From: Amycolatopsis tolypomycina
Lineage (GTDB): Bacteria; Actinomycetota; Actinomycetes; Mycobacteriales; Pseudonocardiaceae
Direction of reading: 5' to 3'
DNA length: 64,000 nt
NCBI RefSeq assembly: GCF_900105945.1
Contig: NZ_FNSO01000004.1
Location: 5,084,001 to 5,148,000, forward strand
The notes beneath the pieces are model-generated. The model saw nothing but the letters and a program-made list of their open reading frames with translations. It was not told the DNA's origin and made no database searches. Positions 1-64,000 of this stretch are shown one piece after another; within the stretch, counting starts at the first letter, position 1; every line of letters starts with the position of its first letter. The position numbers were made by a program, and so were the translations under genes.

Positions 1-291
1 GCGGTCCGCCTGGGCCTGCCGCTGGTGGTGATCGTCTACAACGACGCGGCGTACGGAGCGGAGATCCACCACTTCGGCGACGCGGACATGACGACGGTCC
101 GCTTCCCGGACTCGGACCTGGCGGCGATCGCCCGCGGCTTCGGCTGCACGGGCATCACGGTGCGGTCGCCGGGTGATCTGCCGGCGGTGCGCGAATGGCT
201 TGCGGGACCGCGTTCGGCGCCGCTGGTGATCGACGCCAAGATCGCCGACGACGGCGGATCGTGGTGGCTGGCGGAGGCGTTCCGCCACTGA
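1..291 (+). CDS. C-terminal end of a thiamine-diphosphate-dependent enzyme (partial)
   Basis: The reading frame is open from base 1, so the start lies outside the window; 96 residues are visible. The segment LVVIVYNDAAYGAEIHH matches the end of the thiamine-diphosphate binding core of acetolactate synthase/benzoylformate decarboxylase-type enzymes, where a hydrophobic strand is followed by N-D/N-x-x-Y-G. The tail (PSDLAAIARGFGCTG...PLVIDAKI) is the usual last helix and strand of that fold. Such enzymes use ThDP and Mg2+ to decarboxylate or condense 2-oxo acids. Which substrate is used cannot be told from the C-terminus. It ends 90 bases before the next gene and looks like the last gene of its unit. 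Confidence 0.75.
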   Translation, partial: AVRLGLPLVVIVYNDAAYGAEIHHFGDADMTTVRFPDSDLAAIARGFGCTGITVRSPGDLPAVREWLAGPRSAPLVIDAKIADDGGSWWLAEAFRH

Positions 292-336
292 CCCAGCCTT
301 GACACGGTCCAGCAGGCCCTGAATGCTGGCCGAGTT

Positions 337-354
337 GTCTTACAGTCGTAGGAC
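337..354. promoter_or_regulatory. 18-bp dyad (operator candidate) before the secreted protein gene
   Basis: The half GTCnTAC at 337-343 is mirrored by GTAnGAC at 348-354 around a 4-base centre, and the site includes TACAGTCGTA. It lies 27 bases before the ATG at 382, where a repressor would block transcription. The TACA/GTA architecture resembles BlaI/MecI-family operators, but no such repressor is encoded here, so the regulator is unknown. Confidence 0.35.
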
Positions 355-381
355 AGTGGGGAAACTAGCCGAGGAGCTTCG

Positions 382-1365
382 ATGCGACTCTTGATGGCCG
401 TGCTCGCGGCCGCGGCCCTGCTGGTCTCACCGGCGGACGCGGCCCCGCAACGCCCCGACCCGGCGGGCGCGCTGCTCGCGGCGTTCGACAGCCACGCGAT
501 AGTGGCGAAGTCCAGCCCGGACGTGGGAACGTTCGTGTTCGACCTGATCCGCGACCCCCGGTTCCCGGGCCGGGTGAACGACGTGGCGGTCGAGTGCGGC
601 AACGCGCGCCTCCAGCCGTTGCTGGACGCGTACATTTTCGGGGCAGCGGTCCCGGAGATCAGCCACGTGTGGCGCGACACGACGCAGCCGAGCTGCGGCT
701 TCTCGACGTTTTACGAGCAACTGTTCGCGTTGATCCGGCAGGTCAACACGACACTGCCTTCTTCGCGGAAGATCCGCGTGCTGGCCGGTGATCCGCCGAT
801 CGACTGGAGCCGGGTCCACACCCCGGCGGACCTGGAGCCGTTCCTGGACCGCGACGCCTCGATCACGTCGGTGGTGAAAACCCAGGTGCTGCAGCGAAAT
901 CGCAAGGTCTTGATGCTGTTCGGCTTGGGTCATTTGACGCACAACGGAGGAAGCGCGGCGGTGGCCCAGCTGGAGCGCGAGTACCCGGGGGCGGCGTATG
1001 TGATCGCGGACCACCGGGGGTTCACCTCGGACAACGCGCGCCTGGAGCAGCGGTTGGGTCGGTGGCCGGCTTTGGTGCCGGTGCAGGGTTCGTGGCTGGG
1101 TTCGCTGGAGACGACGTACTTCCCGGTGAACCGGGACTATCCGCCGGGCACCCGGGGGTATCCGGGCGTGGACGCGTATATGTACGAGGGGCCGGCGGAT
1201 CTGTTGGTGCGCGAGCCGTTGTCGGCTCGGGCGGTGTTGGACACGGAGTACCTGACGGAGCTTCGACGTCGCGCATCGGCGATCGATGCGCCGCCGGATT
1301 CGATCGAGTGGCCGGAGACGTTCTTCGAGCGCGAACGCAGCTCGGGAGTGCTGTTGCGGGGCTAG
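382..1365 (+). CDS. Secreted ChaN/Tiki-like superfamily protein
   Basis: 327 residues with an N-terminal signal peptide (charged start, hydrophobic run, AxA cleavage near residue 20). The body alternates features seen in the ChaN/TraB/erythromycin-esterase (Tiki) superfamily: an early acidic VECGNARLQ segment, a DP...DW stretch, and RKVLMLFGLGHLTHNGG, which matches the conserved late G-x-G-H strand where the His is a metal or catalytic ligand. Predicted to act outside the cytoplasmic membrane, possibly as a hydrolase; the substrate is unknown. The ATG lies 27 bases after a dyad and no strong Shine-Dalgarno is obvious. It stands alone, with a gene relic downstream on the other strand. Assignment beyond superfamily level is not supported. 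Confidence 0.55.
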   Translation: MRLLMAVLAAAALLVSPADAAPQRPDPAGALLAAFDSHAIVAKSSPDVGTFVFDLIRDPRFPGRVNDVAVECGNARLQPLLDAYIFGAAVPEISHVWRDTTQPSCGFSTFYEQLFALIRQVNTTLPSSRKIRVLAGDPPIDWSRVHTPADLEPFLDRDASITSVVKTQVLQRNRKVLMLFGLGHLTHNGGSAAVAQLEREYPGAAYVIADHRGFTSDNARLEQRLGRWPALVPVQGSWLGSLETTYFPVNRDYPPGTRGYPGVDAYMYEGPADLLVREPLSARAVLDTEYLTELRRRASAIDAPPDSIEWPETFFERERSSGVLLRG

Positions 1366-1506
1366 TTCGATGGGCGGGACCGGCCCGCTGGGCGGCTCGT
1401 GCTGACCGAGGGCGCCGGAAGTGCTGGTTCGCTGCGGGGCGGGTTTGTTCCGAGGAAGCGGCTTCGGTAGCGCCGGCTGGACTTGCGGTGAGTGCGGGGC
1501 GGTCGG

Positions 1507-1875
1507 CCGGCCGAGGTTGAGGGGTTCGCTGTTCTCGCCCAGGACTGCGGGGATGACCATGGCATCACAGGCATGCACCCGGGCCTCGGCTGCGGTCATG
1601 GTTCCGGCTTCGCCGCAGCGTTGTGGGGTGGCGCGGAAGTCGGGGCCGTCGTCGCCAGTGCGGCGCTCGGCCAAGGCATCGAGCAACGCACTGGCGCGGG
1701 TGCCGGTCTCGTCGTCGAACCGGCCGCTCAGCTCCCACACCCCGGTTCTTTTGCGGCGCAGGAACACCTCCCGCGCCGGCGCCACCGGCTCGGTGTCATC
1801 CGGGGCGGAACCGTCGGGAGCCAGGTGGGCGAGGATGCGGGCACCGAGAGCAGTCACTGCCGCGTTGTCGGTCAT
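1507..1875 (-). pseudogene. DUF222/HNH endonuclease (13E12 repeat family) relic
   Basis: About 123 codons translate to mid-protein segments of the actinobacterial DUF222/HNH (REP13E12-like) family: VFLRRKRTGVWELSGRFDD, ASALLDALAERRTGDDGPDF and AAEARVHACDAMVIPAVLG. The family normally has some 300 residues before this point and a C-terminal HNH nuclease after LGR. Here the 5' part is missing, a stretch between ATPQRCGEA and the AAEARVHAC motif appears deleted (about 45 residues by memory of the family), and after ..EPLNLGR the frame runs into unrelated sequence without any HNH Cys/His residues. The frame stays open for another kilobase only because it is antisense to the gene at 382-1365. Not functional. 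Confidence 0.7.
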
Positions 1876-1909
1876 ACCTCCAAGCTACCGACCATCGAAC
1901 ACACAGGCA

Positions 1910-2671
1910 TCACTCGATCGGGCAAGAATCCCGAGTCACCCGATGAGACACCCACACATTGGGCTCCACGTACACCGCAAAGTCGTCCAAAGTAGACACA
2001 AGCACCGGCGCAAGAGCCCCGGCAACAACAACGCCACCACCACGATCAAAGGGCAACCCGGTCCACCGCCGCCAGTCGGCCAACGGCGCCTGCACGGTCG
2101 CGGAACACGAAGCAACGCCCTCGATCCGCCCTCCAGCCCGGACATGGGTACGCAACCACCGATCCTCAGGCAACCCGTCCGAACGAACCGAGCGCGCATA
2201 CTCCTTCATGGACAAACCAGGCACCAAAGCCTTGTCCGGCGGACGCACCGGAATCACCAGCGACGCAAGACCGGAATCAGCAACCGCGTCCCGCATGGCC
2301 GCCAGGACAACGGAAGACAGCCCCCGTCCCTGCCACGCGGGATGCACGGCGATCTCCAAACCACAAGCGGTATCCGGAGCAACACCGTCGAGCGCGTCCT
2401 CGGCCGCCCAGACGGCGACCGCGTCCCAGCCGAGGTCCGGCAACACCGAACGGCTGCGGAACGGCACCATGATCCCCCGCGCGACAGGCACAGCGTCTTC
2501 CACCAACGCCACGACCAAGTGCGGCCACAACCGCGCCACGCGACGACCGCGCACCAGCAAGCTCGTCAGGCTGCCCGCCATGAACCGCGGCGAGCCCGGC
2601 GGATAAGGAATCGCGTACACCGCATCGGCGAGATCGGGCCGCTGCGCCAGCGATACGGCTACCGGGACCAT
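1910..2671 (-). CDS. GNAT-family N-acetyltransferase-like protein
   Basis: 253 residues from the ATG at 2671, which lies inside the last codons of the Lrp gene (13-base overlap), so the two are probably translated from one message. The centre has the GNAT acetyl-CoA signature region: GLEIAVHPAWQGRGLSSVVLAAMRD contains the Q/R-x-x-G-x-G/A loop (here QGRGLS) that binds the pyrophosphate of acetyl-CoA, preceded by a beta strand. The rest is longer than a minimal 150-residue GNAT domain and was not recognised. The acceptor is unknown; co-transcription with an Lrp regulator hints at an amino-acid-related substrate (inference). Confidence 0.6.
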   Translation of the reverse strand: MVPVAVSLAQRPDLADAVYAIPYPPGSPRFMAGSLTSLLVRGRRVARLWPHLVVALVEDAVPVARGIMVPFRSRSVLPDLGWDAVAVWAAEDALDGVAPDTACGLEIAVHPAWQGRGLSSVVLAAMRDAVADSGLASLVIPVRPPDKALVPGLSMKEYARSVRSDGLPEDRWLRTHVRAGGRIEGVASCSATVQAPLADWRRWTGLPFDRGGGVVVAGALAPVLVSTLDDFAVYVEPNVWVSHRVTRDSCPIE

Positions 2672-3099
2672 GACTCGAGGGCGATCAACGTCTTCGTGCC
2701 CGTCACCTGGTGGTGCCGGCGGATCTCGTCGATCGTCTTCTGCAGGTGCGCCATGTCGCGGACCCGCAGCCACACCAGCGCGTCCGGGTCGCCCGCGATC
2801 GTGAACACCGCCTGGGCCTCGGGCATCCGCGTTGTCGTGCGGAGGATCTCCGCCACCTTCGTATTCCCCACGAACCTCAGTTCCGTGAACGCCTCGATGC
2901 CCCAGCCCAGCTTCGCGTGGTCGACCTGGACCGTGAACCCGGTGATCACCCCGCTCTCCCGCAGCCGGTCGATGCGGCGCTTGACCGCCGCCGTCGACAG
3001 CGTCACCCGGCCCGCGATGTCGGACAGCGTGCGGCGGGCGTCCTCGCGGAGCAGGCCGAGGATCTCGTGGTCGGTGGCGTCGAGCAGCTCTTCGGGCAT
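2659..3099 (-). CDS. Lrp/AsnC-family transcriptional regulator
   Basis: 146 residues, the usual Lrp/AsnC length. Residues about 6-65 form the winged helix-turn-helix (LDATDHEILGLLREDARR, then LSTAAVKRRIDRLRESGVI), and about 70-145 the RAM ligand-binding domain (FTIAGDPDALVWLRVRDMAHLQ). The ATG at 3099 was chosen because family similarity begins there; upstream codons encode atypical sequence. It is divergent from the indolepyruvate oxidoreductase gene across 140 bases holding a perfect 24-bp palindrome, which strongly suggests it regulates that gene and itself, probably in response to an aromatic or branched amino acid (inference from family behaviour). Confidence 0.85.
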   Translation of the reverse strand: MPEELLDATDHEILGLLREDARRTLSDIAGRVTLSTAAVKRRIDRLRESGVITGFTVQVDHAKLGWGIEAFTELRFVGNTKVAEILRTTTRMPEAQAVFTIAGDPDALVWLRVRDMAHLQKTIDEIRRHHQVTGTKTLIALESWSR

Positions 3100-3169
3100 G
3101 CGCCCCAGCCTAGACGCAAAGAAGAAGGCCAAATAGCGACACAACCCGGGGAATTTTGCGTTCAAGACC

Positions 3170-3193
3170 GCGCAACAGGCATGCCTGTTGCGC
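3170..3193. promoter_or_regulatory. 24-bp perfect palindrome, probable Lrp operator
   Basis: GCGCAACAGGCA at 3170-3181 is followed directly by its exact reverse complement at 3182-3193. An extra TTGCG half lies at 3156-3160 facing CGCAA at 3171-3175, so the TTGCG/CGCAA motif occurs three times in about 40 bases, as expected for an oligomeric Lrp-type regulator. The palindrome ends 46 bases before the GTG of the oxidoreductase gene and starts 70 bases before the Lrp ATG. Confidence 0.65.
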
Positions 3194-3239
3194 CACTGTG
3201 GCCCACGTCGCATCGTGCCTCCGACGAAGGGAGCGCGCC

Positions 3240-6200
3240 GTGGAGACGTTCACGCTGGAGGACCGTTACCTGCGGGAAGCGGGGACCGTGCACCTGACCG
3301 GGGTCCAGGCCCTGGTCCGGCTGCTGTTCGACCGCGTCCGCCACGACCGCGCCCGCGGGGGCGACCCCGCCGTCTTCGTCTCGGGCTACGAGGGCTCGCC
3401 ATTGGCCGGCTACGACCTCGAGCTCGGGCGCCGCGCGACACTGCTGGAGAAGCACGACGTCGTCCACCGGCCCGGGCTCAACGAGGAACTCGCCGCGACG
3501 TCGGTCATGGGCAGCCAGCTCGTCGCGGGGGCCGGCGCGAACCGCGGCGTCACCGGCTTCTGGTACGGCAAGGCACCCGGCCTCGACCGCGCCTCCGACG
3601 CCCTCCGCCACGCCAACCTGGCCGGGACCGATCCGCGGGGCGGCGCGGTCGCGCTCGTCGGCGACGACCCGAACGCGAAGTCCTCCACCGTCCCCTGCGC
3701 GTCCGAGCTCGCCCTCGCCGACCTCGCCATCCCGGTGCTCTTCCCCGCCGACGCCCAGGACGTCCTCGACCTCGGGATGCACGCCGTCGAGCTGTCGCGG
3801 GCCAGCGGACTGTGGGCGTCGCTGAAGATCGTCGCCAACGTCGCCGACGCCTCCGGCACCGCCACCGTCAGTCCACAGTGGAACCCGCCCCGGATCGAGA
3901 AGGGCTACCGGCACCAGCCGACGTCACGGCTGCTCGGCACCAGCCTCGCCGAGCTGGAACGCAGCCTCTTCACCGTCCGGCTCCCGCTGGTCCTCGACTA
4001 CCTGCGCGCGAGCGGGATCAACCGGATCACCGCCCGAGGACCGGCCGACCGGATCGGCATCGTCACCGCCGGCAAGTCCTACTTGGACCTCCAGCAGGCC
4101 CTGCGCATCCTCGGCCTGGACACCGAACCCCACGGCATCCGCATCCTCAAGCTCGGCGCGATCCACCCCGTCGAGCCCACGATCGTCCGTGAGTTCGCCG
4201 AGGGCCTCGACGAGATCATCGTCGTCGAGGAGAAGCGCGCCTTCGTCGAACTCGCACTCAAGGAAATCCTGTACGGACGAGCGAACGCCCCGAAGATCAC
4301 CGGAAAGAAGGACCTCGACGGCCGCACGCTGTTCACCGAGCTGGGCGAGCTGGACCCGGACGGCATCGCCACCGGGCTGGCGAAACGGCTGCCCGCGGGC
4401 ATTCCGCAGGTCGACGCCTACCGGAGCCGGCGCCGTCGCGAACGCATCGCCGTGCCGCTGCTCGCCCGCACGCCGTACTTCTGCTCGGGCTGCCCGCACA
4501 ACTCCTCGACGAAGGTCCCGGAAGGCACGCTGGTCGGCGGCGGCATCGGCTGCCACACCATGGCCCTGTTCATGGAGCCCGACCAGGTCGGCACCGTGCT
4601 CGGCGTGACGCAGATGGGCGGCGAGGGCACGCAGTGGATCGGCATGGCGCCGTTCGTCGAGGCCGAGCACTTCGTCCAGAATATCGGTGACGGCACCTTC
4701 ACCCACTCCGGCAGCCTCGCCGTGCGCGCGGCGGTCGCCGCCGGCGTCAACATCACCTACAAGCTGCTCTACAACTCCGCCGTGGCGATGACCGGCGGCC
4801 AGGACGCGGTCGGCGGGCTGCCCGTCGAGAAGATCGCCCAGCTGCTGCTCCTGGAGGGCGCGAAGCGGGTCGTGATCACCAGCGACACGCCCGCGAAGCA
4901 CCGGAAGCCGCCCGCCGGCGTCGAGGTCCGCGACCGCGGCGAACTCCTGCGCACGCAGGCGGAACTGGCCGCGATCAAGGGCGTCACCGTGCTGATCCAC
5001 GAGCAGGAGTGCGCGGCCGAAAAGCGCCGGAAACGCCGTCGGGGCAAGCAGACCGCGCCCGCGACGCGGGTGGTCGTCAACCAGCGCGTCTGCGAGGGCT
5101 GCGGCGACTGCGGCACCAAGTCGAACTGCCTGTCCGTGCAGCCGGTGGACACCGAGTTCGGCCGCAAGACCACGATCCACCAGTCGTCGTGCAACGTCGA
5201 CTACTCGTGCCTGGCCGGGGACTGCCCGTCGTTCGTCACCGTGGTGCCGTCCGGGAAGAAGAGGCGCCGCAAGACCGCCGAACTGGCCGCCGACGCCGTC
5301 CCCGCGCCGAACACCGGAAAGCGCGACTTCACCGTGCGGATCACCGGGATCGGCGGCACCGGCGTGGTCACCGTGACGCAGATCCTCGCGACCGCCGCGG
5401 TCCTCGACGGGCGGCACGTCCGCACGCTCGACCAGACCGGCCTCGCGCAGAAGGGCGGCGCCGTCGTCTCCGACCTGAAGGTGACGGCGGAACTCCTCGA
5501 ACAGGCCCCGAAGCTCGCCGCCGGCGAATGCGACCTCTACCTCGCCTGCGACGCCCTCGTCGGCGCCGACGCGGCGAACCTGAAAGTCGCCGACCCGGCC
5601 CGCACGACCGCCGTCGTCTCGACGACCGAGGTGCCCACCGGCCGGATGGTCGTCGACACGACGGTGTCCTTCCCGGACCCCGGCAGCGTGCTCGCGCCGA
5701 TCGAAGCCGCGGCAACGCGCACGGTGTCGCTGGACGCGCGCAGCCTGGCCGAGCAGTTCTTCGACGACGACCAGTTCGCCAACGTCCTGCAGCTCGGCGC
5801 GGCCTTCCAGACCGGCGCGATCCCGCTGCCCGCGTCGGTGATCGAACGGGCCATCGAGCTGAACGGCACGCAGGTCGCCGCGAACCTCCAGGCGTTCCGC
5901 CGCGGCCGCCTGCTCGTCACCGAGCCCCCGGCAGAGGCTCCGCAGCCCGCGACGGCGAAGCCGCACCCGCTGCGAGCCCTGGTGCACGCCGAGCCCGGCT
6001 CCGAGCTGGCGCGGCTGCTGGACATCCGCATCCCCGACCTGGTGGCCTACCAGGACAAGGCCTACGCCCGCGCGTACGCGGAGTTCGTCGAGCGGGTGCG
6101 GGTGCTGGAGGACGGGCCGACGGAGGTCACCGAAGCCGTCGCGAAGCACCTGTACAAGCTGATGGCGTACAAGGACGAGTACGAGGTCGCCCGGCTGTCG

Positions 6201-6602
6201 CTGGACCCGGCGTTCACCGACGGCCTCGAGGAGCAGTTCGGCGTGGGGACGCCGTACGCCTACCGGCTGCACCCGCCCGTGTTGCGAGCGCTCGGGATGC
6301 GCCGCAAGATCAGCCTCGGCCCGTGGTTCCGGCCGGCGTTCCGGCTGCTCCACGCACTGCGGAGGCTGCGCGGCACCCGCTTCGACCCGTTCGGCCGCGC
6401 CGAGGTGCGCAAGGTCGAGCGCGCGCTGATCGAGGACTACCGCACCGTGGTCCTGGAGGCGTTGCGGGCCGGGGAGGTCGAGAAGACGCGGGCCCTGGCC
6501 GAGCTGCCCGACCTCGTCCGCGGCTATGAGGACGTCAAGCTCGCCAACGTGGCCAAGTACCGCGAAAAGCAGGCCGAGGTCCTCACGCCCGCAGGTAGCT
6601 GA
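3240..6602 (+). CDS. Indolepyruvate:ferredoxin oxidoreductase, fused alpha/beta type
   Basis: 1120 residues from GTG 3240, preceded by GAAGGGAG. It oxidatively decarboxylates aryl 2-oxo acids such as indolepyruvate, from aromatic amino acid transamination, to acyl-CoA using thiamine diphosphate and iron-sulfur clusters, in the cytoplasm. Order seen: N-terminal pyruvate-oxidoreductase-like alpha domain (FVSGYEGSPLAGYD); ThDP-binding region with CSGCPHNSSTKVPEG and GIGCHTMALFM; a Cys-rich insert around residues 618-665 starting CEGCGDC; a gamma domain (GIGGTGVVTVTQIL); and a C-terminal DUF6537 region (KLMAYKDEYEVARL). This single-chain layout and length are usual in actinobacteria and proteobacteria. 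The preceding palindrome and divergent Lrp gene suggest amino-acid-responsive control. Confidence 0.88.
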   Translation: METFTLEDRYLREAGTVHLTGVQALVRLLFDRVRHDRARGGDPAVFVSGYEGSPLAGYDLELGRRATLLEKHDVVHRPGLNEELAATSVMGSQLVAGAGANRGVTGFWYGKAPGLDRASDALRHANLAGTDPRGGAVALVGDDPNAKSSTVPCASELALADLAIPVLFPADAQDVLDLGMHAVELSRASGLWASLKIVANVADASGTATVSPQWNPPRIEKGYRHQPTSRLLGTSLAELERSLFTVRLPLVLDYLRASGINRITARGPADRIGIVTAGKSYLDLQQALRILGLDTEPHGIRILKLGAIHPVEPTIVREFAEGLDEIIVVEEKRAFVELALKEILYGRANAPKITGKKDLDGRTLFTELGELDPDGIATGLAKRLPAGIPQVDAYRSRRRRERIAVPLLARTPYFCSGCPHNSSTKVPEGTLVGGGIGCHTMALFMEPDQVGTVLGVTQMGGEGTQWIGMAPFVEAEHFVQNIGDGTFTHSGSLAVRAAVAAGVNITYKLLYNSAVAMTGGQDAVGGLPVEKIAQLLLLEGAKRVVITSDTPAKHRKPPAGVEVRDRGELLRTQAELAAIKGVTVLIHEQECAAEKRRKRRRGKQTAPATRVVVNQRVCEGCGDCGTKSNCLSVQPVDTEFGRKTTIHQSSCNVDYSCLAGDCPSFVTVVPSGKKRRRKTAELAADAVPAPNTGKRDFTVRITGIGGTGVVTVTQILATAAVLDGRHVRTLDQTGLAQKGGAVVSDLKVTAELLEQAPKLAAGECDLYLACDALVGADAANLKVADPARTTAVVSTTEVPTGRMVVDTTVSFPDPGSVLAPIEAAATRTVSLDARSLAEQFFDDDQFANVLQLGAAFQTGAIPLPASVIERAIELNGTQVAANLQAFRRGRLLVTEPPAEAPQPATAKPHPLRALVHAEPGSELARLLDIRIPDLVAYQDKAYARAYAEFVERVRVLEDGPTEVTEAVAKHLYKLMAYKDEYEVARLSLDPAFTDGLEEQFGVGTPYAYRLHPPVLRALGMRRKISLGPWFRPAFRLLHALRRLRGTRFDPFGRAEVRKVERALIEDYRTVVLEALRAGEVEKTRALAELPDLVRGYEDVKLANVAKYREKQAEVLTPAGS

Positions 6603-7209
6603 GCATCGCCTGGGCGCCGTCGGGGACGCGCAGCTTCGTGCTGACGTCCCCGGCGTGCTGCCGGGCCGCGGTGGTGCCGATGCCGAGCAGCCGCCCGATC
6701 GTCGGCACCGAGTGCCCTTCCGCCAGCAGCGCCACGACCTCGCGCTCGCGGGCGGTGAGCGTCGCCACCGGGTCGCCCGGCCGGGGCCGGGCCAACTGGA
6801 CCGCGACCACGTCCCGGTCGAGGACCGTGCCGCCGGCGGCGACGCGCCGGAGGGCGTCGAGGAACTCCTCGGGCTTGCCGACGCGCTCCTTGAGCAGGTA
6901 TCCGGCGCCCCCGCCGCCCGCGGCCAGGAGGTCGCCCGCGTAGCCGTCTTCGACGAACGCCGACAGCGCGAGGATCGCCAGTCCCGGCACCCGGCGCCGG
7001 GCTTCGAGGGCGGCCCGGAGCCCTTCGTCGGTGAACGTCGGCGGCATCCGGACGTCGACGACGGCCAGGTCCGGTGCCACGGTCTCGACCGACGTCACCA
7101 GGTCGTCCGGGTGGTCGACGGCGGCGACGACCTCGAAACCCTCGCTGCCCAGGAGCAGGACCAGCCCTTCGCGCAGCAGGGTGTCGTCCTCCGCGATCAC
7201 GATCCGCAC
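6583..7209 (-). CDS. LuxR/NarL-family response regulator
   Basis: 208 residues from GTG 7209, preceded by GAGGAGGC. Residues 1-120 are a receiver domain: the acidic pocket is AEDD near residues 6-9, the phospho-acceptor Asp is in DLAVVDVRMP, and the switch Lys is in YLLKERVG. Residues about 145-208 form a LuxR-type helix-turn-helix (LTAREREVVALLAEGHSVPTI). The usual first LuxR helix is conserved but the recognition segment GTTAARQHAGDVSTKLRV differs from the standard S-x-x-T-V-x-x-H-x-x-x-I-x-x-K-L, which may alter DNA binding. Its 3' end overlaps the oxidoreductase gene by 20 bases tail to tail. The gene just upstream on the same strand encodes a degenerate ATPase-like protein that may be its partner. 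Confidence 0.85.
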   Translation of the reverse strand: MRIVIAEDDTLLREGLVLLLGSEGFEVVAAVDHPDDLVTSVETVAPDLAVVDVRMPPTFTDEGLRAALEARRRVPGLAILALSAFVEDGYAGDLLAAGGGGAGYLLKERVGKPEEFLDALRRVAAGGTVLDRDVVAVQLARPRPGDPVATLTAREREVVALLAEGHSVPTIGRLLGIGTTAARQHAGDVSTKLRVPDGAQAMLSYLRA

Positions 7210-7274
7210 GGCGGCTGCCTCCTCGCGTCCACGTCGGCCCCTGCCTGGATGCACGGACGCGCGGGCGACCGGGT

Positions 7275-7781
7275 TCAGCTCTGGCCGGACCAGCCGCTCA
7301 GCCGGGTCAGCAGGCGTTCCAGGACCTCGGGGTCGGCGGCCACCGGATCGCCGGAGACGGGCTCGTCGACGAGCGTCCGGCGGTCCTGGCGCCGCGGCAG
7401 GCGCACCTGGCGCGCGGTCATCCCGCCCGGCAGCGGCAGTTCGCACCAGGTGGTGCGGCCGCCGCCGTCGGCGGGCGAGACGCCCAGCCGCTCGCCGGGC
7501 CGGGCCGGGGTGTCCGGGCGGCCGGGCACGTCGTCGTCGACCTCGATCGAAAGCACTTCGGCGCGAAGCCGCAGCCGCAGCGTGACGAAGGCCGGCGCCT
7601 TCGGGTCGCTGGCGTCGATCACGGCTCCGACCAGCCGTTTCGCGGTGGCTGTCACCTGCTCCAGCATCGGCAGCAGGGACCAGTCGGTGAGAATCAGGCG
7701 GACGAACAGCTCGGTGACCGGCAGCGCGCTGGGCTGCGCGACGAGCCGGATGTCGTCCATCTGGGAGGTGTGCGCGCTCAA
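7275..7781 (-). CDS. HATPase-like (degenerate RsbW-type) regulatory protein
   Basis: 168 residues, 65 bases upstream of the response regulator and in the same direction. The N-terminal two-thirds (RLVAQPSALPVTELFVRLIL, then LLPMLEQVTATAKRLVGAVID and LRLRLRAEVLSIEVDDD) follows the strand-helix-strand order of GHKL/RsbW ATP-binding proteins of actinomycetes. However, the conserved Asn of the N-box and the glycine-rich ATP lid are not recognisable, so it may not hydrolyse ATP. It could be a degenerate anti-sigma kinase or a sensor partner for the regulator. Start at the ATG 7781; a second in-frame ATG seven codons later is possible. Function uncertain. Confidence 0.5.
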   Translation of the reverse strand: MSAHTSQMDDIRLVAQPSALPVTELFVRLILTDWSLLPMLEQVTATAKRLVGAVIDASDPKAPAFVTLRLRLRAEVLSIEVDDDVPGRPDTPARPGERLGVSPADGGGRTTWCELPLPGGMTARQVRLPRRQDRRTLVDEPVSGDPVAADPEVLERLLTRLSGWSGQS

Positions 7782-7881
7782 ACCCGACCTTCCTCGCCCC
7801 GGCGCGGCCCGTGCCGCACCACGTCAGTCCGCCCGCCGCGGCACGGTACCGCCCGGCCCGGGCGTTGCTACCGTCGGGGCC

Positions 7882-8601
7882 ATGGGTGAGCTGCTCGAGG
7901 ACGAGGCACTGCGCGTCGAACGGCTGCTCGACGCGCAGGCGAAGGCGGTCGAGCTGTTCGCGGCGGTGGCCGAGCGCGGCATCCTCGCCCCGGGGGTCCG
8001 GGAGACCGAGGCGAGCGACGCGATCCGCGACCTGGCCGGTGACCTGCTGGGCATCCGCCGGTACTGGCACAAGCGGATCGTCCGGGCGGGGGTCAACACG
8101 CTGCGGCCGTACCGCGAGAACCCGCCGGACCGGGTCCTGGCCGCCGACGACATCGTGTTCGCCGACTTCGGCCCGATCTTCGAGGAGTTCGAGGCGGACT
8201 TCGGGCGGACGTTCGTGCTGGGCGACGACCCGGTCAAGCACCGGCTGCGCGACACCCTGCCGCCGGTGTTCGACGCCGGCCGCGCGTACTTCGCCGCGCG
8301 GCCGGACATCACGGGTGCCGAGTTGTACGCGCACATGGTGGCGCTGGCGCGCGAGGCGGGCTGGGAGTTCGGCGGCGAGATCGCCGGTCACCTCGTGGGG
8401 CAGTTCCCGCACGAGACGATCGACGGCGCCCGCATCGACTCCTACATCGCCCCCGGCAGCGACGGCCCGATGCGGCGGCCGGACCGCACCGGGCAGGTGT
8501 CGCACTGGATCCTCGAGGTGCACCTCGTGGACCGGGAGCTGGGCATCGGCGGGTTCTTCGAACAGCTCCTCGACATCGGGCCTGCCGCCGCGGACTCCTG
8601 A
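7882..8601 (+). CDS. M24-family metallopeptidase-like protein (aminopeptidase P fold)
   Basis: 239 residues. The sequence reads like the pita-bread domain of M24 peptidases/creatinases: an N-terminal helix (QAKAVELFAAVAERGILAPGVRETEASDAIRDLA), DIVFADFGPIFEEFEADFGRTFVLG carrying the two metal-binding Asp-type positions, HLVGQFPHET near the His ligand, and WILEVHLVD at the position of the last acidic metal ligand. It lacks the N-terminal domain of true Xaa-Pro aminopeptidases. Cytoplasmic; the natural substrate is unknown. It is transcribed away from the ATPase-like gene at 7275-7781 and ends 7 bases from the convergent azoreductase gene. Confidence 0.7.
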   Translation: MGELLEDEALRVERLLDAQAKAVELFAAVAERGILAPGVRETEASDAIRDLAGDLLGIRRYWHKRIVRAGVNTLRPYRENPPDRVLAADDIVFADFGPIFEEFEADFGRTFVLGDDPVKHRLRDTLPPVFDAGRAYFAARPDITGAELYAHMVALAREAGWEFGGEIAGHLVGQFPHETIDGARIDSYIAPGSDGPMRRPDRTGQVSHWILEVHLVDRELGIGGFFEQLLDIGPAAADS

Positions 8602-8608
8602 CCCGGCT

Positions 8609-9250
8609 TCAGACCCGGGCGGGTGCCCACAGCTCGTCGATGGCGCGTTCCGCGGCCGCGAGGCTCTCCTCGGCGAGCGGGACGAGGTCCGCCATCGGCG
8701 GCCGGACCGGCGCGAGCGTCAGCTCCGCGGTGATGAAGCGCGGCTCGAGGCCGGTCAGGGAAAGGCCGTGCGGCAGCCACGGCTGGGCGTGGTCCCAGCC
8801 CGCGCGGGGCGTGCCTTCGCCGTAGCCGCCGCCCCGGCTGGCCAGCACGACGAACTCGCGGCCGCCGAGCAGGCCGGTGTAGGTCTCCTGGTCGACGGAG
8901 AGCCCCGGGGCGATGAGGTGGTCGACCCACGTCTTGACGCTGCTCGGCGGGCCGAAGTTGTACAGCGGCAGGCCCAGCAGCACGGTGTCGGCCGCCTTCA
9001 CCTCGTTGACCACCTCGACGATCCGCGCCCAGGTCGCCGCCTGCTCCGGCGTGTGCTGATCGGGGGCCACCTGACTGGCGAGGCCGCCCGCCGCGTCGAA
9101 GTGCGGGAGCGGATCCACCCCCAGGTCGCGGTAGGTGACCGTGCCGTCGGGGTGCGCCGACCGCCACGCGGCCGCCGCCCGCGCGCTGAGCCGCCGGCTC
9201 ACCGAGGCGTCGCCCTGGATGCTCGAGTCGATGTGCAGGAGATGAGCCAT
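8609..9250 (-). CDS. azoR: FMN-dependent NADH:quinone oxidoreductase / azoreductase
   Basis: 213 residues, normal for AzoR (AcpD). The flavodoxin-like fold starts with LLHIDSSIQGDASVSRRL, the FMN phosphate-binding loop of the family, followed by GLPLYNFGPPSSVKTWVDHLI, equivalent to the P-M/L-Y-N-F motif that stacks on the flavin. AzoR proteins reduce quinones, azo and nitro compounds in two-electron steps and protect against electrophile stress. Start ATG 9250. It is divergent from a MarR regulator across 82 bases with a clear dyad, a classical redox-sensor/effector pair. Confidence 0.88.
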   Translation of the reverse strand: MAHLLHIDSSIQGDASVSRRLSARAAAAWRSAHPDGTVTYRDLGVDPLPHFDAAGGLASQVAPDQHTPEQAATWARIVEVVNEVKAADTVLLGLPLYNFGPPSSVKTWVDHLIAPGLSVDQETYTGLLGGREFVVLASRGGGYGEGTPRAGWDHAQPWLPHGLSLTGLEPRFITAELTLAPVRPPMADLVPLAEESLAAAERAIDELWAPARV

Positions 9251-9314
9251 GTCGTTAGCCGTCCATAGATCGTTGGTGTGTGACAAACTATTGATAGCAC
9301 ATCGACCATCAGTC

Positions 9315-9331
9315 TGCCCATATACTGGGCA
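9315..9331. promoter_or_regulatory. MarR operator candidate TGCCCA-N5-TGGGCA
   Basis: A perfect 6-bp inverted repeat with a 5-base TATAC spacer ends one base before the MarR ATG (9333) and includes a TATACT that could serve as a -10 element. Size and placement fit a MarR dimer site that represses its own gene and, 65 bases further, azoR. Confidence 0.55.
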
Positions 9332-9332
9332 C

Positions 9333-9803
9333 ATGACCTCGCTCCCGGTCGTCAACCAGCCCCCGCACCGCTGCGGCGCGCTGGTCGACCACCTCGCGCG
9401 CCGGCTGCGGCTGCGCAGCGAGTCGGTGCTGGCCCCGCTCGGCCTGCGGCCGCGCCACCTGATCGCCCTCACCGTGCTGCGCGACGCCGGCGGCAGCTCG
9501 CAGCAGGACCTGGCGAAGATCCTCGAGATGGACAGCACGAACGTGGTCACCCTGCTCAACGAGCTGGAGACCGAGAACCTGATCGAGCGCCGCCGGTCAC
9601 CCGCCGACCGAAGGCGTCACCTGGTCGAGCTGACCGACGTCGGCGCGAAGCTGCTGGCGCGCGCCGAATTCGCGCTGGCCGCGGTCGAGGACGAGGTGTT
9701 CAGCGGGTTGAGCGACGAGCAGCGGGAGACGCTCTACACGCTGTTGCAGCAGGCGAGCAGCAAGACGGCCGTGGAGGCCTGCCGGGAGACGCGGCCCTGC
9801 TGA
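9333..9803 (+). CDS. MarR-family regulator, possible thiol redox sensor
   Basis: 156 residues. The winged helix-turn-helix is at about residues 50-110 (SSQQDLAKILEMDSTNVVTLLNELE, then the wing ERRRSPADRRRHLVELTDVG). It contains three Cys residues: C14 in the N-terminal helix and C150 and C156 at the very C-terminus. Two-Cys OhrR proteins, also MarR members, use an N-terminal reactive Cys near position 15 paired with a C-terminal Cys of the partner subunit, so a similar switch is plausible here (inference). Divergent from azoR with an operator-like dyad in between, it probably represses azoR until quinone or peroxide stress. Confidence 0.82.
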   Translation: MTSLPVVNQPPHRCGALVDHLARRLRLRSESVLAPLGLRPRHLIALTVLRDAGGSSQQDLAKILEMDSTNVVTLLNELETENLIERRRSPADRRRHLVELTDVGAKLLARAEFALAAVEDEVFSGLSDEQRETLYTLLQQASSKTAVEACRETRPC

Positions 9804-9807
9804 GCCG

Positions 9808-10419
9808 TCAGGCGCCGGCGATGTCCTTCGCCAGCTGCTGTGCTTCCGGCATGGTGAACTTCCCGGTGATCTGGGTGACGCCGTCGGTGATGGCGGACTG
9901 GATCTGCGGCGCGGTGAGGACCCGGCTCCGCACGACCATCGCGACCTGCTTGCCGACGTTGCCCCCGGTCCACTCCGCCCAGGTCCGCGCCCCGGCGGCG
10001 GTGAAGTTCAAGGCCACGAGGGCGCTTCCGGTCGCCGGGTCGAGCCGGGCCTCCACCCAGCCGACGTCCGCGCCGCTGAGGAAGGCCGGGCCGAGGACGT
10101 ACCGCGCGCCCTGCGTCGGGTCGCAGCTGACCAGCGGGAGGGCGGGGTCGTCACGGCCGTCGAGGGCGTCCGGCGTGCCCGGCTCGCAGTCGAGTGCGCG
10201 CGCCGCGGCCTCCTGCGTGGCGGGGTCCGTGCTCTGCCGCTGCCCCGGCGCGCCGGCCGGCGGCCCGGGCGGCAGCTCGGTCAGCACCGGGCGGAACCGC
10301 AGCCGCGTCGCGTCCTTCACGACGAATCCGTCCGCGGAAGCTCGGCCGGGCACCTCGGCCTGGCACCCGGCGAGGACGAGAGCGGCGACAGCCGCGAGGA
10401 GGATCCGCACAGGAGTCAT
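9808..10419 (-). CDS. Lipoprotein with SecD P1-head-like domain
   Basis: 203 residues. The N-terminus MTPVRILLAAVAALVLAGC is a lipoprotein signal with the lipid-modified Cys at 19. The C-terminal half reads VALNFTAAGARTWAEWTGGNVGKQ, then SRVLTAPQIQSAITDGVTQITGKFT, closely resembling the first periplasmic (P1) head subdomain of SecD, which in the translocase contacts emerging proteins. No SecD membrane helices are present, so this is a stand-alone outer-face version, presumably anchored to the membrane. The ATG overlaps the TGA of the preceding CPBP gene by ATGA, so the two are translationally coupled. Role unknown; possibly an extracytoplasmic chaperone (inference). Confidence 0.72.
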   Translation of the reverse strand: MTPVRILLAAVAALVLAGCQAEVPGRASADGFVVKDATRLRFRPVLTELPPGPPAGAPGQRQSTDPATQEAAARALDCEPGTPDALDGRDDPALPLVSCDPTQGARYVLGPAFLSGADVGWVEARLDPATGSALVALNFTAAGARTWAEWTGGNVGKQVAMVVRSRVLTAPQIQSAITDGVTQITGKFTMPEAQQLAKDIAGA

Positions 10420-11030
10420 CCTGGCGTGCCCACACCGGGCGAGTCGAGCGTTTCGGGCGGGAAGAGGCGCGGCATGAACGCCAGCATCAGCGCCGACCAC
10501 ACCACGTGCGTCAGCAGCGGCGCCTGCACCCCGCCCGACCGGCCGCGCTGCCACGCGAACAGCGTGCCCATCACCGCCGAGGCCAGCACCAGCGCGGGAT
10601 TCCGGGTCGCCGTCGTGGAAAGCACGTACACCGCCGTGGAAACCCTCGCGCCCGACGCGTCGTAGAGCGCGCCGCGGAAGAACACCTCTTCCGCCGCGCC
10701 CGTGAGCAACGTCGTCGCCGCCACCGTGGCCGTCGGCCCGCGGTGGGCGTGGTCGAGCACGCCGGTGATCGCCCGGCGCAGCGGCGGGATGCGGCGGGCC
10801 ACCAGCGCGCACCCGTGGAACACGCCGAACGCGGCGGCGCCCGCGGCCACCGGCTGGACGACGTCCCGGCGGCCCCGCGGCACCGGTCCGGCCGCCCGGG
10901 CCCCGGCGAGCCACGTCGCCGCGACCGACGCCGTGAGCGCGTGGAACCGGCGTGATCCGGGGCGGCTGGCCAGTGACGCGCCGAGCAGCCCGGACCCGGC
11001 GGCGGTCACCGCGGCGAGGACCGGCTTCAC
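10416..11030 (-). CDS. CPBP-family intramembrane metalloprotease
   Basis: 204 residues from GTG 11030, which overlaps the TGA of the upstream gene (GTGA). Several hydrophobic helices are visible. Motif 1 is GAAEEVFFRGALY, the E-E-x-x-x-R signature of CPBP (Abi/Rce1-like) proteases; later His residues (FHGC, LTHVVWSALM) supply the other metal ligands expected in motifs 2-4. CPBP proteases cut within the membrane, and some act in peptide immunity or sigma-factor control. It is the middle gene of a three-gene unit with 4-base overlaps (NAD-binding protein, CPBP, SecD-like lipoprotein), so the three are likely to be made together. Confidence 0.8.
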   Translation of the reverse strand: MKPVLAAVTAAGSGLLGASLASRPGSRRFHALTASVAATWLAGARAAGPVPRGRRDVVQPVAAGAAAFGVFHGCALVARRIPPLRRAITGVLDHAHRGPTATVAATTLLTGAAEEVFFRGALYDASGARVSTAVYVLSTTATRNPALVLASAVMGTLFAWQRGRSGGVQAPLLTHVVWSALMLAFMPRLFPPETLDSPGVGTPG

Positions 11031-11917
11031 GCCGGCCGCCTGCTCTTCGCCCGCTCGCCGAGTGCCTGCAGAACCGCTTCGTCGTACCCCATCGGCTCGA
11101 ACTCGACGATCCGGCGGATCGCGTCGTCGCGGACGACGACCTCGTTGGTCATCGAGTCGATCAGCGCCCGGCCGGTGGTGACGTCGATGTCCGTCACCAG
11201 CGAAAGCCAGTACGACGACAGGCGCGGCGACAGCAGCGGCACCGGCAGGATGAGCAACGGCCTGCCCTCGATCGCCGCCACCCGCTGCAGCATGTCCCGG
11301 TACGCCAGCACTTCCGGGCCGCCGATGTCGAACGTCCGCCCGGCGGCCTCCGGGTGGTCGAGGACGCCGACCAGGTAGCGGACGACGTCGGCGACGGCGA
11401 TCGGCTGGGTGCGCGTGTCCACCCAGCGCGGGGTCACCATCGCCGGCAGGTGCTCGACCAGCTGCCGGGTGAGCTCCCACGACGTGCCGCCGTGGCCGAT
11501 CACGATGCCGGCGCGCAGCACCGTCACCGGCACGCCGGTCTCCCCCAGCAGCCGCTCGACCTCGCGGCGGCTGGCCAGGTGCTCCGACAGCGCATCGTCG
11601 TCGTCGCCGAGCCCGCCGAGGTAGACGATCCGGCGCAGGCCCGCTCCGGCTCTCGCGAAGGCCCGCGCGGCGTCGGCGTCACGGCGCTTGAAGTCCGCAC
11701 TGTCGAGTGAATGCACGAGGTAGTAGGCGGCTTCGACGCCCTTGAGCGCGTCACGCAGGGAACCGACGTCGGCGACGTCGCCGCGGACGGCTTTCCCGGC
11801 GCCACGGTACTTCGCGGGGTGGCGGGTCATCGCGAGCACCTCGTGGCCGGCCGCCTCCAGCGCCGGGCACAGGCGGCTGCCGACGAACCCCGACGCCCCC
11901 GCCACCAGCACCCGCAT
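11027..11917 (-). CDS. Atypical SDR / NAD(P)-binding protein (YbjT-like)
   Basis: 296 residues. It starts MRVLVAGASGFVGSRLCPAL, the G-x-x-G-x-x-G dinucleotide loop of extended/atypical SDRs, and continues with a DVADVGSLRDALKGVEAAYYLVHSL segment and a late substrate region. The catalytic Y-x-x-x-K is not obvious, as in the YbjT/NmrA-like group that bind NAD(P) as epimerase-like or electron-transfer proteins. First gene of the overlapping operon with CPBP and the SecD-like lipoprotein. The substrate is unknown; relatives work on ubiquinone/complex I accessory roles or sugar nucleotides, none of which can be chosen here. Confidence 0.8.
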   Translation of the reverse strand: MRVLVAGASGFVGSRLCPALEAAGHEVLAMTRHPAKYRGAGKAVRGDVADVGSLRDALKGVEAAYYLVHSLDSADFKRRDADAARAFARAGAGLRRIVYLGGLGDDDDALSEHLASRREVERLLGETGVPVTVLRAGIVIGHGGTSWELTRQLVEHLPAMVTPRWVDTRTQPIAVADVVRYLVGVLDHPEAAGRTFDIGGPEVLAYRDMLQRVAAIEGRPLLILPVPLLSPRLSSYWLSLVTDIDVTTGRALIDSMTNEVVVRDDAIRRIVEFEPMGYDEAVLQALGERAKSRRPA

Positions 11918-11927
11918 GCCCGCGACG

Positions 11928-12842
11928 TTAGCCGGGAAGGTCGGTGCGCGCAGATCTTCCGCCGCCGGCGAAGCAGACCGCGGCGACGACTCCCGCGCAC
12001 CCGATCAGCTGCGCCCACCCGGGCGTCTCGCCGAGCAGGCCGATGCCGAGCAGCACGGCGCCGACCGGCTGCAGCAGCATCAGCGTCGCCCCGGTGGTGG
12101 CGGACATCCGCGGCAGTGCGGCGGAGATGAGCAGCCAGCCCGCCAGCTGGCCGATCCCGGCCAGCGCGAGCAGCCAGCCGAGCTCCGGCCAGCCCGGCGT
12201 CAGGTCGAGCGTGCCGGTCGGGACGCCGAGCACGACCGCGACCACCCCGGCGGACACCGTGGCCAGCACCAGCGAGTGCGCCTGCGTGCCGGTGCGGCCG
12301 CTGAGCCGGATCAGGAAGAGGTAACCGGCGTACCCGGCGCCGGCGAGCAGGGCCGCGACGGCGCCGGTGACCGGGTCCGGGCCGAACGAGCCGGTGCCGG
12401 CGAACCCGCCGGCCAGCACGATCCCGCCGAGCAGCACGGGCACCGCGGCGAGGAACCGCTTCGACGGCCGTTCGGCCAGGAACGCGAACGCCAGCAGCGG
12501 CACGATCACCACCTGCACGGCGAGGAGCACGGTCGCGATACCGGCGCCGACCCGCGGGATCGCCTCGCCCCAGAGCACGAAGTCCAGGCCGAGTCCGGCG
12601 CCGGCCAGCAGCGGGAAGAGCACGCGGCGACGGGACACCGGGCTCCGGCGCCGTTCCCTCCCGGCGAGCAGGAGCAGCACCGGCAGCGCGAACAGGCAGC
12701 GCCAGAACGCGCTCGTGCTGCCGCTGACGTGCGAAACCTTGATGAAAACCGACGACAGCGAGATGCAGAAGCTGCCGAGCGCGGCGAGCAGCCGCGGGTC
12801 GAAGCGGTGGGTGGACGTCGGCGCGGGGACGGTCGTGAGCAC
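11928..12842 (-). CDS. EamA-family (DMT) exporter
   Basis: 304 residues from GTG 12842, with two EamA repeats of five helices each, giving about ten membrane segments. The second repeat starts around residue 150 (GAVAALLAGAGYAGYLFLIRLSGR). The end of each repeat shows the family's conserved Pro/Glu pattern (LAFAFLAERPSKRFLAAVPVLLGG and GAVLLGIGLLGETPGWAQLIGC). Such proteins typically export amino acids or small metabolites. It is divergent from a LysR gene across 73 bases, a common arrangement in which the LysR senses the exported compound. The RBS-like GGAG is close to the start, so the exact first codon is uncertain. Confidence 0.82.
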   Translation of the reverse strand: MLTTVPAPTSTHRFDPRLLAALGSFCISLSSVFIKVSHVSGSTSAFWRCLFALPVLLLLAGRERRRSPVSRRRVLFPLLAGAGLGLDFVLWGEAIPRVGAGIATVLLAVQVVIVPLLAFAFLAERPSKRFLAAVPVLLGGIVLAGGFAGTGSFGPDPVTGAVAALLAGAGYAGYLFLIRLSGRTGTQAHSLVLATVSAGVVAVVLGVPTGTLDLTPGWPELGWLLALAGIGQLAGWLLISAALPRMSATTGATLMLLQPVGAVLLGIGLLGETPGWAQLIGCAGVVAAVCFAGGGRSARTDLPG

Positions 12843-12915
12843 ATCTCCAGCGTGCGAGCGCCGACTGTCAAGAACAAGCGAATGTTTCTGCCTGGAACCC
12901 GGTAGCATTCCTACC

Positions 12916-13839
12916 GTGTTCGGACTCGAGCGGATGCGGGCGCTGCACGCCGTCGCGACCCACGGCTCGGTCGCCGCGGCGGCCGGCGCCCTGCACGTCA
13001 CGCCGTCCGGGGTGTCGCAGCAGCTGGCGAAGCTGGAGCGGGAGGCCGGCCAGCCACTGCTGGAGCCGCGCGGGCGCGGCGTCCGGCTGACGAAGGCGGG
13101 CCAGGTGCTGGCCGGGCACGCGGAGCGGATCCTCGCCCAGGTCGCCGCGGCGAAGGCGGACCTGGAGCTGCTGCGCGAGGACGTCATCGGGCCGCTGCGG
13201 ATCGGCGCGATCCCGACGACGGTGCACGCGCTGCTGCCGCCCGCGCTGGCCGCCCTCGCCGCCCAGCACCCGCGGCTGGCGGTGACCCTGCACGAGGGCG
13301 AGGCCGAGCAGACGATGCCCCGCGTGCTGGCAGGCGACCTCGACGTCGCCGTGCTGGAGAGCTGGAACGACCGCCCGACGGTGCTCCCGCCGTCGACGAC
13401 GCGGATCGAGCTGTTCTCCGACGTCGCCGACCTCGCCCTGCCCGCCGGGCACCGGCTGGCCCACCGCAAGGCGGTCGATCTGTCCGAAGTGGACGACCTG
13501 CCGTGGATCGGCTGGAGCGCCGGGTCCGGCTGTTACGAGTGGCTGGTGCAGGTGCTGCGCAAGCAGCGGCTGGAGCCGCGGATCAGCTGCACCGTCGGCG
13601 GGTACCCGACCCAGCTGGCCCTGGTGGCCGGCAACGTCGGCGCGGCGCTGGTGCCCCGGCTGGCCCGCGACCGGCTGCCCGACGGCGTCCGCATCCTGAC
13701 CACGCGCCCGGCGCTGACTCGCACGATCCACGCGATCTGCCGGGCCGGCGAGGAGGACCGCGGGGCCGTGCGGGCGTGCCTGGACGCGTTGCGGGCCGCG
13801 TCGGCGCGGTTCGAGAGCGCGGGACGGGTCACCGGCTGA
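12916..13839 (+). CDS. LysR-family regulator paired with EamA exporter
   Basis: 307 residues from GTG 12916. N-terminal winged helix-turn-helix (residues 1-60: MRALHAVATHGSVAAAAGALHVTPSGVSQQLAKLE) followed by the periplasmic-binding-type effector domain (LRIGAIPTTVHALLPPALAAL...). The intergenic stretch to the EamA gene contains GAATG at 12880-12884 and CATTC at 12906-12910 as an inverted repeat, a plausible LysR site. It probably activates the divergent exporter gene when its substrate accumulates (inference). Its last codons overlap the convergent LysR gene by 11 bases. Confidence 0.85.
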   Translation: MFGLERMRALHAVATHGSVAAAAGALHVTPSGVSQQLAKLEREAGQPLLEPRGRGVRLTKAGQVLAGHAERILAQVAAAKADLELLREDVIGPLRIGAIPTTVHALLPPALAALAAQHPRLAVTLHEGEAEQTMPRVLAGDLDVAVLESWNDRPTVLPPSTTRIELFSDVADLALPAGHRLAHRKAVDLSEVDDLPWIGWSAGSGCYEWLVQVLRKQRLEPRISCTVGGYPTQLALVAGNVGAALVPRLARDRLPDGVRILTTRPALTRTIHAICRAGEEDRGAVRACLDALRAASARFESAGRVTG

Positions 13840-14704
13840 GCCGCGCCACCATCTCGGTCACCAGCGTTCCCGGCCGCCGGTGGTGCACCAGGAAGATCTC
13901 CCGCGCCGGCCGCGCGTCCGCCGCGTCACGCACCTCGACGCGTTCCGGGCCCACCCGGTCGAGCACGCTCTCCGGCACGAACGCGATGCCCAGCCCGGCC
14001 TCGACCAGCGCCACGATCACCTGGTAGTCCCGGGTTTCGTACGCCACCCGCAGCCGGACGCCCGCAGTGCCGGCGAGCTCCTCCAGGCAGGCGCGGTTGG
14101 GCACGCCGGGGCTGCCGGAAATCCAGTCCTCCGCGGCCAGCTCCCGCAGCGTGAGCCGGCGGGCGCGGGCCTTCGGGTGGCCCTGCGGCAGGATCAGCCG
14201 GAAGCGTTCCGAGCGCAGCAGCGTGCGTTCGAGACCGCGCGGGTCCGGCAGCGGCGCGCCGGGATAGCGGTGGGTGATCAGCAGGTCGAGGTCGCGGGAG
14301 CTGACCAGGCCGTACCCGTCGGGCGGCTCGAGGTCCAGCAGCCGCAGCGCCACCCCGGGGTGGTCGCGGCGGAACTCGGCGAGCGCGGCAGGCACCAGGG
14401 TCATGCCCGCGCTCGCGAACGTGCCCACCGTCAGCTCCTCGTCGAGCAGCGCCCGGACCGTCCGCTCGGCCAAGCGCAGCTCCCCGACGATCGCCTCGGC
14501 GTGGACGAGCAGCGCCTCCCCGGCCGGGGTGAGCGTGACGCCGCGGGCGTGGCGGTGCAGCAGGCGGGCGCCGACGTCGCGTTCCAGCTTGGCCACCTGC
14601 TGCGAGACGGCGGACGGCGTGAAGGAAAGCGCCTGGGCGGCCGCGGCGATCGAGCCGGCGTGCGCGACCTCGGCCAGCACGGCCAGGCGGTGGGCGTCGA
14701 GCAC
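13829..14704 (-). CDS. LysR-family regulator paired with dehydratase gene
   Basis: 291 residues. The helix-turn-helix is at residues 1-60 (MLDAHRLAVLAEVAHAGSIAAAAQALSFTPSAVSQQVAKLE), with an effector-binding domain from about 90 (ELTVGTFASAGMTLVPAALAEF). It is divergent from the threonine/serine dehydratase-type gene; the 84 bases between them contain TTAAGCGTCGCTAA at 14719-14732, an imperfect dyad close to the LysR ATG. By the usual LysR logic it controls that gene and itself. It shares a helix-turn-helix very similar to its convergent neighbour at 12916, suggesting related paralogues. Confidence 0.85.
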   Translation of the reverse strand: MLDAHRLAVLAEVAHAGSIAAAAQALSFTPSAVSQQVAKLERDVGARLLHRHARGVTLTPAGEALLVHAEAIVGELRLAERTVRALLDEELTVGTFASAGMTLVPAALAEFRRDHPGVALRLLDLEPPDGYGLVSSRDLDLLITHRYPGAPLPDPRGLERTLLRSERFRLILPQGHPKARARRLTLRELAAEDWISGSPGVPNRACLEELAGTAGVRLRVAYETRDYQVIVALVEAGLGIAFVPESVLDRVGPERVEVRDAADARPAREIFLVHHRRPGTLVTEMVARLSR

Positions 14705-14788
14705 GGCAACCTCCAGCCTTAAGCGTCGCTAACGCCAGCATAGGAGACGTCACTGGTGCTTACGGCCGACCCCGCGCATGCTGGGGAC

Positions 14789-15742
14789 ATGATCAGCACT
14801 GCGGATGTCGAACGGGCGGCCGCGCGCATCGAGGGCCGGGTCCGCCGGACGCCGGTGCTCGCCGCGGACGAGGGCGTGTGGTTCAAGCTGGAACACCTGC
14901 AGCACACGGGATCGTTCAAGGCCAGGGGCGCGTTCAACCGGATCATCGCCTCGGGCGAGCAGACCGGCGTGGTGGCCGCTTCGGGCGGCAACGCCGGTCT
15001 CGCCGTCGCCTACGCCGCCCGCGAATTCGGCCTGCCGGCCCGGGTGTACGTCCCGGCGACCGCGCCCGCGGTGAAGGTCGCGAAGCTGCGGCAGCTCGGC
15101 GCGGCGGTGGAGCTGGTCGGCGAGAAGTACGCCGACGCCTACGACGCGGCCGTGAAGCACGCCGCGGACACCGGCGAGCTCTTCTGCCACGCCTACGACC
15201 AGCCGGACATCTGCGCCGGGCAGGGCACGCTCGGCCTGGAACTGCTGGCGCAGGCCGGCGACCTGGACACGATCCTCGTCGCGGTCGGCGGGGGCGGGTT
15301 GCTGGCCGGGGTCGCCGCCGCGGTCGAAGGCCGGGCGCGCGTGGTCGGCGTCGAGCCGCGCACGATCCCGACGCTGCACGCGGCGCTGGCCGCCGGCGAG
15401 CCGGTCGCGGTCGACGTCTCGGGCGTCGCCGCCGACTCCCTCGGCGCGACCCGGCTCGGCGACATCGCCTTCGCGGTCGCCACCCGCACGGACGCGGGGT
15501 CGGTGCTGGTGGACGACACCGCGATCGTCGAGGCCAGGGCTGCGTTGTGGGACCACTACCGCCTCGCCGTCGAACCCGGTGGCGCGACGGCGTTCGCCGC
15601 GCTGCGCTCCGGCGCCTACCGGCCCGCGCCGGGCGAGCGGGTCGCCGTCCTGCTCTGCGGGGCCAACACCGACCCGGCGACGCTCACTTCCCCGACAGCA
15701 GCGCCACCACCGGGGCGAAGTCCTCGAGAAACGCGCCGTTGA
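14789..15742 (+). CDS. Threonine/serine dehydratase-type PLP enzyme
   Basis: 317 residues. The fold-type II PLP signatures are clear: FKLEHLQHTGSFKARGAFN contains the Schiff-base Lys, ASGGNAGLAVAYAA binds the substrate carboxylate, and VAVGGGGLLAGVAAAVEG is the glycine loop holding the PLP phosphate. It lacks the C-terminal ACT domain of biosynthetic IlvA, as in catabolic enzymes that deaminate threonine or serine to 2-oxo acids. The ATG at 14789 was chosen over an upstream one at 14756 because similarity begins at ISTADVERA. The last about 20 codons (after CGANTDPATL) look like read-through and overlap the convergent oxidoreductase gene by 59 bases, which may indicate a lost stop codon. Confidence 0.83.
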   Translation: MISTADVERAAARIEGRVRRTPVLAADEGVWFKLEHLQHTGSFKARGAFNRIIASGEQTGVVAASGGNAGLAVAYAAREFGLPARVYVPATAPAVKVAKLRQLGAAVELVGEKYADAYDAAVKHAADTGELFCHAYDQPDICAGQGTLGLELLAQAGDLDTILVAVGGGGLLAGVAAAVEGRARVVGVEPRTIPTLHAALAAGEPVAVDVSGVAADSLGATRLGDIAFAVATRTDAGSVLVDDTAIVEARAALWDHYRLAVEPGGATAFAALRSGAYRPAPGERVAVLLCGANTDPATLTSPTAAPPPGRSPRETRR

Positions 15743-16502
15743 CGCTGATGTAGGACACGCCGAGTTCGTCCCGCCGCCGCTGGAGCTCCGCCGCCATGTC
15801 GTCGGCATTGCCGCGGAGCATGGCCAGGGAGTCGTGCTCGACGAGGGTCTCGGCGTCGACACCGAAGAAGCCGCGCATCCACGGCGGCATCTCCTCGCCG
15901 ACGACCAGGATGTTCATGGCCAGCTCGACGTCGCGAGCACCGGCGGCGTCCTGGATCTCCCCGACGTACTCGGCGGTTTCCTCGCGGGTCGTCAGCGGAC
16001 TGCCCGCCAGCGCGATGATGTCGGCCTTCAACCCGGCGAGGCGGCGCGCCTTCGGCCCGCCCGCGGCGATCATCACCGGCGTGTGCGCGTCGCCGTCGAG
16101 CCTTCGCACGTGGTCGACCGTCTCGGAAACCGAGTCCAGGCGGTCCTGGCCCGAGCCGTAGGGCAGCCCGAGTTCTTCGGCCTGCTGCCGCATTTCCGGC
16201 CGTCCGGTGCCGAGGCCGAGCTCGAACCGGCCACCGGTGACGACGGTCAGGCTGTGCGCCTCCCAGGCCGCCGCCCGCGCGGTGCGCAGCGGGCTGGCCA
16301 GCACGAACGAGCCGACGCGCAGCTCGGTCGTCGCCGCGGCGGCCGCCGCGAGGGCCGCCGTCGGCGACGGCATGTTCAGGTTGTCCGGGCACAGCAGCGT
16401 CGAATAGCCGAGCTCTTCGGCCCGGCGGGCGGTGGCGAGCCACTGCGCGCCGCCCTCGGTCGCGCCCGCGACCACACCGAACCGGAATGCCTTCTGCGGC
16501 AT
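15684..16502 (-). CDS. LLM-class F420-dependent oxidoreductase
   Basis: 272 residues of the luciferase-like monooxygenase TIM barrel. Visible family segments: FRFGVVAGATEGGAQWLATARRAEELGY at the start, LRVGSFVLASPLRTARAAAWEAHSL, then GGRFELGLGTGRPEM, typical of the MSMEG_2516/F420 group in mycobacteria and relatives. These use the deazaflavin F420 to oxidise or reduce small molecules in the cytoplasm; the substrate is unknown. A strong terminator for the upstream M15 gene lies just before its start, so it has its own promoter. Its 3' end overlaps the dehydratase gene. Confidence 0.82.
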   Translation of the reverse strand: MPQKAFRFGVVAGATEGGAQWLATARRAEELGYSTLLCPDNLNMPSPTAALAAAAAATTELRVGSFVLASPLRTARAAAWEAHSLTVVTGGRFELGLGTGRPEMRQQAEELGLPYGSGQDRLDSVSETVDHVRRLDGDAHTPVMIAAGGPKARRLAGLKADIIALAGSPLTTREETAEYVGEIQDAAGARDVELAMNILVVGEEMPPWMRGFFGVDAETLVEHDSLAMLRGNADDMAAELQRRRDELGVSYISVNGAFLEDFAPVVALLSGK

Positions 16503-16543
16503 CGAAGTACCCCCAAGGTCGTCGGTCCTTCGATCAAACCACC

Positions 16544-16579
16544 GGTGCGCCCGGCCGTGCCACCACGGCCGGGCGCACC
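16544..16579 (-). terminator. Hairpin terminator of the M15 peptidase gene
   Basis: A perfect 16-bp stem (GGTGCGCCCGGCCGTG and complement) with a 4-base loop starts 7 bases after the peptidase stop codon. There is no T-run, as is common for actinomycete terminators; it would work on either strand. Confidence 0.8.
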
Positions 16580-16586
16580 CCCGGCG

Positions 16587-17417
16587 TCAGCTGCGCTGGT
16601 ACTCCTCCCAGGTGACCTTGGTGACCTGGGGGCCGTCGTCGGCGCCGCGGCCGGCGAGGCCGTTCATGCCCAGGTAGTAGTCACCGGTCTGGTGCTGCGC
16701 CCCCGAGGACAGGTCCGGGTCGGAGACCGCCATCGCGTGGATGTGGTAGTCGAAGCCCTGCGCCGGCGTGCGCAGCCAGGCCGCGAACCCGACCTTGCGC
16801 AGCGCGGTCAGCAGCTTCGTCCGGTTCGCCGAGGAGATGTTCAGGACCGAGATGTCCATCGCGCCGCCGCCGTCGTGGGTGCCTGCCGAAGCGTCGACGC
16901 CGCCCGCGTTGTACGAGCCCTGGGTGAGGGTCACCTGCGCGCCGTAGAGCCGCTCCGCCTCGACGAGCATCGCCTTGGTGCGGGTGTTGAGGGTCTTGCT
17001 GTGGTAAGTCACCTGGCTGCCGGCGGAGACCGGGTTCGTGACCGTGTAGCGGCCTTCGCCCAGCTTCTCCAGCGAGGTCTTGCCCGGCAGGCCGGAAGCG
17101 TCGAGACCGGTGTAGCCCAGCGACTTCTGGTACTGCGAGTACGCCGAGATCGTGGTGGTGCCGAAGTAGCCGTCGACGTACTGGCTGTCGAGCAGGCCCT
17201 TCGCCTGCAGCGCCTGCTCGACGAGCAGGACGCTGTCGTGCGCACCCGGGGTCTGGGTGCTGTCGGCCCGGCGCGGGTCGATCTGGGCCGCCTTCAGCAC
17301 GGCTTCCATGTTCGCGCCCGGCAGAACCGTCGTGGCCGCAGTCTCGGCCTGAGCCGGTGCGGCCACGGCGAACGTCGCGGCGGTGAGCGCCGTGAGTACG
17401 GCGGCCTTCGTGAACAT
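16587..17417 (-). CDS. Secreted peptidoglycan-binding M15-type D,D-carboxypeptidase-like protein
   Basis: 276 residues with a signal peptide ending near AQA (about residue 24). Residues about 60-115 form a peptidoglycan-binding domain (SVLLVEQALQAKGLLDSQYVDGYFG). The C-terminal half has zinc-ligand motifs of the M15 family: GTHDGGGAMDISV (H-x-x-G-x-A-x-D) and FDYHIHAMAV (H-x-H). It should trim peptidoglycan stem peptides outside the membrane. ATG 17417 is preceded by GGAGGACAAGG. On the template side, TACAA occurs at 17472 and 17483, i.e. an 11-bp direct repeat of TTGTA upstream of the start, a possible activator site (weak). It is divergent from the NlpC/P60 hydrolase gene across a 612-base region. 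Confidence 0.8.
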   Translation of the reverse strand: MFTKAAVLTALTAATFAVAAPAQAETAATTVLPGANMEAVLKAAQIDPRRADSTQTPGAHDSVLLVEQALQAKGLLDSQYVDGYFGTTTISAYSQYQKSLGYTGLDASGLPGKTSLEKLGEGRYTVTNPVSAGSQVTYHSKTLNTRTKAMLVEAERLYGAQVTLTQGSYNAGGVDASAGTHDGGGAMDISVLNISSANRTKLLTALRKVGFAAWLRTPAQGFDYHIHAMAVSDPDLSSGAQHQTGDYYLGMNGLAGRGADDGPQVTKVTWEEYQRS

Positions 17418-17543
17418 CCTTGTCCTCCATGGTTCGTCAGTTCCAACGGCCATGAGGATCAAGCAACCGGATACAAGGGACGTACAAACCGGTTTCCCCC
17501 GGCTTGGACACAACCGGACACGGCAAAGGTCCACAACGGACGC

Positions 17544-17711
17544 CGTGTCGCCCCTCCAATCACGCGTGTCGCCCCTCCAATCACGGGTGTCGTCCCTCCA
17601 ATCACGGGTGTCGTCCCTCCAATCACGCGAGATCCGCCTCCAGACACGCCGAATCCGCCCCCAATCACGCGAGATCCGCCTCCAGACACGCCGAATCCGC
17701 CCTCAATCCCG
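17544..17711. repeat. Tandem array of eight 21-bp units
   Basis: Eight units, all exactly 21 bp, start at 17544, 17565, 17586, 17607, 17628, 17649, 17670 and 17691. Units 1-4 are CGTGTCGnCC followed by CTCCAATCACG (first base C or G). Units 5-8 form a duplicated 42-bp pair (CGAGATCCGCC/TCCAGACACG and CCGAATCCGCC/nCAATCnCG). Each unit begins CGTG-like and ends CACG, so unit junctions read CACGCGTG. The same unit occurs at 30570-30632 and 30813-30913. The region lies between divergent cell-wall hydrolase genes; no protein is predicted here. Confidence 0.9.
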
Positions 17712-18029
17712 CGTGACTACGTGTAATCCCAGCCACATCCGAGTGCGTTTGCACTGGTCCAGCCGTGTTGTCGATCGTCACGCAGAGTTTCCGGCACCCC
17801 CGACTGGACTCCCCCCGTGCTCGTTTCGTAACCTGTTCGAGATCTCGCGGCCCCCGGTCGTCCCCAAGACGGCGACGCGAGATCGCCGCCGACACCCCCT
17901 GCCGGGTACCGGACCCCACCGCGGGCTCTCCCTGTTGCGGTCGAGCGCGCCCTGGGCACGGGCGAGGCCCCCGACTCGCCGTCCCGGTACCCGTCCGGCG
18001 GCCGATCAGCAAAGGAGACCCGCGCGAGA
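17712..18029 (+). other. Long structured leader of the NlpC/P60 gene
   Basis: 318 bases without a gene. They contain a 9-bp stem GATCTCGCG (17841-17849) with CGCGAGATC (17876-17884), enclosing a smaller CGTC/GACG stem, and a 9-bp pair GGGTACCGG (17904-17912) with CCGGTACCC (17984-17992). AAAGGAG stands 10-15 bases before the ATG. It looks like an untranslated RNA leader. I compared it with the ydaO (c-di-AMP) riboswitch, common before such genes, and did not find its conserved core. Confidence 0.45.
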
Positions 18030-19079
18030 ATGCGTTCGCATCCCGTGAAGCGCGTGGTGTCAGGTGCCCTCGCCGCGGCCTCGGTGATCACCGTCGTCAC
18101 CATGGCCCAGCCGGCCACCGCCGCCCCCGTCCCCGTCCTCCAGGCGCCGCCCACCGGCTCCGACGCCCTCGCCAAGTACCGCGACCTCGCGGCGCAGGCG
18201 GAAAAGCTCAACGAAGACCTGCTCGCGGCCCAGGCCGACCTGACCGCGAAGCAAGGCCAGCTCGACAAGGCCAACGCCGACGTCGACGCCGCGAAGAACG
18301 CCGGCGCCCAGGCCGTCGAAGCCAAGCAGAAGTACCAGTCCGAAGTGGACAAGTTCGCCGGCGCGTCGTTCACCAGCGGCGTCCAGATGAACAAGCTGTC
18401 GGCGCTGCTGGCCGGAACGTCCACTCAGGACTTCCTGGACCGGTCCGCGGCCCTGGAAGTCATCGCGACCGACAAGAACGCCGCGATGGACAACCTCAGC
18501 GACGCGGCGGCCAAGGCCGAGGCAGCCGAGCGCACGGCCGCCGACGCGGCGAAGCGGGCGCAGGACGCCCGGGACGCGGCGGCGAAGCTGGCGTCGGACA
18601 TCGAAGCCAAGAAGAAGGACCTGCAGGGCCAGATCGACCAGATCGAGGCCCAGAGCCGGAGCCTCAGCAACGCCGACCGGGCCGCCCAGAAGGACACCGG
18701 CGGGGCGGCGCCGAACGTCAAGGCGCCCACCGCCGCCGCGCAGGCCGCGGTCAACGCGGCGCTGAGCAAGCTCGGCAGCGCCTACGTCTGGGGCGCCACC
18801 GGGCCGAGCACGTTCGACTGCTCCGGCCTGATGCAGTGGGCGTACAAGCAGGCCGGCATCACCCTGCCGCGGAACTCCGCGGCGCAGGCCGGGTTCGGCA
18901 CCCCGGTGTCGCGCAGCCAGCTGCAGCCCGGCGACCTGGTCGCCTACTACTCCCCCGTGTCCCACATCGGGATGTACATCGGCGACGGCAAGATGGTGCA
19001 CGCGCCGACGAGCGGCGACGTCGTCAAGATCTCGCCGCTGATGAGCGAGTACGCGGGAGCCACGCGCCCCACGGCGTGA
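18030..19079 (+). CDS. Secreted NlpC/P60 endopeptidase with coiled-coil region
   Basis: 349 residues: signal peptide (cleavage near TAA-AP, residue 32), a long Ala/Lys/Asp-rich coiled coil (about 45-225), and an NlpC/P60 domain (about 238-349) with catalytic Cys264 in TFDCSGLMQWAY and His312 in SHIGMYIGDG. This is the RipA/RipC-like layout of actinobacterial D,L-endopeptidases that split peptidoglycan stem peptides during division; the coiled coil may be an FtsEX/FtsX-type contact or an autoinhibitory arm. Preceded by AAAGGAG and a 318-base leader, and followed by a strong terminator. Its divergent neighbour is another wall hydrolase, so the two may share control through the intervening repeats (inference). 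Confidence 0.87.
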   Translation: MRSHPVKRVVSGALAAASVITVVTMAQPATAAPVPVLQAPPTGSDALAKYRDLAAQAEKLNEDLLAAQADLTAKQGQLDKANADVDAAKNAGAQAVEAKQKYQSEVDKFAGASFTSGVQMNKLSALLAGTSTQDFLDRSAALEVIATDKNAAMDNLSDAAAKAEAAERTAADAAKRAQDARDAAAKLASDIEAKKKDLQGQIDQIEAQSRSLSNADRAAQKDTGGAAPNVKAPTAAAQAAVNAALSKLGSAYVWGATGPSTFDCSGLMQWAYKQAGITLPRNSAAQAGFGTPVSRSQLQPGDLVAYYSPVSHIGMYIGDGKMVHAPTSGDVVKISPLMSEYAGATRPTA

Positions 19080-19092
19080 GTTTCCGGGCCCG

Positions 19093-19134
19093 GTGTCCCG
19101 TTCCGCGAGGTGTAGAAATCGCGGAACGGGGCAC
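19093..19134 (+). terminator. Intrinsic terminator after NlpC/P60 gene
   Basis: GTGTCCCGTTCCGCGA (19093-19108) pairs with TCGCGGAACGGGGCAC (19119-19134) with a single T-G wobble and a 10-base loop, followed by TTTT. It ends nine bases before the next ATG. Confidence 0.85.
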
Positions 19135-19143
19135 TTTTCGCAC

Positions 19144-19566
19144 ATGAACGAGACCCCTGACGCCGCCACCGTCGAAGCCGTCGGCAAGGTGACCGAGGCG
19201 CTCGAGACGATCGAGCGCGCCCGTGGCCACCTCTACTCCTTCCACCAGCTGACCGGGAGCGCGGACCTGGCCCTCGGCGAGGCCGTGACGCAGCTCGAGA
19301 AGGCCGGCCACGGCGACTGGGCGCGGCGGATCTCCGAAGAGCTCATCGGGCTCAACGTATTACCCGATCGGTGGACTTTTCAGGTCGTCGAGGAGTACGA
19401 CGACGGCTACTACAAGGCGTGCCGCGACCTCGAGCGCGAGCTGCTTGCTTCGCTCACCAGAGGGCGCCGCCACCTGCACGAACAGCAGATGAAGGACGAC
19501 CGCCGGACGCACGGGCGACCGGGCCACGAGGCGGGCGCCCCGAGCACACCCTCCGCCGGTGCGTGA
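19144..19566 (+). CDS. Conserved hypothetical actinobacterial protein
   Basis: 140 residues, helical and soluble, with no signal peptide or membrane segment. VEAVGKVTEALETIERARGHLYSFHQLTGSADLALGEAV suggests a helical hairpin; YDDGYYKACRDLERELLASLTRGRRHLHEQQMK is another charged helix, and the tail is disordered. It resembles small proteins seen in Pseudonocardiaceae and mycobacteria without known function. Start ATG 19144 immediately after the terminator, so its promoter would overlap the hairpin or the preceding gene. Function unknown. Confidence 0.65.
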   Translation: MNETPDAATVEAVGKVTEALETIERARGHLYSFHQLTGSADLALGEAVTQLEKAGHGDWARRISEELIGLNVLPDRWTFQVVEEYDDGYYKACRDLERELLASLTRGRRHLHEQQMKDDRRTHGRPGHEAGAPSTPSAGA

Positions 19567-19632
19567 CCGGATTTTGTCGGACCCCCGCGCTACAGTCGAC
19601 CGCAAACGAACAAACGTTCGATGGGAGCTGAC

Positions 19633-19833
19633 ATGACCGACCAGGTGGAGCCGAACCCCGAGAAGGACCCGAGCGACTGGACCACCGGCGACGAGCCGAT
19701 GACCGGGCCGCAGAAGTCGTACCTGCAGACGCTGGCGCAGGAAGCCGGCGAGGAGGTGCCGGACGACCTGACGAAGGCGCAGGCGTCCGAGCGGATCGAC
19801 GCCCTGCAGAAGGCGACCGGCCGCGGCACGTGA
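19633..19833 (+). CDS. DUF3072-domain small protein
   Basis: 66 residues. The segment MTGPQKSYLQTLAQEAGEEVPDDLTKAQASERIDALQ is the DUF3072 pattern, short acidic proteins widespread in actinobacteria and proteobacteria whose helix-loop-helix resembles SAP-like or Lsr2 C-terminal DNA-binding modules. ATG 19633 follows a GGGAG-like RBS. No function is established; it converges with the PrsW gene, four bases apart. Confidence 0.75.
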   Translation: MTDQVEPNPEKDPSDWTTGDEPMTGPQKSYLQTLAQEAGEEVPDDLTKAQASERIDALQKATGRGT

Positions 19834-19837
19834 GGGG

Positions 19838-20785
19838 TCAGCGCGGCGGCCGTCCGGCGGGGATCCGCCACAGCACGGCCGCCTGCCGCTCACCGCGCCG
19901 GGCCCGGGCCCGCACGGCGAGCAGCCAGCCGACGCCGATCACCGACACCAGGGCGAGGCCACCCCAGGAGAGCACGGTGAAGACGTCGGCCTGCAGCGCG
20001 GTGGGCTGCGGCTGGTAGCCCTGTTCCAGCTGCACGTACTGCCACGGCGTGCCGGTGAGCAGCAGGGTGAGCACGAGGGCGATGCCGTGCATGGCGTCCC
20101 AGAGCGCGTGGAGGAGGGCGACACCGAGGTAGCTGAGGAGCAGGCGGAGCGTCAGGGCGAAGTGGCGGTGGTCACTGGCGGAGAAGAGCACGCCGCCGAG
20201 GATCGCGGTCCACAGGCCGTGGCCGACGGGGGCGAGCACGCCGCGGAGCAGCTCGGTCTGGACGAGGTCCATGAGCGAGAGCCCGCGTTCGGTGAACAGC
20301 GCGGTGAAGGCGTAGCCGGCGGATTCGAAGGCGGCGAACCCGAACCCGACGGTGGCGCCGAGCACGAGCCCGTCGGTGGCGAACTTGACCCGAAGGTGCC
20401 GCGTGAGCACGGCCAGCACGGCGAGCTTGACGGCTTCTTCGATCAGCCCGACCCCGGCGAAGAGCCAAGCGGAGGGGTGCAGCAGGTAGGACTCGAGCAG
20501 CGAGGCGGCAAGCACACCGAGCACCCCACCGGCGACGAAGGTGCTGAAGAGCAGTTCGGAGGTGACTTCCCCGCTCCGCCGCCGCCCGAACGCCCAGGCG
20601 ACGAAGGTGACGGGCACGAGAAAGCTCCCGAGCAGCACAACGGTGGGCACGAGGTTGGGGTTGCCGGTGACGAAGGTGACGACAACGGCGAGCACCCACA
20701 GGAGGGCACCGGTGAGGAACATCCGCAGCCAGACCCGGCGTGGCCGGGCGGTGGCGGTCGCGGGCCGAGCGGGCGGAAGGGTCAT
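19838..20785 (-). CDS. prsW: PrsW-family intramembrane metalloprotease
   Basis: 315 residues with about eight to nine hydrophobic helices. The diagnostic PrsW motifs are present: AGVGLIEEAVKLAVLAVL (E-E-x-x-K), FAAFESAGYAF (F-E-x-x-x-Y), and two His-bearing helices, LAPVGHGLWTAILG and LLHALWDAMHG. PrsW in Bacillus performs the first cut of the anti-sigma-W factor RsiW; in actinobacteria the targets are mostly unknown. ATG 20785 was chosen where the conserved N-terminus begins; upstream in-frame codons are non-coding in character. Monocistronic by layout. A sensor of envelope stress is the likely role (inference). Confidence 0.82.
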   Translation of the reverse strand: MTLPPARPATATARPRRVWLRMFLTGALLWVLAVVVTFVTGNPNLVPTVVLLGSFLVPVTFVAWAFGRRRSGEVTSELLFSTFVAGGVLGVLAASLLESYLLHPSAWLFAGVGLIEEAVKLAVLAVLTRHLRVKFATDGLVLGATVGFGFAAFESAGYAFTALFTERGLSLMDLVQTELLRGVLAPVGHGLWTAILGGVLFSASDHRHFALTLRLLLSYLGVALLHALWDAMHGIALVLTLLLTGTPWQYVQLEQGYQPQPTALQADVFTVLSWGGLALVSVIGVGWLLAVRARARRGERQAAVLWRIPAGRPPR

Positions 20786-21172
20786 GGAGGTTACTGTGCC
20801 CCGGTTTCCGCAGGTCCGCACCCGCTGAGCCAGACGCGGTGGGCGGCTGCCGCGCCGCAGCCCGGCCGTAAGGGCCGCCTGCACGCCGGCTGCCTGGCTG
20901 CAGCCCGAGGCAGGGCAGAAGCCCCGGCTGCCGGTCGGGGCCTTCTCGCGGGCTTCCCAGGCCCCGCCGGCTGCCATGGCGCGCCGATCACCGCTCCAGC
21001 CGAGCGCATCCCGCCACCGGCCGTCGGCCCGCGACCTCGCTCTGCCGGGTCGTGCCCTGCCCGTCCGGAGCCTGCCTCCGCCTCCCCGGCGGTGTGCCCG
21101 ACACCACGGCTTGTCCCTCGCCCACGCGGGTAATCACCCACCTGATGCCCGACTCCCGAAGGAGGACATCCC
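20786..21172. other. Intergenic region without recognised gene
   Basis: About 390 bases between the divergent PrsW gene and the small membrane protein gene. It has several GC-rich partial inverted repeats around 20870-20960 (CGGCTGCCTGGCTGCAG-like) but no open frame with coding character and no RNA gene I recognise. It presumably holds both promoters; GAAGGAGG stands just before the GTG at 21173. Confidence 0.5.
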
Positions 21173-21451
21173 GTGTACCTGACCGTGCTGCTCGCCATCC
21201 TCGCCGGGCTGCTCGTGCTCGGCGCCGTGGCCGTCCGGGAGCTGCCGAAGGCCTATCCGGTCACCGCCAAGCGGACCCTCGTTGCGGGCTGGCTGGTTGC
21301 CGCCTGCGGGTTCGGGTGGTGGGTGGTTGCGCCCGGGGCTGCGGCGCTCGTTGTCGCCGTTGTCGGGTTCGGCTTTCTCGTTGCCGCCCTGAACCGGGGG
21401 CCCGAACGCCCGTCCTATCCGCGTTCGACGCCCTACCAGCCGCCGCGATGA
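21173..21451 (+). CDS. Small membrane protein, unknown function
   Basis: 92 residues from GTG 21173 with a strong GAAGGAGG ribosome site. Two or three hydrophobic segments are visible (LTVLLAILAGLLVLGAVAV and VAGWLVAACGFGWWVV, then AALVVAVVGFGFLVAAL), with a short cytoplasmic Pro/Arg-rich tail (YPRSTPYQPPR). It shows no family signature I know. The stop codon overlaps an ATG (ATGA) of the following broken small gene, suggesting they were once coupled. Confidence 0.6.
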   Translation: MYLTVLLAILAGLLVLGAVAVRELPKAYPVTAKRTLVAGWLVAACGFGWWVVAPGAAALVVAVVGFGFLVAALNRGPERPSYPRSTPYQPPR

Positions 21452-21661
21452 GTGATCGCTCGCGCGCCGGGTACCTCAGGGGCATGTCGCAGCCGAACGA
21501 ACAGCAGCCCGAGATCGCGCGGGCCCGGCACTCCCGATCCCGGGCGCGCCGAAGACCCGCTCTACCGCGCCGGTGAGGGGGAACCGCCGGACAGTCCCGA
21601 AGAGGCTCGCGGTGCCGGCGCGAAAGTGATCGGTGAGCTGCGGGAGCGGCGCAACGACTAG
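21448..21661 (+). pseudogene. Small acidic protein gene with an apparent frameshift
   Basis: From ATG 21448 (or 21484) the frame gives MSQPNEQQPEIARARH... and stops at 21576 after a run of Arg-rich residues. The +1 frame from about 21516 gives RGPGTPDPGRAEDPLYRAG, continuing through EGEPPDSPEEARGAGAKVIGE to a stop at 21661. Joined at the GATCGCGCGG stretch, the two halves make one plausible disordered acidic protein. One extra base would explain it: either a real frameshift or a sequence error. It overlaps the Rho gene stop by four bases, tail to tail. Confidence 0.4.
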
Positions 21662-22722
21662 GCCGCTTCCGGCAGCGCTGCCGCGCCCGTCACGCGGAGC
21701 AGGAACTCGGCGTTGGAGCCGGTCTTGCGGAGCTGCTCCAGCAGCTGCTCGATCGCGTTCGGTCCCGGCAGCGCCCGCCGGACTTCGCGCATGGCCGCCA
21801 GTTCGCCCGGCGTGACCAGGAGTTCTTCGCGGCGGGTGCCGGAGGCCACCACGTCGACCGCCGGGAAGATGCGGCGCTCGGCCGCCTTGCGGTCGAGCTT
21901 GAGTTCGGCGTTGCCGGTACTCTTCAGCTCCTCGAAGAACACCGTGTCGGCGAGCGAACCCGTCTCCACCAGGGCCGTCGCGATGATCGTGAGCGAACCG
22001 CCGCCTTCGACGTTCCTTGCCGCGCCGAGGATCCGTTTCATCGGCTGCAACGCGGCCGCGTCGACGCCGCCGGACAGCGTCCGGCCGGACTGGCGCGCCG
22101 AAAGGTTGTACGCGCGGCCGAGCCGGGTGAGCGAGTCGAGCAGCAGCACGACGTCTTCGCCGCGCTCCACCAAGCGTTTCGCGCGCTCGACCGTGAGTTC
22201 CGCCACCGCAACGTGTTCCGCGGGCGGACGGTCGAAAGTGGACGCGATCACCTCGCCGCGCACGGTCCGGCTCAGCTCGGTGACCTCTTCCGGACGCTCG
22301 TCGGCGAGCAGCACCAGCAGCCGGCAGTCGGGGTGGTTGACCGACAGCCCGTGGCCGATTTCCTGCAGCACAGTGGTTTTCCCCGCTTTGGGCGGCGAGA
22401 CGACCAGCGCGCGCTGCCCCCGGCCCAGCGGGGTGACGAGGTCGATGACGCGGGGCAGCAGCCGCGTCGGCGTGGTTTCGAGCAGCAGCCGCCGGTCCGG
22501 GTGCACCGGGACGAGGTCGGCGAACCGCGGGCGCGGTTCGTCCGGGTCGGCACCGTTGACGCTGGTGATCTTGTCGGCGATGCCGGTGATTTCGTCGCCG
22601 GGCCGCAGGTTGTGCTTGCGGACCAGGGCAAGCGGGACGGCGACGTCGTCGGGCGCCGGTCGGTAACCGGGCCGGGCGAACGCGGTTTTGCCGGACAGGT
22701 CGAGAATTCCGTGAAAAGACAT
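21658..22722 (-). CDS. Short Rho transcription termination factor paralogue
   Basis: 354 residues, clearly shorter than housekeeping actinobacterial Rho (often 600 or more). It begins directly with the cold-shock-like RNA-binding domain (GILDLSGKTAFARPGYRPAPDD, then VRKHNLRPGDEITG). The RecA-like ATPase follows with P-loop SPPKAGKTT at residues 109-117, a Walker B-like DVVLLLDSLTRLGRAYN, and the Q/R-loop region SGGVDAAALQPMKRILGAARN. The N-terminal helical domain and the long basic insertion are absent. Key ATPase residues look intact, so it could translocate on RNA. About 250 bases of leader precede the ATG. Probably an accessory Rho. Confidence 0.85.
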   Translation of the reverse strand: MSFHGILDLSGKTAFARPGYRPAPDDVAVPLALVRKHNLRPGDEITGIADKITSVNGADPDEPRPRFADLVPVHPDRRLLLETTPTRLLPRVIDLVTPLGRGQRALVVSPPKAGKTTVLQEIGHGLSVNHPDCRLLVLLADERPEEVTELSRTVRGEVIASTFDRPPAEHVAVAELTVERAKRLVERGEDVVLLLDSLTRLGRAYNLSARQSGRTLSGGVDAAALQPMKRILGAARNVEGGGSLTIIATALVETGSLADTVFFEELKSTGNAELKLDRKAAERRIFPAVDVVASGTRREELLVTPGELAAMREVRRALPGPNAIEQLLEQLRKTGSNAEFLLRVTGAAALPEAA

Positions 22723-22968
22723 GGGTGTCTCCTGGTGTGGTGAGGGGGCCTGCGCACGGACGGCGAGGCCGGGAAAAGGAAAGAGGCCGAGTGGCCTGGA
22801 TCCGGGGAGCTGCCTCCGGGCGGCCGAGGGGCCGGCATCCGCGAGGAGCGTCTCCACTGTAGCGACACATCTCACGAAGCACAACGGGTAAGACTCCGTG
22901 GCGGTGGGTAGTCCACCAGAGAAGCCCGCTGAAACGGGGGAACCGCGGCTGAACGATGGGAGCGAATC

Positions 22969-23484
22969 GTGTATCGACATACCCCGGAAACTGGCGTCGA
23001 TACGGGCGAGAGCACCGACGCCGACCAAGCCGGGACCACGGCCCCGGAGCGCTTCGCCGCCGGAGCCGTGGTCGCCTCGACCTTCGAAGAGCTGGCGCCG
23101 GCCCTGCCCAACGAGATGGCCGGCCTGCGCCGCAAGCTGATCCACTGGCTGGGCGAGTTTTCGCTCGACCCGGACAGCACGCACGACATCACGCTGGCGA
23201 CGTACGAAGCACTGGCCAACGTGGCGGCACACGCCTACCCGGACGGCCACGGCTGGGCCCGCTTGCAGGCCCGCCGGGCGGATGACGCGATCACGGTGAC
23301 GGTGACGGACACCGGCTGCGGAATCCCGGCGACCCGCCCCCGCGTGGCGGGACTGCGCACTTCGGGAGGCCGCGGCCTGCTGTTGATCGACCAGGTGACG
23401 GACCAGTCCGACATCGACTCGGACGCCAAGGGAACCACGGTCCGCATGACCTGGCGCCCACCGGCTCTCCGCAACGCAGGTTAG
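22969..23484 (+). CDS. RsbW-type anti-sigma serine kinase / ATP-binding protein
   Basis: 171 residues from GTG 22969. A disordered acidic N-terminus is followed by a GHKL ATPase domain: ITLATYEALANVAAHAYPDG carries the N-box (E-A-x-x-N), ITVTVTDTGCGIPATRP the D-x-G-x-G box, and [18 protein letters not shown] the glycine-rich lid. Such proteins bind a sigma factor or phosphorylate an STAS anti-anti-sigma. It has no sigma or STAS neighbour; it is divergent from the Rho paralogue. Its targets may be among the STAS proteins 10 kb downstream (speculative). Confidence 0.82.
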   Translation: MYRHTPETGVDTGESTDADQAGTTAPERFAAGAVVASTFEELAPALPNEMAGLRRKLIHWLGEFSLDPDSTHDITLATYEALANVAAHAYPDGHGWARLQARRADDAITVTVTDTGCGIPATRPRVAGLRTSGGRGLLLIDQVTDQSDIDSDAKGTTVRMTWRPPALRNAG

Positions 23485-23514
23485 GCACGGCACGCACGAC
23501 ACTGCACGCAGGCG

Positions 23515-23722
23515 CCTGCGCCCGCCGGCCCGGTCACGACGCGCCCGCCAACCCGGGCCACGCGGCGCTTACCGAGCCGGCCGCGCGGCGCCCGCCAGCC
23601 CGGTTACACCGCGCCTACCGATCCGGTCGCGCGACGCCCGCCGACGCACAGCATCGCGCCTGCCAACCCCGGCCGCACTGCACCCGACGACCCAGTCACA
23701 CGGCGCCCGCCGACCCGGCCAC
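23515..23722. repeat. Degenerate 23-bp tandem repeat, about nine units
   Basis: Units of 22-24 bp with a consensus near CGGCGCCCGCC followed by RACCCGGYCAC can be laid end to end from 23515 to 23722 (units starting near 23515, 23538, 23562, 23585, 23608, 23631, 23653, 23677 and 23700). They differ from one another at several positions, so the array is old. The whole 402-base stretch 23485-23886 holds no gene I can support. Confidence 0.6.
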
Positions 23723-23886
23723 ACAAAGGCGCGCCCGCGGCCCGGCCCTCCCAGGCCACTGCCAAGCCGACCCGGCGAAAGCGGCGATCGGCTCCGCCAA
23801 CCGATTGCCGGCTCACCCCACAACCGCCGGCGCGCGCTTCATGCGTGCCAGCGGGTGTTTCCCCTCCACACCCCCAGTTCCCTCCC

Positions 23887-24099
23887 TCAAGCCACGTCGG
23901 CCAACCGCACCAACCGGTTCCGCGGGTAAGAAACCAGCTCCCGCTCCTCGTCCGTTGTGAAGATCTCCACCGAATCCTCCAGCAGCTCGGCGGAGTTCAC
24001 CTGCAGCTGCCACGCGGGCAGCCCCGGCGCCGGCTCGTGCCAGAACCACTGGCCCTTGGTGAGCTGGTGCGCCGGGACTGCTGCGTCGTCCGTTTTCAT
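23887..24099 (-). CDS. Small conserved hypothetical protein
   Basis: 70 residues: VPAHQLTKGQWFWHEPAPGLPAWQLQVNSAELLEDSVEIFTTDEERELVSYPRNRLVRL. The alternating strands and the closing F-x-x-x-R-L-V-R-L suggest a small beta barrel, similar to short SH3- or Tudor-like domain proteins in actinobacteria, but I recognise no family. Codon use and length fit a real gene. It lies between the degenerate repeat and the xylanase gene, transcribed with the latter's strand but 64 bases downstream of it. Confidence 0.55.
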   Translation of the reverse strand: MKTDDAAVPAHQLTKGQWFWHEPAPGLPAWQLQVNSAELLEDSVEIFTTDEERELVSYPRNRLVRLADVA

Positions 24100-24163
24100 G
24101 CGCTGAGGCTATCCGTCACCACCGACAGTTTTCGCAGCGCCTCGAACCCTGTGATCACGACCA

Positions 24164-26425
<2,262 letters not shown>

Positions 26426-26436
26426 TCAACGATTAT

Positions 26437-26448
26437 CGAAACCTTTCG
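26437..26448. promoter_or_regulatory. Xylanase operator candidate CGAAA-CC-TTTCG
   Basis: A perfect 5-bp inverted repeat, with a further CTTTCGAA at 26453-26460. GAAA-N2-TTTC elements are known in front of actinomycete xylanase genes as repressor sites. It lies 78 bases upstream of the xylanase ATG and 60 bases upstream of the divergent phosphatase ATG. Confidence 0.6.
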
Positions 26449-26507
26449 GGAACTTTCGAACGCTTCACCGATCGGCCGTACCGGCGAGGTTCTGACAGGA
26501 TTCCCGG

Positions 26508-28079
26508 ATGACCGAGCTGCTCCTGGGCCCGCTGCTGCGGCACGTCGACGCGACCTCGGCGACGATCTGGGTCGAGACCGACGGCCCGTGCGAAGTGCGT
26601 GTCGGCGACGCCGCCGCCGGGACGTTCGAGGTCGCCGGCCACCACTACGCGCTGGTCGTGCTCACCGGGCTGGCCCCCGGGCGGAGCACGCCGTACGAAG
26701 TCAAGCTCGACGGCGAGGTCGTCTGGCCCGAGCCCGACAGCGAGCTGCCGCCGAGCCGGATCCGGACGCTGGCCCCCGGCGACCCGCGGTTCCGGCTGGT
26801 GTTCGGGTCCTGCCGCAAGCCGCGGGAGGAGGACGCGCTGGGCCCGGACGCGCTCGCCGGCTACGCCCACCGGATCGCCGGCCTCGACGAGGCCGAATGG
26901 CCGGAATCGCTGCTGCTGCTCGGCGATCAGGTCTACGCCGACGAGACCACCGACGCGACGCAGGAGTGGCTCGCCACCCGGCGTGACACCAAGCAGCCGC
27001 CCGGCACCGAGGTCGCCGACTTCGAGGAGTACTGCCACCTGTACTTCGAGGCGTGGTGCGATCCGGCGGTGCGCTGGCTGCTCTCGACCGTGCCGACGTC
27101 GATGATCTTCGACGACCACGACGTGCGCGACGACTGGAACACCTCGCAGGCCTGGCGCGAGAAGATGGCGCGGACGTCCTGGTGGCCGGAGCGGATCCGC
27201 GGCGCGCTGGTCTCGTACTGGGTCTACCAGCACCTGGGCAACCTGGGGACGGCCGAGCTGGCCGAAGACGACGTCTACCAACAGGTGATCAAGTCCGGCA
27301 CGGACAACGCCGAGCTGCTGCGCGAGTTCGCCGACCGGGCCGACCGGGAGGCCGACGGCGCCAAGGGCACCCGGTGGTCCTACCGGCGCGACTTCGGCCC
27401 GGTCCGGCTGCTGGTGATCGACTCGCGGGCCGGGCGGATCCTCGAGGACGGGCAGCGGTCGATGATCGGCGAGGCCGAGTTCCGCTGGATCGAGGAGCAG
27501 GCGTCGGGCGAGTTCGACCACCTGCTGATCGGCACGTCGCTGCCGTGGCTGCTGCCCACCGCGCTGTCGGCCGCGCAGTCGGTCAACGAGCGGCTCTGCG
27601 CCCGGCCGGGGCTCGTCGGGCGGGTCAGCGAGTGGTTCCGGCAGCTGGTGGACCTGGAGCACTGGCCGGCGTTCCGCGCGTCGTTCGAGCGGCTGGCGAA
27701 GCTCGTCGCCCGGGTCGCCGACGACGGACCGGCGTCGGTCACCGTGCTGTCGGGCGACGTGCACCACGCCTACGTCGCCAAGGCCGAGTTTCCCGGCGGG
27801 ACCGCGGCGCCGGTCCACCAGCTGACCTGCTCGCCGGTGCACAACACCGTGCCGTGGTACATGAACCGGCTGTTCCGGGCCGGCTGGTGGCGGCCGCTGA
27901 CCAGGGCCGGCGAGTGGCTGGCGCGCCGCACCGGCGTCCGGCCCGCGCCGCTGTCGTGGCACTGCGTGTCCGGGCCGCATTTCGGGAACGCCGTGATGAC
28001 GCTGGACGTCGACGGGCGCACCGCCACGGCGACGCTGCTGCGGCCGGACGCCGACGAGCGGCCCGTCCGGCTGGTCTGA
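26508..28079 (+). CDS. PhoD-like alkaline phosphatase / phosphodiesterase
   Basis: 523 residues without an obvious signal peptide. An N-terminal fibronectin-like domain (LLRHVDATSATIWVETDGPCEVRVGD) precedes the metallophosphatase domain: RLVFGSCRKP, LLLLGDQVYAD, MIFDDHDVRDDWN and VTVLSGDVHHAY are the metal-binding motifs of the PhoD family, which uses Fe3+/Ca2+. The lack of a Tat signal separates it from secreted phosphate-scavenging PhoD, so it may be a cytoplasmic phosphodiesterase. It is divergent from the xylanase gene. A hairpin that includes the stop codon follows. Confidence 0.8.
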   Translation: MTELLLGPLLRHVDATSATIWVETDGPCEVRVGDAAAGTFEVAGHHYALVVLTGLAPGRSTPYEVKLDGEVVWPEPDSELPPSRIRTLAPGDPRFRLVFGSCRKPREEDALGPDALAGYAHRIAGLDEAEWPESLLLLGDQVYADETTDATQEWLATRRDTKQPPGTEVADFEEYCHLYFEAWCDPAVRWLLSTVPTSMIFDDHDVRDDWNTSQAWREKMARTSWWPERIRGALVSYWVYQHLGNLGTAELAEDDVYQQVIKSGTDNAELLREFADRADREADGAKGTRWSYRRDFGPVRLLVIDSRAGRILEDGQRSMIGEAEFRWIEEQASGEFDHLLIGTSLPWLLPTALSAAQSVNERLCARPGLVGRVSEWFRQLVDLEHWPAFRASFERLAKLVARVADDGPASVTVLSGDVHHAYVAKAEFPGGTAAPVHQLTCSPVHNTVPWYMNRLFRAGWWRPLTRAGEWLARRTGVRPAPLSWHCVSGPHFGNAVMTLDVDGRTATATLLRPDADERPVRLV

Positions 28080-28104
28080 GGGTGGGTGCGCCACGGCCAC
28101 CCTC
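28078..28104 (+). terminator. Hairpin overlapping the PhoD stop codon
   Basis: GAGGGTGG (28078-28085) pairs with CCACCCTC (28097-28104), 11-base loop. The stem begins within the TGA stop. No T-run follows; moderate strength. Confidence 0.5.
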
Positions 28105-28134
28105 GCTCGCCGGATCCGGGCTAGCCTCGGGAAC

Positions 28135-28956
28135 GTGGTCAAGGAGAACACCCTCGGAGAGTTCCTCCGGGCCCGCCGTCAGCAGGTGGGCCCGGAAGAG
28201 CTGGGCCTGCCCGCGGGCGGGTCGCGCCGGGTGGCTGGCCTGCGCCGCGAGGAGGTGGCGGTGCTGGCCGGCGTCAGCACCGACTACTACATCCGGCTCG
28301 AGCAGGGCCGGGAGCGGAACCCGTCGGCGCAGGTCGTCGACGCGCTCGCCCGCGGGCTGGCGCTGGACGACGACGCCGCGGCCCACCTGCACCGGCTCGC
28401 CCGGCCGGCCCCGGAACGCCGTCGGCGCGCCCGGCGGCGGGAGGCGGTCAGCCCGAACCTGCTGCGCCTGCTGGACGGCTGGCCGTCGACGCCCGCGGTG
28501 GTACTGGGCCGGTGTCTCGACGTGCTCGCGCACAACGCGCTGGGCGAGGCGCTGTTCGCCGGGCACGCCCACAGCGGTGACCTGGTCCGCCTGGTGTTCC
28601 TCGACCCGGACGCCCGCGAGTTCTACCCGGACTGGGAGCGCGTGGCCGTCAACACGGTCGGCGGCCTGCGGGCGGCCGCCGGGCTCGACCCCGACGACCC
28701 GCAGCTCATCGACACCGTCGGCGAGCTGTCGGTCAAGAGCGCGGACTTCCGCCGGCTGTGGGCGCGCCACGACATCCGGCAGAAGACCCACGAGACCAAA
28801 CGGTTCTGCCACCGGCTGGTCGGCGAGCTGGTGCTGAGCTACGAGGCGCTGACCGTCAACAGCGCTCCCGGCCAGCAGCTGATCGTCTACCAGGCCGAGC
28901 CGGGCAGCGCGTCGGAAGCCGCGCTGGCCCTGCTGGGCAGTCTCGCCGCCTCCTGA
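28135..28956 (+). CDS. XRE-family regulator with MmyB-like ligand domain
   Basis: 273 residues from GTG 28135. Residues 1-85 are the helix-turn-helix (LGEFLRARRQQVGPEELGL, RRVAGLRREEVAVLAGVSTDYYIRLEQGRERNPS), and residues about 100-270 the PAS-like MmyB domain (LLDGWPSTPAVVLGRCLDVLAHNALGEALF) that in relatives binds a fatty-acid-like ligand. It precedes two SDR genes in the same direction (45 bases, then a 4-base overlap), a very common trio in actinomycetes in which the regulator represses adjacent SDRs. Likely autoregulated. Confidence 0.85.
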   Translation: MVKENTLGEFLRARRQQVGPEELGLPAGGSRRVAGLRREEVAVLAGVSTDYYIRLEQGRERNPSAQVVDALARGLALDDDAAAHLHRLARPAPERRRRARRREAVSPNLLRLLDGWPSTPAVVLGRCLDVLAHNALGEALFAGHAHSGDLVRLVFLDPDAREFYPDWERVAVNTVGGLRAAAGLDPDDPQLIDTVGELSVKSADFRRLWARHDIRQKTHETKRFCHRLVGELVLSYEALTVNSAPGQQLIVYQAEPGSASEAALALLGSLAAS

Positions 28957-29001
28957 AAACCTCTTTTTCGAATCCATCCACAATGGACGGAGTACTTCGT
29001 C

Positions 29002-29850
29002 GTGCCCGAAAACCCGGTATTTTTCATCACCGGCTGCTCCAGCGGCCTCGGCCGCGCGCTGGCCGAAGCGGTCCTCGACCGCGGCCTGCGCGCTGTTGTC
29101 ACCGCCCGCGATCCGGCGCGGGTCGCCGACCTCGTCGCGGCCCACGGCGACCGCGCGCCGGCCCTGCCGCTCGACGTCACCGACCACGCCCAGGTCGTCG
29201 ACGCGGTGAAGCGGGCCGAAACGGCGTTCGGCCGGATCGACGTCCTGGTCGGCAACGCCGGCTACGGCTACCTCGCCGCGGTCGAGGAAGGCGAGGACGA
29301 GGAGATCCGAAAGCTGTTCGACACCAACGTGTTCGGCCTCGCCGACGTCACCAGGGCAGTGCTGCCGGGCATGCGGGCGCGGCGCAGCGGCCACATCGTC
29401 ACGGTGTCGTCCCTCGGCGGGTTGGCGGCTTTCGGCGCCACCGGTTACTACCACGCGACGAAGTTCGCCGTGGAGGGACTTTCGGAGTCCCTGGCCGCGG
29501 AAGTGGCGCCGCTGGGCATCAAGGTGACCATCGTGGAGCCCGCCGCGTTCCGCACCCACTGGTCCGGCCCGTCGATGCGGCAGTCGGCGATCCGCATCGA
29601 CGACTACGCCGAGACCGCGGGCGCCCGCCGCAAAGCGACCCTCGCGACGTACGGACGGCAGCCGGGCGACCCGGCCCGCGCGGCCGAAGCGATCCTCGCC
29701 GCCGTCGGCAGCGACGAACCGCCACTGCGCCTGCTCCTCGGCCGGGCCGCCTACGACATCGCCACCGCCCGCCTCGACACCCTCCGCGCCACCTTCGACA
29801 CCTGGCGCGAAACCACCCTCGCCACCGACTTCCCGGAAGGAACCCCGTGA
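29002..29850 (+). CDS. Short-chain dehydrogenase/reductase
   Basis: 282 residues from GTG 29002. Classical SDR: FFITGCSSGLGRALAEA (T-G-x-x-x-G-x-G), LVGNAGYGYLAAVEE (NAG), the catalytic Ser in TVSSLGGLAAFG, and Y-x-x-x-K in GYYHATKFAVEGLSESLAAEV. The sequence around the NAG motif and the length match the group often annotated as SDR family oxidoreductases acting on retinol- or steroid-like compounds; the substrate is unknown. The preceding XRE/MmyB gene probably controls it. Its TGA overlaps the next GTG (GTGA). Confidence 0.85.
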   Translation: MPENPVFFITGCSSGLGRALAEAVLDRGLRAVVTARDPARVADLVAAHGDRAPALPLDVTDHAQVVDAVKRAETAFGRIDVLVGNAGYGYLAAVEEGEDEEIRKLFDTNVFGLADVTRAVLPGMRARRSGHIVTVSSLGGLAAFGATGYYHATKFAVEGLSESLAAEVAPLGIKVTIVEPAAFRTHWSGPSMRQSAIRIDDYAETAGARRKATLATYGRQPGDPARAAEAILAAVGSDEPPLRLLLGRAAYDIATARLDTLRATFDTWRETTLATDFPEGTP

Positions 29851-30566
29851 AGACCGTCCTCATCACCGGAGCCAGCAGCGGCATCGGCCGCGCCACCGCC
29901 CTGCGCCTGGCCCGCGAAGGCCACCACGTCGTGCTCGGCGCCCGCCGCGAAGACCGGCTGACCGCGCTGGCGAAGGAAATCCACGACGCCGGCGGGACCG
30001 CCGACGTGCACCGCCTCGACGTCACCGACCGCGCGAACGTCGCCGCGTTCGCCGGCGCCGCCGTCGAAGCGCACGGACGGCTCGACGCCTTCGTCGCCAA
30101 CGCCGGCGTGATGCCGTTGTCGCGGTTGGACTCCCTGCACGTCGACGAGTGGGACCGGATGATCGACGTCAACGTCCGCGGCCTGCTGCACTCGATCGCG
30201 GCGGTCCTCCCGCACTTCCGCCGGCAGGGCGGCGGCCACTTCGTGACGATCGCCTCCACGGGCGCGCACGAGGTCGTCCCGACGGCCGCGGTCTACTGCG
30301 GCACCAAGTACGCGGCCCGGGCGATCACCGAAGGCCTGCGGCTCGAAGCCGACCCGGGCATCCGCGTGACGACCGTCTCCCCCGGCGTCACCGAGTCCGA
30401 ACTCGCGGACACGATCACCGAACCGGGTGCCCGGGAAGCGATGCGCACCTACCGCGCGGTCACCCTCCCGGCGGACGCGATCGCCGGGGCGGTGGCCTAC
30501 GCGCTCGGGCAGCCGGAGGACGTCGACGTCAACGAGATCATCGTCCGGCCGACCGCCCAGCGCTGA
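29847..30566 (+). CDS. Short-chain dehydrogenase/reductase (second of pair)
   Basis: 239 residues from GTG 29847, translationally coupled to the previous SDR by GTGA. It starts KTVLITGASSGIGRATALRLAREG, has DAFVANAGVMPLSRL, catalytic Ser in TIASTGAHEV, and Y-x-x-x-K in VYCGTKYAARAITEGLRLEA. It resembles NADP-dependent SDRs annotated as NADP-dependent 3-hydroxy acid dehydrogenase YdfG-like. The C-terminal PEDVDVNEIIVRPTAQR is characteristic of that group. It ends four bases before the 21-bp repeats. Confidence 0.85.
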   Translation: MKTVLITGASSGIGRATALRLAREGHHVVLGARREDRLTALAKEIHDAGGTADVHRLDVTDRANVAAFAGAAVEAHGRLDAFVANAGVMPLSRLDSLHVDEWDRMIDVNVRGLLHSIAAVLPHFRRQGGGHFVTIASTGAHEVVPTAAVYCGTKYAARAITEGLRLEADPGIRVTTVSPGVTESELADTITEPGAREAMRTYRAVTLPADAIAGAVAYALGQPEDVDVNEIIVRPTAQR

Positions 30567-30569
30567 CGC

Positions 30570-30632
30570 CGTGTCGTCCCCCGGATCACGCGTGTCGACC
30601 CTCTGATCACGCGTGTCGACCCTTCCGGCACG
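30570..30632 (+). repeat. Three direct units of the 21-bp repeat
   Basis: Units at 30570-30590, 30591-30611 and 30612-30632 match the array at 17544 (CGTGTCGnCC then CTyyrATCACG, the third ending CCGGCACG). As at 17544, the first unit is preceded by GACGC. They begin four bases after the SDR stop codon, so they would be transcribed in the 3' end of that mRNA. Confidence 0.88.
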
Positions 30633-30812
30633 TTGCGGCACCGCGGGAAGGCGGAAATGCCGGCGTCCCGGCCGGTGGCGGCGTTCAGGGACCTCGGCCG
30701 CTTCGACGCCGAACGGCTCGAGGAAGCGGGAGCCGGGACCGCGCGGCTCGACATCACCCGCGGCCGTCGCCGCCGTCGGGGAACTCGAGTTCGAGTGGAC
30801 CTACTCCTCACG

Positions 30813-30913
30813 CGTGTCGACCCTTCCGGCACGGCGGCCGGAGCGGCCGGCGTGATCAGGGAGCCAACACGCGTGATCAGGAGGTCGACACGCGTGATTG
30901 AAGGGTCGACACG
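30813..30913. repeat. One direct and three inverted units of the 21-bp repeat
   Basis: A direct unit at 30813-30833 (identical to the one at 30612) is followed by units in reverse orientation at 30851-30871, 30872-30892 and 30893-30913 (CGTGATyrrG then GrGGTCGACACG in the best copies). The last unit ends two bases before the convergent NnrD stop. Together with 30570-30632 it makes an imperfect long inverted repeat around 180-220 bases. The interior 30633-30812 contains no intact gene; weak SDR-like fragments are visible (ERLEEAGAGTARLDIT). Confidence 0.85.
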
Positions 30914-30915
30914 GG

Positions 30916-31785
30916 TCAGCGCTCCAGCTCGGCGATGACCCGCGGGATCTCCGCCACCAGCTCGCGGGCCAGCAGGCCGGTGCTGCCGGTGTCCGGGATC
31001 AGCCGCTGGCCGGCGACCGCGTGGACGTGCGTGGCCCAGCAGGCCGCCTGCTCGACCGCCGCGCCGCGGGCCAGGAAGCCGCCGGTCAAGCCCGCCAGGA
31101 CGTCGCCGCTGCCGGACGTCGCCAGGCCGACGTGGCCGCTGCCGTCGCGCCATGCGCGGCCGTCCGGGGCGGCGACCACTCCCATCAGGAGCACCGCGCC
31201 GCCGTAGCGGCCGGCGATGCGCACGGCCGTCTCCAGGTCGTCGACGTCCTTCTCCTCGCAGCCGTCGAGGTATGCGGCTTCGACCCGGTTCGGCGTGAGG
31301 AGGAGCCGGCCGGCCAGGGGTTCCGCCAGGGACGGGTCCCGGCTCAGCGCGCCGAGCGCGAACGCGTCGAGCACCACCCGCGCGTCCGGGGCGATGGCAG
31401 GCACCAGGCGCCGCAGCAGGTCTTCGGTCTCCTCGGCGCCGGTCAGGCCGGGGCCGACCACGACCGTGCCCGCGCCGGGCAGCACCTCGGCCAGCCGGTC
31501 GACGGCGTCGGCGGCGATCGCCCCGGACGGCGTCTCCGGCAGTCCGAACACCGACGACTCGGGGACCGAGACGCCGAGTGCCGTCGCGTGCCGTTCGGCG
31601 ACCGCCACCTGCAGCGTGCCCGCTCCGGCGCGCAGGGCGGCCGTGCCGGACAGCGCCGGTGCGCCCGGCACCGTCCGGGCGCCGCCGACGACGAGCACCG
31701 TGCCGCGGTCGTCCGCGCCGATCCGCCAGTCCCGCAGCAGGGCCGGGCTGATCGGCGCCGGGTCAGGAGAGCTGCTGCGCGGCAT
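30916..31785 (-). CDS. nnrD: ADP-dependent NAD(P)H-hydrate dehydratase
   Basis: 289 residues of the ribokinase-like carbohydrate-kinase fold of the NnrD/YjeF C-terminal family. Key segments: GTVLVVGGARTVPGAPALSGTAALRAGAG at the start, TVVVGPGLTG, VVLDAFALGAL, LLLTPNRVEAAYL, and the nucleotide-binding TSGSGDVLAGLTGGFLARG, the most diagnostic. It converts hydrated NAD(P)H, a damage product, back to NAD(P)H using ADP. Here the epimerase half (NnrE) is absent, so a separate epimerase must exist. Start overlaps the phosphatase gene by 23 bases, indicating co-transcription. Confidence 0.85.
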   Translation of the reverse strand: MPRSSSPDPAPISPALLRDWRIGADDRGTVLVVGGARTVPGAPALSGTAALRAGAGTLQVAVAERHATALGVSVPESSVFGLPETPSGAIAADAVDRLAEVLPGAGTVVVGPGLTGAEETEDLLRRLVPAIAPDARVVLDAFALGALSRDPSLAEPLAGRLLLTPNRVEAAYLDGCEEKDVDDLETAVRIAGRYGGAVLLMGVVAAPDGRAWRDGSGHVGLATSGSGDVLAGLTGGFLARGAAVEQAACWATHVHAVAGQRLIPDTGSTGLLARELVAEIPRVIAELER

Positions 31786-32482
31786 CGTCGTCCGCCGTCG
31801 GCGGGGTGTCGGTGGCGTGCAGGTGGCCGACCTCCTGGGCCAGCACCATGGTGAACCCGCCGTCGGCGTCGCGTTCCCAGGCCGTCACCGAGCCGTTCGG
31901 GACCTCGGTGGCGTTCGCGGCGCGCAGCAGGTCGGGTTCGGGCAGCCCTTCGAGCAGGTAGCGCAGGGCGAAGACGGTCATCTCGTGCGCGGCCAGCAGA
32001 ACGCGCTTTCCGGCGTGCTCCACGCTCAGCTCGGCGAGCAGGGAACGCAGCCGCAGCACGACGTCCGCCCAGGACTCCCCGCCCGGCGGCCGGTAGTAGA
32101 ACTTGCCCAGCCGCCGCTTGCGCCGCAGCTCGTCGGGCCAGCGCTCGCGGACGCCGTGCGAGGTCAGCAGGTCCAGGACGCCGAGCTCGCGGTCGCGCAG
32201 CCGTTCGTCCGGGATGATCGGCACGCCCTCGGGCGCGGCCAGCCGGGCGGTGTCCCAGGCCCGGCGGTAGGTGGAGGTGACGACGACGTCCGGGGGCGCC
32301 TCGGCGAGGAACTTCCCCGCCGCCGCAGCCTGTTCCCGCCCCAGGTCCGTCAGCGGCACGTCGGCGTCGCGTTCGGCGATGTCGATCACGTCCGCGCCGG
32401 CCGACTCCGCTTCCTCCCTGGCCACGTTCCCGGTGCTCTGGCCGTGCCGCAGCACACCCACCCAGTCCAAGTCGACGTTCAC
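31763..32482 (-). CDS. Histidine phosphatase superfamily protein
   Basis: 239 residues. The phosphatase signature is GVLRHGQSTGN near residue 12 (R-H-G catalytic His), with the second-half acid ELGVLDLL/AHEMTVFALRYLL region carrying the distal His in LLAAHEM. DAFALG-type sugar-phosphate specificity cannot be assigned; the family covers phosphoglycerate mutases, phytases and SixA-like enzymes. It overlaps the NnrD gene and is divergent from the GAF-PP2C gene. Metabolite repair or sugar-phosphate hydrolysis is the likely role (inference). Confidence 0.8.
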   Translation of the reverse strand: MNVDLDWVGVLRHGQSTGNVAREEAESAGADVIDIAERDADVPLTDLGREQAAAAGKFLAEAPPDVVVTSTYRRAWDTARLAAPEGVPIIPDERLRDRELGVLDLLTSHGVRERWPDELRRKRRLGKFYYRPPGGESWADVVLRLRSLLAELSVEHAGKRVLLAAHEMTVFALRYLLEGLPEPDLLRAANATEVPNGSVTAWERDADGGFTMVLAQEVGHLHATDTPPTADDDAAQQLS

Positions 32483-32564
32483 GCCGCTCTGGTTACCCCG
32501 GGAGACCCGCCGTCGAAACCCGGGATGGTTAGGCCCGCAAAGGAGTTGCGGCTAGGGTCGTCGC

Positions 32565-33788
32565 ATGTCGCGAAGTCTCGACGCCCACGACCGGCTGCAG
32601 CAGCTGGAGGCGATCCTCGGTGCCCCGGCCGCGCACCTCGGGCTGGCCGAGATGCTCGCCGAGACCCTCCAGCGGCTGCGCGAGGTCATGGCGGTCGACA
32701 CCGCGACCGTGCTGCGGTACCAGCACAGTGGCCGCCAGCTGGTGGCCTTCGCGGCGGCCGGCATCGAGGAGGAGGTCCACCAGGGCGTCCGGGTGCCGGT
32801 GGGCAGCGGGTTCGCCGGCCGGGTCGCCCTCGAGCGGGCGCCCGTCATCATCGACCACGTCGACGACACCACCGTCGTGAACTCCCTGCTGTGGGAACGC
32901 GGTCTGCACTCGATGCTCGGCGTGCCCATGCTCGCCGGGACCGAGCTCGTCGGCGTGCTGCACATCGGTTCGGTGATGCCCAAGGCGTTCGACGAGTCCG
33001 AAGTGGCCACCCTCCAGCTGGTCGCCGACCGCCTCGCGCTGGCCGTGCAGGTGGAGGCGCTGGAGGAGAACCGCACCGCCACCATGGCGCTGCAGCGCAG
33101 CCTGCTGCCCGCCAGCCTGCCCGCCGTGCCCGGCCTGGACTTCGGCGCCCGGTACGTGCCCGGCGCGGAGACCGGGCTCGGCGGCGACTGGTACGACCTG
33201 TTCTCGCTGCCGGGTGACCGGCTCGGCGTCGTGATGGGCGACGTCTCCGGCCACGGCCTCGACGCGGCCGTCATCATGGGGCGGCTGCGCAGCGCGCTGC
33301 GGGCCTACGCCCTCGACTGCGAAAGCCCCGCCGAAGTCCTCGCCAAGCTCGACCGCAAGGCGAACCACTTCGAGCACGGGGCGATGGCCACGGTGGCCTA
33401 CGGGATCATCGGTCCCGACCGCGAAGCGCTGACGCTGTCGCTGGCAGGTCACCTGCCCCCCGTGCTCGCCCGGGCAGGCAGGGCGGGGCAGCTGGTGGAC
33501 GCACCCCCGGATCCCCCGATCGGGTTGACCATCGGCGCTCCCGAACGCCGCACCACGGTGGTCGAGCTGCCGGCGGACGGGGTGCTGGTGTTCTACACCG
33601 ACGGGCTGGTCGAGCGCCGGGACCGGCCGGTGGACGTGGGGATGCAGCAGCTGGCGGCCGCCACGCGCGCCGCGGACCCCGAGCGGGTCTGCGCGCAGGT
33701 CATGGCCGCGATGATCGGCAACCGGGCGGCCCAGGACGACGTCGCCGTGCTGGCCCTCCGGCGCCGCACCGTCCCGGCCGGCGGCTGA
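32565..33788 (+). CDS. GAF-PP2C (SpoIIE/RsbU-type) serine phosphatase
   Basis: 407 residues. Residues about 15-160 are a GAF sensor domain (VDTATVLRYQHSGRQLVAFAAAGIE, SMLGVPMLAGTELVGVLHIG); residues about 185-400 are a PP2C-type phosphatase with the metal-binding Asp residues in GGDWYDLFSL, VVMGDVSGHGLDAA, and FYTDGLVERR plus a late ..QDDVAVLAL. Such RsbU-like phosphatases dephosphorylate STAS anti-anti-sigma proteins, releasing a sigma factor. It opens the signalling cluster, divergent from the histidine phosphatase gene and convergent with a STAS gene. Sensor input unknown; GAF proteins bind small molecules or redox signals. Confidence 0.88.
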   Translation: MSRSLDAHDRLQQLEAILGAPAAHLGLAEMLAETLQRLREVMAVDTATVLRYQHSGRQLVAFAAAGIEEEVHQGVRVPVGSGFAGRVALERAPVIIDHVDDTTVVNSLLWERGLHSMLGVPMLAGTELVGVLHIGSVMPKAFDESEVATLQLVADRLALAVQVEALEENRTATMALQRSLLPASLPAVPGLDFGARYVPGAETGLGGDWYDLFSLPGDRLGVVMGDVSGHGLDAAVIMGRLRSALRAYALDCESPAEVLAKLDRKANHFEHGAMATVAYGIIGPDREALTLSLAGHLPPVLARAGRAGQLVDAPPDPPIGLTIGAPERRTTVVELPADGVLVFYTDGLVERRDRPVDVGMQQLAAATRAADPERVCAQVMAAMIGNRAAQDDVAVLALRRRTVPAGG

Positions 33789-33800
33789 CGCGGCCGGGAC
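33771..33800. terminator. Bidirectional terminator between PP2C and STAS genes
   Basis: GTCCCGGCC (33771-33779) pairs with GGCCGGGAC (33792-33800) around a 12-base loop that includes the PP2C stop codon. It lies between convergent genes and would serve both. Confidence 0.6.
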
Positions 33801-33807
33801 GACACGC

Positions 33808-34191
33808 TCAGGATCCGGCCAGTGCCGCTTCCCGGGTCGGGAAGAGCGAAAGGCTCTCCTCCAGACCGGTCAGCTGGATCGGGCGCAGGGTCGCCCGGCC
33901 GGACGCGACGATCCGGACCGCGGTGCCGGTGCCGGCGTTGCGGTGGATCGTCAGCAACGCGGTCAGGCCGGGCGAGGCGAGGAACTCCACGCGGCTCAGG
34001 TCGACCACCAGCACCGGCGGCTGCTCCGCCAGTGCTTCGTCCGCCGCCTGCACGAGCGCCGGTGCGGTGGTCGTGTCCACGTCTCCGGCGACCTCGACGA
34101 CGACCGCTCCTTCTTGCTCCGTCCGGGCGATCCGGAACTCCCCGAACGGCACAGCGGTGGCCGAGCTTTCGAAGTGGGTGGGCTCGGTCAT
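33808..34191 (-). CDS. STAS-domain anti-anti-sigma factor
   Basis: 127 residues from ATG 34191. A single STAS domain: AVVVEVAGDVDTTTAPALVQAADEAL, then PVLVVDLSRVEFLASPGLTALLTIH, in which the Ser of LASPG is the usual phosphorylation site. In partner switching, the unphosphorylated form binds an RsbW kinase and frees the sigma factor. It converges on the first GAF-PP2C gene and is divergent from the next STAS gene across 169 bases. Confidence 0.88.
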   Translation of the reverse strand: MTEPTHFESSATAVPFGEFRIARTEQEGAVVVEVAGDVDTTTAPALVQAADEALAEQPPVLVVDLSRVEFLASPGLTALLTIHRNAGTGTAVRIVASGRATLRPIQLTGLEESLSLFPTREAALAGS

Positions 34192-34360
34192 GACGATTTC
34201 TCCTCGCCTTCGGCAGCACCGCCGGGCAACCCGGCGGGCGTGCGTGATCACGAAGGCTGTCTGCTCAACCGCTGTCAATCATGCCTGCCCGGACGACACG
34301 CCGCCGCGTCAGCACCCCTCGCGCTTCCCGCCGCGCCCGCGAGCAGGCAGGATGGGCGCC

Positions 34361-34744
34361 ATGGGTGAACGGGACGTGACCGGGGACTCACTCGAAGACG
34401 CCGCCAGTTCCGCCGGATCGGTGGCGTTGGAGAACCGGGACGGCGTGGCGGTGCTGCGCGTCGACGGCGCCCTCGACCTCGCGCTCGCCCCGAAACTGCG
34501 CCGATTGGCCGAACGGGCGGGCCGCCTGCGGCCCGCCCTGCTCGTCATCGACCTCACCGGCGTCACCTTCCTGGCCTCGGCGGGCATGGCCGAGCTCGTC
34601 CGGGCGCACCGCGGGCCCGCCGCCGTGGCGCCGCTGCGGGTGGTGGCCACCGGCCGGATCACCCTGCGGCCGCTGGAGCTGACCCGGCTGGTCGACGAGC
34701 TCGCCATCTACCCGTCGCTGTCGGAAGCACTGGCTCCCCGATGA
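34361..34744 (+). CDS. STAS-domain anti-anti-sigma factor (first gene of the operon)
   Basis: 127 residues from ATG 34361. STAS domain with [23 protein letters not shown] and [24 protein letters not shown]; Ser in LASAG is the likely phosphosite. Its sequence is related to the divergent STAS protein at 33808 (same [18 protein letters not shown]-type tail), suggesting duplication. The TGA overlaps the next ATG (ATGA), so it is coupled to the GAF-PP2C gene and is predicted to be its substrate. Confidence 0.88.
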
Positions 34745-36324
34745 CGTCCCCGCCGGAGTTCGACGCCGTCCTCGCCGCCGTGCGCGGGACTTTCGTCGAC
34801 GGCGCCGGGATTCCGGCGGCCACGGAGGTCCGGCCGCTCGGCCCGGCCGAGGTGCGGGCGACGCTCGGCGACCACGTCGCGGTCGCCGTGACCGACCCCG
34901 CGGTGCTCGCGGAACTGGTGCCCGGCAAGGAGATCACCCGCGCGATCGCCGTCGCGGCCGACGGCGGCGAGCGCGGCACTTTGGTCTATACCACCGAGAA
35001 GGTCGCCGCGCTGCCCGTGGACGTCGCCGCCGCCATCGACGCCGCCACCGCCGGCCTGGCCGCCACCGTCCGGCGGCTGCGCGGCGAAGCCGTCGTCCTG
35101 GACGCGCTGCACTCCACCGGCCGCGAGCTGACCGCGCAGCTCGACATCGACCGGATCGTGCAGGACGCGACCGACGCGGCCACGGAAGCGACCGGCGCCG
35201 GCTTCGGCGCGTTCTTCTACAACCTCGTCGACGAGTTCGGCGAGTCGTACACGCTGTATACGATCTCGGGTGTCCCGCGCGAGGCGTTCGCCGCGTTCCC
35301 GATGCCGCGCAACACCGAGGTGTTCGCGCCGACCTTCGACGGCGCCGGCACCGTCCGCAGCCCCGACATCACGAAGGACCACCGGTTCGGGAAGAACGCG
35401 CCGCACCACGGGATGCCGGAAGGGCACCTGCCGGTGTGCAGCTACCTGGCCGTCCCGGTGCTCAGCCCGACCTCCGGCGAGGTGCTGGGCGGGTTCTTCT
35501 TCGGCCACCCCGAACCGGACCGGTTCACCGCGCGGCACGAGTACCTGGCCGAGGGCATCGCCGCCTACTCGGCCATCGCGCTGGACAACGCCCGGCTCTA
35601 CGAACGCGAACGCACCCTCGCCTCGGAGCTGTCCCGCAGCATGCTGCCGGTCGCCCCGCCCACCCCGGGCCTCGACGTGTTCACCCGGTACCTGCCCGCG
35701 GCCACCGGGAGCAAGGTCGGCGGCGACTGGTTCGACGTGATCCGGCTGCCCTCGGGCGCCACCGCGTTCGTCATCGGGGACGTCGTCGGCCACGGCGTCA
35801 CCGCCGCGACCGTGATGGGCCAGGTCCGGACGGCCATCCGCAGCTACGCCCTGCTGGAGCTGCCGCCGTCGGAGGTCCTGCGCAACGTCTCCGAGCTGGC
35901 CGTCGGGCTGTTCGGCGAGAGCTTCGTGACCTGCTTCTACGCGGTCCACCGGCCGGCCGACGGGACGCTCGCCTACGCGAACGCCGGCCACCTGCCGGCC
36001 ATCCTGATCCGGCCGGGCGAGCCGCCCGAGCAGATCGGCGAGGCGCTGGCCCAGCCGCTGGGCGTCGGCTCGGTCTTCCCGCAGCGCACCGCGGGCTTCC
36101 CGGTGGGCGCGGACCTGGTCCTCTACACCGACGGGCTCGTCGAAAGCCGCACCCGCGACCTCACCCTGGGCGTCGAATGGCTCCTGGCGGGTATCCCGGG
36201 GCTGCTGACCGCGACCGACCTCGAGACGGCGTGGGACAAGCTCGTCGACGAACTGACGCGCGGCCGGCACGACGACGACATCGCCGTGATCCACGTGCGC
36301 CACCGCGGAGAGGACGCCCCATGA
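34741..36324 (+). CDS. GAF-PP2C (RsbU-type) phosphatase with N-terminal extension
   Basis: 527 residues. An unassigned alpha/beta N-terminal region (1-110) is followed by a GAF domain (about 115-290: [53 protein letters not shown]) and a PP2C domain (about 310-525) with [24 protein letters not shown] and [10 protein letters not shown] and a terminal [10 protein letters not shown]. Metal-binding Asp residues look intact. It overlaps genes on both sides by 4 bases (ATGA twice), implying fixed ratios of STAS, phosphatase and kinase. It would dephosphorylate the upstream STAS protein when its GAF ligand is bound (inference). Confidence 0.88.
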
Positions 36325-36746
36325 CGGACTCGCACCCGCCGGGCGCGCCCGCTCCCCCGGCCTCGTTCCACCGGCGCACGGCCGCGGTGGCCGGCCGGCT
36401 GCCGGAACTGCGGGAAGCGCTGGCCCGGTGGCTGGCCGCGCTCGGCCTGGATCTCGAACGACGGGAGGACATCGTCCTCGCGGGCTACGAGGCGATGGCC
36501 AACTCGGCCGAGCACGCCTACCCCGGCGGGGCGGAGGGTCCGATCGACGTCCGGGCCGAAGCGCTGCCCGGGCGGGTGATCGTGACGGTCACCGACTACG
36601 GCACCTGGCGGCCCCCGGCGGCCTCGAACGGGCTGCGCGGCCGCGGCCTGCTGCTCATCGACACCCTCGCCGACCACTGCGCGCAGGTGCACCGCGACGA
36701 CGGCACCACCGTCACCATGACGTGGCTGACTCACCCGGGCGCGTGA
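36321..36746 (+). CDS. RsbW-type anti-sigma serine kinase
   Basis: 141 residues from ATG 36321. GHKL ATPase: [24 protein letters not shown] holds the N-box, [14 protein letters not shown] stands where the D-x-G-x-G box is expected (here D-Y-G-T-W), and [15 protein letters not shown] is the lid. The same D-x-G-x-W variant occurs in the RsbW domain of the downstream fusion protein (TDRGHWKQPP) and in the protein at 42194 (ADQGRWATLA), so these three kinases form one subfamily. Last gene before the hybrid kinase (70-base gap). Confidence 0.86.
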
Positions 36747-36816
36747 AGCTCGCGCGCCCGGCGGGGCCGTGCCCGGTCGAGTAGGCTCGGCCGGGGCCGC
36801 GTGAACCTGGAGTGTG

Positions 36817-40913
<4,097 letters not shown>

Positions 40914-40917
<4 letters not shown>

Positions 40918-41216
40918 CGACGGCACTCACGCTGGTCAGCGGCCCGGGCGACGACGGCGCCCGGGTCCTGTCCGTCACGGGTGAAATCGACATGAGCAAC
41001 GCCGCCGAGTTCGGCGCCGCGCTGGACCGCGAGCTGGCGGCGGGCCCCGCCGTCACCGTGGACCTCACCGGGGTGGCCTACCTCGACAGCGCGGGCGTCG
41101 CGGTGCTGTTCGACCGCGCGGGCGAACGCGACCTGCGGCTGGTCGCGCCCCGGCTGCTCGAGCGGGTCCTGCGGGTGTCCGGGCTCACCCAGGTCACGAA
41201 GGTCGTGATCCGCTGA
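40914..41216 (+). CDS. STAS-domain anti-anti-sigma factor (last gene of the operon)
   Basis: 100 residues from GTG 40914, overlapping the TGA of the fusion gene (GTGA). A minimal STAS domain: VLSVTGEIDMSNAAEFGAALDREL and AVTVDLTGVAYLDSAGVAVLFDRA; the Ser in LDSAG is the classical RsbV/SpoIIAA phosphosite. Being translationally coupled to the fusion protein, it is the best candidate for the substrate of both its PP2C and RsbW domains. A SigB-like promoter begins four bases after its stop. Confidence 0.9.
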
Positions 41217-41219
41217 ACG

Positions 41220-41243
41220 GTTGACCCGGGGTACACCGGGTAA
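41220..41243 (+). promoter_or_regulatory. SigB/SigF-type promoter, GTT-N15-GGGTAA
   Basis: GGTT at 41219-41222, a 15-base spacer, and GGGTAA at 41238-41243 fit the general-stress sigma consensus (GTTT-N14 to 16-GGGTAT) of actinobacteria. It would transcribe the GAF-ANTAR gene with a leader of about 200 bases. The leader contains a stem GTGGGTT (41269-41275) with AACCCAC (41311-41317). Confidence 0.5.
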
Positions 41244-41457
41244 GCGGGCCGCAGCGACGGTGCGTCGGGTGGGTTGTGCTGCCGTCCGTCGCCAGGTGGC
41301 CCCGGCGCCCAACCCACGACGTTCAACAGCGAGCGCCGGGCCGGAGCCACCGCCCTGGTGTTGCGGAAGACGCCCTGGACGCGAGTAAGGTTTTGCCGTT
41401 CCGTTGAAGCAGCAGCGGTTCGGCACGAGCCGCAGCGTCCGGGACGGAGATGACCGA

Positions 41458-42186
41458 GTGACCGGTGAGCCGATCCTGCCCGAGCACCTCGACGAGCTGA
41501 CCGCCGCGATGGCGGACCTCACGGGTGCCCTGGAGACCGAACCAGCCGAAGCGGAGATCCTCGACGCCGTCTGCGCCGAAGCCGTCCGGGCCGTGCCGGG
41601 CGCCGACATGGCGAGCATCACGGCGATCCGCGACGGCGAGCCGACGACGGCGGCCTGCACGGACGAGCGCGCCGTCGAGATCGACCGGGCCCAGTACGCG
41701 GCGGGCGCCGGTCCTTGCCTGGAGGCCGCGCGGACCGGCGAGATCGTCCGGGTGCCGCTGGCGACGGCCGGGGCGGCCTGGCCCGAATTCACCGCCCGCG
41801 CCCAGGAACTCGGCGTCGGCAGCTACCTGGCCGCGCCGCTGCGCGTCGACGGCCACCTGTCCGGCGCGCTGAACCTCTTCGGCTACGGCGACCACGGCTT
41901 CGCGGAAACCGATTCGCAGCTGCTGAAGCTGTACACCACGGTCGTCTCGTTCGGGCTGCGCACCACGCGGCGCTACCACCAGGCCCGGCAGCGCACCGTC
42001 GAACTCGAGACGGCGATGCGGTCGCGGGCGGTGATCGAGCAGGCCAAGGGCATCCTGATGGCGGTGCACCGGATCAGCGCCGACGACGCCATGAAGAAGC
42101 TGGTCACGGAATCGCAGCGGACCAACGTGAAGCTGCGGGACGTCGCGACCCGGTTCGTCGAGGAGCTGTCCTCGACGAGGCCCTGA
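41458..42186 (+). CDS. GAF-ANTAR RNA-binding antiterminator
   Basis: 242 residues from GTG 41458 (GGAG upstream). Residues about 15-165 form a GAF domain (ADMASITAIRDGEPTTAACTDERAVEIDRAQY, PLRVDGHLSGALNLFGY), and residues about 178-238 the ANTAR three-helix domain (AMRSRAVIEQAKGILMAVHRISADDAMKKLVTESQRTNVKLRDVA) that binds paired RNA hairpins and prevents termination. This is the common actinobacterial type regulated by small molecules. It follows the partner-switching operon and a stress-type promoter, so it may add an RNA-level arm to the same response (inference). Confidence 0.88.
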   Translation: MTGEPILPEHLDELTAAMADLTGALETEPAEAEILDAVCAEAVRAVPGADMASITAIRDGEPTTAACTDERAVEIDRAQYAAGAGPCLEAARTGEIVRVPLATAGAAWPEFTARAQELGVGSYLAAPLRVDGHLSGALNLFGYGDHGFAETDSQLLKLYTTVVSFGLRTTRRYHQARQRTVELETAMRSRAVIEQAKGILMAVHRISADDAMKKLVTESQRTNVKLRDVATRFVEELSSTRP

Positions 42187-42193
42187 GGACCGC

Positions 42194-42673
42194 TCAGGCG
42201 GTGTGGCGGGCCGGGAACGGCCAGGTGAGCGTGATGACCGTGCCGCCGTCGGTCGAGCGGAGGTCGAGGCCGTCGACGAGGGCCTGGATCAGGCGCAGCC
42301 CGCGGCCGCCGTCGGCGCGCTCGGCCAGCGTCGCCCAGCGGCCCTGGTCGGCGACCGTGACGATCAGCACCTCCTGGTCGATCCGGGCGCGGACGTCGAT
42401 CAGCCCCGGCCGGCCGTGGTAGGCGTGGTCGAGCACGTTGGCCATCGCTTCCCAGCAGGCCAGCACGACGTCGTCGGCCTGCCGCCCGACCTCGTCACCG
42501 GCACGCCGCCGCAACCAGGACACCAGGTGCCGGCGCAGGCTCGGCAGCGTCCGTGGCGAAATCGTGCCGCGGTACCGCCATCCGTCCGATCCCAGCTCTT
42601 CCACGTTCACCTCCTCGGGGGACATCAGGTTTGCTACCCACGGGTTCGGATTCTCAATCACCGGTAATGACAT
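42194..42673 (-). CDS. RsbW-type anti-sigma kinase
   Basis: 159 residues from ATG 42673; a later ATG at 42625 is also possible because neither has a strong ribosome site. GHKL domain: ADDVVLACWEAMANVLDHAYHG (N-box), VLIVTVADQGRWATLAERADGGRGLRLIQALVDGLDL (D-x-G box and lid). It shares the D-x-G-x-W variant with the kinases of the neighbouring operon. It converges on the GAF-ANTAR gene with an 8-base gap and is divergent from the glucodextranase gene. Confidence 0.82.
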   Translation of the reverse strand: MSLPVIENPNPWVANLMSPEEVNVEELGSDGWRYRGTISPRTLPSLRRHLVSWLRRRAGDEVGRQADDVVLACWEAMANVLDHAYHGRPGLIDVRARIDQEVLIVTVADQGRWATLAERADGGRGLRLIQALVDGLDLRSTDGGTVITLTWPFPARHTA

Positions 42674-42728
42674 CCCTGGCGCCGTTCGGACCTGGTGCAC
42701 CCCCGGGCGGCCGTGATCGGATGGGCGG

Positions 42729-45700
42729 ATGATTCGGTCGACGTCGTCCGTGGTGCTGTGCGCGGTGCTCGCCGCGACCCTCCTGCCCGCTCCTTCGGCT
42801 GCCGCGGCGCCGGCACCGGGGCCGGGCGCCGTCTCGCACTTCGGCCTGGCCCGCAAGGACTGCCTGGGCACCGCCCGGAACACCACCAGCAAGGCGTGGT
42901 TCACCGTGGCGGACGGCGTGCTGTCCGACGTCTACGCGCCGGTGATCGACAACACGAACGTCGAGACGCTGCAGTTCGCCGTCACGGACGGCCGCAGCTT
43001 CACCGACCTGCAGGCGCGGGACATGACCTACACGGTCCGCACGAGCGCGGGCGGGATGGCCTGCGAGGTGACGTCGACCGCGCGCAGCGGCAAGTACCGG
43101 CTGGTCACCGAGTACCTGGCCGACCCGGCCCGGACCGGCGTGCTCATCCGCACCCGGCTGGAACCGCTGAAGGACTCCGGCCGTGACTTGAAGGTGTACG
43201 TGCGGTTCGACGCGAGCGTCAACGGCAACGGCGGGGGCGGCCCGGCCAACGGCGGCGGCGACACGGCCACCGTCGACGCGGCGACGTCGGCGCTGGTCAG
43301 CAGCGACAGCAACACGGTGTCGAGCGCGCCGGCCCGCGACTACGGCACCCCGCTGGCCGCCGCGCTGCGCGCCGACCGCCGGTTCCTGGCCACCGGCAGC
43401 GGCTTCGTGGGCACGCCGGGCGACGGGCTGGCCCAGCTGGACCGCGACCACCGGCTCACCGACACGACGCCGACGGCGGTGAACGGCAACGTCGTCCAGA
43501 CCGCGCAGCTGGACCTCCAGCCGCGCCGGCCCGCGGTACTGGCGCTCGGGTTCGGCGCGGACGCGCGGGCCGCCGTCGCCACGGCCGGCGCGAGCCTGCG
43601 CACGCCGTTCGAGGTGAGCCACCGCCAGTACGCGCGCGAGTGGCGTGACTACGACAACGGGCTGATCCCGGTGCGGGGCAAGGACTCGGACGCGTACTAC
43701 CAGTCGGTCAACGTGCTCAAGGCCAGTGAGGACAAGACGTTCCCGGGCGCGGTCGTCGCCTCACTCGGCAGCCCGTGGGGCCAGGCGGTCTCGGCGGGTG
43801 ACGCACCCGGCGGCAAGCCGGTCTACTTCGGCTCCTACCGCGAGATCTTCGCCCGCGACCTCTACGAAAGCTTCTCCGGCCTGCTGGCCGCCGGCGACCG
43901 CGAGACAGCACGGGCGAGCGTCCGCTGGCTGTTCACCCGTCAGCAGCAGCCGGACGGCCGCTTCCCACGGAACTCGCTGCTCAACGGCAAGAAGGCCCCC
44001 GACTCCGGCGGTGACCAGCTCGACGAGAGCGCGTACCCGATCCTGATGGCGCTGCAGGCCGGCCTGGACCGCGACCGCGCGCTCTACACCGGCCACATCC
44101 GGGCGGCCGCGGACTTCGTCGTCGCGCACGGGCCCGCGTTCGGCTCGGAGCGCTGGGAGGAACAGGGCGGCTACTCCCCCTCGACGATCGCCGCGGAGAT
44201 CGCCGGGCTCGTCGCCGCGGGCGTGACCGCGGACCGCAACGGCGACCGGGCGCGCGCGAACATCTACCGCGCCACCGCCGACCACTTCCAGCGCAGCATC
44301 AAGGGCTGGACGGTGACGCAGAACGGGCCGTACGGCGGCCGGTACTTCCTTCGGCTGACCAAGAACGGCGACCCGAACTCCGAGTGGTTCTACAACCTGG
44401 GCAACGGCTCGGTCGACGCCGACCAGCGCGCGGTCGTCGACGCCGGGTTCCTCGAGCTGACCCGCCTGGGCGTGCTGCCCGCGAACGACCCGGACGTCGC
44501 CGCGTCGCTCGCCGTGGTCGATCGCGTGATCAAGCGGGACACCCCTGCCGGGCCGGGCTGGTACCGCTACGGCACCTCGGCACCGGGCAGCGAGGACGGC
44601 TACGGCGACTGCTACGAACCGGACCCGACTAACTGCGGTCCCACGGGCGCGCCGTGGCCGTCGACGAACAGCGGGTCCGGGCACCTGTGGCCGGTGCTCG
44701 CCGGCGAACGCGGCGAGCAGGCGGTGCAGACGGGCGACCGGGCCGGCGCGGCGGCGCTGCTGCGCGCGATGCGGGCCCAGACGAACGGCACCGGCCTGAT
44801 CCCGGAGCAGATCTGGGAGAACCCGGCGCTGCCGGCGTCGCCGTACGGGTCGGACCCGAAGACGGCGTCGATCGGCTTCACCCCGGGTCAGTCGGTGGGC
44901 TCGGTGGCGCCGCTGAGCTGGGCGCAGGCGCAGTCGGTCCGGCTGGCCCGTGCCCTGGACGACGGACGGCTGCCCGAGCAGCCCGCCGAGGTCCGTGCGC
45001 GGTACGCCGCCGCCCCGCCTGCCCTGGCGGTCACGCTCGACGCGCCCGCGTCGGTGTCCACGACGACCGCCGAGGTCACCGGCACCGCGCCCGCCGGCAG
45101 CCGGGTCGACATCGCGGTCTCGGCCACCGACGCGGGCACGACCACGGTGCTGTCGACGCGGGCGTCGGCGGCGGGGACGTTCGGCGCCACCGTCCCGACG
45201 CCGTTGGGCGCGAACGTCGTCACCGCGGCCGCGACCGGCACGGGAACCGGGTACGCGCAGAAGACGATCAGCTCGGACTTCGTCACGGGCACGGTCCTGC
45301 TGGACACGACCGACCCGGACGGCGACGACAACGGCCCGGGCACGTACACGTACCCGACGGCGGGCGACTTCCACGCGGGCGCGTTCGACCTGCAGCGCTT
45401 CCAGCTCATCGACTCCGGCACCACCCTGGTCTTCCGGGCGCAGGTCCGCGACCTGTCGCCGACCTTCGGCTCCCCGCTGGGTGCCCAGCTGCTGACGGTC
45501 TACGGCCACGACCCGGCCGCGACGGCGACCTCGACGGCGGCGCCGTTCCCGAGCCGCGCGTACACGATCGCGCCGCAGGACGCGTGGAGCCGGCGCATCG
45601 AGGTCCAGGGCTTCGCCGAGCCGGCGCTGGTCGACGCTTCGGGAGCTTCGCTGGCAACGCCGTCCGTGCAGGCGTCGCAGGCAACGCGGTACATCACGGT

Positions 45701-45989
45701 CAGCGTGCCCAAGGCCGCGTTCGGGACGCCGGGGCCGGGCTGGACGTTCGCCGTGGTGCTGACGGGCCAGGACGGCAACTCGCCGGACCAGGCCCGCCCG
45801 TTCACGCCGACGGCGGGCCAGTACACGTTCGGCCTCTGCGCGGCGGGCGGGACGGCCCCGATCTGCACGGCGGACCCGGCCACCGCCCCGAAGGCGTTCG
45901 ACGTGCTGACTCCGTCCGGAGTGGACCAGAAGCTGGAGCTGGACCCGACGCTCGGACCGGTTCGGGTGCGCGGGGTGCCCCTGGGCTGA
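42729..45989 (+). CDS. Secreted GH15 glucodextranase/glucoamylase-like enzyme
   Basis: 1086 residues, signal peptide to about residue 26. The order matches bacterial glucodextranase: N domain (about 30-280, beta-sandwich, SHFGLARKDCLGTARN), GH15 alpha/alpha barrel (about 290-690), an Ig-like B domain (about 695-800) and a C-terminal DOMON-like binding domain (about 810-1086). GH15 motifs: YREIFARDLYESFSGLLAAGD, QPDGRFPRNSLLNG, QLDESAYPILMAL, RWEEQGGYSPSTIAAEIAGL (catalytic acid) and LIPEQIWEN (catalytic base). It releases glucose from the non-reducing end of alpha-glucans or dextran outside the cell. Monocistronic, divergent from the RsbW gene by 55 bases. The exact linkage preference is not determined. 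Confidence 0.85.
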   Translation: MIRSTSSVVLCAVLAATLLPAPSAAAAPAPGPGAVSHFGLARKDCLGTARNTTSKAWFTVADGVLSDVYAPVIDNTNVETLQFAVTDGRSFTDLQARDMTYTVRTSAGGMACEVTSTARSGKYRLVTEYLADPARTGVLIRTRLEPLKDSGRDLKVYVRFDASVNGNGGGGPANGGGDTATVDAATSALVSSDSNTVSSAPARDYGTPLAAALRADRRFLATGSGFVGTPGDGLAQLDRDHRLTDTTPTAVNGNVVQTAQLDLQPRRPAVLALGFGADARAAVATAGASLRTPFEVSHRQYAREWRDYDNGLIPVRGKDSDAYYQSVNVLKASEDKTFPGAVVASLGSPWGQAVSAGDAPGGKPVYFGSYREIFARDLYESFSGLLAAGDRETARASVRWLFTRQQQPDGRFPRNSLLNGKKAPDSGGDQLDESAYPILMALQAGLDRDRALYTGHIRAAADFVVAHGPAFGSERWEEQGGYSPSTIAAEIAGLVAAGVTADRNGDRARANIYRATADHFQRSIKGWTVTQNGPYGGRYFLRLTKNGDPNSEWFYNLGNGSVDADQRAVVDAGFLELTRLGVLPANDPDVAASLAVVDRVIKRDTPAGPGWYRYGTSAPGSEDGYGDCYEPDPTNCGPTGAPWPSTNSGSGHLWPVLAGERGEQAVQTGDRAGAAALLRAMRAQTNGTGLIPEQIWENPALPASPYGSDPKTASIGFTPGQSVGSVAPLSWAQAQSVRLARALDDGRLPEQPAEVRARYAAAPPALAVTLDAPASVSTTTAEVTGTAPAGSRVDIAVSATDAGTTTVLSTRASAAGTFGATVPTPLGANVVTAAATGTGTGYAQKTISSDFVTGTVLLDTTDPDGDDNGPGTYTYPTAGDFHAGAFDLQRFQLIDSGTTLVFRAQVRDLSPTFGSPLGAQLLTVYGHDPAATATSTAAPFPSRAYTIAPQDAWSRRIEVQGFAEPALVDASGASLATPSVQASQATRYITVSVPKAAFGTPGPGWTFAVVLTGQDGNSPDQARPFTPTAGQYTFGLCAAGGTAPICTADPATAPKAFDVLTPSGVDQKLELDPTLGPVRVRGVPLG

Positions 45990-46002
45990 CACCCTGGAGG
46001 CC

Positions 46003-46572
46003 ATGATCGACGAGTTCGCGAAGCAGTATCTGCACGGCGACCTGCGCGAGGTCCGCGAGGAAATGGTCGGGAAGCTGGACGGCCTCGGCGAGTACGACAT
46101 CCGCCGTCCGCTGACGGCCACCGGCACCAACCTGCTCGGCCTGGTCAAGCACCTGACGCTGACCGAGGCCCGGTACTTCGGCGAGATCTTCGGCCGCCCG
46201 TACCCCGAGCCGCTGCTCCGCTGGGACGACCTCTCGGTGCGCGGCACGGACATGTGGGCGACCGAGCACGAGACCCGCGAGGACATCGTCGCGGCCTACC
46301 GGCGGGCGTGGGAGCACGCCGACGCGACGATCACCGAGCTGGCGGTGGACGCACCGGGCCACGTGCCCTGGTGGCCGCGTCCGGACGTGAAGCTGTTCAA
46401 CATCCTGGTCCACGTCCTGACCGAGACGAACCGCCACGCGGGGCACGCCGACATCCTGCGCGAGCAGCTCGACGGCGCCGTGGCCACCGATGGTCACCGC
46501 GACGCGGAGTTCTGGGCGGTGCGACGCGCGGCGGTCGAGCGCGCGGCGAAGGCCGTGGCGGATCCACAGTAG
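46003..46572 (+). CDS. DinB/DUF664 (mycothiol-transferase-like) protein
   Basis: 189 residues from ATG 46003, with GGAGG ahead. A four-helix DinB fold: GTNLLGLVKHLTLTEARYFGEIFGRP contains the first metal-binding His, and HVLTETNRHAGHADILREQLDG the H-x-x-x-H pair. In actinobacteria this group covers mycothiol-dependent S-transferases and related detoxification enzymes. Thirteen bases after the glucodextranase gene, probably same transcript or its own promoter. Substrate unknown. Confidence 0.8.
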   Translation: MIDEFAKQYLHGDLREVREEMVGKLDGLGEYDIRRPLTATGTNLLGLVKHLTLTEARYFGEIFGRPYPEPLLRWDDLSVRGTDMWATEHETREDIVAAYRRAWEHADATITELAVDAPGHVPWWPRPDVKLFNILVHVLTETNRHAGHADILREQLDGAVATDGHRDAEFWAVRRAAVERAAKAVADPQ

Positions 46573-46706
46573 ACATCCGCCGTGGGTGTCCGAGGGCAGC
46601 TTCGGGGAGACAACCAGGCACATTCCCGGCTCTCGCCGAACCGCCGCCTCGCGTGCGCTAACCTGCCGCTCAGGGGAGCGGACCACCACGTCGAGGAGTC
46701 GATTTC

Positions 46707-47219
46707 GTGCAACCGAACCTGGGGCCAGGCGAAGACTTCCAGCTCCTGCTCGAACGGCAGGTCCGGGAGATGCAGTCGAAGGCCGCGGCGCTGAACGAGG
46801 CCATCTCGGCGGCCGGGGCGACGGTCCGCACCCGCGACGGCTCGGTCACGGTGACGCTCGCCCCGAACGGCGCGCTCACGAACCTCGAGCTCGGGCACCG
46901 GGCGTGCGAGCTGGGCCCGGCGCGGCTGACCGCGGCGATCATGGGCGCGGTGCGCGACGCGCAGCGGCAGACCGCCCGCGCCGTCGCGGATTCCTTCGCG
47001 ACCATCAACGGCGACGGCGAGTCGACCGAAATGGTCCGGTCCTTCCTGCCGCCGGACCCGCCGCCGGACGGGGACTTCGCGGCCCCGGAGAGCGCCGAGC
47101 CCACGCCGCCGCCTCCGTCCACCCGGCCCGCGCCGCCCGCTCCCCCGGCGCCGCCGTCCGCGCCGCGCCGCCGTCCGGTGGCCGACGACCGGCCCGACGA
47201 CGAATCGAACCCCTGGTGA
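46707..47219 (+). CDS. YbaB/EbfC-family protein with Pro-rich tail (ESX-linked type)
   Basis: 170 residues from GTG 46707 (GAGGAG upstream). Residues about 10-100 are a YbaB/EbfC-like domain (LLLERQVREMQSKAAALNEAISA, GSVTVTLAPNGALTNLELG); the tail is Pro-rich (PPPSTRPAPPAPPAPPSAP). In actinobacteria YbaB-domain proteins of this kind often sit next to EspC-like and WXG100-type secreted proteins, where they may act as chaperones rather than nucleoid proteins (inference). The TGA overlaps the next GTG (GTGA). Confidence 0.8.
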   Translation: MQPNLGPGEDFQLLLERQVREMQSKAAALNEAISAAGATVRTRDGSVTVTLAPNGALTNLELGHRACELGPARLTAAIMGAVRDAQRQTARAVADSFATINGDGESTEMVRSFLPPDPPPDGDFAAPESAEPTPPPPSTRPAPPAPPAPPSAPRRRPVADDRPDDESNPW

Positions 47220-47527
47220 GCGGCGGCTTCCGCGTCTCTTCGGAGCCGCTGGCGAACTTCGGCAAGCACCTCGACGAGCTGCAGAAGAACCTGCAGAGCA
47301 CCGCGGACCTCGTCGGCGGCATGGTCTGCGACCCCGGCATGTTCGGCATCAACCCGGCGTGCCAGCTGATGGCCGCCGGCGCGAGCACCTGGACGGACAA
47401 GGCGCACCACCAGTTCGGGGAGTACGCCAAGACCGTCGGCGACCTCGCCGACAAGGTCGCGGAGGCCGCGAAGCGTTACCAGTCGGGCGAGGAAGACGCC
47501 GTGAACTCGATCGTGAGGTTCGAATAG
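47216..47527 (+). CDS. EspC/WXG100-like small secreted protein
   Basis: 103 residues from GTG 47216, coupled to the YbaB gene. All helical: FRVSSEPLANFGKHLDELQKNLQSTADLVGGM, then TWTDKAHHQFGEYAKTVGDLADKVAEAAKRYQSGEEDAVN. This is the DUF2580/EspC-type arrangement of ESX substrates; the tail carries Y-Q-S-G-E-E-D, a Y-x-x-x-D/E type VII secretion signal. Its TAG shares one base with the next GTG. It would act as the secretion partner of the following large protein (inference). Confidence 0.75.
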   Translation: MSGGFRVSSEPLANFGKHLDELQKNLQSTADLVGGMVCDPGMFGINPACQLMAAGASTWTDKAHHQFGEYAKTVGDLADKVAEAAKRYQSGEEDAVNSIVRFE

Positions 47528-49071
47528 TGGGCGACGACTACAAGAGCAAGGACGTCAGCCTCCACGGTTCGGAACTGTTCAACAGCGACAACGCGTCCGC
47601 CGGCGCGGGCTTCTTCGAGGCCGCGATCGGCCTGGACAAGGCCGTCAAGGAGAACGACAAGGTCGCCATCGGCATCGGCTCCGCGGGCATGGCGCTGGAG
47701 ACGATCGGGCTCGTGCTGGACCCGATCGGCAGCCTGCTCACGGCCGGGATCGGCTGGCTCATCGAGCACATCACGATCCTGCGGTGGCCGCTGGACATCC
47801 TGATGGGCGACCCGATCGGCATCGCGGCGGCCAGCGAGGCGCTCACGGCGGAGAAGAAGAAACTGGAGCAGTGGTCGGCCGACCACCAGGGTGCGCTCGA
47901 CACGCTGCTGAAGGAGTGGAGCGGGAGCGCCGCGGACCAGTTCAAGAAGGACATGGACGCGGTCACCGAGCAGCTGGCCTCCCTCGGCGGCTACCTCGAC
48001 CAGGCCGGCAAGAACATGAAGATCGCCGGCGGCATCGTGGGCGCGTTCCGCGGCATCCTCCGCGACCTGATCGCGATGCTCCTGGCCACGATCGTGAAGG
48101 GCGCCCTGATCGCGGCGGCCCTGGCCCCGGTGACGTTCGGCGCCTCGATCGCGATCTTCATCGGCACGACGATCGGCACGGTGGCCACGGCACTGGGCAA
48201 GATCGGCGCCAAGCTGGCCCAGCTGGCGAAGAAGCTCGGCGACCTGCTCCAGGCCCTGACGAAGATGGGCAAAGCGGGCGACGACCTGGTGGCAGCCAAG
48301 CCCTCGACGAGCAGCCTGACACCGACGCCCACCCCGAAGCCGGCACCCAAACCCGAGCCGGCACCGGCGCCGAAGCCGGACACCACGCCTTCGTCGGCCA
48401 CCCCGGAGCCCAAGCCGGACACGACCCCGGACCCCAAGCCCGAGCCGAAACCGGAACCGACGCCCTCGTCCTCCACCCCGGACCCCAAGCCGGACACCAC
48501 ACCTTCCTCGGCCACCCCGGAACCGAAACCCGAGCCCAAGCCGGACACCACTCCCGAGCCCAAGCCCGAGCCGAAACCGGAACCGGCACCCTCGTCCTCG
48601 TCGAGCACCCCGGACCCCAAGCCCGAGCCCAAACCGGACACCACCCCCGAGCCCAAGCCGGACGCCGCGCCCTCGTCGGCGACCCCGGAGCCCAAGCCGG
48701 ACACCACCCCGGAACCCAAGCCCGACACCACGCCCGACCCGAAGCCGGACACCACCCAGTCCACTCCGGATCCCAAGCCGCACAAGCCGTTCACCGATCA
48801 GATGACCGACGTCATCAAGACCAAGCTGTCCCAGGTCGACGGTGTGACGCCCGAGATCATGCAGAAGTTCGACAAGATCAGCAACTTCTCCGTGCACGAG
48901 CTCGGCAAGCTCTTCGGCAAGGAGGGCGCCGAAAAGTTCGAGTCGGCGATCAAGGTCATGACGGACCCGTGGTTCGGCAAGTCGGGACTGGCGGGCAAGA
49001 CGGTCGTCGACATGATCAAGGGCGTGCCGGCCAGCGTCGGCAACGTCACCGGCGGGGAGGACGAGAACTAG
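47527..49071 (+). CDS. Type VII-type secreted protein with long Pro-Lys repeat region
   Basis: 514 residues from GTG 47527. Residues 1-255 are helical with long hydrophobic helices ([49 protein letters not shown]) and a W-S-G motif at W131 ([19 protein letters not shown]), as in large WXG-type ESX substrates. Residues about 259-421 are a low-complexity region of PKPEP/PKPDTTP repeats that may span or bind the wall. The C-terminal 93 residues ([24 protein letters not shown]...) fit no family I know and have no immunity gene beside them. Third gene of a coupled operon with YbaB and EspC-like proteins. Function unknown. Confidence 0.7.
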
Positions 49072-49076
49072 CCGAG

Positions 49077-49600
49077 CGGGTCCAGCCCGGCCAGCGCCAC
49101 GCTGTCCGGCCACAGCCGCGCGGCGGCCGCGTCGTCGGTCAGGTTCGCCCACCGGGCCTCGAGCCGCGGCCGGCCGCGCAGGCCGAACACGCGCGGACCC
49201 GCCACACGCAGCCGCCGGTCGAGTTCGAGCGCGAAGAGCGTCTGGGCCAGCTTGGACCGCTCGTAGGCACGCTTCGGGGCGTATTTGCGCGAGCTCTGGA
49301 GGTCGGCGAAGTCGAGGTGAGCCGACTTCGCCGCGAAGCTGCCGGTGGTGACGATCCGCGCGGTCGGCGCCAGCACCGGCATGAGCCGCGGCGGGGCGTC
49401 GAGCGCGACACCGGCGTTGCACAGGACGGCGTCCAGCACGCCCACGTCCGTTCGAGCGAGCGCGGGTCGGCCAGGTCCAGCTGGGTGTGCCCCACCTTCG
49501 CCCCGGGAACCCGCGAGCGGATCGACGCGGTCGCAGCCTCCGCCTTCGCGGGATCCCGCCTGTACCCGATCCCGCGTTGCCCCGGTCACCCCGTACCCGC
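49077..49600 (-). pseudogene. Short-chain dehydrogenase relic with frameshifts and deletions
   Basis: Reading from 49600 towards 49077, fragments of one SDR appear in different frames: GQRGIGYRRDPAKAEAATAS, then GAKVGHTQLDLADPRSLER in one frame (to about 49455), then DAVLCNAGVALDAPPRLMPV, IVTTGSFAAKSAHLDF and RAYERSKLAQTLFALELDRRLR in another. The first glycine loop has lost its start and following helix, a frame change separates the halves, and the section between the NAG motif and the next strand is shortened. The catalytic Y-x-x-x-K (YERSK) survives. The retinol-dehydrogenase-like group is the likely ancestor. Confidence 0.65.
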
Positions 49601-49642
49601 ATCGCCGCCCTCCCCGTTCGGGGACACGCTACGGCCAGGTGA

Positions 49643-50014
49643 TCAGAGCCGGCTGAGGCCGTGCAGGATGCGCTTCATCAGGTCCATGCTCGGCCGGTTG
49701 CCGTTGCTCTTCTTGGTGGTGTGCACGGCGACGAGCCCCCGGTCGGCCAGGTCGGAGAGCAGGACGCGCGCCACCCCGAGCGGCAGCCGCCGCCGCGCGG
49801 CGACCTCGGCCACCGACTGCGACGTGCAGCACAGCACGCAGATTTCCGACTCTTCCGCCGTGCTGTTGCGTGTCATGGCCCGGCCGCGCGGAGTGGTGGA
49901 GACGAGCGTCTCGACGGGAAGGTCACGCGTCGGACGCGTCCGGCCGTGGGTACGGAAGTACGGCCGCACGAGCCCAGCCGCCCCTCCGTCTTCGAGCGCG
50001 GTCCCCCAGTGCAC
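49643..50014 (-). CDS. Orphan DUF742-family protein
   Basis: 123 residues from GTG 50014 (AGGAG eight bases before). DUF742 signature: LVRPYFRTHGRTRP at the start, TLVSTTPRG, VAEVAARRRLPLGVARVLLSDLADRGLVAVH in a winged-helix-like part. In actinobacteria DUF742 normally follows a sensor kinase-like protein and a roadblock/LC7 protein and precedes a small GTPase (conservon). None of these is beside it here. It may work with a conservon elsewhere. A near-perfect dyad sits about 160 bases upstream. Confidence 0.85.
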   Translation of the reverse strand: MHWGTALEDGGAAGLVRPYFRTHGRTRPTRDLPVETLVSTTPRGRAMTRNSTAEESEICVLCCTSQSVAEVAARRRLPLGVARVLLSDLADRGLVAVHTTKKSNGNRPSMDLMKRILHGLSRL

Positions 50015-50172
50015 AGCCAGCTCCTCACGGCGATTAATCCTTGTAGGCGATTATTCGACACCGTGATCGACTCCACCGCAATCGACCGAACAGGCTAACG
50101 GACGGTAAACTCCAGGTCAGAGCGGCGCCGTTGAACGACACCACCCCGAGGCAGGAAGGTCATCCAGCCGGA

Positions 50173-50190
50173 TTATCAGAGTTCTGACAA
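50173..50190. promoter_or_regulatory. 18-bp near-palindrome between ALDH and DUF742 genes
   Basis: TTATCAGA (50173-50180), GT, TCTGACAA (50183-50190): seven of eight positions are complementary. It lies 32 bases after the aldehyde dehydrogenase stop and 159 bases upstream of the DUF742 start. Either an operator or part of a transcript end; no T-run follows. Confidence 0.3.
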
Positions 50191-50221
50191 ACCGGCCGGT
50201 CACCGAGCCGCCCGGACGGGC

Positions 50222-51583
50222 TCAGAGGCGGATGGGCTTCTTGTTCATGAACTCCTCGATCCCCAGCGCCCCCAGCTCCCGCCCGATCCCCGACCGCTTG
50301 ATCCCGCCGAACGGCAGGTCCGCCTCCGAACCGCCCGCCTTGTTCACGTACACCATCCCCGCCTCGATCCCCCGGGCTACGCGGGCCGCTCTGGTTCGGT
50401 CGGTGGCGAACACGCTTGCGCCCAAGCCGAACGGCGTGTCGTTCGCCAGCTTCACCGCCTCTGCTTCCGATGATGCCCGGAACACCAACGCCACCGGGCC
50501 GAAGATCTCCTCGTGGTACGCCGCCATGTCCGGTGTCACGTCCGTCAGGACCGTGGCCTCCACGTACGCCCCCGGGCCCGGGACCCGGTGTCCGCCCGCG
50601 CGCAGCGTTGCGCCCGCCCGGATCGCCGTCTCTATCTGGGTCGCCACCTCGTCCGCCGCCGCTTTCGAGGCCAGTGGGGGCAGTGTTGTCGCCGGGTTCG
50701 CCGGGTCGCCTGGGACGTAGTACTCCGTCACGCGCTTGGCGAACCGGTCGACGAACTCCTCGTACAGCTCGGCCAGCACGATGATGCGCTTCGGCGCGTT
50801 GCACGACTGGCCGCAGTTGCGCATCCGGGCCGTGGCCGTCACCTTGACCGTCTCGTCCAGGTCGTCGGTGTCCAGGACGATCAGCGGGTCGGAACCGCCC
50901 AGCTCCAGGACGCACTTCTTCAGGTTGCGGCCGGCTTCGGCCGCCACCGCCACACCCGCCTGCTCGCTGCCCGTCAGCGACACCCCGACCAGCCGCGGGT
51001 CCGCCAGCATCCACGGCACCTGCCTGCTCGAGGCGAACACGTTCACGTAGGCGTCCGACGGCACGCCGGCGTCGTGCAGCACCCCCTCGATCGCCGCCGC
51101 CGAACGGGGGCAGATCGAGGCGTGCTTGAGGAGGATCGTGTTGCCCAGCACCAGGTTCGGCGCCACGAACCGGGCCACCTGGTAGCACGGGAAGTTCCAC
51201 GGCATCACCCCCAGCAGCGCCCCGATCGGCTCCTTCGTCAGCACCGCCTCGCCGCCGCGGATCGCCAGGGGCTCGTCGGCCAGCAGGTCCGGGCCGCGCT
51301 CGCCGTAGTAGCGAAAGATGTCGGCCACGACGCCGACCTCGCCGCGGCCTTCGTTGATCCGCTTCCCCATCTCCAGGGTCATGATCGCCGCGAGCTCGCC
51401 GGCGCGCTCGGCGAACAGCTCCGCCGCGCGCAGCACGATCGCCGCGCGTTCGGCGACCGGCCGGGAGCGCCATGCCGCGTACCCGCGGTGCACCCGCTCG
51501 ATCGCCGCCCGGACCTCCTCGTCGGCCGCGTTCGGGATTTCGTCGACCAGCTCACCCGTCGCCGGGTTGGTGACTGTATACAA
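50222..51583 (-). CDS. NAD(P)-dependent aldehyde dehydrogenase, succinate-semialdehyde type
   Basis: 453 residues from TTG 51583, chosen because GGAGG stands five bases before it and the conserved YTVTNPATGELV begins there. ALDH motifs: MPWNFPCYQVARF, SLTGSEQAGVAVAAEAG, general base Glu227 in LELGG, catalytic Cys261 in NCGQSCNAPKR, and EEIFGPVALVF. This corresponds to the short (about 455-residue) GabD/Sad-like subfamily of succinate-semialdehyde dehydrogenases. Two TGTATACA boxes lie at and before the start, the first overlapping the start codon itself. No matching GntR regulator is next to it. Confidence 0.85.
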   Translation of the reverse strand: MYTVTNPATGELVDEIPNAADEEVRAAIERVHRGYAAWRSRPVAERAAIVLRAAELFAERAGELAAIMTLEMGKRINEGRGEVGVVADIFRYYGERGPDLLADEPLAIRGGEAVLTKEPIGALLGVMPWNFPCYQVARFVAPNLVLGNTILLKHASICPRSAAAIEGVLHDAGVPSDAYVNVFASSRQVPWMLADPRLVGVSLTGSEQAGVAVAAEAGRNLKKCVLELGGSDPLIVLDTDDLDETVKVTATARMRNCGQSCNAPKRIIVLAELYEEFVDRFAKRVTEYYVPGDPANPATTLPPLASKAAADEVATQIETAIRAGATLRAGGHRVPGPGAYVEATVLTDVTPDMAAYHEEIFGPVALVFRASSEAEAVKLANDTPFGLGASVFATDRTRAARVARGIEAGMVYVNKAGGSEADLPFGGIKRSGIGRELGALGIEEFMNKKPIRL

Positions 51584-51621
51584 AGCGGCCTCCTCTGCCA
51601 GCCTACTGGATACTGTATACA
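51575..51621. promoter_or_regulatory. Two TGTATACA operator boxes
   Basis: The 8-bp palindrome TGTATACA, each time within ACTGTATACA, occurs at 51575-51582 and 51614-51621, 39 bp apart, on both sides of the ribosome site of the ALDH gene. TGTATACA-type palindromes are typical GntR-family (FadR/VanR-like) sites, where the effector is often the organic acid pathway substrate. One site overlaps the start codon. Confidence 0.65.
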
Positions 51622-51688
51622 CTATGTCGGCTATGATCGGCACCCGCGCGGCGGTACCCCTCGCCGCTTGATCGACTATCGTTCCCCC

Positions 51689-52123
51689 ATGACGCTGGAA
51701 CTCACCGGCGGACCCGATTTCGCCGCGCAGGCACCAGAAACCGCCCGCTGGACCCGGCAGTACACCGTCGGTGCGGTCACCTTCGGCTGCCCCGCCCGCA
51801 CGTCGGAACGCACTCCGCGAGTCTGGAGCGGACGCGGTCTCGGCCTGCCCGAGGCCGAGCTGACGGACTTCGCCGAGCAGCTGCGTCGCGTCATGAAACA
51901 CAAGGCCTACTGGCTCGCCCGCGACCCCCGAGCGGGTGATGCGGCGATCTGGTCACCCGGCCGCTACGACGACGAAGACGGCTTCGTCTATTTCGCCGGC
52001 CCGTGCACCCACGGCGGCCCGTGGCCCGGCTACCGGCCGACGCCGGCGTTCACCGTCGCGCTCCCCCACGTCCGCGGCCTGCGGATCCGGGTGGCGGCGT
52101 ACCTGTTCCCCCGAAACGGGTGA
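51689..52123 (+). CDS. Hypothetical protein, unknown function
   Basis: 144 residues from ATG 51689. Mixed alpha/beta sequence with AQAPETARWTRQYTVGAVTFGCPARTSERTPRVW at the start and SPGRYDDEDGFVYFAGPCTHGGPWPGYRPTPAFTVALPHVRGLRIRVAAYLF at the end. No signal peptide or membrane segment; no known family seen. Its TGA overlaps the next GTG (GTGA), so it is coupled to a small membrane protein. Divergent from the ALDH gene by 105 bases, sharing its operator region. Confidence 0.5.
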   Translation: MTLELTGGPDFAAQAPETARWTRQYTVGAVTFGCPARTSERTPRVWSGRGLGLPEAELTDFAEQLRRVMKHKAYWLARDPRAGDAAIWSPGRYDDEDGFVYFAGPCTHGGPWPGYRPTPAFTVALPHVRGLRIRVAAYLFPRNG

Positions 52124-52563
52124 AACCGGCGCGGGCGGGCGTCGTCGCCGCCGTGGTCAGCGGGATACCGTCGACTGCACACGCTCTGCTCACCGGCGGT
52201 GACGTCCTGGCGGCCACCCGCGCGGCGGGCACGCTGCTGCCGGGACGACGCGACCGGCCCGGCGTCGCCGCCGGGCTGCTCGCGCACGTCGTCGTTTCCG
52301 CCGTGTGGACCGGCGTGCTCGCCGCGGTCTCGCGGCGTCACCGGCTCGGCGCCGGCGGCGGCGCGGTCGCCGGGCTGGTCATCGCGGCGCTGGACCTCGG
52401 GATCGCGGCCCGCGCGTACCCCGCCGTGCGGGCGTTGCCGCGCGGGCCGCAGATCCTGGACCACCTGGTGTTCGGCGCCGTCACCGGCGCGCTCCTCGAC
52501 CGTCCACAAGAGACAGATCAGCGCACGACCTCGACGACGTCACCGGGGTGGAGCGAGTTATAG
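52120..52563 (+). CDS. Small membrane protein, unknown function
   Basis: 147 residues from GTG 52120 coupled to the previous gene. About three hydrophobic segments (ARAGVVAAVVSGIPSTAHAL, VAAGLLAHVVVSAVWTGVLAAV, GGGAVAGLVIAALDLGIAARAYPAVRAL) and a closing ILDHLVFGAVTGALLDR. It resembles small actinobacterial integral membrane proteins without a known role. The last 46 bases overlap the convergent L,D-transpeptidase gene, so the true C-terminus may be shorter. Confidence 0.5.
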   Translation: MKPARAGVVAAVVSGIPSTAHALLTGGDVLAATRAAGTLLPGRRDRPGVAAGLLAHVVVSAVWTGVLAAVSRRHRLGAGGGAVAGLVIAALDLGIAARAYPAVRALPRGPQILDHLVFGAVTGALLDRPQETDQRTTSTTSPGWSEL

Positions 52564-52955
52564 AACTTCACCGCGGCGGCCTTCGAAAGGTGCACGCACC
52601 CGTGCGACTTGACCTTCAGGCTGCCCTGGTGGAACGCGACTCCGGTGGTGGTGAAGAACACCGAGTACGGCATCGGCCCGTTGTACTGCTTGCTGTAGTG
52701 GTCGATGTCCTTGTACTGCACGTGGAACTTGCCCAGCGGAGTCGGGTACTTCGGCAGCCCCACGGTGATCGGGACGCCGCCGTAGGTGACGTTCCCGGCG
52801 CCGTCGGTCAGCCACGCGGTATTCGAACTGCGCTGGACGCAGGCCTTCGCTTCGGCACTGCACGGCGTCGACGCCGCTTCGGCCGGTCCCGCGAACGCCA
52901 CGGTCCCCGCCATCGCGGCGACCCCGCCCAGAACTGCGATCATCCTCCGGTTCAT
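52518..52955 (-). CDS. Small secreted L,D-transpeptidase (YkuD domain)
   Basis: 145 residues with a signal peptide (cleavage near AEA, residue 28). The YkuD catalytic stretch is VAFHQGSLKVKSHGCVHLS with nucleophile Cys120 and the preceding His; earlier, GLPKYPTPLGKFHVQYKDI is the usual flexible segment. Enzymes of this family form 3-3 cross-links in peptidoglycan or attach proteins to it. This one lacks extra wall-binding or Ig-like domains, so it is a minimal version. It is 66 bases downstream of the lysozyme-like secreted protein gene on the same strand, suggesting a wall-remodelling pair. Confidence 0.85.
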   Translation of the reverse strand: MNRRMIAVLGGVAAMAGTVAFAGPAEAASTPCSAEAKACVQRSSNTAWLTDGAGNVTYGGVPITVGLPKYPTPLGKFHVQYKDIDHYSKQYNGPMPYSVFFTTTGVAFHQGSLKVKSHGCVHLSKAAAVKFYNSLHPGDVVEVVR

Positions 52956-53021
52956 CGTGTGCCTCCCGTTGTCGTTCGGCTACCCAAAGAGAGTGCCCAG
53001 CCGGGCGATCTTCGAACCGGG

Positions 53022-53927
53022 TCAGTTCTGCGGCTGCGAAAGCCCGAAGAACTCGGCCTGCTCGCGGTCGTAGCGGCGGGTCAGGCCGTTGCCGTAGCGG
53101 TCCCACCAGTTCTGCGTGTGCCCGCCCTGGGTGGTCGTCGTGCCGCCGTAGACCTGGCGGTCGTACTCGATGCGCGCGTCCCGGAACTCCTGCTGGAACT
53201 GCTCCGGAGTCAGCCCCTGGACGTGCTGGACGGCCGCGTCGCTCAGCGTGCGCGAACTGCGCACGATGTCCTCGCCCGCCATGTGGTTGAGGATCGCGCG
53301 GACGCCGCCGGCGCCGCGCATGTGGGCGCCGGACATGATCGCCGCCTGCGTGCCGGGATCGGTGAAGTTGAGCGCGCCGGCGGTGCGCGCGTTCGCGGTC
53401 ATCAGGTCGGCGACGACCGCGCGTTCTTCGGCGCTGCCGATGCCGTACTGCTCGCGCGCGGCGATGATCCGGTCGTAGCCGTTGTGCATGTTCTGCCGGA
53501 AACCGTAGGCCTCGGGCACCCCGCCCTGCTCGCCGGTCGCGCCTTCGGAGCGCATGATCGAGTCGACGACCCGCGGGTCGAGCTGCTGCGGCGCGGCGGC
53601 CGCGGCGCCACCCCCGCCGCCCTGCCCGCCGCCATACGCCTGCGCGACGTCGGAGTCGGCGGCGCGGTAGCCGTCCGCGGCCGTCTGGACGTTCTGGTTC
53701 ACGTTCACCAGCAGGCGCAGGAGTTTCTGCAGCGCGCTGCCCAGCGTCGAGTGCAGCGCGGCGTTCGCGGCCGCGACGCCGCTGCCGATCCCGGCGAACG
53801 ACATCGCGTCGAGCACCAGGCCTTCCAGGTCGCGCGTGGCCGACAGGAAGGACGACCCGACGTCTTCGACCGTCCTGACGACCGTTCCCATCTCCGCCGT
53901 TTCGGCGCGGTAGGCCCCGGCACTCAT
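53022..53927 (-). CDS. Predicted type VII-exported lysozyme-like (GH108-type) protein
   Basis: 301 residues. Residues 1-95 are a helical WXG100/EspC-like targeting domain without a signal peptide (MSAGAYRAETAEMGTVVRTVEDVGSSFLSA). After a Gly-rich linker (GGGQGGGGGAAAA) the catalytic part begins VVDSIMRSEGATGEQGGVPEAYGF, where the Glu and Gly pattern recalls the E-G-G catalytic entry of GH108 muramidases, and ends FRDARIEYDRQVYGG plus WWDRYGNGLTRRYDREQAEFFGLS, similar to the family's closing helices (W-G-x-G-x-x-x-R). The likely role is cutting the glycan strands of peptidoglycan, own or a rival's; the L,D-transpeptidase follows. Confidence 0.6.
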   Translation of the reverse strand: MSAGAYRAETAEMGTVVRTVEDVGSSFLSATRDLEGLVLDAMSFAGIGSGVAAANAALHSTLGSALQKLLRLLVNVNQNVQTAADGYRAADSDVAQAYGGGQGGGGGAAAAAPQQLDPRVVDSIMRSEGATGEQGGVPEAYGFRQNMHNGYDRIIAAREQYGIGSAEERAVVADLMTANARTAGALNFTDPGTQAAIMSGAHMRGAGGVRAILNHMAGEDIVRSSRTLSDAAVQHVQGLTPEQFQQEFRDARIEYDRQVYGGTTTTQGGHTQNWWDRYGNGLTRRYDREQAEFFGLSQPQN

Positions 53928-54049
53928 GGTCTGCTCCCTCCGGACACCGGCTGTGCGCGTCGAGAATTCCCCACGGCGACAGCCGGGCCCACGGCCGAAT
54001 TACCCACTGGTCGCGGCCGGAGTGCCCACAACGGCGCTAAGGTCGGGAG

Positions 54050-54355
54050 ATGAGCAAACCCGACGGCGACCCGAACGTGGTCGAGGGCGAGATCGTCGAC
54101 GACACCCCCACCGCGGCGCCGGCGATTCCGACGCCGCCGCTGCCGGAGGCGGACTACAGCGAAGGCGGCGTGCCCAGCTTCGACTTCGTCCGCGACAAGA
54201 TCGAGAACCGGTACACGACGTCGCTCGGTTCGGTCGACGTCGCCGGCCTCGGCACCGAGAACACGGCCGAGGCCCTCGACAAGAAGATCGCCGACCGCGA
54301 CCAGGCGGCCAAGGACAGGCTGGCCGAGATCCGCCGCTCGATGCGCGGCGAGTAG
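54050..54355 (+). CDS. Hypothetical acidic soluble protein
   Basis: 101 residues from ATG 54050. Disordered acidic/Pro-rich N-terminus (NVVEGEIVDDTPTAAPAIPTPPLPEADYSEGGVPSFDFVRDKIENRY) followed by a charged helix (NTAEALDKKIADRDQAAKDRLAEIRRSMRGE). The FDFVRDKIE segment resembles small proteins annotated with PspA-like or ESX-associated roles in Pseudonocardiaceae, but I cannot name a family. It is divergent from the lysozyme-like gene. Function unknown. Confidence 0.55.
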   Translation: MSKPDGDPNVVEGEIVDDTPTAAPAIPTPPLPEADYSEGGVPSFDFVRDKIENRYTTSLGSVDVAGLGTENTAEALDKKIADRDQAAKDRLAEIRRSMRGE

Positions 54356-54517
54356 GGCCGCTCGCAAGCCTCGGCACGAGCCGGGGTAGGCGGGTTCGCG
54401 GGAAGCGAGCGTCCGCTGGTCACGGCGAGCGAGGCCCGCCCGCACGCCCGCAACAAGCGAGCCCCCGGCGAGCCACGCCGCCGGCGCGGCCACGATCCCG
54501 CCACGCCGCAACGAACG

Positions 54518-54952
54518 TCACGTCCGGCGCGCCGCGCTCGTCCCGCACTCCGGCACCCCATCGCCGCGCAGAAAATGCCCGGCCGCGTAGCCGGTGCGCC
54601 CCGCGGCACTGCCGCGCAGCCACCGGTCGTCCCCGGAGGCCGGTGTGCCGTGCGTCCAGCACTCCGCCTGGAAGGTCCCGCCCTCGGCGACCCAGCCGAC
54701 CCGGCGGCACGTGGCAGCCGCGCACGACCGGATGTTGAGACCGCTCTTGCCCGTCCCGGCGACGACGTACGGCGCCGGCGCCGTGCGGGCGAGCGGGTCG
54801 CCACCGCCCCCGGCAGACGATGGCGGTGACGTGCCCGATGTGCCCGCCGGGCCCGAGGCGAGGCCGCCGAGCAGCAGGAAGAGCAGGACGGCCGCGAAGG
54901 CGGTGGCGGCCAGCACCCGGACGAGCACACCCGGTCTCAGCACGACGAACAT
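54518..54952 (-). CDS. Membrane-anchored SH3-like (bacterial SH3b) surface protein
   Basis: 144 residues from ATG 54952. One N-terminal membrane helix (LVRVLAATAFAAVLLFLLLGGLASG), a Gly/Ser/Pro linker and a Cys-rich SH3b-type domain outside: SGLNIRSCAAATCRRVGWVAEGGTFQAECWTHGTP plus GRTGYAAGHFLRGDGVPECG. The LNIRS...VGWV pattern is the SH3b signature and four Cys residues probably form disulfides. Such domains bind peptidoglycan peptides or other surface ligands. Isolated gene; the function is not established. Confidence 0.7.
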   Translation of the reverse strand: MFVVLRPGVLVRVLAATAFAAVLLFLLLGGLASGPAGTSGTSPPSSAGGGGDPLARTAPAPYVVAGTGKSGLNIRSCAAATCRRVGWVAEGGTFQAECWTHGTPASGDDRWLRGSAAGRTGYAAGHFLRGDGVPECGTSAARRT

Positions 54953-55267
54953 GGCGGTTCCTTCCCCTCGCTGCCGTCCTCCGGGCCGGGTCCGGTGCTG
55001 CTCGTCGTCCTCGCGCGTCCTCACAGTCTCTCGGTCTCCGGCCTTGCCCTGCAAGTGTCACTCCGGGACAGCCTGTTTTGCAATTCCCACGGAGAGATCC
55101 CAGGATGCTGTACCCGTTCGGCGCAACACGCCGCCGACCAGCGAAAATCAAGACTTGAGGGGTGGCATCACCACGAGCGGAGCCGAAAGGAGTATGGTCG
55201 CGGCGCGATGGGAAACCCACGAAACACGTTCCCATCCCCCACGGCCCACCGCCAGAACGAAGGTCCC
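54953..55267. other. Intergenic region upstream of XRE-DUF5753 gene
   Basis: 315 bases with lower GC around 55065-55200 (CTGTTTTGCAATTCC, GCGAAAATCAAGACTTGAGG), presumably holding the promoters of the two divergent genes. An AAAGGAG at 55186 stands 15 bases before an in-frame ATG at 55208, which is an alternative start for the regulator. No RNA gene recognised. Confidence 0.5.
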
Positions 55268-56143
55268 ATGGCCACCACGCAAGGTCCGATCGTGCCGCGC
55301 CGGCGGATCGCGGACACGCTCCGGAGCCTGCGTGACGAATCCGGCCGGACTCTCGAAGAGGTCGCCGAAGCGCTGCTGATCTCGACGTCGAAGCTGTCCC
55401 GCCTCGAGAACGCCCAGGGCAGCCCGCAGGCCAGGGACGTCCGGGACCTGATCCGCTTCTACGGCATCGAGAACACGCAGCTGGCCGAGCAGCTGATGCG
55501 CTGGGTGAAAGCGTCCGGGCGGCAGGGCTGGTGGACCGACTACTCGCAGACCACGGCGACCCCGGGGCTCGACGCCCACCTCGCGTACGAGTCCGAAGCG
55601 ACCGTGGCCCGGATCTACACGATCCCGCTGCTGCCGGTGCTCCTGCAGACCCCGGACTACGCCCGCGCCCAGTACTCGACGCACGAGCCGTGGTGGTCGG
55701 CCGAGGAGGTCGACCGGCTCGTCGACCTGCGCGAGCACCGCAAGCACGTCCTCGCCGAGCGCGAGGACATGGAGCCGCTGCGGCTGGTCGCGGTCACCCA
55801 CGAGTCCGCGCTGCGGCAGTTCGTCGGCTCGCGCGAGATCATGCACGCCCAGCTCGACCACCTGGTCGAACGCTCCACCGCGCCGAACATCGAGCTGCGC
55901 GTCTTCCCGTTCGCCCATCCCCCGCTGTTCTCGATGAGCTGCATGTACGCCTACTTCGAGTTCGAAAACGAGCTCGACCGCGACATCGTCCACATCGAAA
56001 CCCACGCCGGGTTCCGGCACATCGAGACCGCCAAGACGGTCGAGTACTACCGCGGCTACCACGACGCCCTCGTCGCCGCGTCCCTCGAACCCGACCAGAG
56101 CCGTGCCCTGATCCGCGAGATCCAGGCCGCGCAGTTCGGCTGA
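55268..56143 (+). CDS. XRE-family regulator with DUF5753 domain
   Basis: 291 residues from ATG 55268 (AAGG a few bases ahead). Helix-turn-helix at about 10-65 (RRIADTLRSLRDESGRTLEEVAEALLISTSKLSRLENAQG) and DUF5753 at about 105-285 (ESEATVARIYTIPLLPVLLQTPDYARAQ, FRHIETAKTVEYY). In Streptomyces and relatives these regulators (BldB/WhiJ-like partners) usually sit beside a DUF397 protein; here a 2-oxoglutarate dioxygenase gene follows by 29 bases instead. Likely a regulator of development or secondary metabolism; target unknown. Confidence 0.85.
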   Translation: MATTQGPIVPRRRIADTLRSLRDESGRTLEEVAEALLISTSKLSRLENAQGSPQARDVRDLIRFYGIENTQLAEQLMRWVKASGRQGWWTDYSQTTATPGLDAHLAYESEATVARIYTIPLLPVLLQTPDYARAQYSTHEPWWSAEEVDRLVDLREHRKHVLAEREDMEPLRLVAVTHESALRQFVGSREIMHAQLDHLVERSTAPNIELRVFPFAHPPLFSMSCMYAYFEFENELDRDIVHIETHAGFRHIETAKTVEYYRGYHDALVAASLEPDQSRALIREIQAAQFG

Positions 56144-56172
56144 TCCCCTTCCCTCCACGTTGGGACCCACGC

Positions 56173-56877
56173 ATGGCCTTCGATTTTCCCGTTCCCGAAG
56201 AACTCCGCCTGCACCGGAAGCGGCTCGACACCGACGGCTACCTCGTGGTGTCCGACGACGAACTGGGCCTGCCCGGCGCGCGCCTGCGCGAGCACCTCCT
56301 GCGCACGTACTTCACCCCGCAGGTGCTCCGCTGCTACCCCGGCGACATCCCCGCCGACCGGGAACGGGCCCGGGACGTCGTCGAATACCGGTGGCACGGC
56401 GAGGAAGTGGCACTGGCCGAGCACCCCGAGATCGCCATCGAAGACCGCGGTGGCCGCCCCGAGCGCCGCGAGTACGCCCGCACCCCGGTCGCCGGCGACC
56501 CGCTGTTCGCGGCCTGGATCCGCGCCGCGCTCGGCCTGCTGCCCGAACACCGCCGCCGGTCGCGGGGCACGTTCGGCGTCAACATCTTCCGCACCTTCAC
56601 CAACGTCGTGACGCGCCCGCATGCCGACGGCGAGGAATTCGTCTTCGTCTACGTCGTGGACCGCGACGGCACCGGCGCCCAGACGACGCTCTTCCGCCCG
56701 GACGCCCCGGACACCGCGGTCCACCGGCAGCGGCTGGAACCGGGGCAGCTCATCGTGTTCGAGGACGCCCGGTTCCTGCACACGGCCAGCCCGCTGATCG
56801 CCCCGCCCGGCGGCCGCGCCCGCCGCGACGCGCTCGTGTGCACGGTGGACTACCCGCAGACCTACGGGCTCGGCTGA
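56173..56877 (+). CDS. 2-oxoglutarate/Fe(II)-dependent dioxygenase (BsmA-type)
   Basis: 234 residues from ATG 56173. The double-stranded beta-helix of the PF10014-like family: NIFRTFTNVVTRPHADGEEFVFVYVVDR contains the H-x-D iron ligands (HAD), and RFLHTASPLI the distal His, with a later Arg as candidate 2-oxoglutarate anchor. Members include L-isoleucine 4-hydroxylase and BsmA; they hydroxylate free amino acids or small molecules. It is 29 bases behind the XRE-DUF5753 gene, so probably its direct partner or target (inference). Substrate cannot be told. Confidence 0.75.
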   Translation: MAFDFPVPEELRLHRKRLDTDGYLVVSDDELGLPGARLREHLLRTYFTPQVLRCYPGDIPADRERARDVVEYRWHGEEVALAEHPEIAIEDRGGRPERREYARTPVAGDPLFAAWIRAALGLLPEHRRRSRGTFGVNIFRTFTNVVTRPHADGEEFVFVYVVDRDGTGAQTTLFRPDAPDTAVHRQRLEPGQLIVFEDARFLHTASPLIAPPGGRARRDALVCTVDYPQTYGLG

Positions 56878-56880
56878 CGC

Positions 56881-57330
56881 TCACCCGAAGATGGCCACCG
56901 GATCGCCGGTGAACCAGGCGTTGTCGATGACGACGCGGCGCATCACCCAGCGGTCGCCGTCGCGGACCAGGTCGACGTCGTAGCGGTTCTTCAGCAGCGC
57001 GTGCGTGCGGTGGTGCGGGCTCAGCAGGTGCTGGGCTTCGACCAGCGCCGTCAGGTGGGCCGTGTCGCCGTCGACCGTCACCCGCGGGTTGGTCACCTGG
57101 TGGGTGGTGTCGACGCGGCCGGTGAACATCCCCAGGATCGTGTCCACGATGCCGTCGCGCCCGGTCAGCACCGGCGGCGACGCGCCCCACCGCGCGGCCG
57201 CGGGCCGGAAGTCCACCTCGGCGTCGGCGGCGAACGACGACGCGAACAGCTCGCGGTCCTTGAGGTCCTGGCCGAGCGCGAAGCGGTACAGCGCGTCGAC
57301 GATCTCCAGGCGGTCGTGCAGGTCCGGCAT
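56881..57330 (-). CDS. SnoaL-like (NTF2 fold) protein
   Basis: 149 residues from ATG 57330 (GGGAG upstream). NTF2-like/SnoaL fold: LEIVDALYRFALGQDLKDRELFASSFAADAEVDFRP, TGRDGIVDTILGMFTGRVDTTHQVTNPRVTVDGDTAHLTALVEAQH. The conserved H in TTHQVTNP is typical of aromatic-compound dehydratase/SnoaL_4 members such as ring-cleavage accessory or scytalone-dehydratase-like enzymes. Divergent from a LysR gene with a dyad between them, so probably its target. Substrate unknown. Confidence 0.75.
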   Translation of the reverse strand: MPDLHDRLEIVDALYRFALGQDLKDRELFASSFAADAEVDFRPAAARWGASPPVLTGRDGIVDTILGMFTGRVDTTHQVTNPRVTVDGDTAHLTALVEAQHLLSPHHRTHALLKNRYDVDLVRDGDRWVMRRVVIDNAWFTGDPVAIFG

Positions 57331-57409
57331 CGGGGCTCCCTTTCGAGGTGGCTTGTGCGCTCCAGCCTGCTGAGCCCTGGGAAGCCGATCAACGCGCTTC
57401 TGTGCCACG

Positions 57410-57432
57410 ATCGTTAAGCACGAGTTGACGAT
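57410..57432. promoter_or_regulatory. LysR binding-site candidate ATCGT-N13-ACGAT
   Basis: A perfect 5-bp inverted repeat with a 13-base spacer, just upstream of the LysR start and 80 bases before the divergent SnoaL start. Position and size fit a LysR recognition site. Confidence 0.45.
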
Positions 57433-57442
57433 GGGGGCGGGC

Positions 57443-58309
57443 ATGCCGGACTGGCGGGAGCTCGAAACGTTCCTGACGCTGGCCGAGGAACTGCACTTCG
57501 GCCGCACGGCCGAGCGCCTGCACGTCTCCACCGCGCAGGTCAGCCAGACGATCCGCAAGCTCGAACGCCGGATCGGCGTGCCCCTGTTCACCCGGACCAG
57601 CCGCCGCGTCGAGCTGACGCCGTCGGGGCGGCGGTTCCGCGCCGACCTGGAGCCGGCCTTCACGGCGGTCGGGGCGGCGGTGGCGAAGGCGGTGGAGGCC
57701 GGCCGCGGGGTCACCGGCACGCTGCGCGTGGCGTTCGGCGACGCGGCGGGCGGGCAGCTGCTCGCCGGGGTGGCCGAACGGTTCCGGCGGCGCGACCCCG
57801 GCTGCACTGTCGAGTTCCGGGAGGTGCGCCCGGCCGAGGTCCTGCCCTGGCTGCGCGCAGGCGAGGTCGACGTCGTGCTCACCGGGCTCCCGCTGCCCGC
57901 CCCGGACCTCGTCGCCGGCCCGGTCCTCGTGCGAGAGCTGCGGTTCCTCGCCGTCGCGCCCACGCACCCGTTCGCCCGCCGGGACGCGGTGCCGGTCGCC
58001 GACCTGGCCCGGGTCACCGTGCTGCGCTGCGCGCTGCCGGACCTGTGGCTCGACGAACACGCGCCCGGCGCCGAGCCGCGGCCGCGAGCCGGCCTGCAGG
58101 AGCTGCTCACCCTGGCCGGCGCCGGCGAGGGTGTGCTGCCGGTCGGCGCCCACATCCGCCGCTACTACCCGCGGCCCGACGTCGCGTACGTGCCGCTCAG
58201 CGGCGCTCCGCTCCTCGAATGGGGGCTCGTGTGGCCGTCCGGAACGGCGTCCGCGCGGGTGCGGGCCTTCGCCGAGGCCGCGGCGGACCTCGTCCGCGAG
58301 CCCGCCTGA
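57443..58309 (+). CDS. LysR-family regulator
   Basis: 288 residues from ATG 57443; an upstream TTG at 57425 would add six residues. Helix-turn-helix at 1-60 (MPDWRELETFLTLAEELHFGRTAERLHVSTAQVSQTIRKLERRIG) and an effector domain (GTLRVAFGDAAGGQLLAGVAERFRRRDPG). The helix-turn-helix of this group often controls genes for small aromatic substrates. Divergent from the SnoaL-like gene; ends three bases before the convergent STAS gene. Confidence 0.85.
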   Translation: MPDWRELETFLTLAEELHFGRTAERLHVSTAQVSQTIRKLERRIGVPLFTRTSRRVELTPSGRRFRADLEPAFTAVGAAVAKAVEAGRGVTGTLRVAFGDAAGGQLLAGVAERFRRRDPGCTVEFREVRPAEVLPWLRAGEVDVVLTGLPLPAPDLVAGPVLVRELRFLAVAPTHPFARRDAVPVADLARVTVLRCALPDLWLDEHAPGAEPRPRAGLQELLTLAGAGEGVLPVGAHIRRYYPRPDVAYVPLSGAPLLEWGLVWPSGTASARVRAFAEAAADLVREPA

Positions 58310-58312
58310 CGC

Positions 58313-58690
58313 TCAGCACGGCAGCCAGCGCACCTCGAGCGGCTGGTAGGCGACGATCGTCGCCAGGCGGTCCGGGAACACCGGCACGCGGTCGCCGAGC
58401 CGGGTGCGGCGGACCACCCGTTCCACGCCGGTGCCGGGCGGGGCGACCAGGCACCCCGGCAGGTCGCGGTCCCGGCAGCGCTCGAGCGCCTCGCACAGGC
58501 GGCGGACGCCGTGTTCGGACAGGAAGTCGAGCCGGCCGAGGTCGATCACCAGCAGCCGTGGCCACGGCAGCTCGCACAGGGCTGTCTCGAGGACCGACGC
58601 CCAGCGCAGCACCGTCGAGATGCCCGGCTCGCCGAGCATCTCCACGACGAGCACGCCAGGCCGTTCCGAGGCGACGTCGTCGTCGCGCAT
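58313..58690 (-). CDS. STAS-domain protein (anti-anti-sigma type)
   Basis: 125 residues from ATG 58690. STAS core: VLVVEMLGEPGISTVLRWASVLETAL, LLVIDLGRLDFLSEHGVRRLCEALERC. Where the phosphosite would be, LSEHG keeps a Ser followed by Glu/His, so phosphorylation is possible but less typical than LASAG. The C-terminal part (VERVVRRTRLGDRVPVFPDRLATIVAY) is the usual end of the domain. Isolated from any anti-sigma gene; divergent from the msrA promoter region. Confidence 0.72.
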   Translation of the reverse strand: MRDDDVASERPGVLVVEMLGEPGISTVLRWASVLETALCELPWPRLLVIDLGRLDFLSEHGVRRLCEALERCRDRDLPGCLVAPPGTGVERVVRRTRLGDRVPVFPDRLATIVAYQPLEVRWLPC

Positions 58691-58763
58691 CGCGCCTCCC
58701 GGGAGTCATCCCGTCCCGGGCCTCATCGTCCCACGTCACGTCAGGCTTCCGTAATACCCGCGT

Positions 58764-58790
58764 GGAATCATCGAGGGGCCGGAGCAGTTG
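58764..58790 (+). promoter_or_regulatory. SigR (SigH)-type oxidative stress promoter
   Basis: GGAAT at 58764-58768, exactly 18 bases, then GTTG at 58787-58790: the GGAAT-N18-GTT consensus of the thiol-oxidative-stress ECF sigma factor SigR of Streptomyces and SigH of mycobacteria. It lies about 40 bases before the msrA start. msrA genes are known members of that regulon. Confidence 0.8.
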
Positions 58791-58830
58791 TAACGGGCGG
58801 TAGCACCGCACGAGGAGAAGGAGTGACGCC

Positions 58831-59346
58831 GTGACCACGTCAACCGAAAGGGCCGTCCTGGCCGGCGGCTGCTTCTGGGGCATGCAGGAGCTGTTCCGCC
58901 GTCAGCCCGGGGTGATCTCGACCCGGGTCGGTTACAGCGGCGGCGACGTCGCAGGCGCCACCTACCGCAACCACGGCACACACGCCGAGGCGATCGAGGT
59001 GATCTACGACCCCGCGCAGACGACGTTCCGCGACCTGCTCGAGTTCTTCTTCCAGGTGCACGACCCGACGACGAAGAACCGCCAGGGCAACGACATCGGC
59101 CTGAGCTACCGCTCGGCGATCTTCTTCGAGAACGACGAGCAGAAGCGGGTCGCCGAGGACACGATCGCCGACGTCGACGCGTCGGGGCTGTGGCCGGGCA
59201 AGGTCGTCACCGAGGTCGCCCCGGTGGGTGACTTCTGGGAGGCCGAGCCGGAGCACCAGGACTACCTCCAGCGCATCCCGAACGGGTACACGTGCCACTT
59301 CGTGCGCCCGGGCTGGAAGCTCCCGAAGCGTGAGAAGACCGCCTGA
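58831..59346 (+). CDS. msrA: Peptide-methionine (S)-S-oxide reductase
   Basis: 171 residues from GTG 58831. It opens with the active-site motif GGCFWGM (Cys14), followed by [53 protein letters not shown] and a second Cys in YTCHFVRPG near the C-terminus. MsrA reduces S-methionine sulfoxide in proteins with thioredoxin or mycothiol, repairing oxidative damage in the cytoplasm. The promoter is of the SigR type and a long perfect terminator follows at 59359. Confidence 0.92.
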
Positions 59347-59358
59347 CCGCAGTACCAC

Positions 59359-59399
59359 CGAAGGGCCCCTTCGCCGATCTCCGGCGAAGGGGCCCTTCG
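59359..59399 (+). terminator. Perfect terminator hairpin after msrA
   Basis: An 18-bp perfect stem (CGAAGGGCCCCTTCGCCG, 59359-59376; complement at 59382-59399) with a 5-base loop begins 13 bases after the msrA stop. Confidence 0.88.
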
Positions 59400-59668
59400 T
59401 CGTCTCGGACGCACTGAAGATCGACCGAACGGCGGTGACCCCCATCAAGTCCTCAATGGACAGTGCATAATCCGGGTCCCAATAGCGTCGAATGTCCTAT
59501 TTGGCATGTATTGCGACATGCAGATAAGACCGTACGTTCGTCGCTTGTTCACGAGGCTTCGACCCCGGATCCTGATTTCCGCTAAGCCGCACCATTTTTC
59601 CCCGTCGTCCCCGTTCTCGGCCCGGCTCGACCCCGGGCCGGTTCGCCCTGCCCGGAGGAGATCCTTCG
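59400..59668 (+). other. AT-richer upstream region of the M4 protease gene
   Basis: 269 bases with noticeably lower GC than the genes around. GCATGT (59504-59509), ATTGCG, ACATGC (59516-59521) is a perfect 6-bp inverted repeat, a possible operator. AGGAGAT at 59656-59662 is the ribosome site. No open frame or RNA gene recognised. Confidence 0.45.
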
Positions 59669-61945
59669 ATGCACCTGAGACGTCCATTCGTCTTGGCCGC
59701 GAGCGGCGCGCTCATCGCCGCGGTGTGCACGACCACCACCGCCCAGGCCCAGCCCACGACCCCGAACGCCGTCCCGGACGCCCAGACCCTGGCCGTGTCG
59801 GCGGCGGCCGGGCTCGTGGCGAGCAGGCCCGCCGCGCTGCACGCGAGCGCGGACGACGTTTTCCTGGCCCAGAAGGCGATTTCCGCCACCAACGGCCTGA
59901 AGTACATCCCGTACGAGCGCAGCTACAAGGGCCTGGCCGTGGTGGGCGGCGACTTCGTGGTCGCCACCGACTCGACGGGCCAGGTGCTCGGCACCTCCGT
60001 CGCGCAGGACCAGACGATCAACCTGGCCACCACCACGGCGAAGGTCTCGAAGGACGCGGCCGAGACGACCGCGCGGCAGCAGCTGTCCGCGGTGGAGAGC
60101 ATCAGCCCCGCCCAGCAGGTCGTCTACGCGCTCGGCACGCCGACGCTGGCGTGGAAGACCACCGTCGTCGGCCGCGACGCCGAGGGCCCGAGCCGGCTCG
60201 ACGTCATCGTCGACGCCGCCACCGGCAAGGTGCTCCGCACGCAGGAGCACGTCATGAACGGTGACGGCACCAGCGCGTACAACCGCCCGAACCCGGTGCA
60301 CCTCGACACGACCGTGTCCGGCAGCACGTACTCGCTGAAGGACCCGAACCTCACCAACGTCTCCTGCCAGGACGCGGCCAACAACACCACGTTCAGCGGC
60401 CCGGACGACCTGTGGGGCAACGGCAACGCCACCAGCCGCGAGACCGGCTGCGTCGACGCCCTGTTCGCCGCGCAGACCGAGAAGAAGATGCTCACGCAGT
60501 GGCTGGGCCGCAACGGCTTCGACGGCAGCGGCGGCGGCTGGCCGATCCGCGTCGGCCTGAACGACCAGAACGCCTACTACGACGGCAGCCAGGTCCAGAT
60601 CGGCAAGAACACCGCCGGCCAGTGGATCAGCTCGCTGGACGTCGTCGCGCACGAGCTCGGCCACGGCATCGACGACCACACCCCGGGCGGCATCTCCGGT
60701 GCGGGCACGCAGGAGTTCGTCGCGGACGTCTTCGGCGCCTCGACCGAGTGGTTCGCCAACGAGCCTTCGGGCGGCGACGTCCCGGACTTCCTCGTCGGCG
60801 AGACGATCAACCTCGTCGGCTCCGGCCCGATCCGCAACATGTACAACCCGTCGGCACTGGGCGACAAGAACTGCTACGACAGCAGCGTTCCCAACGGTGA
60901 GGTGCACGCGGCCGCCGGCCCCGGCAACCACTGGTTCTACCTGCTGGCCGAAGGCACCAACCCGACCAACGGGCAGCCCACCAGCACCACGTGCAACAGC
61001 TCCACCATCACAGGCCTCGGCGTGCAGAGCGCGCTGAAGATCTTCTACAACGCGATGCTGCTCAAGACCTCCAGCAGCTCGTACCTGAAGTACCGCACCT
61101 GGACGCTGACCGCGGCGAAGAACCTGTTCCCGGGCAGCTGCACCGAGTTCAACACCGTCAAGGCGGCGTGGGACGCGATCAGCGTGCCGGCCCAGTCGGC
61201 CGACCCGACCTGCTCGGCGACCGGCACGGTCACCGTTTCGAACCCGGGCAACCAGTCGACGGTCACGGGCGCTTCGGTGAACCTGCCGCTGTCGGCTTCC
61301 GGCGGCACCGCGCCCTACACGTGGTCGGCCACCGGGCTGCCGGCCGGCCTGTCGATCAGCTCGTCCACCGGCACGATCTCGGGCACCGCGACCACCGCGG
61401 GCACCTCGAACGTCACCGTGACGGCGACCGACAGCGCGGGCAAGCCGGGCACGGCGTCGTTCTCCTGGACGGTCGGCACGACCGGCGGCTGCTCCGGCCA
61501 GAAGATCGCCAACGGCGGCTTCGAATCGGGCGCGACGAGCTGGACCGGCACCACCGGCTCGATCGGCCAGTGGGGCTCGCAGGGCCAGGCCGCGCACGGC
61601 GGCACGTACTCGTCCTGGCTGGACGGCTACGGCACCACGCACACCGAGTCGATCGCGCAGTCGGTGAGCATCCCGGCGGGCTGCCACGCCAGCCTGACGT
61701 TCTACCTGCACATCGACACCGCGGAGACGACCACCTCCACCGCCTACGACAAGCTGACCGTGACCAACGGCAGCGCGACGCTGGGCAGCTACTCCAACCT
61801 GAACAAGGCATCGGGTTACGTGCTCAAGACGATCGACGTCTCGTCGGCCGCCGGCGGCACCCTCGCGCTGAAGTTCACCGGCACCGAGGACAGCTCCCTG
61901 CAGACCTCGTTCGTCATCGACGACGTGGCTGTCACCCTGAGCTGA
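59669..61945 (+). CDS. Secreted thermolysin-like (M4) metalloprotease with C-terminal beta domains
   Basis: 758 residues from ATG 59669. Signal peptide (cleavage near AQA, residue 27); FTP/PepSY propeptide about 50-215 (SYKGLAVVGGDFVVATDSTGQVLG); M4 catalytic domain about 225-515 with HELGH at 328-332 (zinc ligands and catalytic Glu329), third ligand Glu349 in GAGTQEFVADVFG, and catalytic His in GEVHAAAGPGNHWFYLLAEG; an Ig-like (He_PIG) domain about 525-600 and a C-terminal beta-sandwich of the CBM-like or PPC-like type. Extracellular neutral endopeptidase, activated by propeptide removal. It is monocistronic with its own terminator after it. Confidence 0.9.
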   Translation: MHLRRPFVLAASGALIAAVCTTTTAQAQPTTPNAVPDAQTLAVSAAAGLVASRPAALHASADDVFLAQKAISATNGLKYIPYERSYKGLAVVGGDFVVATDSTGQVLGTSVAQDQTINLATTTAKVSKDAAETTARQQLSAVESISPAQQVVYALGTPTLAWKTTVVGRDAEGPSRLDVIVDAATGKVLRTQEHVMNGDGTSAYNRPNPVHLDTTVSGSTYSLKDPNLTNVSCQDAANNTTFSGPDDLWGNGNATSRETGCVDALFAAQTEKKMLTQWLGRNGFDGSGGGWPIRVGLNDQNAYYDGSQVQIGKNTAGQWISSLDVVAHELGHGIDDHTPGGISGAGTQEFVADVFGASTEWFANEPSGGDVPDFLVGETINLVGSGPIRNMYNPSALGDKNCYDSSVPNGEVHAAAGPGNHWFYLLAEGTNPTNGQPTSTTCNSSTITGLGVQSALKIFYNAMLLKTSSSSYLKYRTWTLTAAKNLFPGSCTEFNTVKAAWDAISVPAQSADPTCSATGTVTVSNPGNQSTVTGASVNLPLSASGGTAPYTWSATGLPAGLSISSSTGTISGTATTAGTSNVTVTATDSAGKPGTASFSWTVGTTGGCSGQKIANGGFESGATSWTGTTGSIGQWGSQGQAAHGGTYSSWLDGYGTTHTESIAQSVSIPAGCHASLTFYLHIDTAETTTSTAYDKLTVTNGSATLGSYSNLNKASGYVLKTIDVSSAAGGTLALKFTGTEDSSLQTSFVIDDVAVTLS

Positions 61946-61957
61946 ACGTGAATCACT

Positions 61958-61987
61958 GAAGCGGGGAGGCCACGGTCTCCCCGCTTC
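61958..61987 (+). terminator. Intrinsic terminator after the M4 protease gene
   Basis: GAAGCGGGGAG (61958-61968) pairs perfectly with CTCCCCGCTTC (61977-61987), 8-base loop, followed by GGTGTTTTCC. Confidence 0.88.
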
Positions 61988-62013
61988 GGTGTTTTCCGGA
62001 GCAGAATCAGCGG

Positions 62014-62529
62014 ATGGACACCGAAGAACTGCGGGCGACCCAGGCGCCCCTGAAGGAGAAGTACCGGGAGCAGCCGGAAAGCGCGCTCGTCACGCTGCAC
62101 GCCGACGCCGAGCTGGACGGCCTCGGCATCTCCTGCAAGGTCGAGACCGGCCGCGCGATCGTCGAAGCGGGCCTGCACCCGGCCACCGGCGGCGACGGCA
62201 CCCTCGCCTGTTCGGGGGACATGCTGCTCGAAGCGCTCGTCGCGTGCGCGGGCGTGACGCTGCGGGCCGTGGCGACGTCGCTCGGGCTGACCGTCCGCGG
62301 CGGACGCGTCCGGGCCGAGGGCGACCTCGACTTCCGCGGCACGCTCGCCGTCGCGAAGGACGCGCCGGTGGGCTTCCGCGCCATCCGGCTGTCGTTCGCC
62401 CTCGACACCGATGCTTCGGAGGAGCAGCTCGCCACGCTGAAGAAGCTGACCGAGCGCTACTGCGTCGTGTTCCAGTCGCTGCGCACGCCGCCGGAGTTCG
62501 GCGTCACGCTTTCGGCGAACCAGGGTTAA
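62014..62529 (+). CDS. OsmC-family protein
   Basis: 171 residues from ATG 62014. OsmC/Ohr fold: the region GTLACSGDMLLEALVACAGVTLRAVATSLG contains the conserved helix with a Cys (VACAG) expected for the redox-active pair, preceded by another Cys in LACSG. Such proteins reduce organic hydroperoxides with a dithiol donor, or bind fatty acyl peroxides; the Ohr-like pair of Cys residues here is spaced slightly differently from Ohr. Between the M4 terminator and the ABC transporter genes; probably its own transcript. Consistent with the redox-stress theme of the neighbourhood. Confidence 0.78.
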   Translation: MDTEELRATQAPLKEKYREQPESALVTLHADAELDGLGISCKVETGRAIVEAGLHPATGGDGTLACSGDMLLEALVACAGVTLRAVATSLGLTVRGGRVRAEGDLDFRGTLAVAKDAPVGFRAIRLSFALDTDASEEQLATLKKLTERYCVVFQSLRTPPEFGVTLSANQG

Positions 62530-62592
62530 ACCCGGAGGACAAATCGAGCCGCTTGGCCTAGCTTGTCGGGGTCACCTGAAGGGGGAGCCGAC

Positions 62593-63561
62593 ATGCCACA
62601 GCCGGAGCCGGACACCGCCGTCCGGGTACGCGGGCTCGTGAAGACCTATGGTTCGACGCGCGCGCTCGACGGCGTCGACCTCGACATCCCGGCCGGGCAG
62701 GTGCTCGGCCTGCTCGGCCCGAACGGCGCCGGGAAGACCACCACCGTGCGCATCCTGACCACGCTGCTGCGCCCGGACTCGGGGTCGGCGCACGTGGCAG
62801 GCTACGACGTGCTCGCCGAGCCGGACGAGGTGCGGCGGCGGATCGGGCTGTCCGGCCAGTACGCGGCCGTCGACGAGAACCTGACCGGGTTCGAGAACCT
62901 CTACATGGTCGGGCGGCTCTACGGCCGGAAGAAGGCCGCGGCCCGCTCGCGGGCCCGGGAGCTGCTCACGCGGTTCCGGCTCGAAGAGGCCGCCGACCGG
63001 CCGGCGAAGGGCTACTCCGGGGGCATGCGCCGCCGGCTCGACCTCGCGGGCGCGCTGGTCGCCGAGCCGACCGTCGTCGTGCTGGACGAGCCCACCACCG
63101 GCCTCGACCCGGGCGGGCGGCTCGACACCTGGGAGGTCATCAAGGAGCTGGTGGCCGACGGCACCACCGTGCTGCTGACCACCCAGTACCTCGAAGAGGC
63201 CGACCAGCTCGCCGACTCGATCGTGGTGATCGACCACGGCCGGGTGATCGCCCGCGGCACGGCGGACGAGCTGAAGGCGCAGACCGGTGGCGAGCGCCTC
63301 GAGCTCGTCGTCGCCTCGGCCGCGGACCTGCCGGCCACTTTGGACGTGCTGCGCGCGGTCGGCACCGGCGAGCCGTCCGGCGACGACCACACGCGGCGCG
63401 CCGAGATCCTCGTCGACACCGGGCCGAAGGCCCTGATCGAGGCGCTGCGGCGGCTCGACTCCCAAGGCATCACGGTCCAGGACGTCGGCCTGCACCGGCC
63501 GACCCTCGACGACGTCTTCCTGTCCCTGACCGGCCACGGCGCTTCGGAGGCTGCCCAGTGA
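62593..63561 (+). CDS. DrrA-type ABC transporter ATP-binding protein
   Basis: 322 residues from ATG 62593 (GGGGGAG upstream). Walker A GLLGPNGAGKTTT at about residue 41, Q-loop LSGQYAAVDENLTG, signature YSGGMRRRLDLAGAL, Walker B VVVLDEPTTGLDPGGR, and the long C-terminal extension with a PTLDDVFLSLTG end, typical of daunorubicin-resistance (DrrA) and other export-type ATPases. It pairs with the downstream membrane protein, its TGA overlapping that gene's GTG. Probably exports a drug, lipid or polyketide; the substrate is unknown. Confidence 0.88.
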   Translation: MPQPEPDTAVRVRGLVKTYGSTRALDGVDLDIPAGQVLGLLGPNGAGKTTTVRILTTLLRPDSGSAHVAGYDVLAEPDEVRRRIGLSGQYAAVDENLTGFENLYMVGRLYGRKKAAARSRARELLTRFRLEEAADRPAKGYSGGMRRRLDLAGALVAEPTVVVLDEPTTGLDPGGRLDTWEVIKELVADGTTVLLTTQYLEEADQLADSIVVIDHGRVIARGTADELKAQTGGERLELVVASAADLPATLDVLRAVGTGEPSGDDHTRRAEILVDTGPKALIEALRRLDSQGITVQDVGLHRPTLDDVFLSLTGHGASEAAQ

Positions 63562-64000
63562 ACGCGCTCGCGAAGGGCATTTCCGACGGCGGCATCGTCA
63601 CGTGGCGCAACCTGATGAACGTCCGCCGCAACCCCGACTGGCTGATGGCGGCCACCCTGCAGCCGATCATGTTCGTGTTGTTGTTCGCGTACGTCTTCGG
63701 CAACGCGATCGGCGGCGAAGCGGGCGGCGCGGCGTACCGCGAGTTCCTCATCGCCGGGATCTTCGCCCAGACGGTGGCGTTCAACTCGGCGTTCACGGTC
63801 ATCGGCTTCGCCAACGACCTGCAGAAGGGCATCATCGACCGGTTCCGCTCGCTGCCGATGTCCCGGATCGCGGTGGTCCTCGGCCGCACGACGTCGGACC
63901 TGGTGGTCAGCGTGGTGGCGCTGGTCGTGATGTCGGCGTGCGGGCTGCTGGTGGGCTGGCGCATCCGCGGCAGTTTCTGGGACGCGCTGCTCGGCTACCT
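63558..64000 (+). CDS. DrrB-type ABC exporter membrane protein (partial)
   Basis: Open to the window end from GTG 63558 (GTGA overlap with the ATPase gene); 147 residues are visible. ABC2-membrane family of DrrB type: WLMAATLQPIMFVLLFAYVFGNAI, YREFLIAGIFAQTVAFNSAFTVIGF, then DLQKGIIDRFRSLPMSRIAVVLGRT, the conserved cytoplasmic segment before the next helix (LVVSVVALVVMSACGLLVGW). It forms the membrane channel for the upstream ATPase. The C-terminal half lies outside the window. Confidence 0.88.
   Translation, partial: MNALAKGISDGGIVTWRNLMNVRRNPDWLMAATLQPIMFVLLFAYVFGNAIGGEAGGAAYREFLIAGIFAQTVAFNSAFTVIGFANDLQKGIIDRFRSLPMSRIAVVLGRTTSDLVVSVVALVVMSACGLLVGWRIRGSFWDALLGY

Follow-up and report, generated by a model that had tools for sequence, protein, structure and literature searches.

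REP elements of enterobacteria and pseudomonads are located at the ends of genes. In REP/BIME families, short extragenic sequences occur in hundreds of copies that are inverted relative to each other, and a REP is defined as a GT(A/G)G head preceding an imperfect palindrome (PMC2817692). These elements are also reported as targets of insertion sequences (PMC1525189). REPINs are dispersed units made of two inverted repeat arms, for which excision events were reported (PMC3116915). In Escherichia coli, the DNA gyrase motif covers ~130 bp with a phased 10-bp variation in G/C, the regions downstream of transcribed operons show an enrichment in gyrase sites, and the intergenic BIME-2 have the properties of strong gyrase sites (PMC6379681). 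The same study reports that the downstream enrichment is seemingly not hard-wired and that the gyrase signal at BIME-2 goes up when transcription is blocked (PMC6379681).

We analysed a stretch of 64,000 nucleotides of Amycolatopsis tolypomycina (the window, from a genome of 10.36 Mb called G000 below) that contains a tandem array of 21-bp units. This array is a member of a dispersed extragenic family restricted to the genus. Like REP/BIME, the family has more than 100 extragenic copies and 326 tandem junctions in G000, inverted composite copies (31 of 61 clusters), and an insertion sequence that targets it (all five full-length copies of a 1.27-kb element lie in arrays, a parallel to the report in PMC1525189). 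It differs from them in its unrelated sequence (the consensus CACGCGTGTTGACCCTTCAATCACG lacks the GT(A/G)G head), in the lack of a Y1/RAYT transposase in G000, and in its 21-bp tandem lattice with arms spaced by nearly whole helical turns. It shares with REPINs the dispersed unit of two inverted arms, but REPINs are associated with RAYTs and have one repeat per arm, whereas the arms are here runs of tandem units. The strong gyrase sites (Mu SGS, BIME-2) are similar in being ~130 bp of DNA with a phase of ~10 bp, which here takes the form of A/T power at 10.5 bp, partly inherent in 21-bp repeats. They differ in that the Amycolatopsis elements are built from discrete repeated units, for which gyrase would only be a candidate partner. 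We found no description of the 21-bp repeat in searches of the open literature. A catalogue of prokaryote satellites reports 23 of them in Amycolatopsis mediterranei, and its abstract and sections 9 and 10 do not describe the 21-bp family (PMC6749651).

The array of the window and its neighbouring genes

The array was read from the sequence as eight contiguous 21-bp units at 17544..17711 (+), in agreement with the first-pass annotation of this DNA. Its cap end, CGCCGTGTCG (17541..17550, +), resembles the beginning of many other elements, GCCGTGTCG. Within 17544..17711 (+), four cap-side units of the CGTGTCGCCCC/GGTGTCGTCCC type are followed by four distal units, in which the CGAGATCCG and CCGAATCCG types alternate. 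The distal half is indeed a duplicated 42-bp pair, as had been noted (17628..17711, +; 40 of 42 positions identical), and the unit does recur 13 kb away, in a second element at 30566-30917. The claim that a palindrome, CACGCGTG, occupies every junction did not hold: it is exact at only one of the seven internal junctions, the remaining ones being CACGGGTG, CACGCGAG, and CACGCCGA (two each). The octamer is not enriched in the whole window either (6 found against a chance mean of 5.23). The units of the array are quite diverse, with pairwise identities of 9 to 21 out of 21 (mean 14.5). A blastn search with the array gave no match in plasmid or phage records.

The array had been described as lying between divergent D,D-carboxypeptidase-like and NlpC/P60 genes. 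The divergent orientation and the NlpC/P60 family of the right-hand gene (18030/18045..19079, +) were confirmed, but the left-hand gene (16587..17417, -) lacks a D,D-carboxypeptidase domain and only matches PG_binding_1 below the cut-off (E up to 0.001). The two genes are adjacent in 20 of 27 relatives, where they are 402-501 bp apart, versus 613 bp in G000. We scanned both strands of the orthologous loci of the 27 relatives for the unit, excluding an alignment in which minus-strand relatives were mis-oriented, and found no 21-bp unit at this position. We therefore rejected a regulatory array specific to wall hydrolases. Given this absence, and the fact that only 3 of the 61 clusters of G000 lie between divergent genes, the association with wall-hydrolase genes looks incidental. 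The array runs in one direction, and its place between divergent genes makes it atypical of the 21-bp family. It was found in none of the relatives examined and might not serve any function by itself.

Two other features of the window were noticed. The NlpC/P60 gene is preceded by a leader (17820-18029) that appears strongly conserved in the correctly oriented relatives, with no Rfam match. Tandem repeats of 24, 39, and 126 bp rich in proline codons, at 48329-48757, are probably a coding repeat.

A dispersed family restricted to the genus

The first-pass annotation had proposed scanning this genome and its relatives with the consensus. In G000, a 25-mer consensus with at most 2 mismatches has 112 matches (59 + 53), versus none for the reversed control, and a broader tandem pattern identifies the 326 tandem junctions, again with none in the reversed control. 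A weight matrix found 345 units in 61 sources (1.18 Mb), versus 2 for the reversed matrix; the stretches of G000 among them were picked around 100 of the 112 strong matches, which over-represents that unit type, and the background stretches, which make up 13 of the 61 sources, contain a single match.

The broader pattern matches 41 of 80 genomes of the genus and is absent from the other 39. Matches number 75-470 in 37 genomes and 1-2 in the remaining 4, and the reversed control has no match in any of the 80. The copies are thus nearly all-or-none among genomes, with at least 75 in 37 of them and at most 2 in 43. These two groups offer a natural comparison to search for a putative factor by which the elements are maintained or read. 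The narrower pattern gives a similar picture, matching 39 of the 80 genomes, and within the family it matches 16 of 297 genomes, all from this genus, i.e., 1 of 46 genera. In the order, the broader pattern matches 24 of 397 genomes; 14 of these are among the 383 searched outside the genus, with one match each (two in G144), all with 2 mismatches, and the control itself matches in one genome. An exact scan of a named collection matched 16 stretches, from Amycolatopsis only.

It had been suggested that a restriction of the unit to two loci in the genome, or a lack of conserved spacing in relatives, would indicate random tandem duplication. The number of copies and the 21-bp steps refute both. 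The 42-bp pair of the array is a local duplication, and in this sense a tandem duplication did take place, but the idea that the repeat is nothing else, with neither family nor function, is extremely improbable: it is at odds with the 326 tandem junctions (none in the control), with the 37 genomes having at least 75, and with the regularities of location and phase described below. We rejected it on the 112 versus 0 consensus matches and the counts across the genus.

The elements typically abut the 3' ends of genes

We studied the location of the 61 intergenic clusters of at least two units in G000, using genes called with our own codon-usage script, not a published caller. Forty clusters lie between convergent genes, 18 between co-directional genes, and 3 between divergent genes. 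Convergent placement is much more frequent than in gaps of more than 100 bp (40/61 versus 72/366, p 2e-12, the latter including the gaps with arrays). It is also in excess in G002 (19/39 versus 26/123, p 0.001), and G026 shows no such bias (0 of 6 loci). Array ends that are within 10 bp of a gene end, or slightly overlap it, are all at 3' ends: 46 versus 0 at 5' ends in G000, 11 versus 0 in G002, and 1 versus 0 in G026. The stop codon is TGA in 38 of these 46 abutting gene ends, and in 9 the TGA belongs to the CGTGA of the repeat itself. None of the 61 clusters extends further than 30 bp into a called gene.

The second element of the window illustrates this placement. It lies between a short-chain dehydrogenase (SDR; 29847..30566, +) and a convergent NAD(P)H-hydrate dehydratase (Carb_kinase; 30916..31785, -). 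Its first arm (three units, 30566..30632, +) begins at the stop codon of the former, and its second, inverted arm (three units, 30851..30917, -) ends at the stop codon of the latter. In G000, the arms are separated by ~200 bp of additional sequence, and an extra unit lies at 30809..30833 (+). Among the 25 genomes compared at this locus, the element is present in 8, the two stop codons are 0-12 bp apart in 15, and another hairpin is found in 2. The junction is a precise empty site (TGA-CGC-TCA) in G055 and G066 and is filled in G052 and G029.

Units, arms, and A/T content follow the helical turn

The clusters of G000 have units in both strands (31/61) or in a single one (30/61). Of the former, 29 have two arms, which are arranged either as - then + (type A, 17 clusters) or as + then - (type B, 12 clusters). 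Exactly 3+3 units are found in 15 clusters, with spans of 126-216 bp, 12 of them within 136-151 bp and 11 within 138-151 bp. The steps between units of the same strand are almost always exactly 21 bp: 237/246 in G000, 113/119 in G002, 74/75 in G008, and 25/25 in G026.

The distance between arms was analysed in the 84 inverted neighbour pairs of these four genomes. We dropped nine pairs as related, on the basis of the similarity of their flanks or spacers, part of which is probably a shared flank of an insertion sequence (distances 38, 37, 19, 39, 17, 29, 34, 33, and 53), and left out the two type B pairs above 130 bp (176 and 225). Sixteen named loci, with 14 arm pairs within 260 bp, were not pooled in this test. 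Type A distances (n=47) are strongly periodic (R = 0.913 at a period of 10.5, best period 10.45), as are those of type B (n=26, Rayleigh R = 0.798, best period 10.60), and none of 20000 replicates in each of two null models reached these values for either type. Type A distances are 17, 27-29, 36-39, 58-60, and 80, which correspond to spacers of 0, 10-12, 19-22, 41-43, and 63 bp. The spacers of 10-22 bp have no obvious sequence in common, and degenerate units are visible inside some of those of 41-63 bp. For type B, the distances that do not exceed 130 are 32-35, 42, 53-55, 63-66, 75-76, 95-97, and 106-108. In 60 loci fetched later, identified with a different scan method and not thinned for relatedness, type A pairs are in the predicted phase (within 2 bp) in 33 of 33 cases and type B in 6 of 11. 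The type B misses are four zeros, where a palindromic core is counted on both strands, and one step of 21 bp. Arm distances are mostly multiples of 21, which a continued lattice of units would also produce. Only the minority of half-unit, off-lattice type A distances (27-29 in the first set; 10, 31, and 31 in the later one) separates a period of 10.5 from one of 21.

The A/T content is also in phase with the helix, with a mean power of 5.4 at 10.5 bp in 46 elements. The corresponding mean is 1.1 for intergenic windows (n=1114; MWU p 2e-20) and 0.9 for coding windows (n=14291). The difference is partly built in, since any tandem repeat of 21 bp has power at this period to some degree. In the window array, the two ends reach 12.5 and 15.6. 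Within the unit, the A/T harmonic at 10.5 bp (5.57) exceeds those at 21 bp (0.57) and 7 bp (1.64), and that at 2.33 bp is larger (10.3). Positions 6 and 8 of the unit are A or T in 97% each of the 345 units, with T and A interchanged. These results are in line with one reading offered at first, that of a helical-phase array for protein binding, as regards the 21-bp steps, the spacing of arms near steps of 10.5 bp, and the A/T phase; the type B pairs of the later loci follow it only in part.

Gain, loss, and mobility of the elements

Elements come and go as complete units, and the occupancy of individual gene junctions varies between relatives. At the junction L022, 17 of 26 close genomes have an array, G051 has two divergent 21-bp units, and G067 has a remnant. 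This junction is occupied in all 19 element-rich close genomes, a count that omits four more distant genomes (including the element-rich G045, with no array there), and the seven genomes without an array have 0-1 copies genome-wide. The type of unit at L022 varies between species (TCGACAC, GGCATCAC, and CGTAACTC kinds) and the 21-bp step, as read by eye, is constant. At another junction, L065, arrays are found in the close genomes G000, G057, G044, G023, and G030. There is no array, and the stop codons overlap, in seven element-rich relatives (G066, G065, G052, G029, G039, G051, and G040), so occupancy is not a rule. A tree of 26 genomes based on three proteins groups five genomes without elements in one clade (support 0.99), and G006 (1 copy) and G041 (none) branch elsewhere nearby. 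Wholesale loss on a short branch is possible in G041, whose near relatives G030 and G040 have more than 200 copies, but its placement is weakly supported (0.30).

We identified five full-length copies of a 1.27-kb insertion sequence in G000, encoding a transposase with rve and HTH_21 domains, which we take to be of the IS3 type. All five are inside arrays (L010 14948-16213, L023 8320-9585, L024 8469-9734, L034 9263-10528, and L041 8169-9434), and their 4-bp duplications (CACG, CGTG, CTCG, CTCT, and CGGG) fall at the core of the repeat. We rejected mobilisation by RAYT in G000, where the Y1/RAYT profile PF01797 has no match; the control search was positive in 5 of 14 known genomes. An ORF of 900 bp lies between a plus and a minus arm at L009 (8085-9079), and likewise at L056, and by eye it resembles an endonuclease or AbiEi. 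We did not retain a cargo gene as a general mobiliser: arrays spaced like those around the 1-kb stretch of L009 occur in L053, L056, and L062, and these four are apparently the same locus (the ORF was compared between L056 and L009 only).

The elements could be selfish and miniature, i.e., non-autonomous sequences without a role for the host, in which transposition machinery acts on helically phased sites and which are kept where they do the least harm. Stop-codon junctions that are either precisely filled (G052 and G029) or empty (G055 and G066) are expected from such elements, as are the nearly all-or-none spread over genomes, the empty position of the window array in 27 relatives, and the seven element-rich relatives lacking an element at L065. 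However, G000 has no Y1/RAYT transposase, L022 is filled in 19 of 19 element-rich close genomes despite the change in unit type, and the 21-bp step outlasts the divergence of the units. We regard this explanation as plausible, while on balance doubting it, and a selfish origin and a role for the host are not necessarily in conflict.

DNA scaffold or RNA hairpin

The first-pass annotation had mentioned a hairpin-forming RNA as an alternative to protein binding. This does not fit the window array, for which seven of the eight units fold no better than shuffled sequences (z +0.22 and +1.73), but the three inverted elements that we folded all form strong hairpins (z -11.75 to -13.04). Inverted arms transcribed at convergent 3' ends might thus act in both directions, as a terminator or a stem stabilising the mRNAs of the two genes, and the location at stop codons and the unrelated hairpin sequences that fill the same junctions in some relatives would suit such a function. 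In type A elements, the match of an arm to its own partner is slightly above that to shuffled partners (7.68 versus 7.17 out of 11; 30/5000). In type B, it is not (4089/5000). We thus rejected compensatory pairing between arms, weak in the former and absent in the latter. Several other observations argue against a hairpin RNA: 30 of the 61 clusters are in a single strand (the window array being the only such array that was folded), and a hairpin does not need loops that grow in steps of 10.5 bp. The elements do not conform to intrinsic terminators, in the sense of a hairpin followed by a U run, as only 1 of 122 cluster ends has TTTT within 20 nt, and there are no terminator-like sites at 17400-18050. 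Known structured RNAs were rejected as well: Rfam has no match at the gathering score in the window, L065, L022, and L042, nor at E up to 1 in 17380-18080. Altogether, we consider a function as RNA hairpin unlikely.

We favour, with moderate confidence, the view that this is a REP/BIME-like, genus-restricted extragenic family working as double-stranded DNA, in which each element would be a helically phased scaffold at gene ends for a putative binding or wrapping protein. That the phasing of units, arm spacing, and A/T content persists despite changes in the letters points to such a function. An element is a lattice of 21-bp units, each of two helical turns, in one run or two inverted arms. On one side of the helix, the units expose a common core (about RATCACGCGWG) and the half-turns that contain A/T, and the arms tend to join at whole-turn spacings. 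A protein could bind the element, or wrap it, along that face. Its action on the DNA of gene ends would most likely consist in handling the positive supercoils that accumulate where transcription units converge. The leading candidate for this protein is DNA gyrase, given the ~130 bp of phased 10-bp G/C variation of its E. coli motif and the strong-gyrase-site properties of BIME-2.

Some of our results weigh against the scaffold. The partner matching of type A (30/5000) leaves room for a role as hairpin, none of the six loci of G026 is convergent, L065 is empty in seven element-rich relatives, and copies number no more than 2 in 43 of the 80 genomes of the genus. The E. coli study's own statements, on the downstream enrichment not being hard-wired and on the rise of the BIME-2 signal without transcription, would also run counter to gyrase. 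A stronger version of the scaffold, which we think somewhat unlikely, is that of hard-wired wrapping stations throughout the genome: palindromic lattices of ~145 bp, phased from end to end, would serve where genes converge to capture gyrase or a dedicated architectural protein, and a putative trans-acting factor would control whether a species has scores to hundreds of copies or nearly none. If the scaffold is real, sequence turns over and helical geometry stays, which would separate the readout of DNA shape from that of letters. With pairs of junctions that are filled in one genome and empty in another, the effect that hard-wired sites for handling supercoils would have between convergent genes can be tested directly.

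In relatives, some of these convergent junctions contain different near-perfect hairpins (L147 and L153 at the 30.5-kb locus of the second element, and L238). They have ends of the form GTGAGTG...CACTCAC and an AGAAC centre, and these three sequences may represent a second dispersed family of hairpins.
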